64,000 nt of DNA. Source: Prochlorococcus sp. AG-409-N21 (GTDB lineage: Bacteria; Cyanobacteriota; Cyanobacteriia; PCC-6307; Cyanobiaceae). The notes under the pieces are model-generated. The model was not told where the DNA came from. It saw nothing but the letters and a program-made list of their open reading frames with translations, and did no database searches. Below are positions 1 to 64,000 of the stretch, in pieces. Each line of letters begins with the position of its first letter. The first letter of the stretch is position 1. The stretch spans positions 1 to 64,000 of the forward strand of contig QCKK01000003.1 of the NCBI GenBank assembly GCA_003215415.1, given 5' to 3'. Made by a program: the position numbers and the translations under genes.

Positions 1-1
1 A

Positions 2-487
2 GTAGGAGTTTTATCTACTCCAGCGACAGCAGAATCAGGTGCATATACAAAAATAATTAATTCCTCTAGGCCAGGAACTTTAATAATTGAACAGTCTTGT
101 CCTGCTTTCGTACCAATGATTGAAGCTGGCCATTGCAATACTGATGGATTTAGAGAAATTGCGTTGGAATATTTGTCTCCTCTCTTAGAGGAAGGAGTTC
201 AAGCAATTATTCTTGGATGTACCCATTATCCTCTTATAGAACCTTTACTTAGACAATTAGTGCCAGAAACGGTTCGATTAATTGACCCGGCTTTAGGACT
301 TGCTAATCAATTGGATTCACATCTTGGTCAGCCTCAGTTAGTTAGAAAAACCTCGAATATCTTTGGTGGCACGAGAATTTGTGTTACTTCTGATCCTGAT
401 GGTTTTGCTACTAGATCAACTTCTTGGCTTGGTGTGCGTCCAGAAGTTGAAGTGATTTCACTCCAACCAAAGACGTGTTTCTCCTAG
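2..487 (+). CDS. murI: Glutamate racemase, C-terminal part (cut by window edge)
   Basis: This is the C-terminal portion of a glutamate racemase, which makes D-glutamate for peptidoglycan in the cytoplasm. The reading frame is open from the left edge of the window, so the true start lies outside. A segment near the edge reads GVLSTPATAESGAY, the substrate-loop region of the family. Further on, GCTHYPLI carries the second catalytic cysteine, followed by a typical IDPA segment. The stop is at 485-487. The next gene starts about 20 bases later on the same strand, so the two may be cotranscribed. Family assignment is secure from the motifs. Confidence 0.93.
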   Translation, partial: VGVLSTPATAESGAYTKIINSSRPGTLIIEQSCPAFVPMIEAGHCNTDGFREIALEYLSPLLEEGVQAIILGCTHYPLIEPLLRQLVPETVRLIDPALGLANQLDSHLGQPQLVRKTSNIFGGTRICVTSDPDGFATRSTSWLGVRPEVEVISLQPKTCFS

Positions 488-509
488 GATTATTACAACG
501 AGGGTTTTG

Positions 510-1481
510 ATGGCCACAGTCACTGAGTTGCTGCAGCCTGTAGAGCTGGATCTTGAGACTCTGCTCAATGATTTGCGTGCGCTTATTGGTGCAGGTCATC
601 CAATTCTTCAGGCTGCGGCAGAACATCTTTTTAGTGCAGGTGGCAAAAGACTGCGACCTGGAATTGTCCTTCTTTTGTCAAGGGCTCTCTCGCCAGATGG
701 AGAATTATCTTCCAAACATAAAAGGTTGGCAGAAATAACAGAGATGATTCATACAGCTTCTCTTGTGCACGATGATGTTGTTGATGAAGCCGCTACGCGA
801 AGGGGCGTGAAGACTGTTCATAGCAGATTTAATTATCGAGTCGCAGTACTTGCAGGTGATTTTCTTTTCGCACAAGCAAGCTGGCACTTGGCGAATCTTG
901 ACAACCTTGATGTTGTAAAGCTACTTAGTAGGGTGATTATGGATCTTGCTGATGGGGAGGTAAAACAGGGTCTTTATAGATATGACGCTGGTCAATCTTT
1001 TTCTAATTATTTGGAAAAAAGTTACTGTAAAACTGCCTCATTAATAGCTAATAGCTCTCAAGCTGCAGGTGTTTTGAGTAATCAGAGTCAAGAAAATTTG
1101 AAAGCTTTACATCATTTTGGCCGTCAACTTGGACTTGCCTTTCAAGTTGTTGATGACATACTCGATTTCACAGGTAGTGAACAACAATTAGGTAAGCCTG
1201 CTGCAAGTGATCTCGCTAGTGGATACCTTACTGCTCCTGCGCTTTTTGCTTTAGAGGAAAATCCAACATTTGCTGGATTGATAGAACGAGAATTCAGTGA
1301 AAAAGATGATTTAGAAAAAGCACTTAATCTTGTACGCAATTCAAATGCAATAAATAGATCAAGGGACCTGGCTGAAAAGTTCGCAAAAGAGGCAAGTGAG
1401 GCAATTAAATGGCTTCCAGATTCATCTTCTAGTAGAGCATTATTTGAATTGCCTGACTTTGTTTTGAGTCGATTATATTGA
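510..1481 (+). CDS. sds: Polyprenyl (solanesyl-type) diphosphate synthase
   Basis: This trans-prenyltransferase of about 323 residues elongates allylic diphosphates with isopentenyl diphosphate. In cyanobacteria the close family makes the side chain of plastoquinone. The first aspartate-rich motif is seen as LVHDDVVDEA and the second as VVDDILDF, with GGKRLRP near the N-terminus. An in-frame TTG at 507 directly precedes the ATG at 510; the ATG is the likelier start. The 3' end overlaps the end of the convergent HAD gene by 9 bases. Product chain length cannot be read from sequence, so the solanesyl assignment rests on the cyanobacterial family. Confidence 0.9.
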   Translation: MATVTELLQPVELDLETLLNDLRALIGAGHPILQAAAEHLFSAGGKRLRPGIVLLLSRALSPDGELSSKHKRLAEITEMIHTASLVHDDVVDEAATRRGVKTVHSRFNYRVAVLAGDFLFAQASWHLANLDNLDVVKLLSRVIMDLADGEVKQGLYRYDAGQSFSNYLEKSYCKTASLIANSSQAAGVLSNQSQENLKALHHFGRQLGLAFQVVDDILDFTGSEQQLGKPAASDLASGYLTAPALFALEENPTFAGLIEREFSEKDDLEKALNLVRNSNAINRSRDLAEKFAKEASEAIKWLPDSSSSRALFELPDFVLSRLY

Positions 1482-2153
1482 TTGATCCGCTTCTTTTAAA
1501 ATTTTTATAGCCTCTAAAACTACATTTAATTTGTTTATTCGAACAGGATTTGGCAAGGGAACTTTTAAGTCTAAATCTGTATACTTTTTGTCCTTTTCAA
1601 GTACCCATACTTGGCATTGTGCGGCTAGTGCTGATTTTGTACCTGCCAGAGAATCTTCTAGAGCCCAACAATTTTGAGGGCTTACCTTGAGACGTTTTGC
1701 CGCAGCGATAAAGGGATCTGGTGCTGGCTTCCCTAGTTTTAAAAATGGATCGTCTCCTAAAACTCTAGTTTTTATTAGATTTAGCCACTTATGAGGGGCA
1801 GTTTTGTATGCAACTGAATCTGAAGAACTACTTGTAACTAAAGCAATAGGAATTCTTTTGTTCGAACACCATTGAATAAGCTCTTGAGCACCTGGCATCG
1901 CTTTCGCCTGGCTTAGTAGGTTTTTTGCAATCGGCCTTTGAGCCGAAAGTAATTCTTTGGAATTCAAGGAACCTCCAATCCACTCTGCAATTTGGTCGGC
2001 ACATTCAATTCTTCTTCTTCCTCTTAACTTAATTAATTGCTCTTCGTTTAATCGTGCTCCTAAGGAAGCAGCAGCTTGTGACCATGCTTTCCCATGAAGG
2101 GGTTCTGAATCGATGAGGAGTCCATCGAGGTCGAATAAGCATGCTTCAGGCAT
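1473..2153 (-). CDS. HAD-superfamily hydrolase (beta-phosphoglucomutase/CbbY-like)
   Basis: This is a haloacid dehalogenase-superfamily phosphatase or phosphomutase. Motif I appears at the start of the chosen protein as FDLDGLLIDSE, the pattern of the CbbY/beta-phosphoglucomutase/phosphatase subgroup. A TSSSS segment gives motif II, and GKPAPDPF followed by ALEDSLAG gives motifs III and IV. The start is placed at the Met just before PEACLFDLDG (2153); the frame is open to 2198 but the extra 15 residues look unlike the family. The substrate is unknown. The 3' end overlaps the prenyl synthase gene. Confidence 0.85.
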   Translation of the reverse strand: MPEACLFDLDGLLIDSEPLHGKAWSQAAASLGARLNEEQLIKLRGRRRIECADQIAEWIGGSLNSKELLSAQRPIAKNLLSQAKAMPGAQELIQWCSNKRIPIALVTSSSSDSVAYKTAPHKWLNLIKTRVLGDDPFLKLGKPAPDPFIAAAKRLKVSPQNCWALEDSLAGTKSALAAQCQVWVLEKDKKYTDLDLKVPLPNPVRINKLNVVLEAIKILKEADQSI

Positions 2154-2260
2154 TTTGATCGAACCCGAAAGAAGAATTCTTTTTAACAAGCGTTTCACCT
2201 CACTGTTTACTCGACTAAGAAATAGCTTGAATGCCTTAATTGAATGGAAGCTTTTTTCTC

Positions 2261-4237
2261 ATGACTTCTGAACGTTCCAATACCATTCAATCTGTTTTGC
2301 AAGAGCAGAGAGTCTTTCCTCCTTCTACTGAACTTTCTAGTCAAGCAAGGATTGGGAGCTTGGAGGAATATCACAAATTATTTAACGAAGCAAAAACTAA
2401 TCCTGATGGATTTTGGGAGAAATTAGGTAGAGAGGAGCTTTTTTGGTTTGAGCCATTTCATAAAGTCCTTGATTGGTCGAATCCTCCTTTTGCTAGATGG
2501 TTTGAAGGTGGGAGGACAAATGTTTCTGCCAATTGTCTTGATCGGCATTTGGATGGAGCCAGAGCAGACAAAGTGGCGCTCATTTGGGAGGGCGAGCCAG
2601 GAGATGTAAGAAGATTTACATACATGGAGCTTCATATTGAAGTTTGTAAGGCTGCAAACGCTTTAAAAGCACTTGGAATTGGGAAGGGCGATCTGGTTGC
2701 GCTTTATATGCCAATGATCCCAGAGGCTGCGATAGCAATGTTGGCTTGTGCGCGAATAGGTGCTCCTCACTCAGTAGTTTTTGGTGGCTTTTCAGCTGAT
2801 GCTTTGAGAGATCGCCTTATAGATGGCCAGGCCAAAGCGGTAATAACTGCTGATGGAGGCTTTAGGAAAGATAAATCTGTTCCACTAAAACCTGCAGTTG
2901 ATGCTGCATTGGCAGGCGGCTCTTGTCCAAATGTCCAAAGTGTTCTTGTCGTAAAAAGAACAAAGGATGAGATTCAGATGAAAGACGGTTTAGATCATTG
3001 GTGGCATGAACTTGTAGAACCTCAATCTTCTGATTGCCCTCCGGAGAAGATGGATAGTGAAGATCGTTTATTTGTGCTTTATACATCTGGTTCTACTGGA
3101 AAACCGAAGGGAGTAGTTCATACAACAGCTGGTTATAACTTATGGGCACATATGACTTTTAAATGGATCTTTGATATTCGTGATACTGATGTTTACTGGT
3201 GTACTGCAGATGTGGGTTGGATAACTGGGCATAGTTACATCATTTATGGACCTCTTTCAAATGGTGCAACAACTGTTATGTACGAAGGTGCTCCTCGTCC
3301 TTCAAATCCAGGGGCATTTTGGGAGTTAATCCAAAAGCATCGAATAACAATCTTTTATACCGCCCCTACAGCGATTAGGGCTTTTATGAAGAACGGAAGA
3401 TCAACGCCTGATCAATTTGATATGAGTAGTCTTAGGTTGTTAGGAACGGTTGGGGAGCCAATTAATCCAGAGGCTTGGATTTGGTATAGGGATGTAATTG
3501 GTGGAAGTCGATGCCCGATAGTAGATACCTGGTGGCAAACAGAAACTGGTGGAGTAATGATTAGTCCTTTGCCAGGCGCTACTCCTACTAAGCCTGGTTC
3601 TGCAACTCTTCCTTTGCCAGGGATTCAGGCTGATGTTGTTGACTCTTTTGGGGAGTCAGTTGGCAAAGATGAAGGAGGTTATTTGGTAATTAGGGAACCC
3701 TGGCCCGGGATGATGAGAACTGTCCATGGAGATTCCAACCGATTTCGAGAGAGTTATTGGGAATACATGCGCCCTAAAGATGGGAGTTTTATTTACTTTG
3801 CTGGTGACGGAGCACGTTGTGACTCCGATGGTTATTTCTGGGTAATGGGTCGAGTTGATGACGTAATAAACGTCTCGGGGCATCGACTGGGAACTATGGA
3901 AATCGAGTCGGCATTAGTCAGCCACCCTGCTGTCTCTGAGGCGGCAGTGGTTGGAAGAGAAGATGAATTAAAGGGTGAGGCAATAGTTGCTTTTGTGACT
4001 TTGGAGCAAGGTAGAGAAACTTCTGAGGAACTCCTTCGAGAACTTCGATCACATGTTGCAATTGAAATTGGTCCAATTGCAAGACCTGAAGAAATTCGCT
4101 TTAGTGATGCTTTGCCTAAAACTCGTAGTGGAAAAATAATGAGGCGAATTCTCAGAGCATTGGCTTCTGGTCAGGAGGTTACTGGTGATACAAGCACATT
4201 AGAAGATCGATCGGTTCTTGATAAACTCAGGGGATGA
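2261..4237 (+). CDS. acs: Acetyl-CoA synthetase (AMP-forming)
   Basis: This enzyme of about 658 residues activates acetate with ATP to acetyl-AMP and then acetyl-CoA. The adenylate-forming signature [11 protein letters not shown] is present in the middle of the protein. WWQTETGG, the acetate-site and adenylate motif, and the C-terminal lysine motif RSGKIMRR are also intact. Length and motif order match bacterial Acs. The start is set at ATG 2261; an in-frame TTG at 2240 would add seven residues. The C-terminal lysine is the acetylation site in known Acs enzymes, so post-translational control is possible. The last 11 bases overlap the convergent DUF1350 gene. Confidence 0.96.
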
Positions 4238-4961
4238 ATGACCAACTATGAATCTCTTCAATAAGATCTTCTAGATTCTTATAAATTGAAGGGCTGTTTC
4301 GATATCCTCCACCTACAAGGCTTTTCCTTATTCCTGCACTTGCTGGGGTTAAATGATTTCCATTCATATAAATGAATTTAGATGCATCCTTATCACGACC
4401 CTTCAAACATGTAAGGAGACTTTTGCTTTGGTCAAGATAATCATCCTTAAAACAAATCAGAAGGTTATTTGGTTGTAAGTAGAATTTACTTATTAGTTTC
4501 ATTGTTTCAATTGGACTTGGGCTGAACTCAGAATGAAACCCTAATTTTGGAGCTAGTTTCTTTAGCATTGGGATAGATCTGCTTGCTTCAAAATTATTAA
4601 ATGCAAGTGAAATCAATCCTTTTGAATTTCTTCCACCATCTGGTGCTAAAAGGTGTAGCTTGCAGCCAAGACTATGACCTAATCTTATTGAGACTAGTTT
4701 TTTCCCAATCCTTTTCTCTAAGAATTTTTTACATCTTCTAAGATCTTTCCAGGCATGATTCGCTTGAGATTGATGGTCGAATCCTGGAAAGTACCCCCAA
4801 GTATGTATTGCCAACCCCTTGTTTGAAAGACCTTCTAAAAGTTGGCGATAACTTATTTGAGGATTCGAGGCTAGATAACTACCTCCGATCATTTCAATGA
4901 GAGCACTTGGCTTGGATGGCCAGAGACACCAACTACTTTCTATTTGCCTCCATTTTGTCAT
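4227..4961 (-). CDS. DUF1350 family alpha/beta-hydrolase-like protein
   Basis: This 244-residue protein matches the cyanobacterial/plastid DUF1350 family by overall pattern. It starts with a Trp-rich strand, and a nucleophile-elbow-like GHSLGCKLH sits near residue 116. The Gly-x-Ser-x-Gly geometry suggests an alpha/beta-hydrolase fold; the reaction is unknown. Its ATG overlaps the stop of the upstream peroxiredoxin gene as ATGA, so translation is probably coupled. Its 3' end overlaps acs in convergent orientation. Confidence 0.8.
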
Positions 4962-5419
4962 TTTATAGAGTTAAGTTCTTTGATGAACTTACTTGCTTCT
5001 CTAACATGCGCAGCCCCATCTAGAAGATTATTAAATACCTGGTAAATATTACCTTCCTTATTAATAATGAATGTCGTTCTATTAGGAATAACTCCCAGTA
5101 TATTAGAAACCTTGAATAACTTCCTTAATGAATTATCCTGATCAGAAAGTAAAGGGAATGGAAGCTTGTAGCGTTCCGAAAATAATTTGTGACTTGACTC
5201 ACTATCACTGCTTACTCCCCAAATCTCTGCATCTAATTTTGTAAAATCTGCATAATTATCTCTAAAGCTACAAGCTTCTATTGTGCATCCAGGTGTGTCA
5301 TCTTTAGGGTAGAAAAAAAGAACTAAAATTTTTCCAATTACATCTTTATTTTTACGAGTAATACCACTTTGGTCTTTTAGAGCAAAATCGGGAGCTTTCT
5401 CACCTGCTTTGAGAGGCAT
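4958..5419 (-). CDS. bcp: Thioredoxin-dependent peroxiredoxin (BCP/PrxQ type)
   Basis: This peroxiredoxin of about 153 residues reduces hydroperoxides using thioredoxin. The peroxidatic cysteine is in PKDDTPGCTIEACSFRD; the second cysteine five residues later (C-TIEA-C) is the resolving cysteine of the PrxQ/BCP type. The N-terminus MPLKAGEKAPDFALKD matches the family start, so ATG 5419 is chosen although the frame is open to 5518. The gene is divergent from the exonuclease gene and overlaps the downstream DUF1350 gene by four bases (ATGA), suggesting an operon. Confidence 0.92.
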   Translation of the reverse strand: MPLKAGEKAPDFALKDQSGITRKNKDVIGKILVLFFYPKDDTPGCTIEACSFRDNYADFTKLDAEIWGVSSDSESSHKLFSERYKLPFPLLSDQDNSLRKLFKVSNILGVIPNRTTFIINKEGNIYQVFNNLLDGAAHVREASKFIKELNSIK

Positions 5420-5465
5420 AAATTTATTAGATCTACTACATACCATAAATAGATTTGCTTGATTA

Positions 5466-6338
5466 TTGCGCGAGAATGATGCAGATCGGCAATGTCTCGC
5501 AACTGTGGGGTTAGACAAAGAGCAAAAATCTAATGAGGAACAGCTTGACCTGTATGACTATTTAAAGGATTCTGCAAAGAGCCAATTGCCATTTAGTGAT
5601 ATGTCAACGTCAGGAGTGAAGCAAATAAACTGCTCAATAGAACAAATAACTTTAGAAAATTGTCTGATCCTTGATACAGAGACAACTGGATTGGATCCTG
5701 AAAATGGTAATTGCATCGAGGTTGGATCAATCCTCTTTAATATTACGAACAGATCAATATTGGCTCAACAGTCTTTCTTGCTACCTGTTTTGGTCAATGA
5801 AGCAGAAGCAATAAATCATATTCCCGCAGTTGTAAGCCAACTCCCTCAGCCTTGGCAGGAAGGCTTGGGTTATTTCAAATCACTTGTTGATTCGTCTGAT
5901 CTAATAGTCGCTCATAACGCTATCTTCGATAAACAATGGTTTGGCATTGGCCAACTTCCATTTATTGACAAGCCTTGGGTTTGCACAATGGAAGACATCT
6001 CATGGCCTTCTGAGCTTCAGCTTCGAAATAGACCTTCAGTGAGGGATCTTGCTTTGGCGCATGGAGTTCCCGTATGGGCTGCACATAGGGCACTTACTGA
6101 TTGCATTTACATCGCAGAAGTATTTCAGCGATGCACTGATTTGGAAATCTTGCTGAAGCAAGGACTAGAGCCACGCAGGTTGATGCGCGCAGAAGTTTCT
6201 TATGAGCAGAGGCATTTAGCCAAGCAGGCAGGATTTCGTTGGAATGAGCCCATAAAGGGAGCTTGGACTCGACGTCTTAGCCAGAGAGAAATGAGAGATT
6301 TGGAGTTTTCAGTGGTCCCAGTTGATTTCTCTAATTAG
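5466..6338 (+). CDS. DEDD-family 3'-5' exonuclease (DnaQ/ExoX-like)
   Basis: This is an RNase T/DnaQ-like exonuclease. ExoI-type motif LDTETTGLDPE is followed by HNAIFDK and HRALTDC, giving the DEDD catalytic residues. A C-terminal segment, AGFRWNEPIKGAWTRRLS, resembles the short tail domain found after some ExoX-like exonucleases. The start is uncertain: TTG 5466 is the longest, GTG 5505 is possible, and the first ATG is at 5601, just before the catalytic domain. Roughly 70 residues precede motif I. It could act in repair or RNA trimming; nothing here distinguishes these roles. Confidence 0.82.
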   Translation: MRENDADRQCLATVGLDKEQKSNEEQLDLYDYLKDSAKSQLPFSDMSTSGVKQINCSIEQITLENCLILDTETTGLDPENGNCIEVGSILFNITNRSILAQQSFLLPVLVNEAEAINHIPAVVSQLPQPWQEGLGYFKSLVDSSDLIVAHNAIFDKQWFGIGQLPFIDKPWVCTMEDISWPSELQLRNRPSVRDLALAHGVPVWAAHRALTDCIYIAEVFQRCTDLEILLKQGLEPRRLMRAEVSYEQRHLAKQAGFRWNEPIKGAWTRRLSQREMRDLEFSVVPVDFSN

Positions 6339-6356
6339 CAATACTGTCCTAAAGAA

Positions 6357-6430
6357 TCGGAGCGGCGGGATTTGAACCCACGACCCCCACTACCCCAAAG
6401 TGGTGCGCTACCAAGCTGCGCTACGCCCCG
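6357..6430 (-). tRNA. tRNA-Pro (anticodon TGG)
   Basis: The minus strand folds as a 74-base tRNA. The acceptor stem CGGGGCG pairs with CGCTCCG with one G-U pair. The anticodon loop reads CTTTGGGGT with anticodon TGG, and the T arm contains GGTTCAAATCC. The discriminator base is A at 6357. CCA is not encoded. It lies just after the convergent exonuclease gene. Confidence 0.97.
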
Positions 6431-6460
6431 TAAAAAGAAGCTATCACAAGCCATTGCCAG

Positions 6461-6796
6461 TTATATTTTCTGCTTCCATTTTCTTCTCATTGACCTTGAC
6501 AATCTCCTTGTAAGGGTTTCTCGGCTATCAGCTGAATAGCCAAGAATATTTAAATTTCTGGCTAATTCTCTAAGTTCATTTATACGCATGGCAGAGATTT
6601 GAAATTCAGTTTCGCTTTCCCATTCAATTGCTTTTATTGAAATTTTCTTGGTGGAATTTATTTGTCCGGCACTTAAAGATAATTCAGCAATCAACTCTGG
6701 AATAACAACAATTATAATTGCTATTATTGCATAAATCTCAACCATGCCACGAGAAAATAAACGCAAGTCACGTCTTCTTTTGTTTTTCAAATTCAT
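6461..6796 (-). CDS. Small membrane protein with C-terminal SAP-like segment
   Basis: This protein has up to 111 residues. One hydrophobic span (AIIAIIIVVIPELIAEL) lies near the N-terminus, after a basic stretch. The C-terminal third reads MRINELRELARNLNILGY and continues to a Leu-Thr-Arg-Arg segment, resembling a SAP or Rho-N-type helical hairpin. An alternative start is the Met just before the membrane span (6745). No function is known to me. It sits between the tRNA-Pro gene and another small membrane gene on the same strand. Confidence 0.7.
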   Translation of the reverse strand: MNLKNKRRRDLRLFSRGMVEIYAIIAIIIVVIPELIAELSLSAGQINSTKKISIKAIEWESETEFQISAMRINELRELARNLNILGYSADSRETLTRRLSRSMRRKWKQKI

Positions 6797-6812
6797 TTGA
6801 ACTTCTTTCCTT

Positions 6813-6983
6813 CTATAATTTTATGCCCATTGAACTAGATTGCTCCAATGGTGTATCACGCCATTGTATAGAATCATTTTGTTCTTGCACTTTTGGCTTA
6901 AGAGAAAAGACTAGGCTGAATACTATTACAATAGCTAATACTACCAATAAAACGACAGCTCTGTCAGGCAATTGAGAGTTCAT
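6813..6983 (-). CDS. Single-span small membrane protein (56 aa)
   Basis: Hand translation from ATG 6983 gives 56 residues ending at TAG 6813-6815. The N-terminus reads MNSQLPDRAVVLLVV and leads into a membrane span, followed by a short polar tail with QWRDTPLEQ. It ends 16 bases before the next minus-strand gene, so the two are probably cotranscribed. Orientation, spacing and the membrane-span-plus-tail design argue for a real gene. Function is unknown. The opposite-strand ORF over this stretch looks like a shadow. Confidence 0.6.
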   Translation of the reverse strand: MNSQLPDRAVVLLVVLAIVIVFSLVFSLKPKVQEQNDSIQWRDTPLEQSSSMGIKL

Positions 6984-7098
6984 GCTATGTATGTACTAAG
7001 ATACTATTCATTCTATTAGCAAATATGGGATTATCAATAATAGTAGTATAGGTATTTCTGTTCAAGCTTCTTTGGTTTAATATTTTAACTGACTATAT

Positions 7099-7818
7099 TT
7101 ACAACTTAGTTATCTGTTTGTTGTTACCACGGAGTATGCAGTGCCGAATCTTCCAGTCATAATTGTCCCATACACTATTGTCCAGCTTATAATTATTTCC
7201 AGGAAAGTCATTTAACAGAACCTGAGTTGGCATTGCAGAGCAATATGGTCTGCTTCCAGGCTTTGCTAAATATTGTTGATGATAACTTTCGGCATAGTAG
7301 AAATTTTCTCCAGATTTGATTTCGGTTGTTATTGTTCCAAACCCTTTGGAATTCAAAAGCTGTTGATACCTATCTCTGCTTTTTATGCAAAGATCAATAT
7401 CTTTTAGTTTTGGTGTATAAATCGCAGATCTATATTGACTTCCTTGATCGTTGCCTTGGCGATTGCCTTGAGTTGGATCATGGCATTCCCAAAAAAGTTT
7501 CAGAAGATCACTTAAGTCAATAATTCTTTTATCCCAAACTACTTTGACGACTTCTGCGTGACCTGTAAGTCCAGAGCAAACTTGTTGATAGCTAGGGTTA
7601 TTTGTTTGTCCACCTGCATAGCCAACTGCGGTAGTTATTACACCTGGAAGTTTCCAGAACCCTTTTTCTGCTCCCCAAAAACAGCCACATCCAAAAAATA
7701 TTTCACCATATTCTTTCTCTAGAGGTATTCCTAATTGTGTTCCAAGAACTGCATGAATACCACTAGCAGAATCGATTTTTTTATCTGTTGTCATTGATGT
7801 TAACCATTTAAACAACAT
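7099..7818 (-). CDS. msrA: Peptide methionine sulfoxide reductase A
   Basis: This enzyme reduces methionine S-sulfoxide in proteins. The active-site motif GCFWG is present with the catalytic cysteine at about residue 46, and GYAGG, HAEVVKV, DPTQGNRQGNDQGSQYRS and YYAE..HQQYL follow in order. The 239-residue length includes an N-terminal extension of about 35 residues before the catalytic domain. A second Met at residue 9 (7794) is an alternative start. A C-terminal extension after the AMPTQ segment is rich in aromatic and charged residues and contains one cysteine. Confidence 0.94.
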   Translation of the reverse strand: MLFKWLTSMTTDKKIDSASGIHAVLGTQLGIPLEKEYGEIFFGCGCFWGAEKGFWKLPGVITTAVGYAGGQTNNPSYQQVCSGLTGHAEVVKVVWDKRIIDLSDLLKLFWECHDPTQGNRQGNDQGSQYRSAIYTPKLKDIDLCIKSRDRYQQLLNSKGFGTITTEIKSGENFYYAESYHQQYLAKPGSRPYCSAMPTQVLLNDFPGNNYKLDNSVWDNYDWKIRHCILRGNNKQITKL

Positions 7819-7842
7819 AAGAAATTTGAAGCTCTAATAAAG

Positions 7843-8094
7843 TTATTCGATTTGCTCAGGTTCTAGTTGAATGTGATTAAGGAGGGTTGTTACAAAAGCA
7901 AAAAGAAGAAAAGGAAGGCTTAAAACTAGTATCAATCCAACTCCTACTAATGCGAAAACTGGCCTTGAAGAGCCCATTAGCCCTAGGCCAGCAGCCAAGC
8001 TGACAAACACAACTGCCATCCAGGCGAGTACTTGTCCGTAGATGTCACCAAAAGTGAGATTGCAACGAACAGTAAAAGGTGTGCCGTTAATCAT
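7843..8094 (-). CDS. Conserved two-span small membrane protein
   Basis: This 83-residue protein has a polar N-terminus (MINGTPFTVRCNLTFGDI), two hydrophobic spans at about residues 20-42 and 46-70, and an acidic C-terminus. It looks like a cyanobacterial conserved hypothetical membrane protein, but I cannot name a family. It lies 24 bases upstream of msrA on the same strand and about 100 bases downstream of the ABC exporter. Confidence 0.72.
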   Translation of the reverse strand: MINGTPFTVRCNLTFGDIYGQVLAWMAVVFVSLAAGLGLMGSSRPVFALVGVGLILVLSLPFLLFAFVTTLLNHIQLEPEQIE

Positions 8095-8194
8095 GTTGAA
8101 ACTATCGCTTATTAAATACAGCTTGCTCCAATAATCACTTATGTCTTGAGATTGTGCTCAAGCCTTTACAGATAGCCAACGTTGGAAGCTTCAA

Positions 8195-9946
8195 TCACAG
8201 AATCGAATCCATCTTTTCAGTAGCTTTTTCTCTTTCCCACATGCGACGGTATGTGCCTTCTACTTGAATTAGTTGGTTGTGATGACCTTGTTGTATTAGT
8301 CGACCATTCTCTAAAACCAGTATTCGATCACAAGCCGCAGCAGCTGAAAGTTGATGACTAATTAAAATTATTGTTCTGCCTTTTGACCTTCTGATCTCTG
8401 AAATTATTTGAGATGCAGTTTCGTTATCTACGCTAGCTAGCGCGTCATCGAGAACAAGAATAGGAGAAGTTACTAAAATTGCTCTTCCTAGAGCAGTTCG
8501 CTGTCTTTGCCCTCCGCTGAGAGTTATTCCTCTTTCTCCAACTAATGTTTGGAATCCATCAGGAAAACCCCGAATATCTTCTATTAACCTTGCTTGAATA
8601 GCTGAATCTTCAACCCGTTTCAATGAAGCATTAGGTTCTCCATAACGAAGATTATTAGCTAGACTTGTTGTAAATAAATAGCCTTCTTGTGGCACTACAG
8701 CAACATTTTTACGCAAATCTTCTAGTAAAAGATTATTAACATCATATCCATCCAAAAATAATTGCTTGGCTGGTACTTCTACCATTCTTGCAATTGCACG
8801 TGCAAGAGTAGTTTTCCCACACCCAACAGGCCCTACAATAGCCACTAATTCTCCCGGATTAATAGTAAAATTAAGATTATCCAGAACATTATGTTTGGCA
8901 CCTTCATATTTAATTGTTAACTCCCGTGCTTCAACTCTTCCATTAATTGGCTCATTTAGGATAGTGGGGCTATTGGTATTGTGTATACGTGGAAGACGCT
9001 GTAGAAGTTCTTCTATCCTCTCAAGACTTACTTGCCCAACTTGAAATGTATTTAGTGTAAATCCAAGCAATGCAGTTGGAAAAACTAGTCGTTCAACATA
9101 AAGGATTAGAGCTACAAGTCCTCCTATGCTAAGAGCTCCTTTCTCAAGTTGACCACTACCTAAAGCAATAAGAAGAAGTAATGAGACCGAAGATATACCC
9201 TGAAGAAGAGGGAAAAGAGTGCTAGCAGTCCGTGCTACATCTATAGCCGAATCTCTATACTTTTTATTTCTAGCTTTAAAAGCATTTTGCTCGGAACTTT
9301 CTTGCCCATAAATTTTAATAGCACTAATTCCAGAAAGATCTTCTTGAATTAGTTCACTTAGCTTCGATAAGGCTTTTTGTTGATTCTTTCTCTGCCTTAC
9401 CATTCTTCCCCCAAACAAACTTACCGTTCCTAGCATTAATGGATATAAAGCTATTGCTGCTAGGCTTAGCCATGGATCTATGCCAAACATTGCTGGCAAT
9501 GTGAATCCATAAGCTAGCAATGTATTAGTTAAACTTAAGATTGTGAAACCAAGTAGTCTGCGAATATTTTCGACATCACTTGTAGCCCGGCTAATAACTT
9601 CCCCGCTACCAATTTCTTGAACCCAGCTAGGCTCTTGCGTGAGCATATGATCGAATAATCGCTGGCGAAGTTCGACTTCGACTTGTCTTCCAACACCAAA
9701 CACCAGCTGTCTGGATAAAAGTCTTGCTAGACCCATTATCGTTGCGAGAAGGATTATCCAAATAGCTTGAGTTAGTACTTCTGATATCTCAAAACTTTCT
9801 TGAAGATTATCTATTACTTCTCTAACTTCTAGAGGAATTATTACACTAAAGATGTTCACTACTACAAGCGATCCTGCTCCCATTAATACCGTTCTACGGT
9901 GAGGCCTTAGGTATCGTGCAATTAAATCAAGACGTAATGAGGCCAT
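8195..9946 (-). CDS. ABC exporter half-transporter (fused membrane and ATPase domains)
   Basis: This 583-residue protein has the MsbA/MdlB layout: six membrane helices in the first 300 residues, then a nucleotide-binding domain. Walker A appears as GPVGCGKTT, the Q loop as VVPQEG, the ABC signature as LSGGQRQR, and Walker B as ILVLDDALASVD. A single half-transporter gene implies a homodimer or a partner elsewhere. The substrate may be a lipid, peptide or drug-like molecule; sequence alone does not decide. It starts about 70 bases from the divergent DUF3288 gene. Confidence 0.9.
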   Translation of the reverse strand: MASLRLDLIARYLRPHRRTVLMGAGSLVVVNIFSVIIPLEVREVIDNLQESFEISEVLTQAIWIILLATIMGLARLLSRQLVFGVGRQVEVELRQRLFDHMLTQEPSWVQEIGSGEVISRATSDVENIRRLLGFTILSLTNTLLAYGFTLPAMFGIDPWLSLAAIALYPLMLGTVSLFGGRMVRQRKNQQKALSKLSELIQEDLSGISAIKIYGQESSEQNAFKARNKKYRDSAIDVARTASTLFPLLQGISSVSLLLLIALGSGQLEKGALSIGGLVALILYVERLVFPTALLGFTLNTFQVGQVSLERIEELLQRLPRIHNTNSPTILNEPINGRVEARELTIKYEGAKHNVLDNLNFTINPGELVAIVGPVGCGKTTLARAIARMVEVPAKQLFLDGYDVNNLLLEDLRKNVAVVPQEGYLFTTSLANNLRYGEPNASLKRVEDSAIQARLIEDIRGFPDGFQTLVGERGITLSGGQRQRTALGRAILVTSPILVLDDALASVDNETASQIISEIRRSKGRTIILISHQLSAAAACDRILVLENGRLIQQGHHNQLIQVEGTYRRMWEREKATEKMDSIL

Positions 9947-10015
9947 ACCTTTTGTATGAAGGAACGATGCTAAAGGACGAAGATTTGAAAAAATAGAGAA
10001 AACTTACTTCTGTTA

Positions 10016-10339
10016 ATGGATCATTCAGCTTCGGTTGGGAAACAGAATCACCCTCTCTATGCGAGTGATCGAGAACATGTTGACAGGCTGTTGACCAAGT
10101 CATCACCTGCAGAGGGTGATTTGGCCGATCTTGCCCGATTGTTGATTCGTTATGAGGGCTTCCCTGGAGCATTGGATCTTCAAGAGGACATGATTAAGAC
10201 TCTTAAACTTTGGGGCCTTTCTAGAGATGAGCTTAATCAGAAAACTCGTTTGATTTGGGAGAAAGGTTATAGGCCAGGAGCACAATCTGATGAATCAGTG
10301 GGATCTGGTTTTGATACTGCTGATGGTGGCGAGAAGTAA
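10016..10339 (+). CDS. DUF3288 family protein
   Basis: This 107-residue soluble protein matches the cyanobacterial DUF3288 pattern: QNHPLYASDREHVDRLL near the N-terminus, then LARLLIRYEGFPGA and a helical LWGLSRDELNQKTRLIWE. The C-terminal tail is Gly/Ser/Asp rich. No biochemical role is known to me. It is followed by a two-hairpin structure ending in a T-run just before trpD. Confidence 0.8.
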   Translation: MDHSASVGKQNHPLYASDREHVDRLLTKSSPAEGDLADLARLLIRYEGFPGALDLQEDMIKTLKLWGLSRDELNQKTRLIWEKGYRPGAQSDESVGSGFDTADGGEK

Positions 10340-10386
10340 TTCTCATATCAGATTAACTATTAGGTATCGCCAGTTGAGTTTTTTTG

Positions 10387-10413
10387 GGTGATAGTGGGAT
10401 AGTCCCCATCACC
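10387..10413 (+). other. Upstream hairpin of the DUF3288-trpD spacer
   Basis: GGTGAT at 10387-10392 pairs with ATCACC at 10408-10413, and the inner GGGA pairs with TCCC around a TAG loop. The pairing is interrupted by a small internal bulge. It stands immediately before a stronger terminator hairpin, so the two could be stacked parts of one terminator or alternate structures of a leader. Confidence 0.6.
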
Positions 10414-10416
10414 AGG

Positions 10417-10445
10417 CCCGGAGTGCAATGCACCCGGGTTTTTTT
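10417..10445 (+). terminator. Intrinsic terminator directly upstream of trpD
   Basis: CCCGG-A-GTG pairs with CACCCGGG (one bulged A, loop CAATG), followed by seven T residues at 10439-10445. It is a textbook rho-independent terminator for DUF3288. Unusually, the T-run ends only 7 bases before the trpD ATG, so a trpD transcript must either read through it or begin inside it. Confidence 0.85.
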
Positions 10446-10452
10446 CTGAAGA

Positions 10453-11484
10453 ATGTCATCAAATTCCAATTGGGCAAGCGTCCTTGATATGGTTTTGCAA
10501 GGTCAGGATCTGTCCGAGGAGCAAGCTAGTGATCTAATGAATTCCTGGCTTAATGAAGAACTCTCTCCTGTACAGACAGGAGCATTCTTAGCCGCTTTAA
10601 GAGCCAAAGGGGTTACAGGAGACGAATTAGCTGCCATGGCAAAAGTTTTGCAAGGTGCATGCTCTTTACCTTGTGCATTGCCTGATTTGTCCTTGGCAGA
10701 TACATGTGGAACTGGAGGAGATGGAGCCGATACTTTTAATATTTCTACTGCTGTTGCATTTACGGCCGCCAGTTGCGGGGTGCACGTAGCCAAGCATGGA
10801 AATAGAAGTGCTAGTGGCAAAGTTGGTTCTGCTGATGTTCTCGAAGGATTGGGATTCAATTTGAAGGCCCCTTTGAAAGTTGCTGTAGATGCAGTGCAAC
10901 AAACTGGCGTGACATTTCTTTTTGCACCTGCTTGGCACCAGTCTTTAGTTGGCTTGGCTCCGTTAAGAAAGAATCTTGGGGTTAGGACCGTTTTTAATTT
11001 ATTAGGTCCTTTAGTTAATCCTCTTAAACCTAAATATCAAGTGCTTGGAGTTGCAAATTTTGATTTGCTTGAGCCTATGGCCAATGCATTAAAAAAACTT
11101 GGTTTAAAAAGAGCAGTTGTTGTACATGGCGCAGGTGGATTGGATGAGGCTTCGTTGGCAGGACCTAATTTCTTAAAACTAATAGAAAATGGAAGTATCA
11201 AAGAGTCCGTTCTTGATCCAAAAAACTTGGGACTTCCCTCTGCTTCTTTGGATGATTTGAAAGGAGGAGACTTGGAAACCAATAAATCAATTCTTTCAGC
11301 TGTTCTCCAAGGAAAAGGAACAATTGCGCAGCAGAATGTAGTGGCTATTAATACAGCATTAGTTTTATGGGTTGCCAATCTTAATGATGATTTTAAATCT
11401 GGTCTTGAGGAGGCAAATAACGCCTTGTCAAGTGGTTTACCTTGGGAACGTTTTAATCAACTTCGCAATGAGTTTAATTCTTGA
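10453..11484 (+). CDS. trpD: Anthranilate phosphoribosyltransferase
   Basis: This 343-residue enzyme transfers phosphoribose from PRPP to anthranilate in tryptophan synthesis. The PRPP-binding motif appears as [35 protein letters not shown] and the [11 protein letters not shown] segment are also intact. The ATG at 10453 is the right start by family length, but it lies 7 bases after the T-run of a terminator and lacks a clear Shine-Dalgarno sequence. I found no tryptophan-rich leader peptide in the 110 bases upstream. carA follows after 33 bases. Confidence 0.96.
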
Positions 11485-11517
11485 GGAAAATGTCAACAGA
11501 AATGAATCCCTATTGAT

Positions 11518-12669
11518 ATGAATTCTATTGCTCATGATTCAGCCGTTTTGATTTTGGCTGATGGAACCTTTCTTGAAGGGAAGTCCTTTGGTTATAAAGG
11601 AACTGTTTTTGGTGAAGTTGTTTTTAATACTGGAATGACCGGGTATCAAGAGGTAATAACTGATCCAAGTTATTTTGGTCAGCTTGTTACTTTTACATAT
11701 CCTGAACTAGGCAATACAGGAGTTAATCAGTTTGATCAAGAAGCATCTTCTTCATATGTTAAGGGAGTTATATCAAGGCAATTTTCTTCTAATCCAAGCA
11801 GCTGGAGGTCAGAGCAGTCATTAAATAGTTGGCTTCAGGAAAGAAAGATAGTTGGTATTTATGGATTAGATACACGAGCACTTGTAAGGCACCTGAGAGA
11901 AAAGGGCGCAATGAATGGACTAATTACCAGTGAAGACTTCTCAGCTCCAGATCTTCTGGATAAGTTAAAAAAGGAGCCTTCTATGGAAGGTCTCAATCTT
12001 GCTGACGAGGTAAGTACCGAAGAGAGATATAAATGGAATTCTCTTTGTGGCGTTGATTTTGATCAAAGAGTTAAGAATTCTCAGAAAAATATATATAAGG
12101 TTGTTGCGATTGATTTTGGAATTAAACGATCAATACTTGATCGTTTAGTTGCTCATGGTTGTGAAGTCGAAATTGTTCCATCTTCTGTTGACCTAGAAAT
12201 GGTTCTTAAATGTTCTCCAGATGGAGTTTTTCTATCTAACGGTCCAGGAGACCCTGCGGCTGTTAAAGGGGGTATTGATTTGGCTAAACAACTTATAAAT
12301 AAAACAAATATCCCTCTCTTTGGAATATGCCTTGGTCACCAAATCCTTGGACTTGCACTTGGGGGTAGTACTTTTAAACTTTCGTATGGTCACCATGGTT
12401 TAAATCATCCTTGTGGAATTTCTGGAAAGGTGGAAATAACAAGTCAGAACCATGGTTTTGCACTTGATGCTTCTTCTTTGCCCAATGACATCGTTGAAGT
12501 TACTCATCTGAATCTGAATGATCGGACAGTTGCTGCAATTGCCGTTCGTAACAAGCCTGTATTTGGTGTCCAATATCACCCTGAAGCCAGTCCTGGCCCC
12601 CATGATGCAGATAATCACTTTGAAAGATTTGTTTCTCTAATGGCAGAACATCGCAGAAGAGTGGTTTAG
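11518..12669 (+). CDS. carA: Carbamoyl-phosphate synthase small subunit
   Basis: This 383-residue subunit releases ammonia from glutamine for the large subunit CarB, feeding arginine and pyrimidine synthesis. The N-terminal domain contains [17 protein letters not shown]. The class I glutamine amidotransferase domain shows FLSNGPGDP, the nucleophile elbow [10 protein letters not shown], and the catalytic His-Glu in [10 protein letters not shown]. All key residues are present. It follows trpD closely on the same strand, probably in one transcript. carB is not in this window. Confidence 0.96.
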
Positions 12670-12730
12670 TTCGCTCTCTATAACTACACTTTTGTTGATT
12701 ACGTGTCGGGGGTTTAATTCCATCGCAGAA

Positions 12731-13087
12731 TTGCAAAGGCTCACAGTCTCATTACGTGGAGGCTTCGATAGGCGTGAAGGCTGTCTCGTCTTCTCTTTCA
12801 CTGGTCAGTTAGATGCTTATTCTGAAAAGCAATTTATGACCTATGTAGAGGATGTCCTTCTTGCTAATCCATCATCTGTAGTAATTGACTTGAGCAAGAT
12901 TGATTTTCTTGATTCATCTGGATTAGGTGCTTTAGTTCAAGCTGCCAAGAAATGTAATGAGGTCAAACGATCTTTTTCAGTTGTTGGGAACGCTCGAGTT
13001 ACACAGACCATCAAACTGGTAAGACTTGAGGAGTTTCTTCACTTGGTACCTGATTTAACTACTGCCTTAAGTCGAGTTGCAGCTTGA
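12731..13087 (+). CDS. STAS-domain anti-sigma-factor antagonist-like protein
   Basis: This is a single STAS-domain protein of about 118 residues. The conserved strand-helix motif VIDLSKIDFLDSSGLGAL contains the serine that is phosphorylated in SpoIIAA/RsbV-type antagonists. No ATG fits the start: TTG 12731 gives MQRLTVSLRGGF, which matches the domain beginning, while TTG 12692 is the longest option. By family it would bind an RsbW-like kinase/anti-sigma factor; a candidate lies at 42024-42455. Its stop overlaps the TTG start of the next gene. Confidence 0.8.
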   Translation: MQRLTVSLRGGFDRREGCLVFSFTGQLDAYSEKQFMTYVEDVLLANPSSVVIDLSKIDFLDSSGLGALVQAAKKCNEVKRSFSVVGNARVTQTIKLVRLEEFLHLVPDLTTALSRVAA

Positions 13088-13491
13088 TTGATTGGATCCG
13101 CTTTAAAAATGTCAGCAATTATGCTGAGGGCCTAGGTCCTCAGCAACTTGCCTGGTTGGGTGATGCTGTATGGGAGTTGCATCAGAGACTGCGCCATTGT
13201 CATCAACGAGGACGTTTAGTAGATTTACATATGTCTGTTGTCTCAATGGTTGAAGCAGCGGCCCAGGCTGAGGCTCTTTCTAAATTAGAACCGTATCTTT
13301 CAACTAATGAAAAGGATTTAGTTAGGCGTGGGCGAAATAAGGCAGGTCGTGGTCCAAGGAAAGGAGAAGCAGCAATATATGGAAAAGCAACTGGTTTTGA
13401 GACAATGATTGGGTGGCTCTTTTTGAACAATCCAACACGTTTATCCGAGCTCTTTGATCAGCTTGATAACAGTGATCCAAATCTTAATTAG
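13084..13491 (+). CDS. mrnC: Mini-ribonuclease III
   Basis: This RNase III catalytic domain of about 135 residues has no double-stranded RNA-binding domain. In Bacillus the family matures 23S rRNA. The signature LAWLGDAVWELHQR carries the conserved Asp. RRGRNKAGRGPRKGEAAIYGKATGFE and IGWLFLN complete the family pattern. Translation probably begins at TTG 13084, which overlaps the TGA of the STAS gene. The methyltransferase gene follows after 16 bases, so this is likely an RNA-processing operon. Confidence 0.87.
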   Translation: MIDWIRFKNVSNYAEGLGPQQLAWLGDAVWELHQRLRHCHQRGRLVDLHMSVVSMVEAAAQAEALSKLEPYLSTNEKDLVRRGRNKAGRGPRKGEAAIYGKATGFETMIGWLFLNNPTRLSELFDQLDNSDPNLN

Positions 13492-13507
13492 TGGAAAATA
13501 ACTAATC

Positions 13508-14740
13508 ATGAGACCTCGATTTGACAGACGTTCTAGCAGCTCCTCTCGTCCTCGTAGGCAGGATGGAAGAAGAAGCAATCCAAATTCACAAAGAATCAAC
13601 AACTCATCAAGATTTCGCCCCCTCAAGGAAGGAAGTTTTAAAGGAGATAAGAGAGACAGTAAGGTTGAAGATATTTCTAATTCTCTAACAAATTCAAGTA
13701 ATTATAGAAACTCTCGTATAGAAAGAAGCAATAGTGAATTCCCTTCCAGTAGCAATAGAAAGTCTTCAAGAAATGAGATTAGTAGAAGAACTAATAATCA
13801 AAAAATTCTTAGGAGGGACTATAGAAATGATCCTCGTATTCCTTCTCGTGATTTATCAATAAATTCAGACCCTTTATATGGAGAGGCTGGTTCAGATGCG
13901 CAAATTTTCGGAAAAACCCCACCTGTTGATTTGCTATGGGGAAGGCATGCTGTTCTTGCAGCATTGACTTCTGGTAGGCCGATTCATCGAATTTGGTGCA
14001 CAAGTGATTTGAGAAGTTCACCAAGGTTTCTTCAACTCTTAAGAGAATCCAAATCTTCGGGAGTTCTTGTTGAAGAAGTTACTTGGGGACGATTAGCGCA
14101 ACTTACCTGTGGAGCAGTTCATCAAGGAATTGCTTTGCAGACTGCAGCTTCTGAGACATTAGATCTAACCTCACTTATTGAGGGATGCAAATTATTAGAT
14201 GAATCTCCTTTGTTGCTTGCTTTAGATGGCTTGACTGATCCTCAGAATCTTGGCGCAATAGTTCGCTCTGCTGAAGCTTTTGGTGCTCATGGCATGATTC
14301 TGCCTCAAAGAAGAAGTGCTGGTCTTACAGGATCAGTTGCAAAGGTTGCCGCCGGTGCTTTAGAGCACCTTCCAGTGGCTCGAGTTGTCAATTTGAATAG
14401 ATCTCTATGCGAGTTAAAGGATTCTGGTTATAGGGTTATTGGTTTGGCTGAGGAAGGAAATATGACTCTTTCGGAAGTGGATTTAGAGGGGCCATTGGTT
14501 TTGGTTACTGGTTCTGAAGGTAAGGGTATATCAGTTCTTACTAAGCGTAATTGTGATCAGCTAATTAGGATTCCCCTTCGTGGAGTAACCCCTAGTTTGA
14601 ACGCTTCAGTTGCCACTGCAATAGTTATGTATGAAGTAGCTCGTCGCGGATGGATGAAGGGAGTTCTAGGTCAGACCCCATCCCCAAAGCTTGTGAGACC
14701 AAAATGTCTTCCTTTAGATAATCCTCTAACCGACTTTTAA
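13508..14740 (+). CDS. SpoU/TrmH-family RNA 2'-O-methyltransferase with long disordered N-terminus
   Basis: The C-terminal two-thirds is an RlmB/TrmH-like enzyme. A substrate-binding domain starts at LLWGRHAVLAAL (about residue 142), followed by NLGAIVRSAEAFG (motif 1), LVTGSEGKGI (motif 2) and IPLRGVTPSLNASVA (motif 3), the SAM-binding knot. The first 140 residues are almost only Arg, Ser, Asn, Lys and Asp and should be disordered and RNA-binding. The family methylates a ribose in rRNA or tRNA; RlmB (23S rRNA G2251) is the closest textbook member, but the target is inferred. It follows mini-RNase III by 16 bases. Confidence 0.88.
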   Translation: MRPRFDRRSSSSSRPRRQDGRRSNPNSQRINNSSRFRPLKEGSFKGDKRDSKVEDISNSLTNSSNYRNSRIERSNSEFPSSSNRKSSRNEISRRTNNQKILRRDYRNDPRIPSRDLSINSDPLYGEAGSDAQIFGKTPPVDLLWGRHAVLAALTSGRPIHRIWCTSDLRSSPRFLQLLRESKSSGVLVEEVTWGRLAQLTCGAVHQGIALQTAASETLDLTSLIEGCKLLDESPLLLALDGLTDPQNLGAIVRSAEAFGAHGMILPQRRSAGLTGSVAKVAAGALEHLPVARVVNLNRSLCELKDSGYRVIGLAEEGNMTLSEVDLEGPLVLVTGSEGKGISVLTKRNCDQLIRIPLRGVTPSLNASVATAIVMYEVARRGWMKGVLGQTPSPKLVRPKCLPLDNPLTDF

Positions 14741-15011
14741 ACTTCAAAGACTAATTCCTAAGGGGTTGAGTACTTCTAGATTTTTTTTAAGAGAGTTTTC
14801 TATGCAACATATAAGGTCCCAAACTAAAAGCACTCAAAGTGAATTAAAATATAAAAACATTCTAATTCCCAAGATTAGATTGATTTTATTTTGATTTTAA
14901 AACCCTAAGAGGATATTAAAGGTTGTCCTGACCATCTTTCCAAAGAGTGGTTTGATTAGCTCTATAAATCATTCGACTCGCAATTTAAGAATAAAGTATG
15001 CAGAATAAGTA
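14741..15011. other. Intergenic spacer before DUF1816
   Basis: This AT-rich spacer has no convincing gene. A frame from ATG 14802 encodes about 31 residues without recognisable features. A TATAAAT box around 14970 may be the -10 element of the DUF1816 promoter. Confidence 0.4.
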
Positions 15012-15260
15012 ATGAATACATTCTTTGATATGGCAGTTATTAGGATCATTCGTAGGCTGTTTAATGGGTTTGGTTTGGCTTGGTGGGCTCGAGTTGAGAC
15101 TTTAGAGCCAAAAGTAACGTATTGGTTTGGCCCTTTCCTGACCAGAACTAGCCTGGAACAAGAAATGACCGTCTTTGAAGGTGAATTAACTAGAGAAGGA
15201 GCTAGTTCAGTAGAACATCTGATTGTGCGTTGCCGTCGTGCTGAACCTCTTACTGTTTGA
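15012..15260 (+). CDS. DUF1816 family protein
   Basis: This protein has up to 82 residues; the second Met (15030) gives MAVIRIIRRLFNGFGLAWW. The pattern AWWARVET...VTYWFGPF..R.SLE matches the cyanobacterial DUF1816 family, distantly like the CpcD linker fold. Prochlorococcus lacks full phycobilisomes, so a linker role is doubtful. It is 36 bases upstream of gatA on the same strand. Confidence 0.8.
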   Translation: MNTFFDMAVIRIIRRLFNGFGLAWWARVETLEPKVTYWFGPFLTRTSLEQEMTVFEGELTREGASSVEHLIVRCRRAEPLTV

Positions 15261-15296
15261 GTTAAAACTCATGGAGCCTGATAGCGTCTCATTTGT

Positions 15297-16775
15297 ATGG
15301 CCTTAAATGTTATGTCGATAGCTGAATGGCAAAAAAGACTCAAGTTAGGTGAATTATCTGCACGCGAATTAACAGATCAACAGCTTTCGCGAGTTTTTGA
15401 AGTAGAGCCGACACTTCATGCATATTTAGAAGTTACTGCTGACAGAGCAAGGGCAGATGCGGATAGAATTGATGCTGCAAGGGCTGCTGGAGAATCTTTG
15501 CCTCCATTGGCAGGTGTCCCGATTGCTATAAAAGACAATCTCTGCACTAAAGGCATTAACACGACATGTTCAAGCAGGATGCTTGAACATTTTGTTCCTC
15601 CTTATGAATCAACGGTTACGAAAAGACTTTGGGAAGCGGGAGCAGTTCTGATAGGCAAAACTAATTTAGATGAGTTCGCAATGGGTAGTTCTACAGAAAC
15701 TTCGGCTTTTGGGGCTACTTCAAATCCATGGGATCCTTCCAAAGTGCCTGGTGGAAGTTCAGGGGGGAGTGCAGCAGCTGTTGCGGCAGGAGAATGTATG
15801 GCTGCTTTAGGGTCGGATACAGGTGGATCTATTCGACAACCTGCTTCTTTTTGTGGTGTTGTTGGGTTTAAGCCTACTTATGGTCGTGTTAGTCGATGGG
15901 GATTAGTTGCTTTTGCTAGTTCACTAGATCAAGTAGGACCATTCTCTACATCTGTTGCAGATTCTGCAGAGCTTTTGAAAGTCATCTCAGGCTTTGATCC
16001 TTTGGACTCAACTTCTCTAAAAGTTGACGTGCCAAATTATTCTTCCTCATTGTCCAAGTCGATTGTTGGTTTGCGCATTGGTTTAATTAAAGAGTGCTTT
16101 GATCAAGAAGGCCTTCAGCCAGAAGTTAAGGCATCAGTATTGGCAGCAGCAGAACACCTTGAATCTCTTGGAGCAGAGTTGGTTGAAATTAGTTGCCCAC
16201 GTTTTAACGATGGGATTGCGACTTACTACGTCATTGCACCTTCAGAAGCTTCTGCAAACTTGGCTCGTTATGACGGAGTAAAATATGGCTATAGATATGA
16301 AGACTCTGAAAATCTTGCCTCGATGACTTCTATGTCTAGGGCAAAAGGTTTTGGCAGTGAAGTACAGCGTAGAATTTTGATAGGTACTTATGCTCTTTCT
16401 GCTGGATATGTAGATGCCTATTACAAAAAAGCACAACAGGTACGTACTCTTATTCGTAAAGATTTTGATAGAGCGTTTAAGAATGTAGATGTGCTTTTGA
16501 CTCCTACATCACCCACTACGGCTTTCTCAGCAGGCGCCCATGCGGATGATCCGTTATCTATGTATCTTGCAGATCTGCTTACCATCCCAGCAAATCTGGC
16601 TGGATTGCCAGCTATAAGCCTTCCATGTGGCTTTGATGAAAATGGATTGCCCATTGGACTGCAACTCATTGGCAATGTCTTAGAGGAACCCAAACTCCTT
16701 CAGGTGGCTTCTCAATATGAATTATCAGCGAATGTAATGTCTAATATCCCAGATACAGAAAATTTCATACCCTGA
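15297..16775 (+). CDS. gatA: Glu-tRNA(Gln) amidotransferase subunit A
   Basis: This 492-residue amidase-signature enzyme supplies ammonia to convert Glu-tRNA(Gln) to Gln-tRNA(Gln), as cyanobacteria lack a glutaminyl-tRNA synthetase. The catalytic Ser-cisSer-Lys elements appear as [25 protein letters not shown] and [15 protein letters not shown]. Length and motif order match GatA. It works with GatB and GatC, which are not in this window. dnaE follows after 74 bases. Confidence 0.97.
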
Positions 16776-16849
16776 TCATTGAGACACTATTTCTGGTAGC
16801 TTTTGCTTCAATAATCACCATATATTGTGTGTGTCTCTAGGCTAGGGCC

Positions 16850-19800
16850 ATGACTTTTGTTCCTCTCCATAACCATAGTGACTACAGCCTCCTTGATGGT
16901 GCTAGTCAATTGCCTCAAATGGTTGAGAGAGCCAAGGCCCTTGAGATGCCTGCTCTTGCATTGACTGACCATGGAGTTATGTATGGAGCAATTGAATTGC
17001 TCAAGCTTTGCAAGAAGGCAGGTATCAAGCCAATAATAGGTAATGAGATGTATGTGATAAATGGATCAATTGATGATCCTCAACCTAAAAAGGAGCGTAG
17101 ATATCACCTTGTAGTACTGGCTAAAAATACTATTGGCTATAAAAACTTGGTAAAACTTACAAGTATTAGCCATTTAAGGGGAATGAGGGGACGAGGAATT
17201 TTTTCTAGAGCTTGTATTGATAAAGAAATTTTGGGAAAATATCGTGAGGGATTGATAGTTTCTACTGCATGTTTAGGAGGTGAGATACCTCAGGCAATCC
17301 TGCGTGGAAGGTTAGATATAGCAAGAGAAGTTGCTCTTTGGTATAAAAATCTATTTGGCAATGATTTTTATCTTGAGATTCAAGACCATGGGTCACCTGA
17401 GGATAGAATAGTTAATGTTGAAATTGTTAGGATATCAGAAGAATTGGGCATTCCCATTATAGCGACTAATGATGCACATTATCTGAGTAAGAATGATGTA
17501 GAAGCCCATGATGCCCTCCTTTGTGTCCTTACAGGCAAATTAATTAGTGATGAAAGAAGACTTCGATATACAGGAACAGAATATATTAAATCTAAGGAGG
17601 AAATGGAACTACTCTTTGTTGACCATATAGAACAGAGTGTGATTAATGAAGCTATTAATAATACAATAGAAGTAGCAAACAAAATAGAGGAATATTCTAT
17701 TCTTGGTGGTTATCAAATGCCGAAGTTTCCCATCCCAGATGATCATACACCTCTAACTTATTTAAAAGAAGTAGCTGAAGATGGTTTACGAAAGAAGCTT
17801 GGACTCCTTGTCGACCAAAAAATAGATCGGAATTACCAGGAAAGACTTTCCTATGAGTTAGAAATAATGGATCAAATGGGCTTTCCCACTTATTTCCTTG
17901 TTGTTTGGGATTATATACGTTTTGCTAGAGATAATGATATTCCAGTAGGGCCTGGACGTGGATCGGCTGCCGGATCTTTAGTTGCTTATGCGCTTTCAAT
18001 TACTAACATAGATCCTGTTCTCAATGGGTTGCTATTTGAAAGATTCTTAAACCCTGAAAGAAAGTCACTACCTGATATTGATACTGACTTTTGTATTGAA
18101 CGACGTGGGGAGGTTATTGATTATGTAACTCGAAGATATGGTGAAGATAAAGTGGCTCAGATAATCACATTTAATAGGATGACATCCAAAGCTGTTTTAA
18201 AGGATGTAGCAAGGGTCTTGGATGTTTCTTATGGAGAAGCTGACCGCCTTGCAAAATTAATACCTGTTGTTAGAGGAAAGCCTGCAAGATTATTAGAAAT
18301 GATTGGGGATGATTCTCCCAATCCTGAGTTTAGAGAAAGGTATAAAAAAGATCCTATGGTTACTAAGTGGGTAGATATGGCTATCAGAATTGAAGGTACA
18401 AATAAAACATTTGGAGTTCATGCTGCAGGTGTAGTTATTGCAGCAGAACCTTTAGATGATCTAGTACCTCTACAAAGAAATAATGACGGACAAGTTATCA
18501 CTCAATATTTTATGGAAGATGTTGAATCTATGGGCTTATTAAAAATGGATTTCTTGGGTTTGAAAAACCTAACCATGATTGACAAGACATTAGAATTAGT
18601 GGAATTAACATCTGGTAAGAGGATAAATCCAGATGAGTTGCCTCAGGAAGATTCAGAAACTTTTGATTTACTTTCGAGAGGAGATCTTGAAGGTATTTTT
18701 CAATTAGAATCTAGCGGTATGCGTCAGATTGTAAGGGATCTTAGACCATCATCTCTTCAAGATATCTCTTCTATTCTTGCTTTATATAGACCAGGACCTT
18801 TAGATGCTGGTCTTATACCAAAATTTATAAATCGTAAGCATGGAAGAGAATCTATTGATTTTGCTCATTCTTCACTAGAGCCGATCCTTAGAGAAACATA
18901 TGGAATCATGGTTTATCAGGAACAAATCATGAAAATAGCCCAGGATTTGGCAGGCTATTCATTGGGAGAAGCAGATTTATTGAGAAGAGCGATGGGGAAA
19001 AAGAAAGTTTCAGAGATGCAGAAACATAGAGATGTCTTCGTAAAGGGAGCAAGTGATCGTGGAGTTGATCCAGGAATAGGAAATGAACTATTTGATCAAA
19101 TGGTTTTATTTGCTGAATATTGCTTTAACAAGAGTCATTCAACTGCTTATGGAGCAGTTACTTATCAGACGGCCTATTTGAAAGCACATTATCCAGTGGC
19201 TTATATGGCTGCCTTGCTAACTGTTAATGCTGGATCAACGGATAAGGTACAACGATATATCTCTAATTGTAATTCTATTGGCATAGAAGTAATGCCACCA
19301 AATGTTAATTCCTCAGGCATTGACTTTACTCCTAAAGGTGACCGGATACTTTTCGGACTTTCGGCAGTTAAAAATCTTGGAGATGGAGCAATTAACAATT
19401 TAATTGCTAATAGAGAATCTAAAGGCCCTTTCTCTTCTTTGGCAGATCTTTGTGATCGTTTACCATCAAATTTATTAAATAGAAGAGCTTTGGAAGCATT
19501 AATCCATTCTGGTGCAATAGATTCGATAGACCCAGAATCTAATAGGGCGCAATTAATTGCAGATTTGGATTTATTGATGGATTGGGCAGCCTCTCGCTCC
19601 AGAGATCGAGTTAGTGGACAAGGTAATCTGTTTTCATTATTTGATGATAAGTCTTCTTCTAATAATATTTCAGGTGATATTAATTCACCTCCTAAAGCAG
19701 CCCATGTAGAAAGCTATTCTCCAACAGAAAAACTTCGTTTAGAAAAGGAATTGGTTGGATTTTATCTTTCAGATCATCCGCTTAAGCAACTTTCTTCTCA

Positions 19801-20368
19801 AGCTAAATTATTGGCCCCTATTGGGTTAGCTGTTTTGGACGAACAGCCTGATAGATCGAAAGTAAGTGTTATAGCGATGATCTCAGAAATGCGCCAAGTG
19901 ACTACTCGTAAAGGTGATCGAATGGCTGTTCTTCAGTTAGAAGATCTAACTGGAAGTTGTGAAGCTGTTGTCTTTCCTAAGAGTTATGTGCGTCTTTCTG
20001 ATCATTTAATGACTGAGGCTAGATTATTGATTTGGGCATCCGTAGATCGCCGTGATGATAGAACACAATTAATTATTGATGATTGTAGAGCTATTGATGA
20101 ATTGCGTTTGTTATTAGTTGATTTATTGCCAGATCAAGCATCAAATATTTCAGTACAACATCGTTTGCGCGAGTGTCTTAATAGTCATAGACCTGCAAAA
20201 GACGAATTTGGTGTAAGAGTTCCAGTAGTTGCTGCCATTCGTGAGGGTTCAAATGTGCGTTACGTGAGATTTGGGCATCAGTTTTGTGTGCGTGATGCTA
20301 CAGCAGCTATTAATTCACTAAAGAAACAATCGTTTAATGTACGTTCTAGTAATAGTCTTCTTATCTAG
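16850..20368 (+). CDS. dnaE: DNA polymerase III alpha subunit
   Basis: This is the replicative DNA polymerase catalytic subunit, 1172 residues. The N-terminal PHP domain opens with [19 protein letters not shown]. The palm has [15 protein letters not shown] and PDIDTDF with its catalytic aspartates, and NKSHSTAYG lies in the fingers region. The C-terminus has a helix-hairpin-helix and an OB-fold region (around [21 protein letters not shown]). No intein is present in this copy. It ends 17 bases from the convergent PAM68 gene. Confidence 0.97.
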
Positions 20369-20385
20369 AAATTATTTACTCAGTC

Positions 20386-20808
20386 CTAATTTGTTGTTTT
20401 AAATGCATCACGCATTCTTGAGATATTTGGTTTGATATTTTCTAGGCCTAGCAGTGTTCCATTTGCATTGTCCCAGCTTGCTGAGAGTATTCCATAGCTC
20501 AATCCAATTAGGCCTATTAGGAAGCATCCTGCTGAGCTTAATAAAGTTATTCCTGGTGGGATATCTGCTATTCCCTTGCTAATAACTATATAGCTAAAGA
20601 TAAATACTCCCATTCCTGCGAGTGTAGGGATCCCAGTTGTTACTGCAATCCTTCTTGCCATACGATTAGCAACTTTTTTAGGTATGCCAGAGTTATTTTG
20701 CTTTGACTTTTTAGGTCTTAATGCTGGACTGTTTTTGTTTGAATCTTTTTTGATTACCGATCCTGTTAAATCTTTACCGAAGGACTTTGGCTTTAGAGGT
20801 TCAGCCAT
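20386..20808 (-). CDS. PAM68 family photosystem assembly protein
   Basis: This 140-residue protein has a basic N-terminal half and two membrane spans (about residues 62-82 and 90-112). The end reads LLGLENIKPNISRMRDA. The layout and tail match the PAM68/DUF3464 family. In plants and cyanobacteria PAM68 helps insert chlorophyll and assemble photosystem II at the thylakoid membrane. It lies just downstream of rpsO on the same strand. Confidence 0.85.
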   Translation of the reverse strand: MAEPLKPKSFGKDLTGSVIKKDSNKNSPALRPKKSKQNNSGIPKKVANRMARRIAVTTGIPTLAGMGVFIFSYIVISKGIADIPPGITLLSSAGCFLIGLIGLSYGILSASWDNANGTLLGLENIKPNISRMRDAFKTTN

Positions 20809-20855
20809 TATTCTTTAATTAATTGTGTGTACGAAAGCCTTGCATTAATAGAGAT

Positions 20856-21125
20856 CTAACCTCTGATGCCTAGCTTTTCAATCAATTTGCTATAACGCTC
20901 CTCACTCTTTGTACGCATGAAGTTGAGCAGGCGTTTGCGTCGTCCAATCATCTTGAGTAGACCTTGACGCGAAGAGAAGTCATGAGCATTGCCTTGTAGG
21001 TGACCGCTAAGTTTGGTGATGCGTTCACTTAGCATTGCGACTTGCACTTCAACTGAGCCCGTATCAGTTCCGTGAATCTGATGGGAGTTGATTAGTTGTT
21101 GCTTCTCAGCTGTATTTAGCGACAT
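20856..21125 (-). CDS. rpsO: 30S ribosomal protein S15
   Basis: This 89-residue primary 16S rRNA-binding protein has the core signature [19 protein letters not shown], then [14 protein letters not shown]. The ATG at 21125 gives the usual [12 protein letters not shown] start; the frame stays open to 21161 but the added residues do not fit the family. It lies between ruvA and PAM68 on the same strand. Confidence 0.97.
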
Positions 21126-21183
21126 ACTTCTTTTTGAGTACCTATTAAACACAAAGTTCAAGTTTAACCGCTCGTCTGCCTTT

Positions 21184-21858
21184 TTAGAGAGAATCTTGAC
21201 AGAGCAACTTAAGAAAGGCTCTTAACCATGCTTCGGTGTCATTAGGACTTGGTAATTCTTGTTTGATGGTTTCCAGATCTGATTGGTCAGACTTTTTAGT
21301 CAGAGTTCCTAATGCCTTACGAATTTCTATGTCTTCATAGCCAAGCCCTGCAAGGGTTAGTTGAACCTCTTGGAGGCAAGAAGGATTGATAAGTGATTGA
21401 GTGCTTTTATTTCCTAAGGAAGTATTTTCAGCAATCCCAACGTTGAATTTGGTGAGATTACCTCGAAGCTCAACAGCGAGCCGTTCTGCAGTTTTCTTGC
21501 CCACTCCCTGAGCAGTCGAAAGCTTTTGAAGGTCTTGATTGATGATTGCATCGATCAATTCATTTACATTGCAGGCTTCAATTAAAGAGATTGCCATTTG
21601 AGGACCGACTCCGTTAACTCCTATCAAAGTTCTAAATAGATCTCTTTCTTCTTTCTGTGGAAAGCCAAAAAGAGTATCCTCTTCTTCACGTTTTAAATGA
21701 TGAACCCATAGCACTAGTTTTTCTTGTGAATTTATTTCTAAAAGATGACGTGGAGCCAGTTGCACTTCATAACCGACCCCACTACAGAAAACAAGAACAC
21801 CTTGTTTGGAGCCTTGATGCCAATTTTCCACTCTTTCCCCTTGCAGCAGGCCAATCAT
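21184..21858 (-). CDS. ruvA: Holliday junction DNA helicase subunit RuvA
   Basis: This 224-residue protein binds four-way junctions as a tetramer and loads the RuvB motor. The N-terminal OB domain starts [13 protein letters not shown]. The helix-hairpin-helix appears as [18 protein letters not shown] and a second as [20 protein letters not shown]. The C-terminal RuvB-binding domain ([15 protein letters not shown]) is present after a Ser/Asn-rich linker. The gene diverges from a lipoprotein gene with only 21 bases between the starts, so their promoters must overlap each other's coding regions. Confidence 0.95.
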
Positions 21859-21879
21859 GAGATTGCTTCTGAGAAAACT

Positions 21880-22356
21880 ATGCTGATTGTTTTAATTAAG
21901 AATTTCATTTCTAAACTTAACTTTAAGACTTTTTGGTTGAGTTCAAATCTATCTATAGGAATTATTTTTGTTGCTTTTTTGCTTACTTCTTGTTCATTTT
22001 TTAATCAACCTTCAAATACTGTCTTGGTTCAGGCTCTTTCCTTGGAGATTCAGTTGACGCAGCAAAAGGTCTCATCTTCAATAAATACAGTTGAGATTGT
22101 AGAACCTAAGGTTAAGAATGTGAAGATTGAGTCTAGAAGGAAGATTCTTATAGGTGATCATAATGGCACTAATTTGACTGGCAAATTTGACTGGCAATTA
22201 AGTGATGACTCTCAAATAGTTAATAGTCATTTTCAATTATTCTTAGAGGAGGGAGAAAAGTCAGAAAGTTGGCGATTAGCAAAATTTGTTGATTTACCTG
22301 GATCTCCTACAAAACAATGGATTTCATACCCTATATTTATCGATGATCCAGTCTAA
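21880..22356 (+). CDS. Putative lipoprotein of unknown function
   Basis: The chosen start ATG 21880 gives 158 residues, with a hydrophobic signal segment ending in a lipobox-like FLLTSCSFF. This predicts a lipid-anchored protein. The mature part is mostly polar strands with no recognised domain. The frame is open further upstream into the ruvA start region, but the lipobox fixes the likely N-terminus. Function is unknown. Confidence 0.7.
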   Translation: MLIVLIKNFISKLNFKTFWLSSNLSIGIIFVAFLLTSCSFFNQPSNTVLVQALSLEIQLTQQKVSSSINTVEIVEPKVKNVKIESRRKILIGDHNGTNLTGKFDWQLSDDSQIVNSHFQLFLEEGEKSESWRLAKFVDLPGSPTKQWISYPIFIDDPV

Positions 22357-22433
22357 ATGGATATATTTATATTATTAATAGAATCAATATCTGACTAATT
22401 AAGCATTAACTCTTTTTAAAGTTAAAACGCGAT

Positions 22434-22817
22434 TTAGCCTCCATCAATTTGACAGCCAAGCATTGCTCCTCCAACAGCCCCTGCAGGGATTGCCCACCAT
22501 CGGTCTTTACCTCTTGATCCTGATGTTGCAAGCCCTGCGCCTAGTAGACCTCCAATTAGGCTTCCTTCTGAGCAGTCATTGGTGTCTCCATGGTTTTGAG
22601 TGGGATTGGTTTTAACTGTCCTTGAGTCGCATGGTACTTCCACTGTCTCATTCCAATGCCTGACATACCCAGGGGATTTTTTTGTGCCAGGAACATATTC
22701 TTCGCGATATTCATTGCGAGTACAGGTACGTGTGGATGAAAAACCAGGTTGGTATTCTCCAGCTATTACTGTATTTATTGGCATTAGGGCAGCCACTATG
22801 GCAAGGATTAACTTCAT
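22434..22817 (-). CDS. Secreted protein with C-terminal glycine-zipper segment
   Basis: This 127-residue protein has a signal peptide (MKLILAIVAALMPINTVIAG). The middle is polar with three cysteines. The C-terminus is Gly-rich (SLIGGLLGAGLA, then GAVGGAMLGCQIDGG), like glycine-zipper 2TM or YMGG-type envelope proteins. It may reside in the periplasm or outer membrane. No family-specific function is known to me. Confidence 0.72.
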   Translation of the reverse strand: MKLILAIVAALMPINTVIAGEYQPGFSSTRTCTRNEYREEYVPGTKKSPGYVRHWNETVEVPCDSRTVKTNPTQNHGDTNDCSEGSLIGGLLGAGLATSGSRGKDRWWAIPAGAVGGAMLGCQIDGG

Positions 22818-23097
22818 GGTTGAAAGTTCCAGCTGGTTATTAGTGGTGTTTTTAGGATGAGGTTTAACCTAAGCATCCCAACCACCTTCAATATAATATT
22901 TAGCAGTTTTGACTGACAATGCAACAAACTTATTCTTAGTTAAAGCTAAATGGAATATATGAAAGATAGTGGGCTAAACATTTTTTTAATAAGCTTCCTG
23001 CAAATATTCATGCAATCTTCATTTCAATAAGTAATTAATTTGATTTACTCTTGAACGACTCGCTAAAAGAATTGAACCAATAGATACATATCGATAA

Positions 23098-23997
23098 TTA
23101 ATTTATTTCATTGCCGACTCCAACGCTAATAATAGTTGAGACTAATACAAGAAGGGCTCCAATAATTATCCTGGTATCTATAGGCTCTGAGAAAATAATT
23201 ATTCCCCAAGCCATTGCAAATATAACTTGTACATAGTTTATTGCAGAAGCTCTTGCTGCAGGGAGCTGAGAAAGACCTTTCGTTATTAGAATTTGACCTA
23301 TTTGAGTAAGGATTCCTACGCCAACCAGCCAGAGCCAGTCAAGCCCTTGAGGTATTACAAAATCCAAGACCATAAACGGTATTGTTATTGGTATGGATAT
23401 AAGTGGGAAATAATGAACGATTACCAATTGATGCTCACTCTGAGAAAGTTTCCTTACACAAATATATGCAAGTGCGGTAAGAAATGCGCCTGAGAATGCA
23501 ATAAGTACTGGGTATGAACCTAAGTGTAATCTTTCTACTCCCTGTAAATCCGACTGTACAGAAAGGTTTACACCTGCCCAACCTAGAATAACTGCTAACC
23601 AAATTTGACTTTGAACTTTTTCCTTGATTAATATCCAGGCGGCAAATGCTGTAAAAGTAGGATATGTGTATTGAATAATCGTTGCAGATGCTAGGGGTAA
23701 ATTATTTATTGCTTCAAATATGCAGAATAATGCTCCCGTTCCGAGTAACCCTCTTATCAAAAGCAATCTCTTGTGATATCCCCAGGGGGAGATTCCAATT
23801 CTCTGTAACATTAATCGTGTAATTAGAAGACTAATTAAAGATCTTGTAAAAACTATTTCTGATACTGGAATTCTCCCACTTATATGTTTCACGCAAACCG
23901 TCATTAGACTGAACGCCAATGCACTTCCAATTAGCGCTCTAGAGCCTCGTCCTTTTGTGCTAGAGCCTAATAGCCAAATAGGCCACTTGATATTCAT
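23098..23997 (-). CDS. EamA/DMT-family transporter
   Basis: This 299-residue protein has about ten hydrophobic spans in two repeated EamA halves. The first half includes the conserved region IVFTRSLISLLITRLML and AINNLPLASATIIQYTYP; the second has LTQIGQILITKGLSQLPAARASAINYVQVIFA. The substrate is a metabolite that cannot be read from sequence. The gene diverges from dnaG across 114 bases. Confidence 0.87.
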   Translation of the reverse strand: MNIKWPIWLLGSSTKGRGSRALIGSALAFSLMTVCVKHISGRIPVSEIVFTRSLISLLITRLMLQRIGISPWGYHKRLLLIRGLLGTGALFCIFEAINNLPLASATIIQYTYPTFTAFAAWILIKEKVQSQIWLAVILGWAGVNLSVQSDLQGVERLHLGSYPVLIAFSGAFLTALAYICVRKLSQSEHQLVIVHYFPLISIPITIPFMVLDFVIPQGLDWLWLVGVGILTQIGQILITKGLSQLPAARASAINYVQVIFAMAWGIIIFSEPIDTRIIIGALLVLVSTIISVGVGNEIN

Positions 23998-24111
23998 TTC
24001 AGAATTTGCTTCCTAAAATTTTGTTTTGCATTTCGACTAACTTTCATTTGGTTCGGTTTCTTTCGATTGCTTTTAGTAGACCATTTTCACCAATAGGAGC
24101 AAAATAAATCT

Positions 24112-26175
24112 ATGGCTATGCCCCGACTACACCCTCGCACCATTGAGGCTGTAAAAGAACGCGCTGACATTGTTGATGTTGTCGGGGAGCATGTTGTGCT
24201 TAAGAAGAAGGGACGTGAATTTGTTGGGATTTGTCCTTTCCATGATGACAACAAGCCTTCAATGACTGTTTCTCCTCAAAAGCAATTTTATTATTGTTTT
24301 TCTTGTGGTGCTGGTGGTAATTCCATAAAATTCTTAATGGAATTTCAGCGCCAGAGTTTTGGAGATGTTGTTCTTGATTTAGCCAGAAAATATCAACTTC
24401 CTATTGAGACTGTTGAAGGGCCGCAGCAAGAACGCCTTCGCCAACAACTTTCAAGAAGAGATCAAATACATCAGGCTCTTTCTAAAGCGGCTAATTGGTT
24501 TAGTGAACAGCTTAAATCTTCTAATGGTAAAAAAGCTTTTAATTACTTAACTCAAAAACGACAGCTAACAAAAGGAACGATTGATTCATTTCAACTAGGA
24601 TATGCCCCCGATGACTGGGATGGCTTATTTAAATATCTGCAATTAGTAGAGAAACTTTCTCCTGAATTAATAGAATCTGCAGGGCTAATTGTTCCACGCA
24701 AGGGAGGATCTGGTTATTATGATCGTTTTAGAAATAGATTAATTGTTCCTATAAAAGATCGTCAAGGACGTGTTATAGCTTTTGGAGGGCGTAGTCTTGA
24801 TGGAACTGAACCTAAATATTTAAATTCACCTGAGACGGAATTATTTGAAAAGGGAAGAAATCTTTTTGGCTTTGATCGTGCAGCTTCGGCTATTCGGAAA
24901 AATGATAGAGCAGTTGTTGTTGAAGGATATTTTGATGTAATCGCACTACATGCTTCAGGTATAAATAATGTTGTTGCTTCTTTAGGAACTGCACTGAGTA
25001 ATCATCAAATTACTCAGTTGTGTAGATGTACTGACTCTAAGCGATTGATTTTGAATTTTGATGCTGATCGTGCAGGAGTTCGTGCTGCAAATAGAGCAAT
25101 TGGAGAAGTAGAGCAACTTGCTATTCAAGGTCAATTGGATTTAAGAGTTTTGCACCTCCCTTCTGGTAAAGATCCAGATGAATTTCTTCAGGAACATGGA
25201 GCTGGGGAATATCGCTCTCTACTCGATCAGGCTCCAATTTGGCTCGATTGGCAAATCGAGCATGTTTTAGATGGACTTGAATTGAGTAGAGCGGATCATT
25301 TTCAAAAGGCTGTATCTGGAGTAGTTGAACTTCTTGGCAAACTCCCGCAAACGCCGGTAAGAACTCATTATTTGCAACAGGTTGCTGAGCGTTTAAGTGG
25401 TGGGCATGGGCGCTTAGCACTTCAACTTGAAGAGGATTTGCGTCAACAGGTAAAAGGTCAACGTTGGCATGGACGTTCAAGTCAGAATGAACTTGTTTCT
25501 GATACAAACCAGCGAGAGCGCAGTGAAGCTGAAATACTTAGGTTGTATCTACATTGTAGAGATATTCGGGCTACTATTCGGAGAGAATTACGACAACGGG
25601 AACTGGAAGACTTTGCTCTTCAGCACCATCGACTTTTATGGGTGACGATTACCAGTTTAGAAGAGACGAATTTAGGAGCCGAACTTCTTGAAGCAATTGC
25701 ACGAGGGAATGACCCTGGTCAAGAACTCGCGGATATTGATTTACCACGTTTACTTACAGATCAATTAGTTCTTGAAAATAATGATCTTCTTAAACGTTTA
25801 ACACCTCTCTTAGAACCTGGTGAAGTACAACTGGCGGCCATGTCAAAACCCATTAAACATTTTCATGGCACGGCTGCGGCTTTAGAACGTCAGAAATCCG
25901 TTAAAAGATGTAGACATTTATTAGAAGCTTGGAGTGGTCAACGACTTGAAACTTTAGAACGATGTATTGCCGCTCTCATTGAAGAAGAGCGACAGCAAAT
26001 ACCTTCATCTGATGAATCTATTGATATGGAAAGCCGTATAGAAGAAATGTTCAATGAACTTAATGGGGAGGCACTTCGCTTCCAGAATCTTTATTACAGC
26101 GAACGCAAACATATTCTTCACTTAGATCAACAGAGATGTTCAGGATATGGTGATCAGCACGCTGTATCTGCATAG
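24112..26175 (+). CDS. dnaG: DNA primase
   Basis: This 687-residue primase makes RNA primers for replication. The N-terminal zinc finger appears as CPFHDDNKPSMTV with FYYCFSCGAGGN. The TOPRIM domain shows VVEGYFDVIALH and ILNFDADRAG with acidic catalytic residues. The C-terminal helicase-binding domain follows. Translation may begin at 24112 or at the Met two codons on. A putative small lipoprotein ORF overlaps its last 29 bases in another frame. Confidence 0.97.
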   Translation: MAMPRLHPRTIEAVKERADIVDVVGEHVVLKKKGREFVGICPFHDDNKPSMTVSPQKQFYYCFSCGAGGNSIKFLMEFQRQSFGDVVLDLARKYQLPIETVEGPQQERLRQQLSRRDQIHQALSKAANWFSEQLKSSNGKKAFNYLTQKRQLTKGTIDSFQLGYAPDDWDGLFKYLQLVEKLSPELIESAGLIVPRKGGSGYYDRFRNRLIVPIKDRQGRVIAFGGRSLDGTEPKYLNSPETELFEKGRNLFGFDRAASAIRKNDRAVVVEGYFDVIALHASGINNVVASLGTALSNHQITQLCRCTDSKRLILNFDADRAGVRAANRAIGEVEQLAIQGQLDLRVLHLPSGKDPDEFLQEHGAGEYRSLLDQAPIWLDWQIEHVLDGLELSRADHFQKAVSGVVELLGKLPQTPVRTHYLQQVAERLSGGHGRLALQLEEDLRQQVKGQRWHGRSSQNELVSDTNQRERSEAEILRLYLHCRDIRATIRRELRQRELEDFALQHHRLLWVTITSLEETNLGAELLEAIARGNDPGQELADIDLPRLLTDQLVLENNDLLKRLTPLLEPGEVQLAAMSKPIKHFHGTAAALERQKSVKRCRHLLEAWSGQRLETLERCIAALIEEERQQIPSSDESIDMESRIEEMFNELNGEALRFQNLYYSERKHILHLDQQRCSGYGDQHAVSA

Positions 26176-26287
26176 AATTGATTTATTTACAATATCTACT
26201 TTTAATTTGATTGCTGTTTTAATAATCTTTGGTTTATCTTCTTGTAATAATGCCTACACTTTCCATAGTATAAATTTTTGCGAATGA
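26147..26287 (+). CDS. Possible 46-aa lipoprotein overlapping the dnaG end
   Basis: Hand translation from ATG 26147 gives 46 residues: a basic-aromatic start, a hydrophobic stretch (NLIAVLIIFGLSSC) with a lipobox-like Leu-Ser-Ser-Cys, and a short tail ending FCE. The ORF overlaps the dnaG end in a different frame. Its TGA (26285-26287) overlaps the ATG of the next gene as ATGA, which suggests translational coupling. It may still be a chance ORF. Confidence 0.38.
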   Translation: MVISTLYLHRIDLFTISTFNLIAVLIIFGLSSCNNAYTFHSINFCE

Positions 26288-26535
26288 GCTTTTATGAGGT
26301 TGTATGGCATGGGCATGGGATTGGTGATGGGGCTGAGATTGAAGAGGCACTTCAATCTTACTTATTTGTTAAACCAGAAGATGGTGATTGGTCTCGGGCT
26401 TGTTCAGTTGCGGGTGCGAACCCACATATAAATAGATATTCCTCTTTTGAATCTTACCTTGATAATGATGATTGCTTGGAAACTATGACAGTCACATCTG
26501 AGATGATTTCTTATGCTTTAGCGGAAGTCACATGA
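26284..26535 (+). CDS. Conserved hypothetical small protein
   Basis: This soluble protein of about 83 residues begins MSFYEVVWHGHGIGDGAE and ends in an Ala-Leu-rich helix. The start ATG 26284 is chosen over the in-frame TTG at 26278. It is probably a picocyanobacterial conserved protein; I recognise no domain. It is followed after 36 bases by another small gene on the same strand. Confidence 0.65.
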   Translation: MSFYEVVWHGHGIGDGAEIEEALQSYLFVKPEDGDWSRACSVAGANPHINRYSSFESYLDNDDCLETMTVTSEMISYALAEVT

Positions 26536-26571
26536 ACCAAATTGTTTCATTATCAACACCTTTTAATATAA

Positions 26572-26871
26572 ATGTCTACTACTTCTCCATTTGATTTTTC
26601 CTGTTGCAACCCTGTTAATTATTTGTGGCCTCGTTTGGTAGATAAGTTAGGAATAGACAAAGCTCAGAGGGCAGTTGATCAGGCTCTTGATTTGCAACGT
26701 ATGCACGGGAATACAGATACACTTCCTCTTCTGTTGTCAGAAACATGTGGACTGGCTCTTGTCAGTATCCATATTTTGAGACTTCAAACTGGATTTGCTT
26801 GCCATGGTGGGAATATGGTCCTCTTGTTAAGTACTACAGAGAAATCAGTTCAACTTTTGAAAGAGCTTTAG
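26572..26871 (+). CDS. Conserved hypothetical protein (99 aa)
   Basis: The protein starts MSTTSPFDFSCCNPVNYLWP, has a helical middle (IDKAQRAVDQALDLQRM), and ends with CHGGNMVLLLSTTEKSVQLL. No family is known to me. The last third is also open in the +1 frame (26745-27086), whose product is Trp-rich; a frameshift would swap the C-termini. The listed frame ends with a proper stop 13 bases before the convergent HExxH gene, so I prefer it. Confidence 0.6.
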   Translation: MSTTSPFDFSCCNPVNYLWPRLVDKLGIDKAQRAVDQALDLQRMHGNTDTLPLLLSETCGLALVSIHILRLQTGFACHGGNMVLLLSTTEKSVQLLKEL

Positions 26872-26883
26872 TCCCTTTAGGTT

Positions 26884-27348
26884 TTATAGGCAATATTTTC
26901 TTAGGGCATATTTTACAAGTCTTGGCTTATCTTCTAACAAATAAGCTTCGTATTCTCTTTCTTTGCTCCCTGATAACTTTACTGACCCTTTCAGAGCTTT
27001 TTGTTTGTAAGGGTGGAGTTTCATATTTTTTGTTTCCATCATGTTTAATTTGTTACCATTATTACAAAGCTGAGCGACATGTGTAGCTTCGTGTCTTAAA
27101 GCTTTCCTAATATAAATATGAGTAGGGTTAAATTTATCATCAGACCCACTTTTTGGTAGCCAATATCCTCCTATATCCATTGCATTTCTTGTGCAAATAA
27201 CCACTGTCTTTTGCTTTCTTTTTAAGAAGCCAAAGAATCTTTTGCCTAGCAGACATAATGGTGTATTTTCCTCTACTTTGAAATTAGCCTTGTAGATTAG
27301 TTCTAGAATTTCCTTGTCGGTTGAGCTTAGAAATAGCAAAAATTCCAT
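26884..27348 (-). CDS. Hypothetical protein with HExxH metalloprotease-like motif
   Basis: ATG 27348 gives about 154 residues; TTG 27423 would extend it to 179. The segment IRKALRHEATHVAQLC contains a zinc-binding HEATH motif. A basic segment (LLGKRFFGFLKRKQK) and a VVICTRNAMDIGGYW strand precede it. A glutamate-rich stretch (KEREYEAYLLED) about 40 residues later could give a third ligand. There is no signal peptide in the short form. A metallopeptidase role is inferred only from HExxH. Confidence 0.68.
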   Translation of the reverse strand: MEFLLFLSSTDKEILELIYKANFKVEENTPLCLLGKRFFGFLKRKQKTVVICTRNAMDIGGYWLPKSGSDDKFNPTHIYIRKALRHEATHVAQLCNNGNKLNMMETKNMKLHPYKQKALKGSVKLSGSKEREYEAYLLEDKPRLVKYALRKYCL

Positions 27349-27578
27349 AATTAATACTTTAAGTATTCTTTGGTATCCAGCTGTCTTTCTTTTCTCTGAA
27401 ATCCAGCCAAAGTACCTTGACAATATCTTATTATATCATTGACTACCCCCCTCATTGACCCACACTTTTCCTTTCCTTAAGTCTATTAAATCAGACTATT
27501 TATATTGTCTAGTCACCTATCTTACTCAGGGAGAGCATTTATACTTTAGCTTATTAGTTCTAATATCTTTGCATACCT

Positions 27579-28853
27579 TCAGACCTTGACCAGAGGTAGA
27601 TCTTCCATACGTGTTGTAGAGCATTTACTCATTAATTCTCGACGAAGTTTCCAGTTTGGGTTTGCTCCACAAATAGCCCATTGCAATGTTCCTTTCCCAT
27701 AGGACTTATTTATTTGATCGATAAGTTTCATGAGACATTCACGGCGCTTCTGCTCTTCACTATTGAAGACTTCAAATAAATTATGTTGTAGATAATTCGT
27801 ACTTTGTAACTGTTGCATTAATACTCCACACTTTATTAGTGGGCAGTTATATCGAAAGATTTGTTCTATTAGTGGTAGGGATGACTTTAGAAGAATTGAA
27901 GTGTCATTGCTTGGCAGGTTTAGTTTTGTTGTGGCAGATTTGCTGTAGAAAGATGGCTTAAACTTGCTCGTTCGTGTGAAGACTGTTATTGAACCTGCGA
28001 GTTGTCTCTGTTGACGTAATTTTCTGCTTGCATGTACTACATGTGTAGCTATTGCTTGGCGTAGTTCATTCAAGTTGCCAATTGGATTACTAAAACTCCT
28101 ACTAACACAGGTTTCTTTTTTCGGATTTGTAATGGATATGAGGGGGAAACAAGTATCCCCATGTAGTTCATGTAGTAGACGTACACCTACTATCCCGTAC
28201 TTTGCACGTAATTGATGACTTGGCATGTTGCGTAGTTGTTGAGCTGTTTTAATTCCTCGCAGCCGGCACCAACGTGCTAGTTGATGCCCTATTCCCCATA
28301 CCTCTTCTATCGCAATAGTTTCAAGCCAGGGATCTGGGTTGGTACAGGTAAGTAAATCAAATATGCCAGCTTGAGCTGAGATATGTTTTGCTAAATGGTT
28401 AGCAAGTTTTGCTTGTACTTTGTTTGCGCCAATGCCTACAGAAATTGATATTCCTATCTCTTGACGAACACGCTCTCTTAATCTGCGAGCCCAGGGTTTT
28501 AGATCGTAATAGGAAGGTAGCTCAATACGTGCAAATGCCTCATCGATTGAGTAAATCTCTATTTCATTGCATTCACTTTCTATTATCTTCATTAATCTCC
28601 GACTCATATCTCCATAGAGTTCGTAGTTTGAGCTTCTTACTGCTACTTCCAGTAGCTTTAGTTTATTACGTATTTTGAAATAGGGAGCACCCATTTTTAT
28701 TCCGAGTGCACGTGCTTCGACACTGCGAGCGATGATGCATCCATCATTATTAGAAAGAACTACTAGAGGTTTCTTTGTTAATGAGGGGTCAATGCTTTGT
28801 TCACAGCTGGCATAAAAGTTGTTGCCGTCTATAAGTGTTATGGCTTGGATCAT
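27579..28853 (-). CDS. umuC: Y-family translesion DNA polymerase V catalytic subunit
   Basis: This 424-residue protein is UmuC-like. LIDGNNFYASCEQ carries the first catalytic Asp, and YSIDEAFARI carries the catalytic Asp-Glu pair. VVLSNNDGCIIARS, GIGANKVQAKLAN and the helix-hairpin-helix EVWGIGHQLARW are present, with the little-finger and UmuC-specific C-terminus. ATG 28853 shares one base with the umuD stop (TGATG), so the two are translationally coupled. It makes an error-prone polymerase with UmuD' after DNA damage. Confidence 0.95.
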   Translation of the reverse strand: MIQAITLIDGNNFYASCEQSIDPSLTKKPLVVLSNNDGCIIARSVEARALGIKMGAPYFKIRNKLKLLEVAVRSSNYELYGDMSRRLMKIIESECNEIEIYSIDEAFARIELPSYYDLKPWARRLRERVRQEIGISISVGIGANKVQAKLANHLAKHISAQAGIFDLLTCTNPDPWLETIAIEEVWGIGHQLARWCRLRGIKTAQQLRNMPSHQLRAKYGIVGVRLLHELHGDTCFPLISITNPKKETCVSRSFSNPIGNLNELRQAIATHVVHASRKLRQQRQLAGSITVFTRTSKFKPSFYSKSATTKLNLPSNDTSILLKSSLPLIEQIFRYNCPLIKCGVLMQQLQSTNYLQHNLFEVFNSEEQKRRECLMKLIDQINKSYGKGTLQWAICGANPNWKLRRELMSKCSTTRMEDLPLVKV

Positions 28854-29296
28854 CAGACTTGACGACCAGTATTTATGTTGTGAATGGAATAGGTTGCTAC
28901 GCCCCATATTTCGATATTGTCGTAATAACAGAACTCAATTGGTGGATATTGAGGGTTTTCTGCCTCTAGTCGAAGTTCATTTTTATATCGCACAAGTCGT
29001 TTGAGGGTAAAAGCTCCATCGAGGATTGCAACTACGATTCGACCTGGTTTTGGCTCTAGACTACGGTCGACGATAAGAAGGTCTCCATTGTGAATCCCAG
29101 CATTGCTCATGGAGTCGCCGCTAATACGTAGAAGAAAAGTGCTTGTGGGATGGCGAATTAGTTGTTCATTGAGGTCGATGCCCGTATCCAGATAGTCTTC
29201 GGCTGGAGATGGGAACCCAGCTGATACAACCCCTTTCTCAAGAGGAAGGAAAGTTTGTTCTTTTCTTAAAGGGAGAAATGGTTGCGTGAGCTTCAC
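28853..29296 (-). CDS. umuD: UmuD-type S24 self-cleaving SOS mutagenesis protein
   Basis: This 147-residue protein has the Ala-Gly cleavage site in VVSAGFPSP (A26-G27), the catalytic Ser62 in SGDSMSN, and Lys99 in FTLKRL. The Ser-Lys spacing matches E. coli UmuD. RecA-stimulated cleavage gives UmuD', the partner of UmuC. There is no DNA-binding domain, so it is not LexA. The start codon is GTG (29294-29296) and abuts a perfect 28-bp inverted repeat holding a LexA-like box and the only Shine-Dalgarno-like sequence. Confidence 0.94.
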   Translation of the reverse strand: MKLTQPFLPLRKEQTFLPLEKGVVSAGFPSPAEDYLDTGIDLNEQLIRHPTSTFLLRISGDSMSNAGIHNGDLLIVDRSLEPKPGRIVVAILDGAFTLKRLVRYKNELRLEAENPQYPPIEFCYYDNIEIWGVATYSIHNINTGRQV

Positions 29297-29358
29297 CCAC
29301 CCCTATGCGACTATCTCTATAGTACATATATACTATAGAGATAGTCGCATAGGGGTGG
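29297..29358. repeat. Perfect 28-bp inverted repeat upstream of umuD
   Basis: The arms at 29297-29324 and 29331-29358 are exact reverse complements, separated by the 6-base loop CATATA. The left edge touches the umuD GTG. On the umuD strand the 3' arm ends TAGGGGTGG, so the AGGGG ribosome-binding site would be buried in the hairpin of any transcript entering from rlmH. There is no T-run on either side, so it is not a standard terminator. Confidence 0.97.
29321..29334 (-). promoter_or_regulatory. LexA/SOS-box-like operator in the palindrome centre
   Basis: The minus strand reads AGTATATATGTACT. As I recall the cyanobacterial LexA box is RGTACNNNDGTWCB; this differs at one position (T for C in the left half). 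It lies about 25 bases before the umuD start, with TATAGA-like -10 sequences alongside. LexA control of umuDC is expected from family knowledge. Confidence 0.65.
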
Positions 29359-29370
29359 AAGGCCTAATTC

Positions 29371-29808
29371 CTAATGGCGGTGGTACGCGCCTCCTTGCAA
29401 AATATTGTGAGCGCGATAAATCTGTTCGATTAATAGGAGTTGCGCAATCTCGTGAGGGAAGGTCATAGGCGATAAGCTTAATTGCCATTGAGCCAAGGCC
29501 TTTAGCTCAAGCGCTACGCCATTGGCTCCACCAATAACAAAAGCAAGCCGTTGAGATTTGAGGCCTTGTAGACGTTCAGAAAAAGCGACAGAAGATAATT
29601 GCTCTGCTTCCTCATTAAGAACAATCATTGCCTCATTTTTCTCGAGACTTGCTAGTACATATTCTGATTCCTTTTGAACGGTCCCATCGCGAAGTTCTGT
29701 AATAGTTAGTCCGGGTAGGCGTTTGATGTATGTATCGATTCCAGTTTTTATCCACTTTTTGCGTACTTTTCCTATGGCGATGATTCGATAGCGAGAGAGA
29801 TTAAGCAA
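29371..29808 (-). CDS. rlmH: 23S rRNA pseudouridine-1915 N3-methyltransferase (SPOUT)
   Basis: This 145-residue SPOUT methyltransferase has the family segments YRIIAIGKVRKKWIKTG, LNEEAEQLSSVAFSERL, FVIGGANGV and the C-terminal TFPHEIAQLLLIEQIYRAHNI with terminal GGAYHRH. Length and tail match RlmH. The enzyme methylates pseudouridine 1915 in helix 69 of 23S rRNA. It lies upstream of umuD on the same strand, separated by the large inverted repeat. Confidence 0.95.
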   Translation of the reverse strand: MLNLSRYRIIAIGKVRKKWIKTGIDTYIKRLPGLTITELRDGTVQKESEYVLASLEKNEAMIVLNEEAEQLSSVAFSERLQGLKSQRLAFVIGGANGVALELKALAQWQLSLSPMTFPHEIAQLLLIEQIYRAHNILQGGAYHRH

Positions 29809-29834
29809 GATGTGAGAATTAGTGAAAGTAATTT

Positions 29835-30221
29835 TTAATTATCTTCCTCTTCCAGTAATAACCTATAAAACAAAGTATAAAGTGAGTCGTTTCCATCTTT
29901 TTTGTTCAATTGCTTTTTTATAAGAGGAGAGCTGCTGCCAGAACCCTTAAGGGGTTTGTTTGTGGGATTGATACTTGAATTGGGAGTGTCGGGAGCTTTT
30001 GATTCGTCTTGGTGTAGTTGATTTGCCTCAATATCTTTTAGTCGGTTCAATAAATGTGGTGGAACCTTCCCATCGGTGCTTGCTTTCATTAATTCTCGGA
30101 ATAAGGCCTTAGGGTCAGTCTCCGTTTCGATGGGATGAGAAGCGTTTTGTGGCTCAGAGATGATAGGAAGTTGTTCCATGAACTCATTAAGACGATCATG
30201 GTTTTTTTTGTCAAAGCTCAT
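29835..30221 (-). CDS. Conserved hypothetical protein (128 aa)
   Basis: The protein is polar with a helical start (MSFDKKNHDRLNEFMEQL) and a segment DPKALFRELMKASTDGKVPP LL.RL that looks conserved. A Ser/Pro/Asn-rich linker follows, then a C-terminal helix (YTLFYRLLLEEEDN). No known domain. Its ATG overlaps the stop of the upstream membrane protein gene by four bases, and rlmH follows 26 bases downstream, so the three probably form one operon. Confidence 0.68.
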   Translation of the reverse strand: MSFDKKNHDRLNEFMEQLPIISEPQNASHPIETETDPKALFRELMKASTDGKVPPHLLNRLKDIEANQLHQDESKAPDTPNSSINPTNKPLKGSGSSSPLIKKQLNKKDGNDSLYTLFYRLLLEEEDN

Positions 30222-30526
30222 CGAATTAATAAGTTATATCGTTGCGGATCATTTGAGCTTGGAGGTCTTAGGGGATTCAGTTCCACTTCTTCTCTCAGTG
30301 CCTGACGGCGTTGTTCGAAGGGTAGGTCATCAAAAATGTCATCAAGCAATGCTGAAGGAAGATCGATGTTTAATTCTTTGGAGTCATCTGCAAGAACCCA
30401 ATAAGTCGGTGAAGATAAGATAAGAAGAAGAACTATTGCTGCAAGTAGCATTACAGGTGTTCGCATCAGAGATAAGTAATGAAAGAATTTGGGATTGGCA
30501 ACGATTAAGTGGATAGGTTCTTGCAT
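30218..30526 (-). CDS. Single-span membrane protein (about 102 aa)
   Basis: ATG 30526 gives MQEPIHLIVANPKFFHYLSL, then a membrane span (PVMLLAAIVLLLILSSPTYW) and an extra-membrane domain with an Asp-rich helix and FEQRRQALREEVELNPLRPP. The frame is open to 30691 but that part would overlap the divergent FkbM gene. The stop overlaps the start of the next minus-strand gene. Function is unknown. Confidence 0.65.
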   Translation of the reverse strand: MQEPIHLIVANPKFFHYLSLMRTPVMLLAAIVLLLILSSPTYWVLADDSKELNIDLPSALLDDIFDDLPFEQRRQALREEVELNPLRPPSSNDPQRYNLLIR

Positions 30527-30667
30527 AGTGAGTAATCCACTACTGTCAGGGTTGATGAGTGAATTTCTACTTGATAGAGATATTGGAGGTAAAGGGAGAA
30601 TAACGCTAAAAGTGCTTGTAAATGTTATTGCTTTAGTGGGCCGATAGAATTTGAATGAAAAAACGCA

Positions 30668-32473
30668 ATGCCAGTAGTGGAACAGTTGCAAATTGTATAT
30701 GAACCATATGGAAAATTTAGAATTAATGGTTCAAATACAATAGCGAGATGGAGGTGTCAAACTTTTCATGAAAAGGAGCCAACTACTCTTGAATGGATTC
30801 AAAGATTAACAAAGCATTCTTGGTTGATTGATATTGGTGCAAATATTGGAATTTATACAATTCCAGCTTCATTATTTCATGTCGGTAGAGTTATAGCTTT
30901 AGAGCCAGAACCTAGAAATTATGCAGAGCTATTAGAGAATCTAGATATTAATTTAATAGATGATGAGAAGGTCATAGCACTTCCTTTGGCGATTTCTACA
31001 GAGTTTTCAGATCAGAGTACTAAGTTATTCTTATCAGAAGAGAAAGCAGGAAGTAGTTGTCATCAGCTAGGAAAGAATCAAGACCACATGCTTAAGAGAA
31101 TCCAATTCAACAGGAAGTCAAGATCAGTTTATTCGATATCCTTGGAGCAGTTGATTTGTGATTCTTGTGTTCCCAATGATGTTCCATTGCATATCAAGGT
31201 AGATGTAGATGGAATTGAAAATGACGTTTGCCAGAGTTTATTTAGCTCTTCTTTGATACATAGACTAAGCAGCATTCAGATAGAATTAAATAAAGATATC
31301 GAAAAACATTTTGAACTAATAAGTAAACTTGAGCTGGCTGGATTTTTCTACTCTAAAGTACAAGTGGAAAAGGCAACAAGGAAGCAAGGGCCTTATTCTG
31401 GTTTCGCTGAATACATATTCATTCCATCTTTTAGTCCTGAAATTTTTTCTATGCTTTCATTGCCTGATAACATAATAGAACAGCATCAAATTCTCTATAA
31501 TTATATTGGCAAAGGGAAGGAAAATATTGTTGAACCAGTGATTTCATTCAACAGTGAAGAGTCTGGAGCTATTACTTTTGCCGCTTTTTCATGTGTTCCT
31601 CCTGTGGGGATTGTTAAGTCTATATTTACCAACTCTCAATTACAAAGGATAGCCAGGTCTATTATTGATGTTGTGAGGACTAGCAGGCCTAACCTTAGCT
31701 TTAAAGTAGATAACAGTGAATATATTAGAGATGAACAACTAAGGGTTTCTGTTTCGTCAGATCAGCTTAAGTCTATAGATCCAGAGTATTGGGACTTCTT
31801 GCGCTCTTTGTTTTTCGACAAGTTTAATGTTGGCAAGATACTTTCAGTCTCTAGAAATATTAATTCACCAGATGCTAGAAATCGTTTCCCTCTTCAGAAG
31901 AATAAACTAGGAAGAATTACAGGGGCTAATGTAGTATGTAGGATAAGACATTTTGTTGATCTTCATGGATTTTATTTGACGAGGCATGTTGATAGCTCAG
32001 ATACTATAACTGCTCTAGTTATTCCTCTTTTGCCTTATTCAACTTCTACTTCTGTTATGTTTCCTACTGGTAGGCCCAGGTATAATTATTGTGCATTTAA
32101 GAATCGAGGTAATTTATTGCCTGGCAGTTTCTCTAATCAGCTGGAAGTTTATATGCAAGACAAGAATATTTATTGTGAGAGGATAAAAGGTGAGGAGTAT
32201 CACTATTCGCTAAAGAAAGTGCCATTAGAACCTGGTGAAGGTGCACTCATAAGTAACCCACTATCTATTTTATATGACTTAGTGGATACGCATAGAGATA
32301 TATATAATCATACGTCAGGCCATGGAGTATTCCCTCCAATGGTTGATCTTGTTAGACCAGTTTTGTTAGTTGATTATTTGCTTAAGTATGATGAAGAACT
32401 TGATTCCTTGTTCTCTAAATCATCGGAGGATCTTTCGATGATTTTCAAGCTTTCTGAAGTTTTTGACTTTTAG
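30668..32473 (+). CDS. FkbM-family methyltransferase fused to a 2OG-Fe(II) oxygenase-like domain
   Basis: The 601-residue protein has two parts. Residues about 1-255 are FkbM-like: SAM-binding LIDIGANIGIYT (53-64), IALEPEPRNYAEL, and HIKVDVDGIE. Residues about 290-600 carry a pattern typical of prolyl-hydroxylase-type 2-oxoglutarate/Fe(II) enzymes. H440-V-D442 forms the HxD pair, and H552 with R563 eleven residues later fits the distal His and 2OG-binding Arg. FkbM enzymes O-methylate sugars or small molecules; the substrate here is unknown. It precedes ksgA by four bases but is unlikely to share its job. Confidence 0.78.
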   Translation: MPVVEQLQIVYEPYGKFRINGSNTIARWRCQTFHEKEPTTLEWIQRLTKHSWLIDIGANIGIYTIPASLFHVGRVIALEPEPRNYAELLENLDINLIDDEKVIALPLAISTEFSDQSTKLFLSEEKAGSSCHQLGKNQDHMLKRIQFNRKSRSVYSISLEQLICDSCVPNDVPLHIKVDVDGIENDVCQSLFSSSLIHRLSSIQIELNKDIEKHFELISKLELAGFFYSKVQVEKATRKQGPYSGFAEYIFIPSFSPEIFSMLSLPDNIIEQHQILYNYIGKGKENIVEPVISFNSEESGAITFAAFSCVPPVGIVKSIFTNSQLQRIARSIIDVVRTSRPNLSFKVDNSEYIRDEQLRVSVSSDQLKSIDPEYWDFLRSLFFDKFNVGKILSVSRNINSPDARNRFPLQKNKLGRITGANVVCRIRHFVDLHGFYLTRHVDSSDTITALVIPLLPYSTSTSVMFPTGRPRYNYCAFKNRGNLLPGSFSNQLEVYMQDKNIYCERIKGEEYHYSLKKVPLEPGEGALISNPLSILYDLVDTHRDIYNHTSGHGVFPPMVDLVRPVLLVDYLLKYDEELDSLFSKSSEDLSMIFKLSEVFDF

Positions 32474-32477
32474 TCTC

Positions 32478-33320
32478 ATGGCCTCTTCAAGGCATACTGT
32501 TCGTAAGAGGTTCGGCCAGCACTGGCTAAAAGATTTTAAAATTTTAAATAAAATTATTGATGCGGCCGAGATTGAATCTAGTGATTGCATATTGGAAATT
32601 GGTCCAGGGCGCGGTGCACTTACGCAAAGATTACTTTCATCGGGACCCTCGTCTCTTCATTCAATAGAGATAGATAGAGACTTGATAATCGGTCTAAAAA
32701 AACGTTTTGGTGATGATCCTCGATTCTCTCTTTTGGAATCGGACATACTTTCTGTTCCTTTTTCGAATATAGATGGTAGAAAATATAATAAGGTAGTGGC
32801 AAATATTCCTTATAATATTACTAGCCCAATTCTGCAGAAACTCTTAGGAGATTTGAGTAGTCCTGTTGAAAATAATTACGAACTACTTGTCCTCTTAATT
32901 CAAAAAGAAGTTGCAGATCGTATTGTCGCAAAGCCAAAGCAAAATAGCTTTAGTGCATTGAGCGTTAGGATTCAATTATTAGCTGAATGTAAAAGTGTCT
33001 GTTTGGTTTCTCCTAACTGCTTCATCCCGCCTCCAAAGGTTCAATCTCAAGTGATTGCCTTGCGACCTTTCGATCAAAATAGACGTATAGATTCAAAACT
33101 GGCAAGTCGAGTTGAGGTTCTTCTTAGAACGGCATTCTTAGCAAGAAGAAAAATGCTGAGAAATTCATTTTCGACGTTTAGTTTTTTTGATGAATTAGAC
33201 GTGCTTGCTAAGTCAATAGGTATTAGTCTGAGTCAGAGGCCTCAGGAATTATCACCAGATCAATGGGTAGCCTTGGCTAATGACTTGAATCAATTAGATG
33301 ATCTTAGAAAATCTCAATGA
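32478..33320 (+). CDS. ksgA: 16S rRNA dimethyladenosine transferase
   Basis: This enzyme (280 residues) dimethylates the two adenosines in the 3' hairpin of 16S rRNA. The N-terminus has [11 protein letters not shown], then [13 protein letters not shown] (SAM site), and the catalytic [10 protein letters not shown]. Length is normal. ATG 32478 is the family start; the open frame extends five codons upstream. It overlaps ispE by four bases (ATGA), an arrangement common in cyanobacteria and other bacteria. Confidence 0.96.
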
Positions 33321-34273
33321 GTGCTATAAAGATGGATTATTTCGCAGATGAAATTCTGAGAGTTAGTGCTCCAGCAAAGATAAACCTTCACCTCGAAATC
33401 CTAGGTCTTAGAAACGATGGTTTTCATGAGTTGGCAATGGTAATGCAGAGCATTGATCTGGCAGATGAACTTGATTTTCAAAAAACCAATGACGGTCTTA
33501 TCAGTCTTAGTTGTGATGACAGCAGCCTCTCTACAGAGAAGGAAAACCTTGTCATAAAAGCTGCAGAGTTACTAAGAAAAATTTCAGAGCAGAAAGTTGG
33601 AGCTTCTATTCATTTGCGGAAACGTATCCCAATAGGAGCTGGCTTGGCAGGAGGTTCTGCGGATGGTGCTGCTGCACTATTAGGCCTTAATTATCTTTGG
33701 GGCCTTCAATTAACGGTAAGCCAACTTGAAAAGTTATCTGCTGAGCTGGGATCTGATGTCCCTTTTTGTTTGGAAGGGGGTACTCAACTCTGCTTTGGCC
33801 GTGGTGAATGTCTTGAGAAATTAAATTCAGGAGATACATCTATAGCTGTTTTATTGGTTAAAGATCCAAGAGTGAGTGTTTCTACACCATGGGCCTATGG
33901 AAGATCTAAGAAACTCTTTTCTTCCAGTTATTTAAATGATGAGCATGATTTTGAAGAACGGAGGAAACTGCTTAGAGAAGTCACTTGGTTCAAGGGAGTA
34001 CCTAGTAATCAAAGAATTTCTATTCGCAATGATCTTCAAAGAGTTGTTGCCCCTGAGACACAGGCGGTCCAATCTGCATTAGAGATTCTTTCAGAAATGC
34101 CTGGATCTCTTGCAGTAGCAATGAGTGGATCAGGACCAAGTTGTTTTGCTCTATATCCTGATTTGAAAAGTGCCGAAGCTGCAAATTACCAATTTCGAAG
34201 GCAACTTAAGGCAGCTGGGTTAAAGAGTTGGTGCTGCTCTTTTAGAAAGCAAGGAGTGCGATTTTTGAAATGA
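33317..34273 (+). CDS. ispE: 4-diphosphocytidyl-2-C-methyl-D-erythritol kinase
   Basis: This 318-residue GHMP kinase phosphorylates CDP-ME in the MEP isoprenoid pathway. [14 protein letters not shown] is the substrate-binding start, [17 protein letters not shown] is the ATP-binding GHMP loop, and [13 protein letters not shown] is the C-terminal motif. The start overlaps the ksgA stop as ATGA, and its own stop overlaps the start of the DUF3082 gene, giving a tightly coupled operon. The product supports chlorophyll, carotenoid and quinone side chains. Confidence 0.96.
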
Positions 34274-34581
34274 AAGATTTAGATGACAACCAAGCAAATG
34301 TTGCTCCCTCCAAGGGCCCACTTAGTTTTCTTTCTGGAGCAATAACAAGTGGATTATTCGCTTGGATTTGCTTGGAGGTCAGTAAAAAGGTTGTGGAATA
34401 TTTCACCGCGCACCCACCTGTATATACCTCCCCGATTGCGCAAAGCATTGCATCTGGCTTCAAGACTTTAATTATTGGGACTTGTTTTTTGGCCACTTTC
34501 ACTTTTTCATTTATTGGCATAGGCCTAGTTCTTGTGTTTATTCGTAGTTTGTTTGAGGATAAAGAGCAAGATTCTGAATAA
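34270..34581 (+). CDS. DUF3082 family two-span membrane protein
   Basis: This 103-residue protein matches the cyanobacterial DUF3082 pattern: a polar N-terminus, a first span around residues 18-38 ([20 protein letters not shown]), a [13 protein letters not shown] loop, and a second span ending in an acidic tail. Its ATG overlaps the ispE stop by four bases. No function has been established as far as I know. Confidence 0.82.
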
Positions 34582-34624
34582 AGTTTGGTTGCTTTATATT
34601 TAGTGTTACTCAGGAGCTAATTGG

Positions 34625-34720
34625 ATGAATCTTCACGATTTAGGCTTGTTAGTATTGCTTTTAAGCCCAGGAATGCTCCTTTCTATTTTGTTGTTGTCTA
34701 CCTTCGCAGCAGGAGGGTAA
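34625..34720 (+). CDS. 31-aa hydrophobic small membrane protein
   Basis: Hand translation from ATG 34625 gives 31 residues, MNLHDLGLLVLLLSPGMLLS followed by a short hydrophobic stretch and AAGG. It resembles the single-helix peptides common in picocyanobacteria, but it is not a Psb or Pet subunit that I can recognise. It lies between DUF3082 and pdhB on the same strand, 43 bases after DUF3082. It is too short for usual gene-calling cut-offs. Confidence 0.55.
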   Translation: MNLHDLGLLVLLLSPGMLLSILLLSTFAAGG

Positions 34721-34771
34721 TTAACCCGGTCTGTTATAGCGTGTATTACTTAGGCTGTTTTGGGTGATTTG

Positions 34772-35761
34772 ATGGCCGTGGAAGGGACCCTGTTATTTAA
34801 TGCGCTGAGAGAAGCTATCGATGAAGAGATGGCTAGAGATTCTCATGTGTGTGTCTTTGGAGAAGATGTTGGTCAGTATGGAGGGTCCTATAAGGTCACT
34901 AAGGACTTGTATGAGAAATACGGTGAATTAAGGGTTCTAGATACACCTATTGCTGAAAACAGCTTTACCGGGATGGCTGTAGGTGCAGCGATGACTGGCT
35001 TAAGGCCGATAGTTGAAGGTATGAATATGGGCTTTCTTTTGTTGGCCTTTAATCAAATTTCTAACAACATGGGGATGTTGCGATATACAAGTGGTGGAAA
35101 TTTCAAAATCCCCGCTGTTGTAAGAGGACCAGGCGGGGTAGGACGTCAATTAGGTGCTGAACATAGCCAGCGCCTAGAGGCTTATTTTCACGCTGTTCCT
35201 GGCATAAAGATCGTTGCATGTAGTACTCCAACAAATGCGAAAGGATTGATGAAGGCGGCGATTAGGGACGACAACCCTGTGCTCTTCTTTGAGCATGTAT
35301 TGCTTTATAACCTTAGTGAAGTTTTACCTAAAGGGGACTATTTGTGTGCACTTGATCAGGCTGATGTAGTTAAGCAAGGGACAGACCTTACTATTCTTAC
35401 TTATTCTCGAATGCGTCATCATTGTCTAAAGGCAATTGAACAGTTAGAAGAGACTGGTATTGATGTTGAGCTTATAGATTTGATAAGTCTTAAGCCATTT
35501 GATATGACAACTATTTCGCGCTCTATCGGTAAAACTCATAAGGTTCTTATTGTTGAAGAATGTATGAAAACAGGTGGCATAGGTGCTGAATTAATCGCAT
35601 TAATCACTGAACAATGTTTTGATGATTTGGATGCAAGACCTCTAAGGCTGTCCAGCCAAGATATTCCAACCCCATATAACGGAAAACTGGAGAATCTAAC
35701 AATTATTCAACCTCATCAAATTGTTGATGCTGCTAAAGAAATTGTCAATAAAGGACTTTGA
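34772..35761 (+). CDS. pdhB: Pyruvate dehydrogenase E1 component, beta subunit
   Basis: This subunit of about 329 residues pairs with PdhA to decarboxylate pyruvate for the acetyl-CoA complex. It has [47 protein letters not shown] and [15 protein letters not shown], as in the plastid/cyanobacterial type, and a C-terminal transketolase domain. ATG 34772 gives the usual [12 protein letters not shown] start. secD follows after only four bases. Confidence 0.96.
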
Positions 35762-35765
35762 TTGA

Positions 35766-37250
35766 ATGGCACGTCAGCAAGGTTGGTTTGCCTTAATTCT
35801 TGCTTTGGCAATTGCTGCAGCATCAGTTTGCGTGACTTTTCCGCTGGAATTAGGCCTTGATCTCCGCGGTGGCAGTCTTCTTACCTTAGAAGTTCAACCA
35901 GCTGGTTCAATTAAAAGTGTTAAGAAGGAACAGTTGGAAGCAGTTAAGGCTGTTCTTGACCGACGTGTTAATGGCCTTGGAGTTGCTGAGTCAACTCTGC
36001 AAACAATTGGTGAAAATCAATTGGTTCTTCAGCTCCCTGGTGAAGAGGATCCTTCTAGAGCAGCAAGAGTGCTTGGTGAAACGGCTTTGCTGGAGTTTAG
36101 AGCTCAAAGACCTGGAACCGAAGCGGAGATGAAGAGTCTTAAAAAAATAAGGATGCAGATAAGGACAATTTTGGCAAATGAACTTATTGGTAATACAGAT
36201 ACAAATTCTAATAGTTCCGACTCTACAAATTCGGATCAGTTAAAGAAGGTATTTAATTCCTTGGGGATAAAATTACCTTCGGCCAGCAGACTAGAGCAAA
36301 TAGATTTGTTATTGGATAAAGTTAATAGTCAAATTGTATCTTTATTTGAACCAGCTTATTTGACTGGGAGTGAATTAATTAATGCAGGAAGACAGCAAGA
36401 CCAGAATATTTCTGGATGGGAAGTAACACTTTCATTTAATACAGAAGGTGGCAATAAGTTTGCAGAACTTACTAAATCTATCGCTGGTACTGATCGACTT
36501 TTGGGAATTGTACTTGATGGACGATCTATTAGTGAAGCTTCGGTTGGGGAGCAGTTTAAGGTGGCTGGGATTACAGGTGGTGCCGCAACAATTAGTGGGA
36601 ATTTTAGTGCAGAAGATGCTCGTGAACTTGAAGTGCAGTTGAGAGGTGGTGCTTTGCCTTTGCCAGTTAAGATAATAGAAGTTAGATCAATAGGGCCAAC
36701 ATTAGGCTCTGAGAATGTCAGGAGAAGTCTTCTTGCTTCTATAGCAGGTTTAATTCTTGTAGCCTTATTTATGATAATTAATTATAGATTAGCAGGTTTT
36801 GTAGCAGTTTTAGCTCTTGGACTTTATGCACTTTTCAATCTTTCTATATATGCACTTATACCAGTAACACTTACCCTCCCAGGTATCGCTGGCTTTATAC
36901 TTAGCATTGGCATGGCTGTAGATGCAAATGTACTTATTTTTGAACGAATAAAAGAAGAGTTGAGAACGGGTAATACCCTTATTAGATCCATTGAAAAGGG
37001 CTTCTCAGATGCTTATTCATCCATTCTTGATGGACATTTAACTACTTTGATTAGTTGTGGTGCTCTTTTCTTCCTGGGCACAGGCTTTGTTAAAGGATTT
37101 GCTGCAACCTTAGGCATAGGCGTTTTATTGAGCTTGTTTACGGCTCTTAGTTGCAGTCGAACTCTTCTTAGATTCTTGATGGGTTACCAAGGACTTAGAA
37201 GACCCACTAATTTCCTTCCAGCAAGAGATCTTTCTTCTTCAATTTCTTAG
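35766..37250 (+). CDS. secD: Protein translocase subunit SecD
   Basis: This 494-residue inner/thylakoid membrane protein assists SecYEG using the proton-motive force. The first span is followed by LGLDLRGGSLLTLEV, then a large periplasmic P1 domain ending in VSIGPTLGSE-type region (VRSIGPTLGSENVRRSLL). Five more spans include SIGMAVDANVLIFERIKEEL, the RND signature. A Ser/Asn/Asp-rich insert near residues 138-160 lies in the P1 head. secF follows after two bases. Confidence 0.96.
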   Translation: MARQQGWFALILALAIAAASVCVTFPLELGLDLRGGSLLTLEVQPAGSIKSVKKEQLEAVKAVLDRRVNGLGVAESTLQTIGENQLVLQLPGEEDPSRAARVLGETALLEFRAQRPGTEAEMKSLKKIRMQIRTILANELIGNTDTNSNSSDSTNSDQLKKVFNSLGIKLPSASRLEQIDLLLDKVNSQIVSLFEPAYLTGSELINAGRQQDQNISGWEVTLSFNTEGGNKFAELTKSIAGTDRLLGIVLDGRSISEASVGEQFKVAGITGGAATISGNFSAEDARELEVQLRGGALPLPVKIIEVRSIGPTLGSENVRRSLLASIAGLILVALFMIINYRLAGFVAVLALGLYALFNLSIYALIPVTLTLPGIAGFILSIGMAVDANVLIFERIKEELRTGNTLIRSIEKGFSDAYSSILDGHLTTLISCGALFFLGTGFVKGFAATLGIGVLLSLFTALSCSRTLLRFLMGYQGLRRPTNFLPARDLSSSIS

Positions 37251-37252
37251 CT

Positions 37253-38284
37253 ATGAAATATTCCTCATCACAGTCTCCAGGGAAGATCAAATTCTATCTT
37301 TCTCGTTTCAAAAGAAAGGTTTGGTTGATATCAGGAATGGCTATCTTTTTGAGCTTGATTGGCTTTATATACTCTTGGCTTACTCCCTCAATTGGTTCCC
37401 CTATCAGGCTGGGCCTTGATTTCACAGGCGGTACACAAATACAAATTGAAAGGAGATGTATTCAAGATTGTAATCAAATTAATCTCGCTGGCTTAGAAGA
37501 TAGATTGTATTCATTAAATTTATCAGCAGAACAAGGCTCTATTCCTCCAAGGCTTACTGGTAGCAGAATCCAGGTTTTGGATGAGGGTAAATCAATTTCA
37601 TTAAGACTGCCATTTCTCTCGGCTTCTCAGTCCAAAGTTGTTGTGAATTCAATAGAAGAATTAGTTGGTCCATTTGATTCAGGAAGTATATCTATAGATA
37701 CAATTGGACCAAGTTTAGGAAAACAACTACTTAAAAGTAGTCTTGTATCCCTAGTTGCTGCTTTTAGTGGAATTCTTATATATATAAGTTTTCGATATGA
37801 TCGAAAATATGCTCTACTTGCTTTATTGGCTTTGATTCATGATGTGATTATTGTTTGTGGAATATTTTCATGGCTTGGAGTATTTCTTCAAATAGAGATT
37901 GATAGTTTATTTGCAGTAGCATTGTTAACCATTTCAGGATATTCTGTTAATGACACTGTTGTAGTATTTGATCGAATTAGAGAAAAAAATAAGGCTGATA
38001 TTACTTCCTCCTTAACTGTTGATCAGGTTGACCAAGCAGTTTCAATAACTCTTACTCGTACAATCTTTACTAGTACAACAACCCTCTTGCCACTTATTGC
38101 ACTTATATTTTTTGGTGGCACAACTCTTTTTTGGTTCTCGGTGGCACTTGCTCTTGGTGTATTGATAGGCAGTTGGTCAAGCATTGCTCTTGCGCCTTCT
38201 TTATTGAGCTTCTCAAATGGAAAGAATGATATAAGTCTTGATCCTGAGCAGACCACAGATAAGGAGGTTCTTGGCGTTGAATAA
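37253..38284 (+). CDS. secF: Protein translocase subunit SecF
   Basis: This 343-residue partner of SecD has RLGLDFTGGTQIQI after the first span, DTIGPSLGKQLLKSS before the second, and SGYSVNDTVVVFDRIREKN, the RND-type signature. Six membrane spans are expected. It follows secD by two bases and its last bases overlap the start of a small membrane protein gene, so the three are cotranscribed. Confidence 0.96.
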   Translation: MKYSSSQSPGKIKFYLSRFKRKVWLISGMAIFLSLIGFIYSWLTPSIGSPIRLGLDFTGGTQIQIERRCIQDCNQINLAGLEDRLYSLNLSAEQGSIPPRLTGSRIQVLDEGKSISLRLPFLSASQSKVVVNSIEELVGPFDSGSISIDTIGPSLGKQLLKSSLVSLVAAFSGILIYISFRYDRKYALLALLALIHDVIIVCGIFSWLGVFLQIEIDSLFAVALLTISGYSVNDTVVVFDRIREKNKADITSSLTVDQVDQAVSITLTRTIFTSTTTLLPLIALIFFGGTTLFWFSVALALGVLIGSWSSIALAPSLLSFSNGKNDISLDPEQTTDKEVLGVE

Positions 38285-38486
38285 TTCAGCGCTTCCCTCC
38301 AAACTTCGTAAACGTTTTATTCCACTCATACTTCTTTTATTGGCTATTTTCGATCTACGTGTTGAGATCTCTTTGTTGTTAGATCATTTTACTTTTACAG
38401 CACTAATATTTGCCATACGTAACCATCCTTTGGCCTTGAGTGTAATTCTATGTTCTCCTTTGCTTTGGAAACGCTTTGCAAATTAA
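38277..38486 (+). CDS. Small membrane protein coupled to secF
   Basis: The probable start is TTG 38277, nine bases after a strong AAGGAGG sequence, giving about 69 residues. The protein has a short basic N-terminus and two hydrophobic stretches (FIPLILLLLAIFDLR and LALSVILCSPLLWK). The start overlaps the secF end by eight bases. Cyanobacterial genomes often have a small membrane gene here; its role is unknown, though a link to the translocase or to the membrane is plausible. Confidence 0.65.
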   Translation: MNNSALPSKLRKRFIPLILLLLAIFDLRVEISLLLDHFTFTALIFAIRNHPLALSVILCSPLLWKRFAN

Positions 38487-38552
38487 TAATTAGCATTTGG
38501 TACGAGTAGCCTATTAAATATGTCGTTTAACTATCCTATTAGATTCTATCCA

Positions 38553-39632
38553 TCAAGGAGATAACCTTTCTTTTCTCAGGGTATTTAAAAGGTCTTTTAT
38601 TAGAATTTCTTTTACAAATACTTGAATTACCACTGCCAATGGAAGTGCCAATAAAAGGCCTAAAGGACCAAATATTACAGTAAATATGAATTGCGCTGTA
38701 AGGGTTAGGCCAGGTAATAATTTAACTTGTCGATGCATTACAGATGGAGTTATCAAATAGCTTTCTAGATTTTGAATGATTACATAAAGTCCAACTACTG
38801 CTAATGCTTTCCATGGAGCATCTAATAGGGCAACTGAGACAGGGAAAATTGTACTTATTGCTGGGCCTAGGTTGGGAATTACATTTAGTATTCCTGCTAG
38901 AAGTGCATTTGCAATTACTAACTTTACGCCTAGCAATGATAGTCCTATTCCGGCAAGTACTGCTACACAAAGTGAACTAATCAGAACTCCAATCATCCAA
39001 CTCGTTAATGCATCTCCACATTTATCAAGAATGTATCCTGCCCTTCTTCTGTAAAACGAAGGGAAAAGAAGTATGGCTACTTCTCTATAAGAATTTGGTT
39101 GGAAGGAAATCATTAATGTTACGGCCATTATAAACAAGATTTGGAGAAATCCATTCCCAATATTGCTAGCGAACCCCAGTAATCTTTTTATGCCATCACT
39201 TAGTCCCGAGGCAAGAGTTGTCCCGTCAGGAATTGGGTTAAATTCGCTGGGTAGAAGCCTTTTGTCCCATATTCCGCTTGGGTTGTCTCCATAAACAATG
39301 TCAGACATTTGGTCAATACTTCCTATTGATAGCTCCCAGAGCTTTCTTGCAGCTGTAGGTAGTTGCATTAGCAATTGCTGGAATTCCTCTGTAAATGGAG
39401 GAACGACAATTGCTAGGAATACGCCAAGTATTAATAAAAGTCCTGATAAACAGATAACTAATGCCAATGTTCTTGGCATCTTTATTTTTGTTCTAAGTTG
39501 ATCAACTAATGTACAAACTGCCATAGCAAGAACTATTCCTGCAAATAATTGAATAAGTATTTCTTTTAAACTCCATAGCAGTATTAATACTGCTATTAGC
39601 ACTGCCAATCCGAGCCAATTAGAAAATTTCAC
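38553..39632 (-). CDS. AI-2E/PerM family transporter
   Basis: This 359-residue protein has about eight membrane spans in the AI-2E family layout. It has a paired N-terminal span, a long extracytoplasmic segment (residues about 85-150), and a C-terminal block with NVIPNLGPAISTIFPVSVALL and ENLESYLITPSVMHRQVKLLP. Family members include putative autoinducer-2 exporters and sodium/proton antiporters. The substrate here is unknown. psb28 lies just upstream on the same strand, 30 bases away. Confidence 0.9.
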   Translation of the reverse strand: MKFSNWLGLAVLIAVLILLWSLKEILIQLFAGIVLAMAVCTLVDQLRTKIKMPRTLALVICLSGLLLILGVFLAIVVPPFTEEFQQLLMQLPTAARKLWELSIGSIDQMSDIVYGDNPSGIWDKRLLPSEFNPIPDGTTLASGLSDGIKRLLGFASNIGNGFLQILFIMAVTLMISFQPNSYREVAILLFPSFYRRRAGYILDKCGDALTSWMIGVLISSLCVAVLAGIGLSLLGVKLVIANALLAGILNVIPNLGPAISTIFPVSVALLDAPWKALAVVGLYVIIQNLESYLITPSVMHRQVKLLPGLTLTAQFIFTVIFGPLGLLLALPLAVVIQVFVKEILIKDLLNTLRKERLSP

Positions 39633-39662
39633 TAGTTAAGTGCAATAAGCGAAGGACTGAAT

Positions 39663-40016
39663 TCAACTTTCTGAATATCCAAGTCCATGAGTGTCTGCAT
39701 AACGTTTAGCAAAGCGCATGAATCGCTCAAACTCAATGTCAGATTTCCATACATACGTTGCTTCCAGGGCGTTCGGACTTCCATTGACAAATCTTGCTTT
39801 TATTTCTCGAGTAGATATTTCCCCCTCTTCATCAATCATTCGCATCCCAGTAATTTCGCCTAGTAATTCATTCGCAAGTGCTTCTGGTTGTTCAAAGTAG
39901 AAGATGGCTTGTCCAGTGTTGCCATCTTTGCTCCTGGTTAGTCGTATCTCTGGTATGCACTCTTCATCTACACCTCGAAAGAACTGAATCGCCGAAATTG
40001 AGTTGGCTTTATTCAT
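39663..40016 (-). CDS. psb28: Photosystem II assembly factor Psb28
   Basis: This 117-residue soluble protein has the family core [20 protein letters not shown], then [24 protein letters not shown] and an F[11 protein letters not shown] helix. Psb28 binds the RC47 assembly intermediate of photosystem II on the cytosolic side and supports chlorophyll insertion. Key positions look normal. The location next to gun4 and selU is not obviously functional. Confidence 0.94.
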
Positions 40017-40072
40017 GAATTATTGCGTTAAAAATTAGATTTTAAGGGCAGATCTCAACCAAACGTGAAAGT

Positions 40073-41143
40073 TTATGCAGAAACAACTTTTTGATCAATC
40101 ATTTTTTTGCAGGATTCTTCAATGCTCAAACCTGTCAAATCGATACTTTGTCTTTGGGCTGAGCGCTTTAGTTCATCATCGTAACAACGATCGTAGTAAT
40201 CAAGCATTGCCATACAGGCCTCTGACCAGTTTCTGTTCTCTATTGCCTTAATTGCTTGTTGAGTTCTTTGTGGACCAAGTCTGCGACTTATCCTCAAGGT
40301 TGCTTCTGTCAACTGTTTAGGTTCGTTAAGGCTATATACATTTACCAATTGATTCAGGCGTTCGTTAAGCGATCTCTTTATTTCCACCACAGGAGCGATT
40401 TTCATTTGATTGAAAAGTGCTTGGGGGATTCTGCAAGTGCCAAGATTTGCGCTTTCTGCTTCTAACCAAATTTCCTTTGCAGAATTAGCTTTGCTGATTT
40501 GAAGGGCTTCTGCAAGTTTGTTTTCGTAATGTTCATTGGTTGGCTGCTTTGGCAGACCAAGTCCGCCAAAGCTGCTTCCACGATGATGCGCAAGCCCTTC
40601 TAGGTCGATTGTTGGGATACCTTTTTGTTCAAATTGCTTAAGAAGATCTGTTTTTCCTGTACCAGTTCGTCCACCTAAAAGTTTGATTGGTAATTTCTTG
40701 TCAAAAGTTTCTAAGACCCAGTGCCTGTAACTCTTGTACCCACCTTCCAACAAAACAATTTGGATATCTTCGAATAAATCAGCAAGCCATGCAAAGCTTG
40801 AGGATCGCATACCACCCCTCCAGCAATAAACCCTGAGTTGATTTGAGCAATTAAAAAGTATTGTTTTATTTTTATGCTTTGACAGTCTTTTTAAATCCTC
40901 TCTGATTCTTTGAATTGACCCACCTACATACTGGATTCCAAGAAGTATTGCCTTTTCTCTATCATCTTGCTTATAGGTGGTTCCTATCTTTGCCCTTTGT
41001 TCATTGCTGAATATCGGAATGTTGATTGCACCAGGCCAATGCCCCTGAGCGAACTCCGCCGGACTTCGCACATCGACCAATTGACCTTTAGTCTTTCGAA
41101 AATCGTCAATTTTGGAAGGAGGTGCAATACCCATGCCTGACAT
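40073..41143 (-). CDS. selU: tRNA 2-selenouridine synthase (rhodanese domain)
   Basis: This 356-residue protein is a SelU/MnmH-type enzyme. An N-terminal rhodanese domain runs to about residue 145 and contains the catalytic Cys107 in YCWRGGMRSSS. A P-loop (GGRTGTGKTDLL, about 157-168) follows, typical of the family. The enzyme replaces sulfur by selenium in the wobble 2-thiouridine of certain tRNAs, via geranylated intermediates in E. coli, and needs selenophosphate. No selenophosphate synthetase gene is in the window. It could also act with an alternative donor. Confidence 0.9.
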   Translation of the reverse strand: MSGMGIAPPSKIDDFRKTKGQLVDVRSPAEFAQGHWPGAINIPIFSNEQRAKIGTTYKQDDREKAILLGIQYVGGSIQRIREDLKRLSKHKNKTILFNCSNQLRVYCWRGGMRSSSFAWLADLFEDIQIVLLEGGYKSYRHWVLETFDKKLPIKLLGGRTGTGKTDLLKQFEQKGIPTIDLEGLAHHRGSSFGGLGLPKQPTNEHYENKLAEALQISKANSAKEIWLEAESANLGTCRIPQALFNQMKIAPVVEIKRSLNERLNQLVNVYSLNEPKQLTEATLRISRRLGPQRTQQAIKAIENRNWSEACMAMLDYYDRCYDDELKRSAQRQSIDLTGLSIEESCKKMIDQKVVSA

Positions 41144-41183
41144 AGTGGCTCAATGCCGAACAATTTGAGATCGGTTGTTATTC

Positions 41184-41900
41184 ATGCTCTCCGATACTTC
41201 TTCTTCTAACAACCTCAATATTGAGAACTTGCTTGAAAAGTTCTCTACAGGTACAGCACGTCAAAAACGAAGCCTTATTTCGGAAATTGAAAACCAATCT
41301 GAAAGCCTTTCTAATTTGGGTGCTTCACTTTTGGAGACCTTTGACCCCGATGGTGATGATTGGGCTGCTGGTTGGCTTTTGCAGGTTTTGAGGAGGCATC
41401 AACCCAATGAATTAATTTTTCTCCTTGAAGAGCATTCAGGTTGTTGGTTTTCTGCTCCTTCATCAAAAGGAATTGATTACAAACAGCTCCAAGAGCATTT
41501 GCTGTATGAGCGCTATGAAGAGGCGGATCTCTTTACAAATTCAATTCTACGAGAACTAGCCGGACCAGAAGCAGTCAAAAGAGGTTACGTATATTTTAGT
41601 GAAGTGCCTTCAATTGCGGCAAAAGATCTTGAGACTATCGATCGACTTTGGACCGCTTACTCACAGGGCAAGTTTGGTTTCTCTAAACAAGCTCGTTCGT
41701 TGAAGGCTTTAGGTGGTCGTTATGACAGGCTTTGGCCAAGGATTGGTTGGAAAAAAGATGGGGTTTGGACAAGATATCCGGGATCTTTTACTTGGTCTTT
41801 AGAAGCCCCAGAAGGCCACATGCCCCTTGTTAATCAACTGAGAGGTGTTCGACTTATGGATGCATTGCTGAGTCATCCTTCAATTGCAGCAAGGGTTTGA
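41184..41900 (+). CDS. gun4: Gun4 regulator of Mg-chelatase
   Basis: This protein of about 238 residues has a helical N-terminal domain and a C-terminal GUN4 core. That core starts with LQEHLLYERYEEADLFTN, contains DLETIDRLWTAYSQGKFGFS and ends with FTWSLEAPEGHMP. Gun4 binds protoporphyrin IX and Mg-protoporphyrin and stimulates Mg-chelatase in chlorophyll synthesis. ATG 41184 is chosen; the open frame begins three codons before. It is divergent from selU. Confidence 0.94.
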   Translation: MLSDTSSSNNLNIENLLEKFSTGTARQKRSLISEIENQSESLSNLGASLLETFDPDGDDWAAGWLLQVLRRHQPNELIFLLEEHSGCWFSAPSSKGIDYKQLQEHLLYERYEEADLFTNSILRELAGPEAVKRGYVYFSEVPSIAAKDLETIDRLWTAYSQGKFGFSKQARSLKALGGRYDRLWPRIGWKKDGVWTRYPGSFTWSLEAPEGHMPLVNQLRGVRLMDALLSHPSIAARV

Positions 41901-42023
41901 CATTTGAACTATTCCACGCCAATAAGACATTCGATCAATTCCAGGGTATGTTCAAATTACTCTTATTGCTGATTAATAGCTTTTGGAGTCCGTTTAGGCA
42001 TCAATCCCTTAGTGGGAATTCAG

Positions 42024-42455
42024 ATGTTTAGTTGGTCTGATTTCAATCTGCCTTCAACTCTCCACCTTTCACCATGGCTGGAGATATTAATGGAGCCTGT
42101 AAGTTCCTCTCAAGCCATAGAAAGGGTTCAACTTGGCCTTCAGGAAGCATTGGTTAATGCTGTTCGACATGGGAATGGAGGTGATCCGGGCAAATCTTTA
42201 AGAGTAAGAAGAATACTTACTCCAAATTGGATGATTTGGCAGGTCCAAGATCAAGGACCAGGAGTACCTCTTCATGCACGTGCTGGTCGTTTACCTTGTC
42301 AACAAGATGCAAATAGCGGTCGTGGGTTATTTCTTATATATGAATGTTTTGATGACGTTAGATGGAGTCGAAGGGGCAATAGGTTACAACTTGCATGTAG
42401 GCGTGCAGAATCCTCTTTTAACGAGGACAGCCAGGATCCTTTACTTCACGCTTAA
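42024..42455 (+). CDS. RsbW/SpoIIAB-like GHKL anti-sigma kinase-type protein
   Basis: This protein of about 143 residues is a single GHKL ATPase domain. The N-box is LQEALVNAVRHGN, the G1 box is VQDQGPGVP and the G2 box is SGRGLFLIYECFDDV. By family it would be a serine kinase/anti-sigma factor acting against a STAS-domain antagonist, such as that at 12731. A GTG at 42012 is an alternative start. Its 3' end overlaps a convergent small gene by 38 bases. Confidence 0.82.
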   Translation: MFSWSDFNLPSTLHLSPWLEILMEPVSSSQAIERVQLGLQEALVNAVRHGNGGDPGKSLRVRRILTPNWMIWQVQDQGPGVPLHARAGRLPCQQDANSGRGLFLIYECFDDVRWSRRGNRLQLACRRAESSFNEDSQDPLLHA

Positions 42456-42669
42456 GCCACCTAATTGCTTGTTTCGATAGTTCCTCTATGTCAGATGACT
42501 CTCCTTGATGCAAAAGTTGAACTATTGCAGATGCCAATAGCTCTGCTGCCCTGATTTCTGAGTCATTTTTAAATTCATGCCAATTTTTGTCATTTAATTT
42601 AAGTTCAGAATGTAGTTCAATCGCCATTCGCTTAGCTTTCTCTGACCATTTTGACTTTTTTGCTTTCAT
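42418..42669 (-). CDS. Hypothetical helical protein (83 aa)
   Basis: The protein is mostly alpha-helical and charged, beginning MKAKKSKWSEKAKRMAIEL, with a core SEIRAAELLASAIVQLLHQG and an IEELSKQAIRWLKREVKDP tail. No family is known to me; related proteins are common in picocyanobacteria. Its 3' end overlaps the GHKL gene convergently by 38 bases. Confidence 0.65.
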   Translation of the reverse strand: MKAKKSKWSEKAKRMAIELHSELKLNDKNWHEFKNDSEIRAAELLASAIVQLLHQGESSDIEELSKQAIRWLKREVKDPGCPR

Positions 42670-42820
42670 ATAAAAAAGTTAAACTTAGTTGCTTACAGTA
42701 TTTGGCATGAATAATCAATTTTAACCAGATCTCCTTAAAAATTAATTATTAAGCTATGATTTTAGAAAAAAAATATGATAATCGGCTGATTTCGAGTGCA
42801 TTGTTAAGTCATTTAGTTGA

Positions 42821-43096
42821 TTGAGTAATACTTCTCATCGCTTTTGCAAACCCTCTTCGCTTAAATCTATATGTCGCCTTTCATCCAAGATGCTAAGAGT
42901 TCTTTGTCGGGCAATGCTACAGGCCTCAACATCCTATTATGGAGATAGCATTGGTTTAGCACCAATTGCATTGGTTTCAAGGCAATCCACCTCAAGACTG
43001 ATCAATCCTTCCAAAGATGCAAATCAAAGTGATTTCTGGGAAGAAGAATGTAAAGAGCATCCTACCCGAGTTGCATGTTTAGCATATGAAAACTAG
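42821..43096 (+). CDS. Small protein with CP12-tail-like C-terminus
   Basis: TTG 42821 gives 91 residues; ATG 42890 gives 68. The last residues read DFWEEECKEHPTRVACLAYEN. The spacing Cys-8-Cys-x2-Tyr-acid-Asn is that of the CP12 C-terminal element that binds GAPDH and PRK under oxidising conditions. The region before it is not CP12-like and lacks the N-terminal CP12 core. So this is either a CP12-related small regulator or a chance likeness; a redox role is inferred. Confidence 0.55.
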   Translation: MSNTSHRFCKPSSLKSICRLSSKMLRVLCRAMLQASTSYYGDSIGLAPIALVSRQSTSRLINPSKDANQSDFWEEECKEHPTRVACLAYEN

Positions 43097-43196
43097 TTAG
43101 TGAAAATAAACATTAAAGTTAAGGCTTATTTAGCTTGATATATTAATTACATTTGTCAAAGAATTTATCCCAATCAGTACTTCTCTAAGTTAAATT

Positions 43197-43481
43197 ATGA
43201 GATCATTCTTTTATACTTCAGCATTTATTTCCTTTACTTTAGGTTTAATTTGTCCTTTAAATGCCAATGCTGAATATTGGCTTGTGATAGGAAGTTATCG
43301 ACAAGGACCTGGTAGCAAACCATCTGTGAGTGGGATCACAAGTCCTTCTTTGTCTGCAATCCCTATGGACACTCTCGCGGAGTGCCAAAAAGCTGGTCAA
43401 AAGATTTCTGATGAAATATACAAGCCAGTTTGGCAATTTGATAATCGATGGACTTGTGTTTCAGGTGGAAGAAGTCTTTGA
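43197..43481 (+). CDS. Secreted small protein with two cysteines
   Basis: This 94-residue protein has a signal peptide (MRSFFYTSAFISFTLGLICP) with a likely cut after NANA. The mature part begins EYWLVIGSYRQGPGSK and has two cysteines (ECQKAG and WTCVSGGRSL). Such cysteine-paired secreted proteins recur in marine picocyanobacteria, but no function is known to me. It is part of the small-gene island. Confidence 0.65.
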   Translation: MRSFFYTSAFISFTLGLICPLNANAEYWLVIGSYRQGPGSKPSVSGITSPSLSAIPMDTLAECQKAGQKISDEIYKPVWQFDNRWTCVSGGRSL

Positions 43482-43593
43482 ACTTAGCCTCCTAAGGATT
43501 TCTGGGATCCTTATCAATATTAAGAATGATATTTAAAAAGTTAAAGTTTTAACCCGATCTAACACCTTGCTGAAAACCACCCTTTCTGCTTTT

Positions 43594-43821
43594 ATGCAAA
43601 ATATGCTTACTGTTGTTATGAATAAGTATTGGCCTCAAAGAGCTGTTGCAATAGGCTTTGCTAATAATAATAGTGAAAAAGACGCTACTGAGAATCCATT
43701 GACTTATTTTAGTAGGTCTTACAAGAATGATAATAATTTAGAAAATAAAGCCTCTCAACATACTCTCGATTTTCATTGGGCAAACCGTAGATTCGAAGAA
43801 TATAGAGAAATCTTTGCTTAA
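43594..43821 (+). CDS. Hypothetical small protein (75 aa)
   Basis: ATG 43594 gives MQNMLTVVMNKYWPQRAVAI, and the C-terminus reads TLDFHWANRRFEEYREIFA; an in-frame TTG at 43567 gives 84 residues. It is soluble, Asn-rich and without recognised motifs. It is convergent with the secreted-protein gene at 43840, 18 bases away. Confidence 0.5.
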   Translation: MQNMLTVVMNKYWPQRAVAIGFANNNSEKDATENPLTYFSRSYKNDNNLENKASQHTLDFHWANRRFEEYREIFA

Positions 43822-43839
43822 ATTTGCTATAAAAAGATA

Positions 43840-44331
43840 TTATTCCCGACCACCTCTTTTTATATCAAGATCAACGCGTTGAAAACCATCATCCTCATGA
43901 CAAGTAGATTGCCATCCTTTTTTAACTGCTCGTGAAGGACATTCATTTGAGTAATATGCTCGTTTAGGTTGATCATTACTAGACCATTGCAAGGTATTAT
44001 TTATAAATAAGCTCTTCGAGTTACATTTCCATCCCTTACCTGTTAAATCTTTGTGTCCCTTTGATAGAAAAGGAAATTTGGAAATGCAAATTACTTTTCT
44101 ACATATTCCATCTTGATCATATGCATAATTACTAGGACATGAATTTGCTATTACGTTCTTTCTATTTGCTTTATATCTTTTTTTGTAAGACCTTATGCAA
44201 TCTATGTAATTATCAGTCTCTAAACAAAGTTTGTGGATATTAGAATCTAAGGTTATTAGAATGGAGAATGCAGTACTAATCGATATGAAACTAATTCCAG
44301 TTAACAATCTTTTCCCTAGATTTTTTCGCAT
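43840..44331 (-). CDS. Secreted cysteine-containing protein (163 aa)
   Basis: The protein starts MRKNLGKRLLTGISFISIST, a basic start plus a hydrophobic segment that fits a signal peptide or anchor. Eight or more cysteines follow, including SNYAYDQDGICRKVICISKF, a KGWKCNSKSLF element and a repeat-like KGWQSTCHEDDG. This suggests a disulfide-bonded envelope protein. No family is known to me. Confidence 0.6.
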   Translation of the reverse strand: MRKNLGKRLLTGISFISISTAFSILITLDSNIHKLCLETDNYIDCIRSYKKRYKANRKNVIANSCPSNYAYDQDGICRKVICISKFPFLSKGHKDLTGKGWKCNSKSLFINNTLQWSSNDQPKRAYYSNECPSRAVKKGWQSTCHEDDGFQRVDLDIKRGGRE

Positions 44332-44416
44332 GAATAAATAGTAATTACCTAATTATTCTGAGATTAAACCTAAGGTTGTCCTATTGCTAAACAAAGCCCA
44401 CCTTTTTGATGGTTTC

Positions 44417-44533
44417 ATGACATTGGGCTACATTGACTTAGATTTGATTCGTCTAAATGTTCTTTTAACGATTGTATTTCCATGTGAATTTAGCTGTATC
44501 ATGTGCATGTTTTTAATCCTTTTTAGTATTTGA
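44417..44533 (+). CDS. Possible 38-aa hydrophobic peptide
   Basis: Hand translation from ATG 44417 gives a 38-residue peptide: MTLGYIDLDLIRLNVLLTIV, then a Cys-containing hydrophobic end. The length and single hydrophobic stretch fit the small membrane proteins around it. No ribosome-binding site stands out, so it could be spurious. It lies in a 258-base spacer. Confidence 0.28.
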   Translation: MTLGYIDLDLIRLNVLLTIVFPCEFSCIMCMFLILFSI

Positions 44534-44589
44534 TACATTAGATTTTAATTTGACCTATAATCTACAATGAAAGAAGTAAACCTTCAATT

Positions 44590-44949
44590 ATGAATATTAC
44601 TCTATTAACCTTATTCGCTTTGATATTTACAAATCCTGCTTTGGCTGACAATCGGAAAGAAATTGCTGATTTTTGTCGACTTGAAAAAGATTTCCTTAGT
44701 TGTGAAAGAGCATATAAAGGTCTTCCTCCACTTTTACCCACTTCTACAACTATCAACATGGGCAAGAATATTCCTATAGCTATTAAGGTAATACCATTTT
44801 CATCTAATAATGATAAAAATACTAATATTCCCTATAAAGCAAGAGGGAAATCATCCAGTAAAAGGTTTTTAGAAAGGAGGAATATTAAGCCCAAGCATAG
44901 GAGATCTTTTCTACATGAAAACTCTTGGTATGATCCTTTAGATGATTAG
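44590..44949 (+). CDS. Secreted basic protein (119 aa)
   Basis: A signal peptide (MNITLLTLFALIFTNPALA) is followed by DNRKEIADFCRLEKDFLSCERAY with two cysteines, and then a long basic, Pro/Lys/Arg-rich tail. The cysteine pair suggests one disulfide; the tail is probably flexible. The TIGR02450-like gene starts 24 bases downstream on the same strand. Confidence 0.6.
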   Translation: MNITLLTLFALIFTNPALADNRKEIADFCRLEKDFLSCERAYKGLPPLLPTSTTINMGKNIPIAIKVIPFSSNNDKNTNIPYKARGKSSSKRFLERRNIKPKHRRSFLHENSWYDPLDD

Positions 44950-44972
44950 TACACTATTTATATCCTTTTCTT

Positions 44973-45335
44973 ATGAAATGGCCACCTTATAAAGCATGGA
45001 CAAGTACTAGACTTCGAAATGGTTATAGGCATTTCGTGGCTATCAATTATGGGGAGGATAAGATAAAACGTTGGGCTTTAATGGTATCTGTTCTTGATAC
45101 TAATACTTGCTTAACTATTTCCTATAAGGAATTATGTGATTTAAATGAGTGGAATATCGGTTGGCTTGATATCCCTAGGGATGAAGCCAACCCACCTCCT
45201 CCTTCTTCTAAGTCCTTACCTGATAAGGAATTTTTGGATCAATCTTCCTTAATCTTATCTGTTTCCTTAGATTCTGGTTTGGCGATACCTATTAGTAGGA
45301 ATCAACTTCGACCTTGGTTTAGAGAGGATGATTAA
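44973..45335 (+). CDS. TIGR02450-like tryptophan-rich protein
   Basis: This 120-residue protein has the family pattern of a Trp-Thr-Ser start (KWPPYKAWTSTRLRNGYRHF), then RWALMVSVLDTNTC, TISYKELCD and W..GWLDIPRDEA. The small Trp-rich family is found in marine bacteria and cyanobacteria and has no assigned function that I know. A Pro-rich linker leads to a C-terminal part with SLILSVSLDSGLAIP. It follows the secreted basic protein gene closely. Confidence 0.72.
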   Translation: MKWPPYKAWTSTRLRNGYRHFVAINYGEDKIKRWALMVSVLDTNTCLTISYKELCDLNEWNIGWLDIPRDEANPPPPSSKSLPDKEFLDQSSLILSVSLDSGLAIPISRNQLRPWFREDD

Positions 45336-45423
45336 TTAATATTTGCTTTTTAAATTCTTAAACCTATTTAATTATTAGTGGATTTCCTGATTAAATCCAA
45401 TCGAATTCTATGATATATCTCGA

Positions 45424-45603
45424 ATGGCTAACAATTACTTGATAAGTTATCGTTCTCTTTGCTTGAAAGAGGTGTATCAATTCTATTTTGGCCAGTTTGT
45501 TATGCCTACTCAATTTCGATCTCAAATACTTTCATTGAGTGTTTTTGCTATGGCGATTTTAGGTTTTTATACATACGCATTATTTAGCTTTCCGAAGCTA
45601 TAG
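45424..45603 (+). CDS. Small single-span protein (59 aa)
   Basis: ATG 45424 gives 59 residues; an in-frame ATG at 45502 gives 33. The longer form starts MANNYLISYRSLCLKEVYQF, and both end with a membrane span (SLSVFAMAILGFYTYALF) and a short tail. The short form has the size of typical picocyanobacterial single-helix proteins and may be the real product. It stands just upstream of a broken ORF. Confidence 0.5.
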   Translation: MANNYLISYRSLCLKEVYQFYFGQFVMPTQFRSQILSLSVFAMAILGFYTYALFSFPKL

Positions 45604-45657
45604 CTATGGTCATTATATAGATTTCTGCGCTAATAAGGTGTAACAGCAAGTTAGCTC

Positions 45658-45900
45658 ATGGTTTTTGAGGCTCCTTTGGTTTCTCAACTTATGGCTAGTC
45701 GCTATCTTTCAATTAGTGAAAGCACATGATGCACCTGGCGAGAGGTTGGTTATCTGAAGCAAGGTACACATTGACGCATCGTTAAACGAAATATCAATTC
45801 AGAACAAAGAATTGAGATTCTTTACCATTTGAATTGGTGTGAGGAGGAGATGGAGTACTGGAAATCTCGCGATGCTCATATAATTTCCTATGTAGCTTAA
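45658..45900 (+). pseudogene. ORF open for 80 codons except two in-frame TGA codons
   Basis: The frame from ATG 45658 reads MVFEAPLVSQLMASRYLSIS then EST, TGA at 45727-45729, CTWREVGYLKQGTH, TGA at 45772-45774, and RIVKRNINSEQRIEILYHLN followed by a WCEEEMEYWKSRD segment and a stop at 45898-45900. The pieces look like one helical protein and both TGA codons could be decayed CGA (Arg) codons. No frameshift is needed. A decayed gene is the simplest reading; stop-codon readthrough is possible. Confidence 0.55.
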
Positions 45901-45938
45901 AAAGCTGCTATCAAACTAAATTTAGGAAGTAGAAAAAA

Positions 45939-46115
45939 TTATTTTATTAGTTGTTCGTCCCTGCAAACCTCAATTGATGACTTAAGGATAGGGTAAAGAG
46001 ACAACATTCGATTGTAATCTTCAGAATTCCTGTATCTGGCAGCTTCTTTCCTATAGTGAGCTTCAGTATTCATTTGGTGAAGACCACCAGAACCTTCAAA
46101 ATAGAGATTTTCCAT
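45939..46115 (-). CDS. Small hydrophilic protein (58 aa)
   Basis: Hand translation from ATG 46115 gives 58 residues, starting MENLYFEGSGGLHQM and continuing with EAHYRKEAARYRNSEDYNRM and a terminal CRDEQLIK. It is charged, rich in Tyr and Arg, and lacks a membrane span. The protein-like composition argues for a real gene below the usual length cut-off. The N-terminus is by chance close to a TEV protease recognition site. Confidence 0.62.
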   Translation of the reverse strand: MENLYFEGSGGLHQMNTEAHYRKEAARYRNSEDYNRMLSLYPILKSSIEVCRDEQLIK

Positions 46116-46261
46116 TTCCCCAAAAACATGGAATTAATTACCTGATACATACAAATGGACATTGATATCAATTAATACATAATTTCTATAGATTTAAGGT
46201 TATATTTTGCATTAAAAATGTCAGAAACCGATCAAAACTAGAGGTCGATATTTAATTCTAG

Positions 46262-46474
46262 CTATTCATCCTTCTTCAAATTGCATGCTAAATCACATTC
46301 GGTTAGCTCAGCTTTCGCTAGCCGGTCTAGCACTCTTGCCATATCAATAGATGATAATTCGCCATCGCTTCCCCACTTAAGCGTTGTCTTCCTTTGAAGT
46401 GGGATTTTTTTTGACTTTTGTTTTCGAGGACTTTTGTAGCTCACCCCTCGCCTCCTTTTAAACAATTTCAACAT
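46262..46474 (-). CDS. Basic small protein (70 aa)
   Basis: ATG 46474 gives MLKLFKRRRGVSYKSPRKQK, a very basic half, followed by an acidic helical half (SSIDMARVLDRLAKAELTEC). ATG 46489 would add five residues. A nucleic-acid-binding or ribosome-associated role could be guessed from the charge but is unsupported. No family is known to me. Confidence 0.5.
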   Translation of the reverse strand: MLKLFKRRRGVSYKSPRKQKSKKIPLQRKTTLKWGSDGELSSIDMARVLDRLAKAELTECDLACNLKKDE

Positions 46475-46489
46475 ATTTAACCTTATCAA

Positions 46490-46782
46490 ATATCTGTGGA
46501 TTCTCTTGACTAATCAAAATTCACTTGACTTAACGCTAATACCTTTGAACCGTAAGTGCTTTTACTTACAAGGCTTTTCATTCGCTATTGGTTAGGTCTT
46601 GGAAATTAGGCATATTAATCACTGTCAATCAAATATATCTAAGCGAATGCTGTTAGCGATTGGTAGGATATATTCGTAGTATTTTAATTAATAAGAATTT
46701 TACAAGGCTAGTTAAAGCAAGAGCTTAGCCTCTAATTCCTGGCCACATACTATTTATAGTTAATCAATTGATAGAATTTTTT
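46490..46782. other. AT-rich spacer without a clear gene
   Basis: No ORF longer than about 12 codons with a plausible start was found here on hand inspection of the + strand. It separates two minus-strand small genes and may hold the promoter of the basic small protein gene at 46474. Confidence 0.35.
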
Positions 46783-46947
46783 TTACAGAAGGTCGCTAGG
46801 CAAATTTGGAATCATTGATTTGAAATATGTTGTTAAGAACCAAAGTATTAAAACGTTTGCGACCATTGCTAGCGCGAACCTTACTCTTAGATCTTTTACT
46901 AATGGGAGGAGAGTATCCCATATCTGAAGCATTGGACCACCAGCCAT
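46783..46947 (-). CDS. Small single-span membrane protein (54 aa)
   Basis: Hand translation from ATG 46947 gives 54 residues: MAGGPMLQIWDTLLPLVKDL, then RVRF and a membrane span (ALAMVANVLILWFLTTYF) and a short tail. The regular positive-inside design supports a real gene. The next minus-strand gene upstream is another single-span protein at 47045. Function is unknown. Confidence 0.62.
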   Translation of the reverse strand: MAGGPMLQIWDTLLPLVKDLRVRFALAMVANVLILWFLTTYFKSMIPNLPSDLL

Positions 46948-47044
46948 GATTCAAATAAATAAGACGTTTCTATAAAGCTAAAGCAATTTACGATGATCTA
47001 TGGACTTCCAGCTTTTTATTTGTCCGAATGGAAGTCTTTTCCCT

Positions 47045-47245
47045 TCAGAGTGCTTTGCCTGTTATGAAGGCATGAACAGCTGGAACTGTTCTATCGAGGA
47101 GAAAAACAAGAGCCACCAGGACATTTAGTCCTACAACAACTGCTCCCATCAAACGAGTTTGTTCACTACTGGTGTAGTCCCATTTGACTTGCTCTTGTTG
47201 ATCTGAATCTGAGAGTTCAGCTTTTGATTGATTTGAATCTTCCAT
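47045..47245 (-). CDS. Small single-span membrane protein (66 aa)
   Basis: The protein has an acidic, Gln/Ser-rich N-terminus (MEDSNQSKAELSDSDQQEQV), then WDYTSSEQTRLMG and a membrane span (AVVVGLNVLVALVFLLD). The layout (acidic head, one helix) resembles single-helix thylakoid peptides but lacks the ExxNGRxAMxG chlorophyll motif of high-light-inducible proteins. It is divergent from pcb. Confidence 0.65.
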   Translation of the reverse strand: MEDSNQSKAELSDSDQQEQVKWDYTSSEQTRLMGAVVVGLNVLVALVFLLDRTVPAVHAFITGKAL

Positions 47246-47440
47246 GGTTTTGTAACTTCTAAGATAATTAGTAATTCAAACTCTTTTAAGAAGCTCGAGC
47301 CTGTTGAAGTTTCCTAACCTTTTAGCGCAAATAATTTTTTTTGTCTCCTGATTTTGAATTGATAATCTCAGAAAACCTTTACTGATGAAGCTTTTCAAGG
47401 CTTTCCACTCAGTCTAAAGCTCATTCCTCAAATTAAATTC

Positions 47441-47471
47441 GCTCCTCGAAAAGGCGGAGCCTCCCCTTTTT
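47441..47471. other. Hairpin in the pcb upstream region
   Basis: AAAAGG-C-GGA (47449-47458) pairs with TCCCCTTTT (47462-47470) around a GCC loop, and an alternative GCTCC/GGAGC pairing (47441-47445 with 47456-47460) overlaps it. Both strands show a short T-run, so it is terminator-like in either direction. The surrounding 364-base spacer between the divergent 47245 gene and pcb (47610) has no convincing ORF and must hold both promoters. Confidence 0.5.
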
Positions 47472-47609
47472 GAAATTAAAGGGCCAATTGATTTGGCTCT
47501 TCGTAATTTCATTTTATAAAAGTCTTGTGACAGACCTCCTGAAATATTTTTTTTTTGCACTTTTTAAACTAATCTCATACAGCTTTGCCGCCTTGCACCC
47601 TAAAAAATT

Positions 47610-48668
47610 ATGCAGACCTATGGAAAACCAGATGTCACCTACGGGTGGTGGGCTGGTAATTCTGGGGTCACCAATCGCTCAGGTAAATTCATTGCAGCTC
47701 ATGCCGCTCATACCGGCCTGATTGCTTTCTGGGCAGGTGCCTTCACTCTTTTTGAACTAGCTAGATTTGATCCCACATTGCCAATGGGGCATCAGCCACT
47801 TATTGCGTTGCCTCACTTGGCTGCTCTAGGCATTGGATTCGGACCAAACGGCGAAATAATGGGAGATACCTCGACTGTTGTAGCAGTCGCTGTTGTTCAC
47901 CTTGTTGCTTCAATGGTTTATGGAGCCGGAGGACTTCTGCACTCTCTCCTTTTCACAGGAGATATGCAGGATTCAAAGGTCCCTCAAGCTAGAAAGTTCA
48001 AGCTTGAATGGGATAACCCTGATAACCAGACTTTTATTCTTGGTCACCACCTAATTTTCTTTGGTTTAGCCAATATTTGGTTTGTTGAATGGGCTGCAAA
48101 TCACGGCATCTATGACGCTTCTATAGAAGCTGTTCGCCAGGTTCAATACAACTTGGATTTGAGCATGGTTTGGAATCACCAATTTGACTTCCTTAATATC
48201 GACAGTCTTGAAGATGTAATGGGAGGACATGCTTTCTTGGCCTTCTTCCAGATTGGTGGAGGAGCATTCCACATTGCTACCAAACAAATTGGTGAGTACA
48301 CCAAGTTCAAAGGTTCAGGCCTCCTATCAGCTGAGGCTGTACTTTCTTGGTCTTGTGCAGGAATTGGTTGGTGTGCGATTGTTGCAGCCTTCTGGTGTGC
48401 AACGAATACCACTGTTTATCCAGAAGCTTTCTTTGGAGAGCCTCTCTCATTGAAGTTCAGCATTTCTCCTTATTGGATAGATACGGCTGTTCTTCCTGAC
48501 GGAGCACATACTTCACGTGCTTGGCTGACCAACATTCATTACTACTTGGGATTCTTCTTTATCCAAGGCCACCTATGGCATGCATTACGTGCTATGGGAT
48601 TTGATTTCAAGCGCGTAACAAGTGCTATTGGAAATCTTGACAGCGCATCAGTTACTCTGAATGACTGA
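47610..48668 (+). CDS. pcb: Chlorophyll a/b-binding antenna protein Pcb
   Basis: This 352-residue six-span antenna belongs to the CP43/IsiA family. It starts MQTYGKPDVTYGWWAGNSGV. HAAHTGLIAFWAGAFTLFEL, a GDTSTVVAVAVVHLVASMVY span and the last span region IHYYLGFFFIQGHLWHALRA contain chlorophyll-ligating histidines. Pcb proteins replace phycobilisomes in Prochlorococcus and bind divinyl chlorophylls a and b around the photosystems. Which of the pcb paralogs this is cannot be told here. Expression probably depends on the long upstream spacer, and a strong terminator follows. Confidence 0.95.
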   Translation: MQTYGKPDVTYGWWAGNSGVTNRSGKFIAAHAAHTGLIAFWAGAFTLFELARFDPTLPMGHQPLIALPHLAALGIGFGPNGEIMGDTSTVVAVAVVHLVASMVYGAGGLLHSLLFTGDMQDSKVPQARKFKLEWDNPDNQTFILGHHLIFFGLANIWFVEWAANHGIYDASIEAVRQVQYNLDLSMVWNHQFDFLNIDSLEDVMGGHAFLAFFQIGGGAFHIATKQIGEYTKFKGSGLLSAEAVLSWSCAGIGWCAIVAAFWCATNTTVYPEAFFGEPLSLKFSISPYWIDTAVLPDGAHTSRAWLTNIHYYLGFFFIQGHLWHALRAMGFDFKRVTSAIGNLDSASVTLND

Positions 48669-48710
48669 TCTGATCAAATAAATAAGAAGACATCTTCTTG
48701 GTTATTTGAC

Positions 48711-48742
48711 AAAAAAACCTCGCCACAAGGCGAGGTTTTTTT
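48711..48742 (+). terminator. Intrinsic terminator of pcb
   Basis: AACCTCGCC and GGCGAGGTT form a perfect stem with an ACAA loop, followed by a T-run. An A-run precedes the stem, so it can also terminate transcripts on the opposite strand. It is 42 bases after the pcb stop. Confidence 0.93.
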
Positions 48743-48865
48743 GTGGATTGTTTGATTCGTTAGGAGGTTACTAATATCTTTTTATAACTCAGGCCTTTCA
48801 AATCTCACAAAATTATTTTCTGATTTTTACATTCAGATTTGTATTTTGCTTTCTTTTTAAAGTAT

Positions 48866-49126
48866 ATGCTTGATATTTACTCTTTATTTGGTGTCTATCG
48901 CAAGAATGTTACTCCATATATGGTAGTTGCTATTTTCTTCTTTTTGTAGCTTCATAAGGGGGATTCTCAAGTAAGAAAATTGGACAATAAAACATACCCT
49001 TTTGCTACTAAATCGCTAATACAATCAGATATTGATAGGGCCAATCAGAAAAAAGTTGATCTAAAACCCAAGCTTGGACTTATTGAACTCGTTTTTCATG
49101 CATGTATGCTTCTGCTACTTGTCTAG
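48866..49126 (+). pseudogene. Small ORF with an internal in-frame TAG
   Basis: One frame runs from ATG 48866 (MLDIYSLFGVYRK, then a hydrophobic stretch), meets TAG at 48947-48949, and stays open as LHKGDSQVRKLDNKTYPFAT with a charged helix and a hydrophobic end (LGLIELVFHACMLLLLV) to TAG 49124-49126. The second part looks coding on its own from TTG 48980 (48 residues). It may be a real small gene with a weak start, or the decayed remnant of a larger one. It lies in the 576-base gap after the pcb terminator; the rest of the gap shows nothing clear. Confidence 0.42.
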
Positions 49127-49317
49127 AGCCAATTAAACATCTTTTTCCTTATCAGCAGTTTAGGAAAAGACTTTTAAAAACAAAAAAATTTAATTGATGA
49201 GATTAGTAAAATGATCAATCAGATTTTTTGAATAATTTGCCTATTCAAAGGCTTACAATCCAGGTGCTTGTAATTTTTATTGGGAAATAGAGAAAATGTT
49301 TCTGACTTAAGTAAGAG

Positions 49318-50700
49318 ATGACTTTTTTTGATCGCCTAATGAAATTCCTTGCGCAGTTTCCAACTGCCCAAGGAATTTGGCTTTCAGTTCTTTTGCTATT
49401 TCTTCTTGGAATTTTACTGACTTTAGGGCGTCGGCTTGAGCCGGCCTTGAAACTTGAGCGAATTGGGATTCCTATTGCTCTTTTGGTTGGATTTGCTGCG
49501 TTATTAATAGGTCCATATGGCCCTATACCACTTTTAAAAGAATCAGTAACAGATGTTTGGGTCAGGTTGCCTACACCACTGCTCACACTTGTGTTTGCCA
49601 CTTTAATGCTTGGAAGACCACTTCCAAGCATTAAAGGTTTATTGAAACCAGTTTTTTCTCAAGCATTATTAGGACTCCTTTTGGGTTTTGGGCAATATTT
49701 ATTTGGTGGACTAGTAGTTTTATTTGTACTAACTCCACTATTAGGTGTAGATCCTTTGATGGGGTGTCTTATTGAAGTTGGATTTGAGGGAGGTCACGGC
49801 GCTGCGGCTGTTATGGGCGAAAGCTTTAAAAGACTCGGATTTCAAGCCGGTCTTGATTTAGGGATGGCAATGGCAACGGTTGGCCTTCTTTCTTCGACAC
49901 TTATTGGTAGCGCACTAGTTGTTATAGGCCGTTGGAGTGGTTGGATGGTTAAGAATAATCAGGATGTTTCTATCTCAGAAACTGAACCAGAGGAATCTAT
50001 AAGCGTTATAGAACAATTTAATCTTTTATTGATTAATTTGGCTCTTGCAGGGGCAGCTGTTTTGCTTGGCGTTTTAATGCTTACTTTCCTTCGATCTATA
50101 TCTTCTTTCTTTGGAGATATATTTCATCAAGTTATAAGTGTTTTCCCTGTATTCCCTTTGGCATTATTAGGTTCTTTTTTGATAAGATTTTCAATGGAAA
50201 AAATTGATAAAACCGAGTTTGTATCACAATTGCTACAGCGAGAAATAGGCACTATTTCGACAGATTTATTAATCGCAACTGCCATTGCTAGTCTTAATAT
50301 CCCTTTATTAGTAAATGACTGGGTCCCCATATTAGTTCTATCGGTAACAGGATTGACATGGAATCTTTTTGGTATGCTTTTGTCTAGATATATATTTAGT
50401 GAAGAATGGTTTGAGCGGTCAATTGCTGAATTCGGTAATGCCACTGGCGTTGCAGCCAGTGGCCTACTTCTTCTAAGACTTGCAGATCCTCTTAATTTAA
50501 CAAGGACTCTTCCAGTCTTTTCAATGAAACAGTTGTTATTACAACCACTCCTTTCGGGCGGACTAATTACTGTTGTAGCTCCTTTGATTGTTCTAAAAGT
50601 AGGACTGATTGAATGGACTGAGATTTGTGGTGTTATAACACTTGTAGCCATTTCTCTGGCATTTGTTATTCAGAGATATCCAGTTGAAAATCCTCTATAG
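49318..50700 (+). CDS. gltS: GltS-type sodium/glutamate symporter
   Basis: This 460-residue protein has about ten to twelve membrane spans in the GltS arrangement. The family signature lies in CLIEVGFEGGHGAAAVMGES, and a second half-repeat shows EFGNATGVAASGLLLLRL. A charged hydrophilic loop (SISETEPEESISVIEQ) separates the halves. It would import glutamate with sodium; in a phototroph that is mainly for nitrogen or osmotic use. Substrate identity is inferred from the family. Confidence 0.85.
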   Translation: MTFFDRLMKFLAQFPTAQGIWLSVLLLFLLGILLTLGRRLEPALKLERIGIPIALLVGFAALLIGPYGPIPLLKESVTDVWVRLPTPLLTLVFATLMLGRPLPSIKGLLKPVFSQALLGLLLGFGQYLFGGLVVLFVLTPLLGVDPLMGCLIEVGFEGGHGAAAVMGESFKRLGFQAGLDLGMAMATVGLLSSTLIGSALVVIGRWSGWMVKNNQDVSISETEPEESISVIEQFNLLLINLALAGAAVLLGVLMLTFLRSISSFFGDIFHQVISVFPVFPLALLGSFLIRFSMEKIDKTEFVSQLLQREIGTISTDLLIATAIASLNIPLLVNDWVPILVLSVTGLTWNLFGMLLSRYIFSEEWFERSIAEFGNATGVAASGLLLLRLADPLNLTRTLPVFSMKQLLLQPLLSGGLITVVAPLIVLKVGLIEWTEICGVITLVAISLAFVIQRYPVENPL

Positions 50701-50821
50701 CCTAAATCGAAGATAAGGCTAAATTATTTTTAATTGCAATTTAAGATTTTGATTGAGATCAGAATCTCTTTGGTCTATAATTTTTACAAATTTAGATTTA
50801 GCCTTCTAAGATTCTATTAAA

Positions 50822-51070
50822 ATGTCATTTACAGGTATTCCCCGTCAGGAATCAAAAGAGAAATGGTTTAAAAGCCATCTATTAGATAGAGAGGTTGAGC
50901 TTAAGGAGCTATACGAATTACCGCAAAATGAGCTTGATTTATTAATGGCTGAAACGGCAGAATATAGAAGTGATCCAGGTAATAGAGATAGAAACATTGG
51001 AAAATATTGTACCGCGGGTTACTTTTTAGAATTATCAAGGATAGTTGATAAACGTAGGCTAGAAGAATAA
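50822..51070 (+). CDS. Hypothetical hydrophilic protein (82 aa)
   Basis: The protein starts MSFTGIPRQESKEKWFKSHL, has a helical LDREVELKELYELPQNEL segment and a C-terminus ELSRIVDKRRLEE. No membrane span or known domain is seen. The composition and start are convincing, and similar small proteins occur in picocyanobacteria. Function is unknown. Confidence 0.6.
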   Translation: MSFTGIPRQESKEKWFKSHLLDREVELKELYELPQNELDLLMAETAEYRSDPGNRDRNIGKYCTAGYFLELSRIVDKRRLEE

Positions 51071-51123
51071 TAATTAATTTCTTAGAAATAATATCTGCAA
51101 ACTAATAAAAATATAGCCCTAAA

Positions 51124-52023
51124 TTATATAAGGTGTCGCTTTAATGCTGATATGTCTTCGTCTTGAAAACCTTTTTTAATTAATTTTTCTTCAATTTTTC
51201 TTATTTTATCTGTGATATCAATATCTAAACCTAAACTATTTGCAAGATCTATAGCAATATCCAGATCTTTCTTGTGCAAACTAATTTTGAATCCCAATGG
51301 ATAATAGTTATTTAACATATTCGTAGACCTATTGCGAACTACCCATGAATCAGCAGCACCTGTTTGTAATGTCCTAAGTACCTTTTTCATTGGTAAATTA
51401 AGCTTTTCTCCAAGGGCAGTTGCCTCGGCTAAGGCAATACAATTTCCTGCAACCAGTATCTGATTAATAGCTTTAACTTCTTGACCTTTTCCTACCTCTC
51501 CAAAATGTACTATTTTTTTTCCAATTACTCCTAAGATAGTACTTACCCTTTTCAACTGATTAACATCACCACCAACAAATAATGTTAAGTTACCTGATTC
51601 TGCTGCTTCTGTGCCTCCAGTTACAGGACAGTCTAAGTATCCAATTCCAGAGTTGAAGAGTCGTTTATGTATACTCCTTGATTTGTCAGGAGATATTGTT
51701 GAGCAATCTATAATAATCGAGCCTTTACTTATTGAATCAATAACTCCATGCTTTCCAAATATTACTGACTCAACTGCTTGGCAGTCAGTTACACAAATTA
51801 GGATTGCATCAGAATTAACTCCAACTTCATATGGATAATCACAGCCTTTTGAATTTGCTAGAGCCTTATATTTGTTTGCATTTCTACTGCGAGTATGAAC
51901 TTTAAGATTATATCCAAATGATGATAAGTTTTTAGCTATATGAATTCCTATAGAACCCAAGCCAATTAGGCCTAGATTAGAAGGTGGATCAATGACTCCT
52001 GTTACAGCTTTTAGATTTTCCAT
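51124..52023 (-). CDS. Beta-hydroxyacid dehydrogenase family oxidoreductase
   Basis: This 299-residue NAD(P)-dependent enzyme resembles 3-hydroxyisobutyrate/tartronate semialdehyde/glyoxylate reductases. The Rossmann motif is LGLIGLGSIGIHIAKN, the substrate-binding motif is LDCPVTGGTEAAESGNLTLF, and the catalytic Lys region shows VGKGQEVKAINQILVAGNC. Substrate is unknown. It is nine bases downstream of the GST gene on the same strand, and the MBL gene is upstream of that, suggesting one operon. Confidence 0.87.
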   Translation of the reverse strand: MENLKAVTGVIDPPSNLGLIGLGSIGIHIAKNLSSFGYNLKVHTRSRNANKYKALANSKGCDYPYEVGVNSDAILICVTDCQAVESVIFGKHGVIDSISKGSIIIDCSTISPDKSRSIHKRLFNSGIGYLDCPVTGGTEAAESGNLTLFVGGDVNQLKRVSTILGVIGKKIVHFGEVGKGQEVKAINQILVAGNCIALAEATALGEKLNLPMKKVLRTLQTGAADSWVVRNRSTNMLNNYYPLGFKISLHKKDLDIAIDLANSLGLDIDITDKIRKIEEKLIKKGFQDEDISALKRHLI

Positions 52024-52031
52024 TTCAGATA

Positions 52032-52709
52032 CTAAGTTCTATAATTAAATATATTGTCATTTTGATCTTTATCCCATAGGGAGTATTTTTGCATCACATA
52101 TAAAAACAAAGGGTTATTTAAGTATCTAAACAACCATTTTTTTAAATGAGTGAGCTCTAAGTCTTCATCAAAATACTTGGGATTTGTTATGCGATATTGC
52201 CGAACAAATGGCCATATTGCTAAGTCAGCTAGAGACTCTTCTTTACCTAAAAGCCAACCTGTTGAATTAGATGAATTAGCATCTATTTGATTTGAGAGTT
52301 TTACTAGTATTTTTTTTGCTTGAGTTCTATGATATTCTGCATCTACTTCTTCATATCTGTTTGTATATTTGTATCTGTCCAGATGGAATTTAAATCTTGT
52401 ATCATTCGTAAGTATATATTCCTTAACTTCTTGACAATTGTCGGTGGATAATTTGTCTATTAAGTTGCGATTTGTTTTTGCATTATTTATAGCCCAATTC
52501 ATGATTTCTATACTTTCTTGAATAATCTCTTGATTGGATGTTAGGAGGACAGGAACCGTACCCTTTGGAGAGATCTCTAATAATTCTTCTGGCTTGTTCT
52601 TTAGGTCTATCTCTCGAATTATTATACTAATGCCACATAGAGCGATCATCCATCTTGCTCTAATTGCGAATGGACATCTTCTGAAACTATATAGAATGTG
52701 ATCATTCAT
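52032..52709 (-). CDS. Glutathione S-transferase family protein
   Basis: This 225-residue protein has a thioredoxin-fold N-terminal domain starting ILYSFRRCPFAIRARWMI, with Cys12 at the GSH site. KGTVPVLLTSNQEIIQES is the cis-Pro and gamma-glutamyl-binding segment, and an all-helical C-terminal domain includes LLGKEESLADLAIWPFVRQY. It may use glutathione for reduction or conjugation. It sits between the MBL and dehydrogenase genes on the minus strand with short spacers. Confidence 0.86.
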   Translation of the reverse strand: MNDHILYSFRRCPFAIRARWMIALCGISIIIREIDLKNKPEELLEISPKGTVPVLLTSNQEIIQESIEIMNWAINNAKTNRNLIDKLSTDNCQEVKEYILTNDTRFKFHLDRYKYTNRYEEVDAEYHRTQAKKILVKLSNQIDANSSNSTGWLLGKEESLADLAIWPFVRQYRITNPKYFDEDLELTHLKKWLFRYLNNPLFLYVMQKYSLWDKDQNDNIFNYRT

Positions 52710-52756
52710 TTTTACATTATAATTACAGTGTATGCCATTGTATCCTTTATGTTGAT

Positions 52757-53527
52757 TTAACCCTTAACCACTTTATATCTATGCCATGGTCGGGGATCTA
52801 TAATTATTCTATTATTCTTAAATTTGTCAAGCTCAGCATTGCTAGCGTTATTCACCTTGAAAATTTTGCTAAGCAGGCCGTCGAACTTTATGTCTCCCCC
52901 GACCGTACTTGAAAAGATATAGTTTGGATTGAATCTTTCAATAAGTTCTATAGTTGCACTATTACCTCTAATTATTTTTCCAATTAAAGGAATAGAGATA
53001 TCAACAACAGGAGTAATAACTAAATCTAGCTTTTGCGGTTTTAATTTGTCATCTATAAAGCCGTGTGGCTCTATATATATTGAGAAATTATCTTTCTTTA
53101 TCAAATAGCCATTCTCGATTGATGGAACTGGGGCACCCTTAGTTGCTTTTATATCTATATCATCAATTATATTAGTATTTCCAGGGTCCATTCTGTATAT
53201 CTTTTTGAATCCAAGCTTAGTTGCTAATTCAGTTGCTTTTTTTGATCCTATTACTGGAATTGATTTCCCAAGTTTCTCTAATGTTGGAGGATGTGTGTGA
53301 TCTGGAAGCCCTTGGGTTAGGAGGATTAAATCGATCTTGCTAGTTATTTCTCTCTCAAAAGGCAGACTTCCCTTTAGAAACCATTTTCCTGGCGGGAATA
53401 CAAGTTCTCCTGTCAGCCATGGATCTATTAGTAAATTCACTCCATTGAATTCTATGAGCCATCCATTGGCCCCAAAGTATGTTGCCCAGATGGAGTTTTC
53501 TTTTGATGTTGATTGAGAGGAGCCCAT
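52757..53527 (-). CDS. Metallo-beta-lactamase-fold protein with a degenerate metal site
   Basis: This 256-residue protein has the MBL-fold strand order: WLIEFNGVNLLIDPWLTGE, then ILLTQGLPDHTHPPTLEKLG, and a late DLVITPVV segment. In the usual HxHxDH motif the first two His positions are Q72 and L74, while D76 and H77 remain, followed by H79. This variant exists in cyanobacterial and plant relatives, so it is probably a subfamily feature and not damage. The catalytic role is unclear. It heads the GST/dehydrogenase group. Confidence 0.78.
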   Translation of the reverse strand: MGSSQSTSKENSIWATYFGANGWLIEFNGVNLLIDPWLTGELVFPPGKWFLKGSLPFEREITSKIDLILLTQGLPDHTHPPTLEKLGKSIPVIGSKKATELATKLGFKKIYRMDPGNTNIIDDIDIKATKGAPVPSIENGYLIKKDNFSIYIEPHGFIDDKLKPQKLDLVITPVVDISIPLIGKIIRGNSATIELIERFNPNYIFSSTVGGDIKFDGLLSKIFKVNNASNAELDKFKNNRIIIDPRPWHRYKVVKG

Positions 53528-53765
53528 GCCTTATTAGTGGAATGTATATATTGATTTAGGAATAGAGTTCGTTTCATAAGTCTAATCATTATATTTGATG
53601 TATATAACCTTTATTATTATTCATATCTTCTTGGAGAGATCAGAAACCAAATTGATTCCAAATAATTTTGTTCTGGCTCTTGCCTTTTGATTAGTTAGCA
53701 TGCATAAAGGGGCTAACAGAATTGGTTCTAATATTCTGTTTCTATAATCACAGCTTTATGCTCTT

Positions 53766-54041
53766 ATGACCCTTGTCAATTACTTGGAATTTCTAGAGCC
53801 TCTTCAAGAAAATGTTACGAGAGTATATTCAACTACATCAGGGATTATTAGCATTTTACTTGTTCTATGGTGTTTGAATTTTTTAGCCGGATTAATCCAA
53901 CGTACATATGCTTCTGGCTTGGCCTTTGGTCATTTCTATAGGCAACATTTGCATAGTCCCTTTAGCAGAGCTCTTCGGTTACTGCTGGCCTTGTTTTTAA
54001 GGCGAAAAAATTCAGTGAAATTGAATACGACAAGTAATTAA
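53766..54041 (+). CDS. Hypothetical membrane protein (91 aa)
   Basis: The protein starts MTLVNYLEFLEPLQENVTRV, has a span at about residues 26-46 (IISILLVLWCLNFLAGLI), a TYASGLAFGHFYRQHLH loop, and an amphipathic basic C-terminus. The end resembles a membrane-attached helix. No function is known. It lies in a stretch of small genes between the MBL group and the SDR/crtL region. Confidence 0.65.
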   Translation: MTLVNYLEFLEPLQENVTRVYSTTSGIISILLVLWCLNFLAGLIQRTYASGLAFGHFYRQHLHSPFSRALRLLLALFLRRKNSVKLNTTSN

Positions 54042-54160
54042 AATTGAAAACCTCTGACTTGATTTTGTGGATTGAGGCAAGTCTTCTTAGGTTGGTTTTG
54101 CTTCTTTCAAAGCCTTGCCAAGAAGATTTGCCCCATTCACAGGTTTTGGAATTTTGACTA

Positions 54161-54298
54161 TCAGCCGTTAACCAAACCTACAACTAGAGTCACAACTGCT
54201 ACAAGTAGCCCCCCCCACTTGATTACAGGCTCCTCTTTGTTATATGTGCTTGCTGCTAATAGAGCAGAGAGTTGAACTACAACAATTGGATCAGACAT
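54161..54298 (-). CDS. Small membrane protein (45 aa) with an 8-G tract
   Basis: Hand translation from ATG 54298 gives 45 residues starting MSDPIVVVQLSALLAASTYN, with a second half membrane span (LLVAVVTLVVGLVNG). The codons around 54209-54216 contain eight consecutive C on the plus strand (G on the coding strand), a possible slippage site. The coding-strand translation is coherent with eight; other lengths would shift the frame. Function is unknown. Confidence 0.58.
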   Translation of the reverse strand: MSDPIVVVQLSALLAASTYNKEEPVIKWGGLLVAVVTLVVGLVNG

Positions 54299-54610
54299 GG
54301 TTGATAGGAGAAATATCAACTATTTTGTAGCAAGGCATACATATTTCGTCCATATTTATTAAGCAATGCTCAGTCTCAATTGAAATTTTAATCGTTCATT
54401 CTTTCGAAACTAAGCTTTAGGTTAAGCCTTTTTTGTTGTAGGTAAGACTTTTTAAGTTACCCGCTTGCCAGATCTAGCAGTACATTTGGCCGAAATATTG
54501 ATTCAAAATCAAACTTCTTTGGCTAATTTCATCTGGATACGCTGACTATGCTTCCTATTTTATTTTTAAGCTTCAGAATGTAGATGAATGGCATATTTTT
54601 ATTTTTTTGA
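54299..54610. other. Spacer without a confident gene
   Basis: No persuasive gene is seen. A plus-strand frame at about 54469-54546 encodes a short amphipathic stretch beginning with TTG (LPDLAVHLAEIL), and a minus-strand ATG gives only 20 residues. It probably carries the promoter for the gene at 54611. Confidence 0.35.
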
Positions 54611-54811
54611 ATGACTTCTGCTCACCTTCTCAAGGCCTATACAGTTCAATATAGAGATATTCAAAGCAAACATCATGAGTTCTGTGCGTATGCAAAAGAC
54701 TCTTATGATGCGAGATTAATAGCTATGGAAGCGAATACTTATCTCCGTGATCATCCACATGCTATTGACTCTATTCGCCTCGAAAAAGCATGCACTGTAG
54801 CCAGTTTATAA
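54611..54811 (+). CDS. Hypothetical small protein (66 aa)
   Basis: The protein starts MTSAHLLKAYTVQYRDIQSK, has HEFCAYAKDSYDARLIAMEA and ends in a helical segment with HAIDSIRLEKAC. It is soluble with no known domain. The repeated Tyr/Asp/His composition and the fixed start argue for a real gene, likely picocyanobacterial. Confidence 0.6.
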   Translation: MTSAHLLKAYTVQYRDIQSKHHEFCAYAKDSYDARLIAMEANTYLRDHPHAIDSIRLEKACTVASL

Positions 54812-54847
54812 GGGTTTGAGGTTATTTTGAATCTGCTTTCAATTTAG

Positions 54848-54985
54848 TCAATTGTAGCGATCGAATAATTTGTGTTGCTTCAGCCACCTTAATTCACTTT
54901 CTTTTTCCTGCGTCCTGATACTTCTACAGTGTTCACAGCTGCATAACTCATTGTTTCTATGACTAAAATCTTTTTCAGGGCTCAT
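54848..54985 (-). CDS. CxCxxC mini-protein (45 aa)
   Basis: Hand translation from ATG 54985 gives 45 residues starting MSPEKDFSHRNNELCSCEHC. It has a CxCxxC cluster (LCSCEHC), and the rest is basic and helical (ELRWLKQHKLFDRYN). Three cysteines can bind a metal or form part of a zinc ribbon, but there is no fourth ligand cysteine in the sequence. A shorter alternative frame exists here; the listed one has the better composition. Confidence 0.5.
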   Translation of the reverse strand: MSPEKDFSHRNNELCSCEHCRSIRTQEKESELRWLKQHKLFDRYN

Positions 54986-55117
54986 GAAAGTTCCTTGCAT
55001 AGTTGAAGCCTCTAAAATCTTTAATTACATACATCTAAACAAATCCAGGGAAGGTTAGCCAGTTGATATGGTATTTAGTAAACTTTTCACTGAATTTATA
55101 AGTGATCAATTCTTTGA

Positions 55118-55825
55118 CTAGGTCTCTAAAAGACAATTAATCTTAACTTCAAAAGGAACAGATGTATTTGGCATCGCTAGTAATTGATTACATAAAGATC
55201 CAATATCTTCCGGTTGTGTCATCTCACTCTTTTTGATTGCTTTTACATTTGCGGCCATATCAGTATTTACCCAACCTGGACAAATAGCAGTTATTCTAAT
55301 TCCACTTTCCCAACCTTCATTTCTTATGGTTTGGCAAAGTCCCATGAGAGCAAACTTACTAACTGTATATGCAGCTAACTTCCCTTTTGAGCGGATGCCA
55401 CTCATAGATACAATCATAATAATTCTAGAGTTCCCATGACTTGACAATTCATTCCAGCTTTGTTTTGTAAGAACCCAAGGAGCCATTAAATTTATTTTTA
55501 GAAGGTCATCTATTTCTTTTCTTTCATGATCTTTGAAAAATAAACTAGTTCTATTAAATATTCCTGCAGAGTTTATGATTGAATCGAATTTTCCAAAATA
55601 ATTTTTGGTTTCATTTATCCATGATTCTGCAGAATTTTCATCATTACAATCGTAATGATTTATAAATACTCTTTCTGATCCAGAAACTTGGGGATCTAAT
55701 TTTGTTCCGGTAATGACGTTAGGATCTCTTAGCCCTAAACTAATTCTATGACCTTTATCTATAGCTTTTTCAGCAATAGCTCTTCCAATACCTCTGCTAG
55801 CACCACTAATTAAAATTGTACGCAT
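55118..55825 (-). CDS. Short-chain dehydrogenase/reductase
   Basis: This 235-residue SDR has the cofactor motif ILISGASRGIGRAIAEKA at residues 4-21, NSAG in IINSAGIF, and the catalytic Ser/Tyr-x3-Lys in VSMSGIRSKG and YTVSKFALMG. The pattern fits a classical SDR with unknown substrate. It is on the same strand as crtL, which is upstream, with about 90 bases between them. Confidence 0.88.
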   Translation of the reverse strand: MRTILISGASRGIGRAIAEKAIDKGHRISLGLRDPNVITGTKLDPQVSGSERVFINHYDCNDENSAESWINETKNYFGKFDSIINSAGIFNRTSLFFKDHERKEIDDLLKINLMAPWVLTKQSWNELSSHGNSRIIMIVSMSGIRSKGKLAAYTVSKFALMGLCQTIRNEGWESGIRITAICPGWVNTDMAANVKAIKKSEMTQPEDIGSLCNQLLAMPNTSVPFEVKINCLLET

Positions 55826-55914
55826 TTTAATGTTTCCACAAATCGTTATAAGTATTAGAATATATCGATTTTATTGATATCTACTCTCTGTTGGGAAATG
55901 ATTTTGTTTTTGAA

Positions 55915-57195
55915 TTAATTTCCTGGACGAAGGAATTGCCATAAAAGCTTTAGTTCACGACCTTGCATTCCCATTAGACCCCACCTCACTTTCCAAGATG
56001 CCCCCGTAAACATTGTCCACATTGCTGCCACCAATTCTCCCAGGCTTAATGTGTTAGTGAGGAAGCCATACCATTGTTCACTAGGTAGTCCAAAAAAACT
56101 AGTAAAGAACTCCCGCAATTGGTTCTCTTCGAATCTCATAAGTTTCTCTAGACCAAATTGATATAGAGCTTGTTTCCTTCTTAGTTCATTTGGCCATAGC
56201 ACTTTCCATCCAGATTGGGCAATTTCTGCAGGACTAGCATTTGGATCTTGCATGACTTGTGCAATTGCTTTTGCAAGCTCTGGACCTCTTCTAAGTAGGC
56301 TCCCTACTAGATATCCTGATGCTGGATGAACCATGGCCGCAGCACCACCAAAGCCTAAGAGAGGTTGATCTAAATCTGGCAGTGGTTTGTTCATTGGAAG
56401 AAACAGGCCCAATTCTTCATGTTCCAAGCTGACTATTTTTAGCCCACGATTATCCAGTCTTTTTTTAAGCCTTGCTTTCAGAGTATCTATCTCTAGAGGA
56501 GGCGCTAACCCTAAGGAAGTCTCTTCCAGAAAGAAACTTCCTCCGCCCATATCCATTGCATATAAAAAGGTTGGGGGCTCTTTTCTCTCTGAATTGTTAA
56601 GATGATCACATCTATAATCCATTAATATAAATTGGCCATTTTCTAATGGCGGTTTATTAAATCTACCAACTATCCCATAACATGTTTGTACAGCTATAGG
56701 TTCATTTTGTTTGCTAGATAGAAATACAGGCTCATATCCAGAAGCATCAATTACTAACCTTGCTGTTATTTTTTTACCTTCAGATGTTGTGACTGTGCTA
56801 ATAGATGAATTTATATCTAAATCAGTAGCTACTCCTCTATGCCAAGTTACTTTGGCAGAATTGCACTGATCTAACCAATATAATTGCAATTTCTTTTTGT
56901 CAAATAACCCATAGTCTCTGTGGTGAGGTGTAGGTTGATTCTCTTCTGCTTCAGCATTTTTGCTTCCAGGGCCAAAAAAACTAACAGTGTTTTCCCATCG
57001 GTGCTCTAATAGATGATTCAGTCCGAGACCGTCAACTTCCTCCCCCCAAATTCCATAGGTATAAGGCCAAGTTTCAGAAGGATCATTTTTTGCTAAGACA
57101 TCTACTCTTAGATTTTCTTTGCTCAGAGCCGCAGCAATAGATAGAGCTGCTGGCCCAGCTCCAAGTACTAAAGCATCAGCTGATGCCTTAGACAT
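55915..57195 (-). CDS. crtL: Lycopene beta-cyclase (CrtL type)
   Basis: This 426-residue flavoprotein makes beta rings from lycopene. The FAD motif is ADALVLGAGPAALSIAAAL at the N-terminus, then WPYTYGIWGEEVDGLGL. MDYRCDHL, SFFLEETSL, FLPMNKPLPDLDQPLLGFGG and MVHPASGYLVGSLLRRGP follow in the family order. Prochlorococcus has both a beta-cyclase (crtLb) and a related epsilon-cyclase; the sequence pattern favours the beta form but the split is not certain by eye. Its product leads to zeaxanthin and alpha-carotene precursors. Confidence 0.88.
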   Translation of the reverse strand: MSKASADALVLGAGPAALSIAAALSKENLRVDVLAKNDPSETWPYTYGIWGEEVDGLGLNHLLEHRWENTVSFFGPGSKNAEAEENQPTPHHRDYGLFDKKKLQLYWLDQCNSAKVTWHRGVATDLDINSSISTVTTSEGKKITARLVIDASGYEPVFLSSKQNEPIAVQTCYGIVGRFNKPPLENGQFILMDYRCDHLNNSERKEPPTFLYAMDMGGGSFFLEETSLGLAPPLEIDTLKARLKKRLDNRGLKIVSLEHEELGLFLPMNKPLPDLDQPLLGFGGAAAMVHPASGYLVGSLLRRGPELAKAIAQVMQDPNASPAEIAQSGWKVLWPNELRRKQALYQFGLEKLMRFEENQLREFFTSFFGLPSEQWYGFLTNTLSLGELVAAMWTMFTGASWKVRWGLMGMQGRELKLLWQFLRPGN

Positions 57196-58185
57196 TTGAA
57201 ATTTTGCAAAACAACTTTTTCATAGTCTTTGGATCCTCATCAACTAGCCGAACGGAAATGCTATGAAGATGATCTCTGGAAGAGGTGCCATTATTCGATG
57301 GCCCCCACACCCTTTATAGGCTTGTAGAGATTACCTCGGTTCGAACCAATCAATTCCTACTGATGGTTAGTTGATATCTATAATTCAAATATTTCTAAAA
57401 TATATACTCTGAAATTTTTTTTATTATCTTAGCAGCAACGATAATGGCTAAATATAAGTTTCTTGACCTTTTGATAACTGTAAAACGAATGTAGCCAACT
57501 TATTAATTTACTAAAACAAAAAAATGACTGAATGGAGTACACAGAATATCTGACTCTAAGCATTAACCCATAATTGATAATAGATGTTATTATTTTAAAT
57601 AAGTTGCTAGTCTATCTATATAAAAGTATCGATTAAAAGAGTTCTCAGAATTGGCCTAACCCTATTAGCTGCATTTATACGTGAGGATAGGATCGTGTTA
57701 ACACGTGGCGCAAATACGTTTATTAGTGATATAACAGATCTATCTATTCCAACAATTAAGTCAATTTAGATTGGCGGTATAAATTAGGATTGTAAATAGA
57801 TTTCTAGCGCTAAGATTGTTATCCTTAGCTAGAGATAGTATTTATTTAGAGGACATTATTTTGATTTTACTTTATAGCAAAAGCTCAAAAGTATCAGTAA
57901 CTATTCATGTTAAGTCTTGTATAATAGAATTCTCTGTACGGTAATAAAATGTACACGGACTGCTATTTTCTCTTTAAATAATAAGGATAATTATAAATTA
58001 CCCATGCAACTTTAATCTTTTCAGGGAAACCCATACCTGACAAGATCATTATTAATGACTCGATTTAGTGCTAAGTGATTGATAGTATTATAAGTAAATG
58101 ATTGATCTTTATATCTATTCAGTTTATTTATAGTCTTTCTTTTGTCTCTCTTCGCTTTTTCCAAATTCCAGTCACCTCAACAATT
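57196..58185. other. Long AT-rich intergenic region
   Basis: This 990-base gap is the largest in the window without a confident gene. It has an exact palindrome CGTGTTAACACG (57694-57705), another GGTTCGAACC (57338-57347), and a consensus-like -10 box TATAAT at 57920-57925, probably a promoter towards the POR-like SDR or a small RNA. A plus-strand frame around 57609-57770 is open without a start codon and is weak. Confidence 0.45.
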
Positions 58186-59202
58186 ATGGAAAAATTTAAA
58201 GCTCTCCGTATCTTGATCACTGGCTCTAGTTCTGGTATTGGATTTCAGGCTGCTTTGCAGTTGTATATTGCTGGTCATAGGTTAATTTTACCTATGCGCG
58301 ATAATGAAACTGCAAAGAGAATTTCTCGTGATCTAATATCTTACAAGCCTAATTTTCCTGATAATAATCTACCTGTCTTTCCAATTCTTGATCTTTCCAG
58401 TTTAGAGGATGTTAAGAGCTTCTCTGATTGCCTTTTGTTTGATGGAGAGCCAATTGATGTTTTGATTCTAAATGCTGGATTGCAATATGTTGGAGATAGA
58501 TTTTCGAGAAGATCCGTTGATAACTATGAGTTGACTTTCTCTATTAATCATTTGGCTCATCATTCTTTAACGCAAAGATTGTTGCCCATACTTACTAAAG
58601 GAATAGACCCAAGACTTATTATCACTAGTTCTGAGGTACATAATCCAAAAACCGGAGGTGGAAGTATAGGTAGCCCAGCTGGTCTTGGGGATCTTGCTGG
58701 CTTGAAATCTGGCAAGGGGTTTGAAATGGTCAATGGAGAGAAAATATTTGATGCTGATAAAGCCTATAAGGATAGTAAATTATGTAATATTCTTTTTGCA
58801 AAGGAATTACATAGACGAGTTAATAAATATCATCATAATTTATATGTTTATGCATGGGCGCCTGGCCTTGTAATTCCTAGATCTAATAGTGGCTTTTTTA
58901 GATATAGTAGACAATATAATCAAATTGGTCAAAGATTATTTGCTTTCATTGCAAGGGATTTGTTAAAACTTACAGAGACTCCTGAACGAGCTGGTGAAAT
59001 ATTAAAGGAATTGTCTACTAGTAGTGATTTTTTAGAGAGAGACTTCTCGTACTATTCTAACATCATCTTACGGCCAGGGAAGCATGACTTAGTTAAATCT
59101 GAAATCAGTGAGGAGGCAAGTAACAGCGAGTTAGGAAAAGAATTATGGGACATTAGTTCTTCGCTAATCGGTATAAGCCCTGATTATAATCTAACAAAAT
59201 AA
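58186..59202 (+). CDS. POR-like short-chain dehydrogenase
   Basis: ATG 58186 gives about 338 residues. The cofactor motif is ILITGSSSGIGFQAALQL, NAG is in LILNAGLQYVG, and the active-site Tyr-Lys is in AYKDSKLCNILFAKELHR, as in light-dependent protochlorophyllide reductase. SINHLAHHSLTQRLLP and the VYAWAPGLVIP segment also match POR relatives. Several POR landmarks are absent, so it is probably a paralogous SDR and not the main POR. The frame is open to 58102 but the extra residues are a hydrophobic tail outside the fold. Confidence 0.8.
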   Translation: MEKFKALRILITGSSSGIGFQAALQLYIAGHRLILPMRDNETAKRISRDLISYKPNFPDNNLPVFPILDLSSLEDVKSFSDCLLFDGEPIDVLILNAGLQYVGDRFSRRSVDNYELTFSINHLAHHSLTQRLLPILTKGIDPRLIITSSEVHNPKTGGGSIGSPAGLGDLAGLKSGKGFEMVNGEKIFDADKAYKDSKLCNILFAKELHRRVNKYHHNLYVYAWAPGLVIPRSNSGFFRYSRQYNQIGQRLFAFIARDLLKLTETPERAGEILKELSTSSDFLERDFSYYSNIILRPGKHDLVKSEISEEASNSELGKELWDISSSLIGISPDYNLTK

Positions 59203-59231
59203 GTAAATATTTATAAATGTCTTGCTAGAAT

Positions 59232-59450
59232 CTACAACGTATCTTGGTTATTATTCCTAATAAGCTCTTTATTTAATTTCTCAACTGTCAAATATATTTC
59301 TCTTTTGAATATATCAATCTCACCCCCCGTCCAGAATTTTTTATTGTACATACGATTCTCTAGCTCGGTAATCCTAGCTTTAAGCTTATGAACTATGATC
59401 TCTGATTCTTTCATATTATCAATTGGAACTATATAAGAATTATAGCTCAC
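59232..59450 (-). CDS. Hypothetical coiled-coil protein (72 aa)
   Basis: The protein reads MSYNSYIVPIDNMKESEIIV, then a heptad-like stretch (HKLKARITELENRMYNKKFW) and a second helix (EIYLTVEKLNKEL). Two-helix coiled-coil folding is likely. No domain is recognised. It is convergent with the POR-like gene and upstream of the MscS gene on the same strand. Confidence 0.6.
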   Translation of the reverse strand: MSYNSYIVPIDNMKESEIIVHKLKARITELENRMYNKKFWTGGEIDIFKREIYLTVEKLNKELIRNNNQDTL

Positions 59451-59508
59451 ATAGTCTTATTGACAAATTGTTTTGATTGATTAATGACCACACTCTTCAA
59501 TTAATTAA

Positions 59509-60528
59509 TTATGTATCAGCAATATGTAATGTCCTTGTTGGAAAGGCAAAGTTTATATTTAGCTCTTGAAATTTACTCATTATTTTGAGATTGATTTCTT
59601 GTTGAGCTTCCATTGCTTTTGTATAATTGTTAGTAGGTATGAAATATACTAATTCAAAATCAAGACTGCTACTACCGAATTCAGTAAAATGGCATCTATC
59701 AAATTGCGCATTTTCGGTTGAATTCACTATTCTATTGAGTATCTTAGGGATATCTCTAACTCTTGCTATTGGTGTATCATAAACAATTCCCAACTTATGA
59801 ACTATTCTTCTATGTTTCATTTCAGTGTAGTTTGATATTATACCGTTGGTTAAACTGCTATTACTCATAACTATTATTTCTCCATTTAAACTTCTTAACC
59901 TTGTAGACCTAACCCCAACACTTTCAACAGTTGCCCAGACACTACCAACGTTAATAAATTGACCACTTTGAAATGGTTTATCTAATAGAATTGTGACGTA
60001 TTCAAAGAATTCTTGAACGGGTTCCTTTAGTGCAAGTCCTGCCCCTATTCCTCCAGCACTCAATAAGGCCCATATTGCAGCCATTTGGACTCCCATATTT
60101 TGAAGATAAAAGACGAGACCTATGCCCCACAAGCTTGCGCTAACCAATGGGGATAAAGATTTCATCATCGAACCTACTGCTGCGTCGTTTATTCTTAGAC
60201 TCCATCTTTGAATTAATCTAATAACTATTCTATTAGTTGTTCTTAGTACCAAAATAACAAGTATTAACTTGCTTAATCCAACCGCAAATTTGTCTATTAA
60301 CTCATTGGCTGGGATTAGCTCCCAAGCAATAATTGCACTTATTACAAATCCAACCGGAGCAATAGTATTAGATAATGCTTTAACTATAAAATCGTCTGTT
60401 TCGCTTATGGTCTTTGCAGCTAGCTTTCCTAGCAATTTTCTAATGACACTAGCAAGTATAAATGAAATTAAGCTCCCTATTACTAAAGTTCCTACGGACT
60501 TTAGTCCAATCAAATACCATGCACTCAT
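59509..60528 (-). CDS. Small-conductance mechanosensitive channel (MscS family)
   Basis: This 339-residue protein has four to five N-terminal spans, then the pore-lining helix and the MscS beta domain. The core region reads LLSAGGIGAGLALKEPVQEFFEYVTILLDKPFQSGQ (Gly/Ala-rich pore helix), then VGVRSTRLRSLNGEIIVMSNSSLTNGII. It would open on hypo-osmotic shock to release small solutes. The presence of a compatible-solute phosphatase nearby (63035) fits osmotic stress biology, but the two are not adjacent. Confidence 0.88.
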   Translation of the reverse strand: MSAWYLIGLKSVGTLVIGSLISFILASVIRKLLGKLAAKTISETDDFIVKALSNTIAPVGFVISAIIAWELIPANELIDKFAVGLSKLILVILVLRTTNRIVIRLIQRWSLRINDAAVGSMMKSLSPLVSASLWGIGLVFYLQNMGVQMAAIWALLSAGGIGAGLALKEPVQEFFEYVTILLDKPFQSGQFINVGSVWATVESVGVRSTRLRSLNGEIIVMSNSSLTNGIISNYTEMKHRRIVHKLGIVYDTPIARVRDIPKILNRIVNSTENAQFDRCHFTEFGSSSLDFELVYFIPTNNYTKAMEAQQEINLKIMSKFQELNINFAFPTRTLHIADT

Positions 60529-60697
60529 TAATTGAAACCTTTTCTTTGCCTACTTTGCCAACTATTTTAAAGAATGGCTATGATTTGAGCAAATCAATAT
60601 CAGATTTGTAATTTATCACCTAAGTAGCCGATAAATAAATAGTTCAAGACTATCTCCTATAGTATTTTTACACGTTTTCAATATTCTATAAGTTGAA

Positions 60698-61330
60698 CTA
60701 CTCATTCTCTTTTGCAAGGTTACTTATTGATTTGAAATTCGGATTTGCTGAAGTTAGACAAATTTCGAAAATTATAGATTCAGTAGTTGTGATTGTACAC
60801 CCATCTTTTTCCATCCTGTTTATAGCAACTTGATGATCTAGTTCCTTTCTGCTTCCTGCTGCATCGATTGGCAGATATAATTTATAGTTCATACTCATTA
60901 GATCAAGTACCGATTGCTGTATACATATATGAGTTTCTATTCCACAGACTATTAGATTTTTAATATTTGATCTTTTCCATAACCTGAATAAATTTTCTGC
61001 GTTCCGTATACTGAAACTCTTTTTTCTGTATATTATTAATTCTTCTTGATCTAGAAGACTCATACTCGTGTATCCTAGTTTTTCAGGATATTGCTCCGTA
61101 TAGAATATCTGTATATCTAGTAATTTACATGCCTTTATAAGCTTCTCTGTATTCTTCTTTATTGATTTCCAATTGGTTGTAGCCTTTAATATCCGATCTT
61201 GCATATCAATAATTAGCAGCCCTGTTCCTTCTTTTGGAATAATTTTTTGGCAGGGATTATTCAATTCTGATATTTCTTCGGTGATAATAAGATTTTTTCT
61301 AGTCTGTTCACTTTTGATGTTTGATTCCAC
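60698..61330 (-). CDS. Isochorismatase-family cysteine hydrolase
   Basis: This 210-residue protein has the fold markers LLIIDMQDRILKAT (catalytic Asp42), an Arg-Lys-Lys-Ser segment after residue 100 (the Lys), and the catalytic Cys136 in GIETHICIQQS. The DMQ, K, C triad fits nicotinamidase/isochorismatase relatives. Substrate is not determined by sequence. It is divergent from fur across 160 bases. Confidence 0.85.
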   Translation of the reverse strand: MESNIKSEQTRKNLIITEEISELNNPCQKIIPKEGTGLLIIDMQDRILKATTNWKSIKKNTEKLIKACKLLDIQIFYTEQYPEKLGYTSMSLLDQEELIIYRKKSFSIRNAENLFRLWKRSNIKNLIVCGIETHICIQQSVLDLMSMNYKLYLPIDAAGSRKELDHQVAINRMEKDGCTITTTESIIFEICLTSANPNFKSISNLAKENE

Positions 61331-61490
61331 TTTGATTTATCCTTTCTAATATAGTGATTGTAAAATAATTTTATGTCAGTCCCATATCCGCTGTGTCAGA
61401 ACTTCTTATAAATCAGTTTTTATTGTCGATTTATTTATTTTCCTTTCTCTTTTTGAAAAATTTGGTTCTTCCTCTCATTAATGGCTACTG

Positions 61491-61985
61491 TTGAGAAAGC
61501 TATTGGAGAAGGAATTGTCTACATCTCTTCCCCTTTCGCATTCCGATGGACCCTTAGAGCATGGTTTGCACCAGGAGGGTAGACGTCTAACGCCTCAAAG
61601 GAGGCGTGTGCTAGACCTTTTTGAAAGTATTGGACCTGGAACTCATTTAAGCGCTGAGGATGTTCACCATCAGCTGCTTCAAGCAAATTCTCGAGTCTCA
61701 TTGGCCACAATTTATAGAACTCTCCGGCTGCTAGTAGAGATGGGATTTCTTCATGAGCTCGAGCTCAGTGAAGGTGGCCATCGTTTTGAGCTTGCTAGTA
61801 ATGATCACCCTGATCATCACCATTTGGTTTGCATTAGATGTGGAAGAACAGAAGAATTCGAAAGTGAGACAGTATTGCAAGCAGGAAAAATAGCAGCAGA
61901 GCGTATCGGGTTTCAACTTTTAGAATCTACGCTTAATGTGCGTGCCTTATGCCCTTCTTGTCAAAATAACAACATTATTATATAA
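61491..61985 (+). CDS. fur: Fur-family metal-dependent transcription regulator
   Basis: This Fur-type protein (164 residues from TTG 61491) has the DNA-binding helix region RRLTPQRRRVLDLFES and VSLATIYRTLRLL, then a histidine-rich metal site NDHPDHHHLVCIRCG and a second cysteine pair CPSCQ. The start is uncertain as no ATG fits; TTG 61491 or a TTG a few codons further is likely. It may be Fur for iron, or a Zur/PerR relative; iron regulation is plausible in an open-ocean cyanobacterium. Confidence 0.88.
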   Translation: MRKLLEKELSTSLPLSHSDGPLEHGLHQEGRRLTPQRRRVLDLFESIGPGTHLSAEDVHHQLLQANSRVSLATIYRTLRLLVEMGFLHELELSEGGHRFELASNDHPDHHHLVCIRCGRTEEFESETVLQAGKIAAERIGFQLLESTLNVRALCPSCQNNNIII

Positions 61986-62031
61986 ATATAACACTATAAA
62001 TAGACTATCTGTTCGTATTTCTCTGCATTAG

Positions 62032-63003
62032 CTAGGTTAATGATCCACTACAACTTGAGCCAGAGCCTGCTGTACATCCATAACAATGCTTGGCAACATA
62101 GATATCCTTTCCTTCAAATTTGTACTGTTGATTTAACAGTGCTGATAGATTTATTTTTCCATTACAATGCTCTTTTCTTAATTGCTGATTGAAGTCACAA
62201 TCATATAACTTACCTTCCCAGTCCACACTGATAAGTGTTTTACACATTAATTTCTCTAAGTTATCTTTATTGAATGACCTAATAAGTAGTGAATAGTAAT
62301 TATCTAATTGATTCTGCAATTTTAGATGTTTCTCAAATCTCTTAATAGGCATATTAGTAATTGTATAAAGGTTAGTAAAAGTGATTCCATACTTTTTATT
62401 TAGATGCTCTTTGTAAGTTGCTTCTAATTGATTTTGCTCCGGAGGCAGATTTGTTCCTTGTGGATTATATACTAGGTTTAGATCGAGAAATTCATTACCT
62501 CTCCCATAACCATATTCATTAAGTCTCTTAAGAGCTTTAATGCTTCCTGCAAAGACACCATTACCTCTTTGCTTATCTACATTCTCCTCTAGATAGCATG
62601 GTAGCGACGCTATTATCTCTACCTTATTTGAAGCTAGGAATTCAGCATATCCCTCATACCCAGGTTCATTTAGGATGGTTAAATTACATCGGTCAATTAC
62701 TTTGACATCTAATTTTCTAGCTTCTTTAATAAGTGATAGGAAATTTGGGTGCATTTCAGGCGCACCACCTGTTAAATCAAGAACTTTTATCTGGTATTTT
62801 TGCAATACTTTAGGAATTAAATCTATATTCTCTTGACTCATCATTTCCTTCCTTGTTGGCCCAGCGCTTACATGGCAGTGAGAACAACTCAAATTACATC
62901 TATAGCCTAAATTTACTTGTAGAGTGTGTATTTTTTCTTTGATTAGGCTTGGGAAGCTGGTGCAGTAATTTTGATTTAATCTTAATTCGAATCGTGCTTC
63001 CAA
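62032..63003 (-). CDS. arsS: Radical SAM protein, arsenosugar biosynthesis ArsS-like
   Basis: This 323-residue protein starts with a short N-terminal arm and then the radical SAM cluster motif C36-x3-C40-x2-C43 in GYRCNLSCSHC. LDLTGGAPEMHPNF and KVIDRCNLTI follow, and the C-terminal cluster HCYGCTAGSGSSC is typical of the ArsS group, which is proposed to add adenosyl or ribosyl groups to dimethylated arsenic. The gene has no arsM next to it within the window. It is followed by stpA upstream on the same strand. Confidence 0.86.
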   Translation of the reverse strand: MEARFELRLNQNYCTSFPSLIKEKIHTLQVNLGYRCNLSCSHCHVSAGPTRKEMMSQENIDLIPKVLQKYQIKVLDLTGGAPEMHPNFLSLIKEARKLDVKVIDRCNLTILNEPGYEGYAEFLASNKVEIIASLPCYLEENVDKQRGNGVFAGSIKALKRLNEYGYGRGNEFLDLNLVYNPQGTNLPPEQNQLEATYKEHLNKKYGITFTNLYTITNMPIKRFEKHLKLQNQLDNYYSLLIRSFNKDNLEKLMCKTLISVDWEGKLYDCDFNQQLRKEHCNGKINLSALLNQQYKFEGKDIYVAKHCYGCTAGSGSSCSGSLT

Positions 63004-63034
63004 TTTATGTTTAGCATGAATTTATTTAATTATA

Positions 63035-64000
63035 TCAAAATTTCCTTGATTCTCTTACCTTTGACATCTTTATAAACCATTTTGTGTAATCCTTTGTACC
63101 TAGAGGAAAAATACAATCTATCTTAAGGTCGTCTTCCGGATCTGTGATACCAGTAAGTGTACCATCTTTCATGTTTGGCCTATTAACTTCTCCGTCACTG
63201 CTATCTATTAATACAGCTCTATTCCCCAATTGATACTCACTTCCTATTTCTTTTATCAATGTTAGGAAGCCTCTATCGCTACCTCCTCTATCCCAACCTA
63301 CTCCATTCTTTTTATAGCTTGAGGTAACTGTATCTCCTACTCCTATCAATGTAGGCATTGTATTCTTGGGGATATGTTTTATACAGAGGTTAATTAAATC
63401 CTCTAGAGACTTTGGTGCCATCCTTGCATTAAATTCTTTTCCAAAAGGTGCTCTGCCTGTTTTGTTTTCTACGTATTTATTAATCAAGACAAGTAGGCCT
63501 GATTCTTTTACCGCTCCATTGACCATGAATTGTATATCGGTTGTCCCAATATCAGTAGTTGTAGATAGCTTTAGCTTCTCTTTTCCATCTTCTTTACCTA
63601 GGTTGGGTGCAATATGCAAGAAAAATGAATTACGTAATCCTTCATCTTTTGACTCATTTATTAGTTCTTGCATTATGGTATTAATCAATTTTTGTATTTC
63701 AATCTTTTTTTCAGTGTTCATTACATAACTCTTAAATAAGAAATTTAAGTTAAATGTGGGCGATAATTCAGTATCAATTATAGATTTTCTCACCTGTGCT
63801 TCTATCTCTTCTTCGTTTAAATTTGGCATTACATCTTTTAATCTTCTAGAGAATAGTTTTTCCATTTTCTTTGGTAGCTCGTACAAGTACTGTTTTTCCT
63901 TTTCGTAGACACCTGGAGTATCAATATTTCCAAACCTATCTTGATATTGAATTCCGCCAGCTGCTAGTCCTGGAAGATACAAGCCTCTTCCTTTGGCTAT
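63035..64000 (-). CDS. stpA: Glucosylglycerol-3-phosphatase (StpA), cut by window edge
   Basis: The open frame continues through the right edge, so the N-terminus is missing; 322 residues are visible. The first visible residues include GRGLYLPGLAAGGIQYQDRF. The typical C-terminal block is present: LIGVGDTVTSSYKKNGVGWD, RGGSDRGFLTLIKEIG, VLIDSSDGEVNRP and DCIFPLGTKDYTKWF. StpA dephosphorylates glucosylglycerol phosphate, the last step of the compatible solute glucosylglycerol. The synthase gene would be expected close by outside the window. Confidence 0.85.
   Translation of the reverse strand: MAKGRGLYLPGLAAGGIQYQDRFGNIDTPGVYEKEKQYLYELPKKMEKLFSRRLKDVMPNLNEEEIEAQVRKSIIDTELSPTFNLNFLFKSYVMNTEKKIEIQKLINTIMQELINESKDEGLRNSFFLHIAPNLGKEDGKEKLKLSTTTDIGTTDIQFMVNGAVKESGLLVLINKYVENKTGRAPFGKEFNARMAPKSLEDLINLCIKHIPKNTMPTLIGVGDTVTSSYKKNGVGWDRGGSDRGFLTLIKEIGSEYQLGNRAVLIDSSDGEVNRPNMKDGTLTGITDPEDDLKIDCIFPLGTKDYTKWFIKMSKVRESRKF

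Follow-up and report, generated by a model that had tools for sequence, protein, structure and literature searches.

Fused methyltransferase-oxygenases are already known, ALKBH8 and EvdMO1 being two examples. ALKBH8 methylates a tRNA wobble base before hydroxylating that same base, and in both enzymes methylation is thought to come first. The substrates of FkbM enzymes are mostly glycans and small molecules, and in picocyanobacteria the surface glycans are major phage receptors. EvdMO1 is, by the title of Starbird et al. (2018, cited in PMC10338323), a methyltransferase-oxidase fusion in the biosynthesis of everninomicin, an oligosaccharide antibiotic. Our literature search returned no paper on a fusion or pair of FkbM and 2OG-Fe(II) oxygenase, a weak sign of novelty, as most subscription journals were outside the search. 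Here we describe such a fusion from Prochlorococcus sp. AG-409-N21, found in a stretch of 64,000 nucleotides (contig QCKK01000003.1, positions 1 to 64,000) which is called the window throughout.

The fusion gene is a one-gene islet

The gene for the FkbM methyltransferase - 2OG-Fe(II) oxygenase fusion was located at 30668..32473 on the plus strand of the window (ATG start, TAG stop included) and encodes 601 aa, as read from the ORF and its translation and supported by six homologous fusions. It was the sole copy in the source assembly (1.28 Mb, a 65%-complete genome), which by its gene content and its relatives is of the Prochlorococcus type of picocyanobacteria. The rlmH operon was present on one side and ksgA on the other; the latter (32478..33320, plus strand, identified by sequence and by synteny in relatives) begins 4 bases past the stop of the fusion gene. 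In at least eight relatives, namely those where both could be placed, the rlmH operon and ksgA adjoined each other with no fusion gene between them, and the G+C content of the fusion gene was about 0.35, lower than the 0.37-0.46 of most of its surroundings. Given its absence from the ksgA/rlmH junction of relatives and its lower G+C, the gene is a one-gene islet and was probably acquired. When flanking repeats or a tRNA were looked for as a mark of integration, none was convincing, the sole finds being short repeats of the kind expected by chance and a single tRNA-Pro some distance away. A UmuC- and UmuD/LexA-like gene pair was also seen upstream of rlmH (27579-29296, minus strand).

The N-terminal half belongs to the FkbM family

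The FkbM-type SAM methyltransferase core covers residues 53-227 (30824..31348, plus strand) and contains LIDIGANIGIYT and IKVDVDGIE. The N-terminal half scored above the curated cut-offs of both family models, with an E value of 4e-7 and 30.7 bits for Pfam PF05050 (cut-off 22.7) and 1e-15 and 58.3 bits for NCBIfam TIGR01444 (cut-off 37.7). A first, sequence-only reading of this DNA had claimed clear FkbM SAM motifs here, and these were found in their places, SAM motif I (DxGANxG) as DIGANIG at residues 55-61 and KVDVDGIE at 177-184; both were kept in every aligned fusion but one (L014, below). By family membership, this half is classed as an FkbM methyltransferase. Residues 8-279 of the window protein were 52% identical to the stand-alone FkbM protein of Prochlorococcus AG-402-I20. 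The inter-domain linker, about residues 256-302 (31433..31573, plus strand), was modeled with low confidence, pLDDT falling below 50 at residues 283-288 of the full model and 28-39 of the model of the C-terminal half, and the stand-alone FkbM homologue stops just past residue 279.

The C-terminal half is predicted to be a 2OG-Fe(II) oxygenase

Comparison of the C-terminal half with Pfam, PHROG and PDB sequence profiles gave no family match but only noise (UspB, DUF512 and similar), and PF13640 or any other Pfam 2OG family was matched by none of the 11 members of the C-domain set; its link to the 2OG superfamily is therefore one of structure and profile comparison only. The domain, about residues 303-597 (31574..32458, plus strand), was delimited by structure prediction, by Foldseek comparison with PDB and BFVD, and by four stand-alone copies (L010-L013). 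The AlphaFold2 model of this half was built on an 11-sequence alignment (pLDDT 78, pTM 0.79) and showed the HxD motif closing one strand, with H552 and R563 on two consecutive strands late in the domain. The predicted iron ligands H440-V-D442 (31985..31993) come after strand 437-440, the predicted distal iron ligand H552 (32321..32323) is on strand 551-554, and R563 (32354..32356), the predicted 2-oxoglutarate anchor, follows 11 residues past the distal histidine on the next strand, all three being encoded on the plus strand of the DNA.

When this model was searched against the PDB with Foldseek, the top matches were 2OG oxygenases, with E below 1e-3 for 41 chains; HIF prolyl hydroxylases came first (5v1b, 4bqy, E 6e-6), and ALKBH7, ALKBH5, PolD, prolyl 4-hydroxylase and Tpa1 came next. 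Against the viral models of BFVD, cyanophage 2OG oxygenases were matched. The PDB matches had moderate TM-scores (0.3-0.5), which is in line with a domain that has diverged and contains about 100 additional residues. H440, D442, H552 and R563 were invariant in 11/11 aligned sequences, the other ten of which are 21-36% identical to the window domain, and at such identity the HxD/H/R set is not a chance pattern; the invariant set also includes R425, R427, D431, T446, P453, T461, G523, N530, P556, P564 and D569. The sequence-only reading had named H440-x-D442, H552 and R563, and it had set beforehand that a predicted structure lacking the jelly-roll fold, or homologues lacking the HxD...H...R set, would speak against it. 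The residues stand at exactly those positions, the set is kept throughout the alignment, and the predicted half matches double-stranded beta-helix 2OG oxygenases, so that the reading survived. We thus assign the C-terminal half as a 2OG-Fe(II) oxygenase with a predicted double-stranded beta-helix fold.

The fusion is conserved but patchy in picocyanobacteria

Among 300 family genomes searched, homologues of the C-terminal half were found in five other genomes. The search for the fusion elsewhere, which the sequence-only reading had proposed as a check, returned six further fusions in five other picocyanobacterial genomes (L003, L005, L006, L007, L014 and L004, the last cut by a contig end), along with the four stand-alone oxygenase domains; Prochlorococcus AG-363-B04 and AG-409-J19 are among the fusion-bearing relatives. 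A profile search of 400 family genomes gave the fusion in six, plus a distant relative in genome G083, while the same kind of search in 386 genomes across the phylum gave it in the window's own genome only. The scan of genome contigs with the single C-half sequence gave no relative. Two further candidates (L008, L009) were rejected as homologues; they have stops inside and lie antisense to a conserved gene resembling a GH57-type glycosidase. The fusion is real, and it is conserved but patchy in its distribution.

All active-site residues were preserved in the window protein, as they were in four further full-length fusions (37-47% identity). In the diverged fusion L014 (genome G078, L014:945-2744), IKIGVGQIQ replaces IKVDVDGIE and the 2OG residues are intact; it is a candidate dead methyltransferase and, with its FkbM core degenerate and its oxygenase intact, shows that a fusion does not always need both activities. 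The tree of the C-domain separated fusions from stand-alone copies, but weakly. The stand-alone FkbM gene of AG-402-I20 adjoins a divergent 2OG-type gene (PF13640, E 3e-4, below the cut-off). No match was obtained when the window oxygenase was compared as a single sequence with the oxygenases of AG-402-I20 and of L034, and the comparison was positive only with an enriched profile.

Pairing of FkbM with the oxygenase predates the fusion and is more widespread

In viral contigs, members of the close FkbM subfamily were fused to an oxygenase, or had one next to them on the same strand, in 30/32 clusters (80% identity). Most FkbM proteins, in contrast, are without an oxygenase partner, and a 2OG oxygenase was adjacent at 0/75 other FkbM loci, a contrast that partly reflects the enrichment of the oxygenase profile with viral members. 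Counted over 80 viral contigs, the oxygenase was adjacent on the same strand in 47, fused in one ORF in 9 and neither in 24. The H, D, distal H and R were kept in 40/40, 40/40, 39/40 and 39/40 partner oxygenases, respectively, and the hhalign comparison of their profile with the window domain covered 143 columns including the active site with a probability of 91%, aligning the HxD segment, the distal HG and the Arg. By eye, the phage pairs were situated between TerL- and portal-like genes or beside tail-like proteins.

The tblastn search of phage records with the window protein gave one match, the FkbM gene of phage MW202512.1, and a 2OG oxygenase of genome G042, used as an independent query, matched the unannotated stretch right after this gene. 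No match was obtained from phage records by tblastn with the C-terminal half, nor from viral contigs searched with the window protein; viruses thus yielded distant relatives of the picocyanobacterial oxygenase but not its exact type. The two nearest non-cyanobacterial FkbM relatives in the genome collection came from a Rhabdochlamydiaceae MAG (L040) and an Alphaproteobacteria MAG (L041), and at both loci the two genes are on the same strand and overlap (2OG 9237-9956 and FkbM 9941-10744 in L040; FkbM 9857-10777 and 2OG 10777-11514 in L041). The pair of FkbM and 2OG oxygenase is thus both older than the fusion and more widely distributed. What had been called an unusual combination is real as a single-chain fusion but less isolated than was supposed, since the two genes recur side by side in phages and in some bacteria.

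Phage fusions of 896-951 aa were found in viral contigs L190, L192, L193, L198 and L200-L204, where an MptE-like domain (PF01973), a methyltransferase, FkbM and then the 2OG oxygenase are encoded in one ORF. At least some of these four-domain ORFs are beside tail-like genes, and their MptE-like domains are reminiscent of Maf flagellin glycosyltransferases. The FkbM tree put the fusions of picocyanobacteria, which have AG-402-I20 nested among them (99/95), and those of phages (92/91) into separate clades, and no bootstrap tree united all fusions, with the bootstrap short of full convergence, good but not final. The fusion therefore probably arose at least twice, or else repeated splitting would be needed.

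Sugar-related genes adjoin several homologues

The neighbours of the window copy are housekeeping genes, and no glycan genes were found near it in this 65%-complete genome. The earlier statement that the neighbours give no pathway clue thus holds for the window copy but not for the loci of its homologues, several of which have surface-sugar, glycosyltransferase or flagellin genes. As read by eye from the sequence, the G042 fusion adjoins genes for a UDP-sugar dehydrogenase, a WlbB-like acetyltransferase, an oxidoreductase and an aminotransferase. L014 adjoins a TylF-like methyltransferase gene, and the L041 pair adjoins GT2 and flagellin genes. In G037, G078 and G083, genes of a GT2-like family are found beside stand-alone or related 2OG domains, and in G027 another 2OG gene is beside a fragment of the same family; complete or as a fragment, this family (SILTVSFNSW...) was placed beside a 2OG-oxygenase gene in four picocyanobacterial genomes (L030:8079-8957, L033:11142-12056, L036:12073-12738 and L156:1498-1908).

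Some further genes were observed at these loci. In G042, two more putative oxygenase genes (L034:6667-7533 and 7948-8703) are beside the stand-alone oxygenase, and the former matches the Kdo hydroxylase family PF11004 below the cut-off. L030:8975-9409 encodes a 145-aa uncharacterised protein with no Pfam match, whose homologues of about 310 aa (L159:1039-1959, L164:1009-1956) seemingly contain two repeats and have glycosyltransferase-like neighbours in the two loci read. The 145-aa neighbour of L006 was rejected as a specific partner, its longer homologues being present in 36/400 family genomes, with glycosyltransferase-like neighbours in the two that were read.

Proposed function and alternatives

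We favor the view that the window protein is a two-activity glycan-tailoring enzyme, which we hold to be reasonably probable. In the data it is based on the two domain families, on active-site residues intact in both halves, and on a linkage of the two activities, adjacent or fused, that persists in picocyanobacteria, in phages and in two MAGs, one chlamydial and one alphaproteobacterial; a glycan substrate is suggested by some of the neighbouring genes in the homologues' loci, and the MptE-like domain and second methyltransferase of the phage fusions fit such a context. As this FkbM subfamily is nearly always accompanied by a 2OG oxygenase, the two activities probably share one substrate. The N-terminal domain would transfer a methyl group from SAM to a hydroxyl, and the C-terminal domain would oxidise a C-H bond with Fe(II), O2 and 2-oxoglutarate, hydroxylation being the simplest case. 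Both would act on one glycan or glycan-like substrate (surface polysaccharide, protein-linked sugar, or precursor), and the outcome would be a sugar both oxidised and O-methylated. More tentatively, it is possible that FkbM and 2OG oxygenase form a conserved glycan-tailoring module that has been spread largely by phages and became fused in these and in picocyanobacteria independently; it would produce a combined oxidised and O-methylated (possibly methylenedioxy-type) sugar and, in picocyanobacteria, may alter phage receptors.

An order of hydroxylation and then methylation is not to be assumed, because EvdMO1 and ALKBH8 set a precedent for methylation as the first step. A rather unlikely alternative is accordingly that FkbM makes an O-methyl group (or methyl ester) and the oxygenase then oxidises the site so methylated; the outcome might be a methylenedioxy bridge, a product both methylated and hydroxylated, or loss of the methyl group. 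EvdMO1 (6ec3) was the best PDB match of the full-length model (Foldseek, E 8e-7, 613 alignment columns), ALKBH8 follows such an order on its tRNA base, and the strict pairing of both domains fits sequential action on one site; however, the TM-score of the EvdMO1 match is low because its domains are placed differently, and there is no detectable sequence similarity. The title of Starbird et al. (2018) itself favors independent activity of the fused domains, and reaction order is not readable from the sequence here.

That the protein hydroxylates a peptide or protein side chain, with FkbM methylating this side chain or a sugar on it, appears quite improbable to us. The closest folds are indeed HIF prolyl hydroxylases and related protein hydroxylases, the predicted prolyl-hydroxylase-like fold would also be compatible with peptide substrates, and the flagellin and GT2 genes next to the L041 pair make a modified protein possible. 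This similarity, however, is superfamily-wide (TM about 0.3-0.5) and does not define the substrate, Foldseek scores are almost as good for oxygenases of antibiotic sugars and nucleic acids, and the known substrates of the FkbM family are mostly glycans and small molecules. A degenerate or accidental fusion with one half working only, as might be read from the loss of the DxDG motif in L014 and from FkbM (L039) and oxygenase (L010-L013) halves that each also stand alone, is very unlikely, since the intact active sites of the window protein and four full-length fusions argue that both halves are under selection, and even the stand-alone FkbM of AG-402-I20 adjoins another 2OG oxygenase gene.

With the two-activity glycan-tailoring enzyme as the favored reading, an odd single ORF becomes a testable rule, that a particular FkbM subfamily is almost always found together with a 2OG oxygenase. 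For picocyanobacteria, it offers a candidate enzyme for sugar modifications that annotation libraries would miss, because no family model recognises its oxygenase half; for phages, it suggests a multi-domain glyco-tailoring protein that is without description in the literature searched.

Comparison with known systems

In its predicted fold and HxD...H...R set, the window domain resembles HIF prolyl hydroxylases and 2OG-FeII_Oxy_3 (PF13640). It differs from the PF13640 type by about 100 extra residues and by its own motif, R-x-R...D...H-x-D-S/G..T...HG.(F/Y)PP...RP, and whereas the phage and bacterial partner oxygenases match PF13640 weakly, the window domain matches no Pfam model. The phage fusion proteins share with the window protein the direct succession of FkbM domain and 2OG oxygenase within a single ORF, but they have two extra N-terminal domains and a shorter oxygenase and belong to a separate clade of the FkbM tree. 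ALKBH8 likewise fuses a 2OG-Fe(II) oxygenase and a SAM methyltransferase that act on one substrate; its oxygenase, however, is N-terminal and of the AlkB type, its substrate is tRNA, it has an RNA-recognition motif, and the two architectures are not homologous. EvdMO1 differs in domain packing, organism and pathway, and the profile of the fusions did not find 6ec3 at E up to 10; it has a methyltransferase and a non-heme iron oxygenase in one polypeptide, as is predicted for the window protein, and Foldseek aligned 6ec3 over both halves of the full-length window model in one match, though with a TM of only 0.2 and an rmsd of 21.
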